5,576 nt of DNA from Prolixibacteraceae bacterium. Lineage in GTDB: Bacteria > Bacteroidota > Bacteroidia > Bacteroidales > Prolixibacteraceae. Of the stretch, positions 1 through 5,576 are shown one piece after another. The stretch lies in NCBI GenBank assembly GCA_018399395.1, contig JAGYOI010000106.1:1-5576 (forward strand), in the 5' to 3' direction. Within the stretch, counting starts at the first letter, position 1, and every line of letters starts with the position of its first letter. Below the pieces are notes generated by a model that had not been told where the DNA came from, did no database searches, and was given only the letters and a program-made list of their open reading frames with translations. Both the position numbers and the translations under genes were made by a program.

Positions 1-87
1 ATGTTTCATTTTTACATGCGAACCTTTTTGAGAAATCAGGTACCATCCATTTTTTTTCAGCAGTTTATAAAGTTCAGAGGATTTCAT
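1..87 (-). CDS. hicA: HicA-family mRNA interferase toxin, N-terminal part (runs off the left edge)
   Basis: Read on the minus strand from the ATG at 87, the first 29 residues are visible and then the window ends. They begin MKSSELYKLLKKNGWYLISQ and continue with KGSHVKMKH. This is the characteristic start of HicA (YcfA-like) toxins: the MKSSEL opening, a first helix, the NGW turn, then the QKGSH strand. HicA proteins are small, about 60-80 residues, with a double-stranded-RNA-binding-like fold. They cleave mRNA, and the His of the GSH motif (His24 here) is the catalytic residue known for the family. A second ATG directly upstream (88-90) would add one Met. The frame stays open further upstream to about 239, but that extension resembles nothing, so the family start is preferred. 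No antitoxin is visible; a hicB would be expected beyond the left edge. The gene is divergent from the hydrogenase operon, so a functional link is unlikely. The family call is quite sure; whether the gene is intact cannot be seen. Confidence 0.8.
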   Translation of the reverse strand, partial: MKSSELYKLLKKNGWYLISQKGSHVKMKH

Positions 88-107
88 CATATTTGATTTA
101 GGGACTT

Positions 108-139
108 CAAAGGTAAATAAAAATTTACTTTTTAAAAAA
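108..139 (-). promoter_or_regulatory. Candidate Bacteroidota-type promoter for hicA
   Basis: On the minus strand the bases at 115-108 read TACCTTTG, an exact match to the Bacteroidota -7 element TAnnTTTG. About 19-20 bases further upstream (135-139) lies TTTTT, a near match to the -33 element TTTG. Transcription would start near position 101-103, roughly a dozen bases before the hicA ATG. This also argues against the longer upstream start for hicA. The match is to a short, AT-rich consensus and could be chance. Confidence 0.35.
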
Positions 140-170
140 TTATTTAGCATAATCATGCTTGTATTGCCCA

Positions 171-201
171 TTTCGAAATACCAGAAGAGGGTATAGTTTT
201 G
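171..201 (+). promoter_or_regulatory. Candidate Bacteroidota-type promoter for the hydCBA operon
   Basis: Bases 194-201 read TAGTTTTG, an exact match to the Bacteroidota -7 consensus TAnnTTTG. TTTC at 171-174 matches three of four bases of the -33 element TTTG, with 19 bases between the two boxes, which is about the usual spacing. Transcription would begin around 207-209 and give a leader of a little over 100 bases before the hydC ATG. The assignment depends on the host being a member of the Bacteroidota, which is inferred. Confidence 0.45.
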
Positions 202-315
202 TTAATGTGGTTGTAAAACATAAAAAATGAAAACATTAATCATGTTTTTCGTATCGGTTATTTGTTGTATTCTTGCTATATTACGGCATGTTAACCTACA
301 AAACCTTATCGTATT

Positions 316-828
316 ATGGCAAATGAACCTGAACATGCTGTTAAACCATGCCAGTGCAGCGAAGTAAGCGAGGCCGAACTTTTCGAACGCTTAACGACAA
401 TTGTGCGCTCGCAACGAACAGTCCCCGGGGCACTCATCCCGGTTTTACAAACAGCCCAAAACCTTTTTGGCTACCTTCCCGAAAAAGCACTTCGTATTAT
501 CAGTAAAGAACTAAAAAAACCGTACAGCGAGGTTGCCGGTGTTGTTGGTTTTTACTCATATTTTTCAACAGTTCCCAAAGGCGAGCATACCATCCGGGTT
601 TGTCTGGGGACTGCTTGTTATGTGCGTGGCGGGCAAGATGTTTTGCGCGCCCTTCAAAACGAACTCGATATTGGCGTTGGTGGCACTACGCCCGACCGTA
701 AATTCTCACTTGAGGTTGGCCGCTGCTTTGGTGCATGCGGGTTGGCTCCGGTGGTTATGGTTGGCGACCAGACTTTTCAGCGTGTAAAGCCTAACAAAGT
801 TGGCGAAATACTGAAAAGCTTCGAGTAA
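316..828 (+). CDS. hydC: [FeFe]-hydrogenase subunit HydC, NuoE-like thioredoxin-fold [2Fe-2S] protein
   Basis: This 170-residue protein is the small electron-transfer subunit of a soluble, NAD-linked multimeric [FeFe]-hydrogenase. In the family it carries one [2Fe-2S] cluster and docks on the FMN-containing HydB subunit, like NuoE on NuoF in complex I. The N-terminal helical part (about 20-90) has the typical NuoE run around VLQTAQNLFGYLP and VAGVVGFYSYF. The C-terminal thioredoxin-like ferredoxin domain has the four cluster ligands as Cys96-x4-Cys101 (VCLGTACYVRGG) and Cys137-x3-Cys141 (GRCFGACGLAPVV). Length is normal for HydC/NuoE. ATG 316 is the only ATG start in frame after the stop at 292-294; there is no Shine-Dalgarno sequence. 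Two extra cysteines near the N-terminus (Cys12, Cys14) are not part of the family motif. It is the first gene of the operon, with a 71-base gap before hydB. NuoE of a true complex I is excluded by the neighbouring hydA. Confidence 0.93.
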   Translation: MANEPEHAVKPCQCSEVSEAELFERLTTIVRSQRTVPGALIPVLQTAQNLFGYLPEKALRIISKELKKPYSEVAGVVGFYSYFSTVPKGEHTIRVCLGTACYVRGGQDVLRALQNELDIGVGGTTPDRKFSLEVGRCFGACGLAPVVMVGDQTFQRVKPNKVGEILKSFE

Positions 829-854
829 TTTCTTTCCTTTTTTATACCAGTTAC

Positions 855-871
855 AAGCCCTAACCAGGCTT
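855..871 (+). other. Weak hairpin between hydC and hydB
   Basis: AAGCC at 855-859 can pair with GGCTT at 867-871 around a seven-base loop. No T-run follows directly, so it does not look like an intrinsic terminator. It could be a processing or stabilising element between two cistrons, or chance. The rest of the 71-base gap (829-899) is AT-rich and shows nothing else but an A-rich stretch before the hydB ATG. Confidence 0.25.
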
Positions 872-899
872 AATTATTCATTTCGCAAATGATAAAAAA

Positions 900-3800
900 A
901 TGAGTACACAAAATAAATTAACTTCACCCGGGGAATTCGATAAATACTCCGGAAAACTAATTGAACAATACAAAGACCTTAACAAACAAGCTGATGAAAT
1001 AATACAAGTTTGTACAGGTGGTGGCTGCATAGCTTGCGGTTCTCTCAGTGTTCATTCTGAATTAAAGGCTAACCTCGAAAAAAGGGGAATCGACAAACGG
1101 TTTATCATCAAAACTACCGGTTGCATGGGCCCCTGCTCCAAGGGACCGGTAATAATGATGAAAAAATCGGGCGTTTTCTATGAAAATATTCAACTAGCCG
1201 ATATCGATGAACTGGTGGAACAGCACTTGTTAAATGGTATAACTGTTGAGCGGCTTTTACATCATTCCGATGAAGATGGAAAACCAATAGCCAGCATCAA
1301 CGATATTAAACTTTTCAACCGACAGCGAAAAATTGTGTTGCGCCGCTGTGGCAGTATCGATCCAACCAGTATAAACGATTATGTCGAATCTGGTGGTTAT
1401 GCTTCATTACGAAAAGTTTTAACAAGTTATTCTCCTGATGATGTAATTGGGGAGATGAAAAAGTCGGGCTTGCGTGGCCGTGGTGGTGCCGGATTTCCAA
1501 CCTGGATGAAATGGAGTTTTGCCAAGAAAGAAACGGCCGGTCAAAAATATATGCTTTGCAATGCCGACGAGGGTGACCCCGGCGCCTATATGGACCGCAG
1601 CACGCTCGAAGGCGACCCGCACAGTGTTATCGAGGGTATGGCCATTGGGGGTTATACCATTGGGGCTACCCGTGGTTTTGTTTATGTGCGTGCCGAATAC
1701 CCGCTGGCCATCGAACGGCTGGCTAAAGCCATTGAGGATGCACGCGAAATGGGGATTATCGGCAAGGACATCATGGGGACAGGTGTCGATTTTGAACTTG
1801 ATATCCGAATGGGCTCCGGAGCTTTTGTATGCGGCGAAGAAACTGCGCTGATGGCCTCGATTGAAGGCAAGCGCGGAGAACCACACCCTCGTCCGCCATT
1901 CCCAACCACTGCCGGCCTTTGGGGTAAGCCAACCGTGCTGAACAATGTAGAAACACTGGCAAATATTAATACCATTATCGATAAAGGTGGCGACTGGTTT
2001 GCACAATATGGAACCGGTAAAAGCCGGGGCACAAAGATTTTTGCAATGGCAGGCGCCATAAAAAATTCGGGGATGTACGAAGTGCCCGTTGGAACAACAC
2101 TTGGCGACCTGATTTACGATATTGGGGGCGGCACAAACAGTGGAAAACCTTTTAAGGCAGCACAAATTGGCGGGCCGTCGGGTGGTTGTATTCCCAAGCA
2201 GCACCTGAATGTTTCGCTTGACTATGAATCGCTCAACGAGCTGGGTGCCATTATGGGCTCGGGTGGTTTGGTAGCCATGGACGAAGATACCTGCATGGTT
2301 GATGTGGCAAAATTCTTTCTCGATTTTGTGGTGGAAGAAAGCTGCGGAAAATGTACCCCGTGCCGTGTTGGCACCAAGCGGATGTACGAAATTCTCGACC
2401 GTATTACCACTGGATATGGCGAGGAAGGCGACATTGAAAAGCTCGAACGGCTAGGCAACTGGATTAAGAAAACATCACTGTGTGGTTTGGGGCAGTCGGC
2501 CCCTAATCCCGTACTTTCTACCATACGATATTTCAGGCATGAGTACGAAATGCATATCCGCGACCATAAATGCGAGGCCGGCGTTTGTGCCAAGTTGGTG
2601 CGCGCCCCATGCCAAAGTGCATGTCCGGCTGGTGTTGATGTGCCGGGTTTTGTTTCACTTACAGCCGAAAAGCGTTATGCAGAAGCACTTCGCCTGCACC
2701 GCGAACGAAACCCGTTTGCAGCTGTGTGTGCCAGGGTTTGCTTCCATACTTGCGAAGATAAATGCCGCAGGGCAACACTTGACACACCGGTGTCTATCCG
2801 CGGTGTAAAACGTTTTATGGTTGACCAGGAGATTACCATTCAAACACCTGAAGTACGCGAAAATGAAGAAAACGCGAAACGTAAAATCGCTATCGTTGGT
2901 GCGGGGCCGGCGGGCTTGTCGTGTGCTTATTTCCTGGCACGTTTAGGTTATAAGCCTATAGTGTTGGAAGCTGAACATCGCCCGGGAGGTATGCTTGTGC
3001 AAACCATTCCGGCTTATCGACTGCCACGTGAGATTCTTGCCCGCGAAATCCGCATGATTGAAAACATGGGCGTGGATATTCGCACCGGATTGGCCCTTGG
3101 TAAGGATTTTACCCTGCAATCGCTTAAAGATGAAGGCTACGAAGCAGTATTTGTGGGCGTTGGTAATCCGCAAGGCGTGAAGCCGCCCATCCCGAATATC
3201 AACAGTGAAGGCGTGGTTGATGCATTGAAATTCTTACAAACATACAACCTGCGCGGTTCAGTGCCGGTAGGTAAAAATATTATTGTGGTTGGGGGTGGCA
3301 ACGCGGCCATCGATGCGGCACGTACCGCGGTTAGGCTTGGTGCCGAAAAAGTGAGTATCGTTTACCGCCGTACACAAGGCGAAATGCCTGCATGGGCCGA
3401 AGAGATTGATGCGGCTGTTGAAGAAAAAATTGAGCTGCTCACTTTAACCAATCCTAAAGAAATAATTGTTGAAAACGGAAAAGTAGCCGGAATGCATTGT
3501 GTTCGCATGAAACTCGGAACCTTCGATTCAAGCGGGCGCCGCCGTCCGGTCGAGAGTGACGAATCGTTTGTTCTGGATGCCGACCAGGTGATTATTGCAA
3601 CCGGACAAACACTTGATACTGATAAAATTCTTGATGGCACATCGCTTGAGCTGAAAAGCAAGTCGCAAATCAAGTGCGACCCGCGCACCGGGCAAACATC
3701 TGTGCCGTGGGTTTTTACCGGTGGTGATGCGGCAACCGGTCCGTCTTCGGTAATTGAAGCAGTAGGCGCAGGCGAACGGGCAGCCGTTGGTATCGATGAG

Positions 3801-4019
3801 ATGTTGACCGGAAAACTTCATGCTTTTTGGCGCGAAGAAAAGGTGAACGATACCTATTTCGACCCCGATGCCGAACCGGCAAAGTATCCACGTACACATA
3901 TGGTGATGTTGCCTGCCGGGCGACGGATGCACAATTTTGACGAGGTGGAACTGGTGTGGCCCGAAAATGAAGCCATTCGCCAGGCTCGCAGATGTTTGAG
4001 GTGTGATTATGGTAATTAG
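900..4019 (+). CDS. hydB: HydB: NuoF-type NADH/FMN subunit of [FeFe]-hydrogenase fused to a GltD/NfnB-like NADPH oxidoreductase
   Basis: This cytoplasmic flavoprotein has 1039 residues, well above the usual HydB size of about 600. Residues 30-115 form a thioredoxin-like [2Fe-2S] domain (Cys38, Cys43, Cys75, Cys79). Residues 130-550 are the NuoF core: the FMN/NADH loop GLRGRGGAGFP (190-200), CNADEGDPGAYMDR (220-233), GAFVCGEETALMASIEGKRG (307-326), and the [4Fe-4S] ligands Cys482, Cys485, Cys488 and Cys528. HydB normally continues into a ferredoxin-like domain with two [4Fe-4S] clusters. Here KCEAGVC (557-563) is kept, then a GltD/NfnB-type module follows: Fe-S cysteines 571, 575, 610, 614, 618 and 622; the FAD site GAGPAG (667-672); the NADP(H) site VVGGGNAAID (796-805) with YRR at 822-824 and EMPA; and FTGGDAATGPSS (939-950) for FAD. 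The C-terminus ends RRCLRCDYGN. NAD(H) use by the first half and NADP(H) use by the second are family-based. One frame runs through the junction, so this is a true fusion. The ATG at 900 follows an A-rich stretch without a Shine-Dalgarno sequence. The hydA gap is 32 bases. Confidence 0.93.
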   Translation: MSTQNKLTSPGEFDKYSGKLIEQYKDLNKQADEIIQVCTGGGCIACGSLSVHSELKANLEKRGIDKRFIIKTTGCMGPCSKGPVIMMKKSGVFYENIQLADIDELVEQHLLNGITVERLLHHSDEDGKPIASINDIKLFNRQRKIVLRRCGSIDPTSINDYVESGGYASLRKVLTSYSPDDVIGEMKKSGLRGRGGAGFPTWMKWSFAKKETAGQKYMLCNADEGDPGAYMDRSTLEGDPHSVIEGMAIGGYTIGATRGFVYVRAEYPLAIERLAKAIEDAREMGIIGKDIMGTGVDFELDIRMGSGAFVCGEETALMASIEGKRGEPHPRPPFPTTAGLWGKPTVLNNVETLANINTIIDKGGDWFAQYGTGKSRGTKIFAMAGAIKNSGMYEVPVGTTLGDLIYDIGGGTNSGKPFKAAQIGGPSGGCIPKQHLNVSLDYESLNELGAIMGSGGLVAMDEDTCMVDVAKFFLDFVVEESCGKCTPCRVGTKRMYEILDRITTGYGEEGDIEKLERLGNWIKKTSLCGLGQSAPNPVLSTIRYFRHEYEMHIRDHKCEAGVCAKLVRAPCQSACPAGVDVPGFVSLTAEKRYAEALRLHRERNPFAAVCARVCFHTCEDKCRRATLDTPVSIRGVKRFMVDQEITIQTPEVRENEENAKRKIAIVGAGPAGLSCAYFLARLGYKPIVLEAEHRPGGMLVQTIPAYRLPREILAREIRMIENMGVDIRTGLALGKDFTLQSLKDEGYEAVFVGVGNPQGVKPPIPNINSEGVVDALKFLQTYNLRGSVPVGKNIIVVGGGNAAIDAARTAVRLGAEKVSIVYRRTQGEMPAWAEEIDAAVEEKIELLTLTNPKEIIVENGKVAGMHCVRMKLGTFDSSGRRRPVESDESFVLDADQVIIATGQTLDTDKILDGTSLELKSKSQIKCDPRTGQTSVPWVFTGGDAATGPSSVIEAVGAGERAAVGIDEMLTGKLHAFWREEKVNDTYFDPDAEPAKYPRTHMVMLPAGRRMHNFDEVELVWPENEAIRQARRCLRCDYGN
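2592..4016 (+). other. Fused GltD/NfnB-like module within hydB (about residues 565-1039)
   Basis: This part alone resembles the small subunit of glutamate synthase, NfnB, and related NADPH-dependent Fe-S flavoproteins. It has an N-terminal helical Fe-S region, then two nucleotide-binding folds. The first carries FAD (GAGPAG with Glu690 at the end of the second strand). The second carries the pyridine nucleotide; the YRR at 822-824 followed by EMPA is the family feature associated with the 2'-phosphate of NADP(H). In Nfn this type of subunit holds the bifurcating FAD. Whether this copy bifurcates or only passes electrons cannot be read from the sequence. The domain boundary is approximate. Confidence 0.85.
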
Positions 4020-4051
4020 TAAATCGATGTTAAATTTCTTATTCGTTAACA

Positions 4052-5576
4052 ATGAAAAATACGGTCTATATAAATAAAAAAGCTGTTGAGGTTGAACCGG
4101 AAGCAACAATTCTGGATGCAGCTGCCCGTGCGGGCATAAAAATACCAACCCTTTGTCATCTCGAAGGACAAATCCCAAAAGGCGCATGCAGGGTATGCAT
4201 GGTTGATGTTGAAGGTGCCAAAAATATGGTGGCTTCGTGTACCACACCGGTAACCGATGGAATGAAAGTGGTAACGAACTCCCGCGAAGTTCGCGAAGCC
4301 CGTAAGTTTGTGCTTGAGTTGCTTATTTCTGAACATTGCGGCGAATGCAAAACCTGTGTAAGGAATGACGATTGCGAGTTGCAACGATTGGCTATAGAGT
4401 TGGGCGTAATGGACATTCCTTACGAAGGAGAAAAGCTGGCAACCCGTATTGACGATTCAACACCGGCACTGGTGCGCGACTCGGGCAAATGCATCAAATG
4501 CCGCCGCTGCCTTACCGTGTGTAACGAAGTACAGGGAATTGGGGCATTGGCAGCCCAGGGGCGAGGTTTCGAATCGGTTATCGGGCCGGCTTTCGACAAT
4601 GCGCTCGATGGGGTAGAGTGCGTACAGTGTGGACAATGCGCTGCGGTGTGCCCGGTAGGTGCTATCACCGAAAAAGAACACATAGACTATGTGTGGGATG
4701 CAATCGAGGATCCCTCGAAGTTCGTGGTTGTGCAAACCGCACCGGCCATTCGTGCTGCACTGGGCGAGTGTTTCGACTACGACCCCGGTACATTGGTAAC
4801 AGGTAAAATGGTATCGGCATTGCGGCTTATAGGTTTCGACCGCATTTTTGATACCAACTTTACAGCCGACCTCACCATTATGGAAGAAGGTACCGAATTG
4901 CTAACCCGGCTCAAAACAGCACTGGTTGATAAAAAACAGGTGGCTTTGCCAATGTTTACCTCCTGCTCGCCCGGATGGATTAAATACGCTGAATATTTTT
5001 ATCCTGAATTTTTAGATAATATTTCAAGCTGTAAGTCGCCCCAACAAATGTTTGGTGCTGTGGCCAAAACCTATTTGGCTAAAAAAGAAAATGTTGACCC
5101 GAAAGATGTGGTTGTGGTTTCGGTAATGCCATGTACCGCGAAAAAATTCGAGGCCGGCAGGGATGAGATGAATGCCAGTGGTTTTCAGGATGTGGACTAC
5201 GTACTTACCACCCGCGAACTGGCACGAATGATAAAACAAACCGGTATCGATTTTAAAGCACTTGACAATGAAAAAATGGATTCACCATTGGGACAAAGCT
5301 CCGGTGCAGCCGATATTTTTGCTAATACAGGTGGTGTGATGGAAGCAGCTGTTCGTACAGCTTACGAAATAGTAACTGGTAAAGAACTTCCGCTCGAAAA
5401 CCTTCATATTAAAGAAGTGGCAGGGCTTGAAGGTGTTAAAAAAGCCAGTTTAAAAATCGAAGGTTGCAAACCCGAATGGAGTTTTCTCGAAGGGGTTGAA
5501 ATGAAGGTGGGCGTTGCACACGGCCTGGGCAATGCACGAAAGATAATCGAAGCAATACGTGCCGGCGAAACTTTTC
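4052..5576 (+). CDS. hydA: [FeFe]-hydrogenase catalytic subunit HydA, 3'-truncated by the window end
   Basis: 508 codons are visible with no stop; the gene leaves the window. The protein makes or oxidises H2 at an H-cluster fed by a chain of Fe-S clusters. In order it has a plant-type [2Fe-2S] domain (Cys35, Cys46, Cys49, Cys63), a His-ligated [4Fe-4S] site (His95, Cys99, Cys102, Cys108), and two ferredoxin [4Fe-4S] motifs (Cys147/150/153/157 and Cys190/193/196/200). The catalytic domain follows: FTADLTIMEE with Glu279, Glu282 and Arg286 of the known proton path, then TSCSPGW (303-309), Ser325, and the second H-cluster motif MPCTAKKFE (359-367, Cys361). The third motif (ExxxCxxGCxxGGGxP) should lie just past the window. 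TSCSPGW differs from the usual TSCCPxW; see findings. There is no signal peptide and the modular layout is that of soluble, multisubunit enzymes. ATG 4052 gives the normal family N-terminus (MKNTVYINKKAVEV). The context with hydC and hydB supports a trimeric, NAD(P)-linked complex rather than a monomeric hydrogenase. Maturases HydE, HydF and HydG are not in view. Confidence 0.93.
   Translation, partial: MKNTVYINKKAVEVEPEATILDAAARAGIKIPTLCHLEGQIPKGACRVCMVDVEGAKNMVASCTTPVTDGMKVVTNSREVREARKFVLELLISEHCGECKTCVRNDDCELQRLAIELGVMDIPYEGEKLATRIDDSTPALVRDSGKCIKCRRCLTVCNEVQGIGALAAQGRGFESVIGPAFDNALDGVECVQCGQCAAVCPVGAITEKEHIDYVWDAIEDPSKFVVVQTAPAIRAALGECFDYDPGTLVTGKMVSALRLIGFDRIFDTNFTADLTIMEEGTELLTRLKTALVDKKQVALPMFTSCSPGWIKYAEYFYPEFLDNISSCKSPQQMFGAVAKTYLAKKENVDPKDVVVVSVMPCTAKKFEAGRDEMNASGFQDVDYVLTTRELARMIKQTGIDFKALDNEKMDSPLGQSSGAADIFANTGGVMEAAVRTAYEIVTGKELPLENLHIKEVAGLEGVKKASLKIEGCKPEWSFLEGVEMKVGVAHGLGNARKIIEAIRAGETF

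What the first reader, a model, noticed from the sequence alone, without database searches (positions are those of the whole stretch)
900..4019. HydB fused to a complete NfnB/GltD-like NADPH oxidoreductase: a possible H2-NAD-NADP-ferredoxin hub
Seen: one uninterrupted frame encodes a full NuoF/HydB core and then a full GltD/NfnB module with its own FAD and NADP(H) sites, next to hydC and hydA. Known: HydABC couples H2 to NAD(H) and ferredoxin, and NfnAB couples NADPH to NADH and ferredoxin; some acetogens (Sporomusa) have hydrogenases with separate Nfn-like subunits. Inference: here the same link is built into one polypeptide, so H2 formation could draw on both NADH and NADPH, or H2 oxidation could reduce both. 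Related fusions probably exist in databases as long NuoF or NAD(P)-binding proteins, so the architecture may not be new, but its biochemistry is likely little studied.
Basis: partly seen in the sequence, partly recalled or inferred. Interest (0 to 1): 0.7.

Follow-up and report, generated by a model that had tools for sequence, protein, structure and literature searches.

The report
Hydrogenase swapping ferredoxin for NADP(H)
One bacterial gene joins the NADH-site core of an electron-bifurcating hydrogenase to a GltD/Stn-family module exactly where the ferredoxin domain normally sits; the same join recurs in genome bins of many phyla, and the enzyme is predicted to couple hydrogen to NADH and NADPH instead of NADH and ferredoxin.

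Summary
The fusion is real: one 1039-residue frame between hydC and hydA. Residues 1-567 are a bifurcating-type HydB core; 568-1039 are a complete GltD module. (1) HydB is not complete: its C-terminal two-[4Fe-4S] domain, the ferredoxin exit in solved HydABC and Stn, is gone, and GltD starts there. (2) The module is closest to the non-bifurcating module of StnC (lysine at the proximal cluster), not to NfnB (glutamate).
In 161 of 161 aligned fusions the last hinge cysteine and first GltD cluster cysteine are 8 residues apart and no ferredoxin-type motif occurs; 20 of 20 unfused HydBs fetched from the same family have two. The published bifurcation marks that I could map are kept (161 of 161). 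Of 69 fusion loci, 49 lie by an [FeFe] HydA, 14 by a [NiFe] hydrogenase and 6 show neither, so the fused core looks like an interchangeable carrier module.
Best reading: a ferredoxin-free variant of the Bfu/HydABC design with NADP(H) in ferredoxin's place, giving H2 from NADH plus NADPH or the reverse. The published Bfu definition asks for the missing domain. Ten full-text searches gave no description. Activity is untested.

The parts
316..828 (+). hydC/nuoE: 170-aa thioredoxin-like [2Fe-2S] subunit; likely cluster Cys at 96, 101, 137, 141
900..4019 (+). hydB-gltD fusion, 1039 aa
900..2600 (+). HydB (BfuB) core, residues 1-567: N-terminal [2Fe-2S] domain, FMN/NADH domain, SLBB, [4Fe-4S] B1
2553..2588 (+). 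hinge (Zn or B2) site: H552, C558, C563 (fourth ligand C465 at nt 2292-2294)
   Evidence: invariant in 160 of 160 relatives; ligands as named in PMC9304861 section 6, Zn site in PMC9499530 passages
2601..4016 (+). GltD/StnC-type NADP(H)-FAD module, residues 568-1039, in place of the HydB ferredoxin domain
2610..2810 (+). cluster ligands of the module: C571, C575, C614, C618, C622 and K637 (StnC K170 equivalent)
   Evidence: grouping into distal and proximal cluster recalled from dihydropyrimidine dehydrogenase
2898..2915 (+). FAD Rossmann motif GAGPAG, residues 667-672
3363..3371 (+). YRR, residues 822-824, expected NADP(H) phosphate site
   Evidence: 160 of 160 relatives; role recalled from GltD/NfnB
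3993..4004 (+). C-terminal CLRC, residues 1032-1035, remaining cluster ligands
   Evidence: 158 of 160 relatives, 2 gapped at that column
4052..5576 (+). hydA, [FeFe] hydrogenase catalytic subunit, first 508 of about 588 aa; cut by the contig end
4958..4978 (+). H-cluster L1 motif TSCSPGW of HydA
5126..5152 (+). H-cluster L2 motif MPCTAKKFE of HydA

Best explanation
The operon encodes a trimeric [FeFe] hydrogenase (HydC, HydB-GltD, HydA) whose bifurcating-type HydB core carries a GltD/Stn-type module in place of its ferredoxin domain, so it would likely couple H2 to NAD(H) at the FMN and to NADP(H) at the FAD, with NADP(H) standing where ferredoxin stands in HydABC. Shown by sequence: the core keeps the FMN domain, cluster B1 ligands, the hinge His/Cys site and the published bifurcation marks that I could map; the two-[4Fe-4S] ferredoxin domain is absent; the module keeps ligands for two [4Fe-4S] clusters and FAD and nucleotide motifs, and starts 8 residues after the hinge in every fusion aligned. 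Inferred: electrons travel H-cluster - HydA clusters - FMN, split there between NAD+ and HydC, and the second branch runs HydC [2Fe-2S] - GltD distal [4Fe-4S] - proximal [4Fe-4S] (Lys637) - FAD - NADP+. Predicted net reaction: 2 H2 + NAD+ + NADP+ <=> NADH + NADPH + 2 H+, probably run toward H2 in fermenting cells. With -280 mV (NADH) and -380 mV (NADPH) the equilibrium H2 pressure is about 150 Pa, against about 3 Pa for NADH alone and about 16 kPa for NADH plus ferredoxin at -500 mV. Untested: all activities, the coupling, and the direction.
For: Match to HydB stops at 567-569 and the StnC match begins at 568. 161 of 161 fusions, window included, have spacing 8 from C563 to C571 and no C..C..C...C motif. 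Comparison free of selection on that motif: 20 of 20 unfused HydBs fetched from genomes of the same family, of the hits, have two such motifs, 13 and 43 residues after the hinge. C465, H552, C558, C563 invariant in 160 of 160 relatives and 12 of 12 further ones. GGPSG, Ala229 and Met231, published marks of bifurcating beta subunits (PMC7311640 section 17), in 161 of 161 and 12 of 12. Lys637 = StnC K170; K in 148 of 160, His in 12. Confident model, pLDDT 87.6, pTM 0.82. The fused core is constant while the partner changes: 49 [FeFe], 14 [NiFe], 6 neither seen, of 69 loci, as the BfuBC core behaves in PMC9304861. All 11 unfused canonical HydBs found in the 14 fusion-bearing genomes of the family keep the ferredoxin motifs, so both types coexist in 11 of 14.
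Against: No biochemistry. The fusions were found by similarity to this one and are partly redundant (87 of 161 remain at under 88% identity). Bifurcation may need the true B3/B4 clusters: PMC9499530 says they are believed essential, and without them the core could be uncoupled. Ferredoxin could still dock on HydA. The NAD-NADP gap is only about 0.1 V, so coupling gains less than with ferredoxin. Some structural alignments to HydB-type chains run past residue 567 (9mqx_B to 626, 8a6t_B to 609; 9n5u_B, 9n5v_B and 9bp5_B to 1037-1039), so the module partly overlies the ferredoxin domain of those chains or aligns by accident; I could not tell which. Distances between HydC and the GltD clusters were not computed. 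His replaces Lys637 in 12 of 160 and 6 of 12, so the Stn-type ligand is not universal. Fusions are not shown to be one clade (AU p 0.084). One fusion locus (L104) has no hydrogenase near.
Confidence: 0.55

Rival explanations
1. Uncoupled two-nucleotide hydrogenase: the module simply gives NADP(H) a second door to the same electron chain, so the enzyme reduces NAD+ and NADP+ with H2 independently and also works as a transhydrogenase, with no bifurcation.
For: The clusters believed essential for bifurcation in PMC9499530 (passages) are missing; both nucleotides are two-electron carriers of similar potential; StnC's FAD is argued to be non-bifurcating (PMC10482914).
Against: The bifurcation marks that I could map are kept without exception, including the hinge histidine; the own genome also encodes a hydrogenase whose short HydB lacks them.
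Confidence: 0.25
2. One reading: NADP(H) enters through GltD as an extra substrate while ferredoxin still reacts, for example at HydA, so H2, NADH, NADPH and ferredoxin all meet.
For: HydA keeps its N-terminal cluster domains, which in monomeric hydrogenases accept ferredoxin (recalled).
Against: No ferredoxin-type motif in 161 of 161 fusions; the module replaces rather than adds to the ferredoxin domain; 11 of 14 fusion genomes of the family also carry a HydB with the ferredoxin domain.
Confidence: 0.15
3. GltD module as NfnB: its FAD is itself the bifurcating flavin, fed by or feeding the hydrogenase.
For: Same fold; NfnB chains 5jca_L and 4ylf_B are in the match list.
Against: Closest chains are StnC-type; Lys (or His) instead of the Glu of the two NfnB chains shown; no NfnA in the window.
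Confidence: 0.04
4. The module is a degenerate or structural passenger.
For: None found.
Against: Cluster, FAD and YRR positions kept down to about 45% identity.
Confidence: 0.01

Closest known systems
Bifurcating [FeFe] hydrogenase HydABC / Bfu family (A. woodii, T. maritima, T. kivui)
   Same: HydA, HydB core and HydC; FMN domain, B1, hinge site, GGPSG
   Different: No C-terminal two-[4Fe-4S] ferredoxin domain; a GltD module stands there
StnABC / Nfn-Bfu transhydrogenase (S. ovata 8oh5, C. saccharolyticus 9bov, T. sibiricus 9n5u)
   Same: Same two building blocks: a HydB-type core and a GltD module with Lys at the proximal cluster (all three chains)
   Different: In Stn the GltD sits in StnC (electron input side) and StnB keeps the ferredoxin domain; no H-cluster. 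Here GltD is on the B subunit and the input is a hydrogenase
NfnAB
   Same: GltD/NfnB fold, FAD and NADP(H) motifs
   Different: No NfnA, Lys for Glu, hydrogenase partner
Non-bifurcating NADH-dependent HydAB(C) (S. wolfei, S. aciditrophicus)
   Same: HydB without the ferredoxin domain
   Different: Published accounts say those lack clusters B2-B5 and GGPSG; the hinge site and GGPSG are kept here
C. autoethanogenum Hyt/Fdh complex
   Same: Hydrogenase linked to NADP(H)
   Different: There NADP(H) acts together with ferredoxin (PMC6288185 passages); no GltD module is mentioned in the passages I saw

Membership tests
Bfu family (PMC9304861) | BfuB with the NuoF FMN, SLBB and NADH_4Fe-4S domains | tested here: met
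Bfu family (PMC9304861) | BfuB ferredoxin domain IPR017896 carrying clusters B3 and B4 | tested here: not met
   tested by Pfam (no Fer4 family but Fer4_20), by the end of the HydB match at 567-569 and by motif (none in 161); InterPro itself was not run
Bfu family (PMC9304861) | B2 ligands C438, C/T476, H525, C531, C536 (A. mobile numbering) | tested here: met
   C465, T503, H552, C558, C563 by the 7t2r_B alignment; position 503 is T, C, S or V in relatives
Bfu family (PMC9304861) | couples NAD(H) and ferredoxin to a third substrate | not testable with these tools
   no assay
Bifurcating beta subunit (PMC7311640) | GGPSG; Ala/Glu and Met at T. maritima 232/234 | tested here: met
   GGPSG 424-428, A229, M231; 161 of 161; the 232/234 equivalence was set by the shared DPGAxMDR stretch
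Bifurcating beta subunit (PMC7311640) | Phe at T. maritima 367 | not tested
   position not mapped
Bifurcating beta subunit (PMC7311640) | additional [Fe-S] domains | tested here: inconclusive
   the ferredoxin domain is missing but two GltD [4Fe-4S] sites are added
Stn family | GltD module with Lys ligand (K170) | tested here: met
   Lys637 aligned with StnC K170
Stn family | GltD fused to a NuoG-type subunit, StnB with its own ferredoxin domain, no H-cluster | tested here: not met
NfnAB | NfnA partner and Glu ligand at the proximal cluster | tested here: not met
   no NfnA gene in the window; Lys637
[FeFe] hydrogenase group A, trimeric | H-cluster motifs L1, L2, L3 | tested here: inconclusive
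   L1 TSCSPGW and L2 MPCTAKKFE in the window; L3 beyond the contig end, present as EIMTCPGGCIGGGGQP in the 92% relative

The most novel reading that the evidence does not exclude
A cross-phylum, ferredoxin-free branch of the Bfu bifurcating enzymes in which a GltD module replaces the ferredoxin-exit domain, making NADP(H) the low-potential partner: these enzymes split H2 electrons between NAD+ and NADP+, or merge NADH and NADPH into H2, and use the same fused core with [FeFe] and [NiFe] hydrogenases and perhaps formate dehydrogenase.
Probability: 0.45. Interest if true: 0.78.

Novelty: new variant of a known kind. Interest (0 to 1): 0.62.

Why it matters
Where ferredoxin leaves HydABC, and whether the mobile B3/B4 domain is essential for bifurcation, are open questions; this family is a natural swap experiment at exactly that domain. 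If it works as predicted it defines a hydrogen link to the NADPH pool, shifts the H2 pressure at which NADH can be discharged, and adds a class that the published Bfu definition (which asks for the missing domain) would not be expected to collect.

Tried and rejected
Assembly error or gene split: rejected, the same join is found in many independent assemblies. Single origin of all fusions: not shown. AU p 0.084 for all 40 fusion rows, 0.42 without L039; the tree used 66 of 91 core rows, after L025, L073 and L075 were left out and near copies thinned. In that tree L026, whose partner is beyond its contig end, was labelled [FeFe] by default and L039, beside a Mo-type oxidoreductase, was labelled [NiFe]. 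A first comparison set of 22 unfused HydBs had been sorted out of 31 non-fusion rows by having two ferredoxin motifs, so it proves nothing about their presence; the other 9 rows were 3 cut by contig ends (L025, L073, L075) and 6 NuoF-like (one of them, L081, ends in a hinge-like stretch without a ferredoxin domain). I replaced it with 20 HydBs chosen without that test; they are all from one family. Rnf association: rnfC above the cut-off in 7 of 14 fusion genomes and 14 of 14 non-fusion genomes of the family (28 of the 60 genomes were given; Fisher p 0.006), and in 0 of 8 distant Bacteroidota with the fusion. Four of the seven lacking it are one genus and two another, and no controls were run for the distant eight, so I use it only as a hint. 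All 28 genomes carry [FeFe] H-cluster domains, fusion or not, so this did not discriminate. Distances in the model: no coordinates are laid in the Python box. No chain covering the whole fusion stood in the rows shown. Literature: ten full-text searches, of which I read the listings, showed no HydB-GltD fusion; passages of PMC6085437, PMC7382037 and PMC6288185 gave none either. Subscription papers and preprints are not held. The supplement of the Bfu paper was not seen, so absence of these sequences from its census is inferred from its stated domain definition.
Full report
What is there. The window is the whole of contig C9 of an incomplete metagenome-assembled genome (2.18 Mb, 508 contigs, 56.7% complete). 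The closest named relatives are Prolixibacteraceae (Bacteroidota), the nearest 91% identical over the fusion (L006). Three genes follow each other on the + strand: hydC, a 1039-aa fused hydB, and hydA cut by the contig end. In L006, which appears to be the same contig as G033:C154 of a same-genus genome (same length and positions), the order is the same and hydA is complete at 588 aa with all three H-cluster motifs.

How constant it is. I aligned the window with 51 full-length fusions from genome contigs (of the 77 loci) and 109 of the 120 listed proteins (those of 950 aa or more); 87 of the 161 remain at under 88% identity. C465, H552, C558, C563, the B1 ligands, C571, C575, C614, C618, C622 and YRR 822-824 are the same in 160 of 160 relatives; C1032 and C1035 in 158 with 2 gapped; C610 in 158; position 637 is Lys in 148 and His in 12. 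The spacing C563 to C571 is 8 in 161 of 161, and none has a C..C..C...C motif. As a comparison I fetched 20 unfused HydBs from the hits, all 11 from fusion-bearing genomes and 9 others: 20 of 20 have the hinge motif, GGPSG and two ferredoxin motifs, 13 and 43 residues after the hinge. Twelve more fusions from the genome census keep the fusion signature, with position 637 Lys in 6 and His in 6. Published marks that separate bifurcating from NADH-only beta subunits (GGPSG; Ala and Met at T. maritima 232/234; PMC7311640 section 17) are kept in 161 of 161. The short HydB in the own genome (L002) has Thr and Lys there, no GGPSG and no hinge site. A further mark (Phe 367) was not mapped.

Why NADP(H) probably stands in for ferredoxin. 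First, position: the module replaces the ferredoxin domain rather than adding to it. Second, chemistry: Lys637 corresponds to StnC K170, and the StnC FAD is argued to be non-bifurcating (PMC10482914), so the bifurcating site, if any, is the FMN. Third, modularity: of 69 fusion loci (79 rows, 10 second copies dropped), 49 have an [FeFe] H-cluster gene and 14 a [NiFe] large subunit within 3.5 kb on the same strand; in 6 neither was seen: L017, L026 and L054 end at the fusion, L028 ends soon after, L039 has the start of a Mo-type oxidoreductase, L104 a glutamate-synthase-domain protein; L028 and L054 do have the [NiFe] small subunit upstream. Pfam was run on partners of L027, L043, L047, L051 (BfuA only), L039 and L104, and on HydA of L006; the other assignments rest on BLAST. 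In the Bfu scheme the NAD/ferredoxin core is constant and the third-substrate partner varies (PMC9304861: abstract, first parts of sections 4-6 and passages read); here the fused core is constant in the same way. Fourth, coexistence: 14 of 60 genomes of the family carry a fusion (one of them, G015, split over two contigs, and G039 cut), and 11 of these 14 also carry an unfused HydB with the ferredoxin motifs; G000 (incomplete), G044 and G053 do not show a canonical one at that threshold. Five of the unfused copies were fetched with flanks and all sit beside their own hydA.

Distribution. Beyond the family, 9 of 247 genomes drawn from the phylum, own genome included, pass E 1e-240; in 7 of the 8 others a hydA lies next to the fusion and in one (G231) not (the fused frame of L105 was read). 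Other hits are in contigs binned as Ignavibacteriota, Spirochaetota, Planctomycetota, Armatimonadota, Bacillota, Myxococcota, Thermodesulfobacteriota, Pseudomonadota, Balneolota and Thermoplasmatota; bins of mixed sediments may carry stray contigs. On a core tree 30 of the 31 rows labelled [FeFe] fusion group together with modest support (85/78); one origin for all fusions is neither shown nor rejected.

Energetics. With -280 mV for NADH, -380 mV for NADPH and -500 mV for ferredoxin (Table 1 of PMC9304861), the equilibrium H2 pressure is about 3 Pa for NADH alone, 147 Pa for NADH plus NADPH and 15.7 kPa for NADH plus ferredoxin. The predicted enzyme would sit between an NADH-only hydrogenase (this genome has a candidate) and HydABC.

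What is not shown. No activity, cofactor content, direction or coupling is known. The uncoupled rival, with two nucleotide doors on one chain, is the serious alternative, because the clusters believed essential for bifurcation are the ones replaced. Ferredoxin contact at HydA is not excluded. The cluster grouping inside the module (C1032, C1035, C571, C622 and C575, C614, C618, K637) is recalled from dihydropyrimidine dehydrogenase and not computed. That IPR017896 is the ferredoxin domain is recalled, and InterPro was not run. Novelty is judged against ten searches of open-access full text only.

Noticed in passing
L002 (own genome, contig C35): A second [FeFe] hydrogenase operon: hydC, a short 394-aa NuoF-type hydB without hinge site or GGPSG, and a hydA 59% identical to the window's; looks like the NADH-only S. 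wolfei type.
   Followed up: partly
L089 4253-12001: In G044 the fusion operon is directly followed by an operon with a short NuoF-type hydB and another hydA, two hydrogenases with different predicted carriers in tandem.
   Followed up: no
window K637; fusion alignments: The Stn lysine-ligand position is His in 12 of 160 and 6 of 12 further fusions; a possible histidine-ligated [4Fe-4S] cluster.
   Followed up: partly
L027, L029, L032, L037, L043-L047, L051, L053, L055, L060, L064: The same fused HydB-GltD core lies by [NiFe] hydrogenase subunits, including in contigs binned as Thermoplasmata archaea.
   Followed up: partly
L104 5660-11122 (- strand): Fusion with a short BfuA and a glutamate-synthase-domain protein (PF01645), no hydrogenase near.
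   Followed up: partly
L065 5860-13150: Unfused version: a separate GltD gene beside a HydB that keeps its ferredoxin motifs, with a molybdopterin formate-dehydrogenase-like subunit.
   Followed up: partly
L092 2482-6750, L093: About 790-816 aa NuoE-NuoF fusions with ferredoxin domain beside a 516-521 aa Fer2 plus GltD-like protein, possibly a compact Stn-type transhydrogenase in the same family.
   Followed up: partly
fusion alignments, residues 38 and 43: The N-terminal [2Fe-2S] (B5) cysteines 38 and 43 are lost in 14 of 51 locus fusions and 7 of 12 further ones.
   Followed up: no
window HydA 4958-4978: L1 motif is TSCSPGW, Ser for the usual second Cys (as in A. woodii HydA); the HydA beside the unfused HydB in G033 has TSCCPAW.
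   Followed up: no
genomes: Half of the family's fusion genomes lack rnfC while all 14 compared non-fusion genomes have it; confounded by genus.
   Followed up: partly
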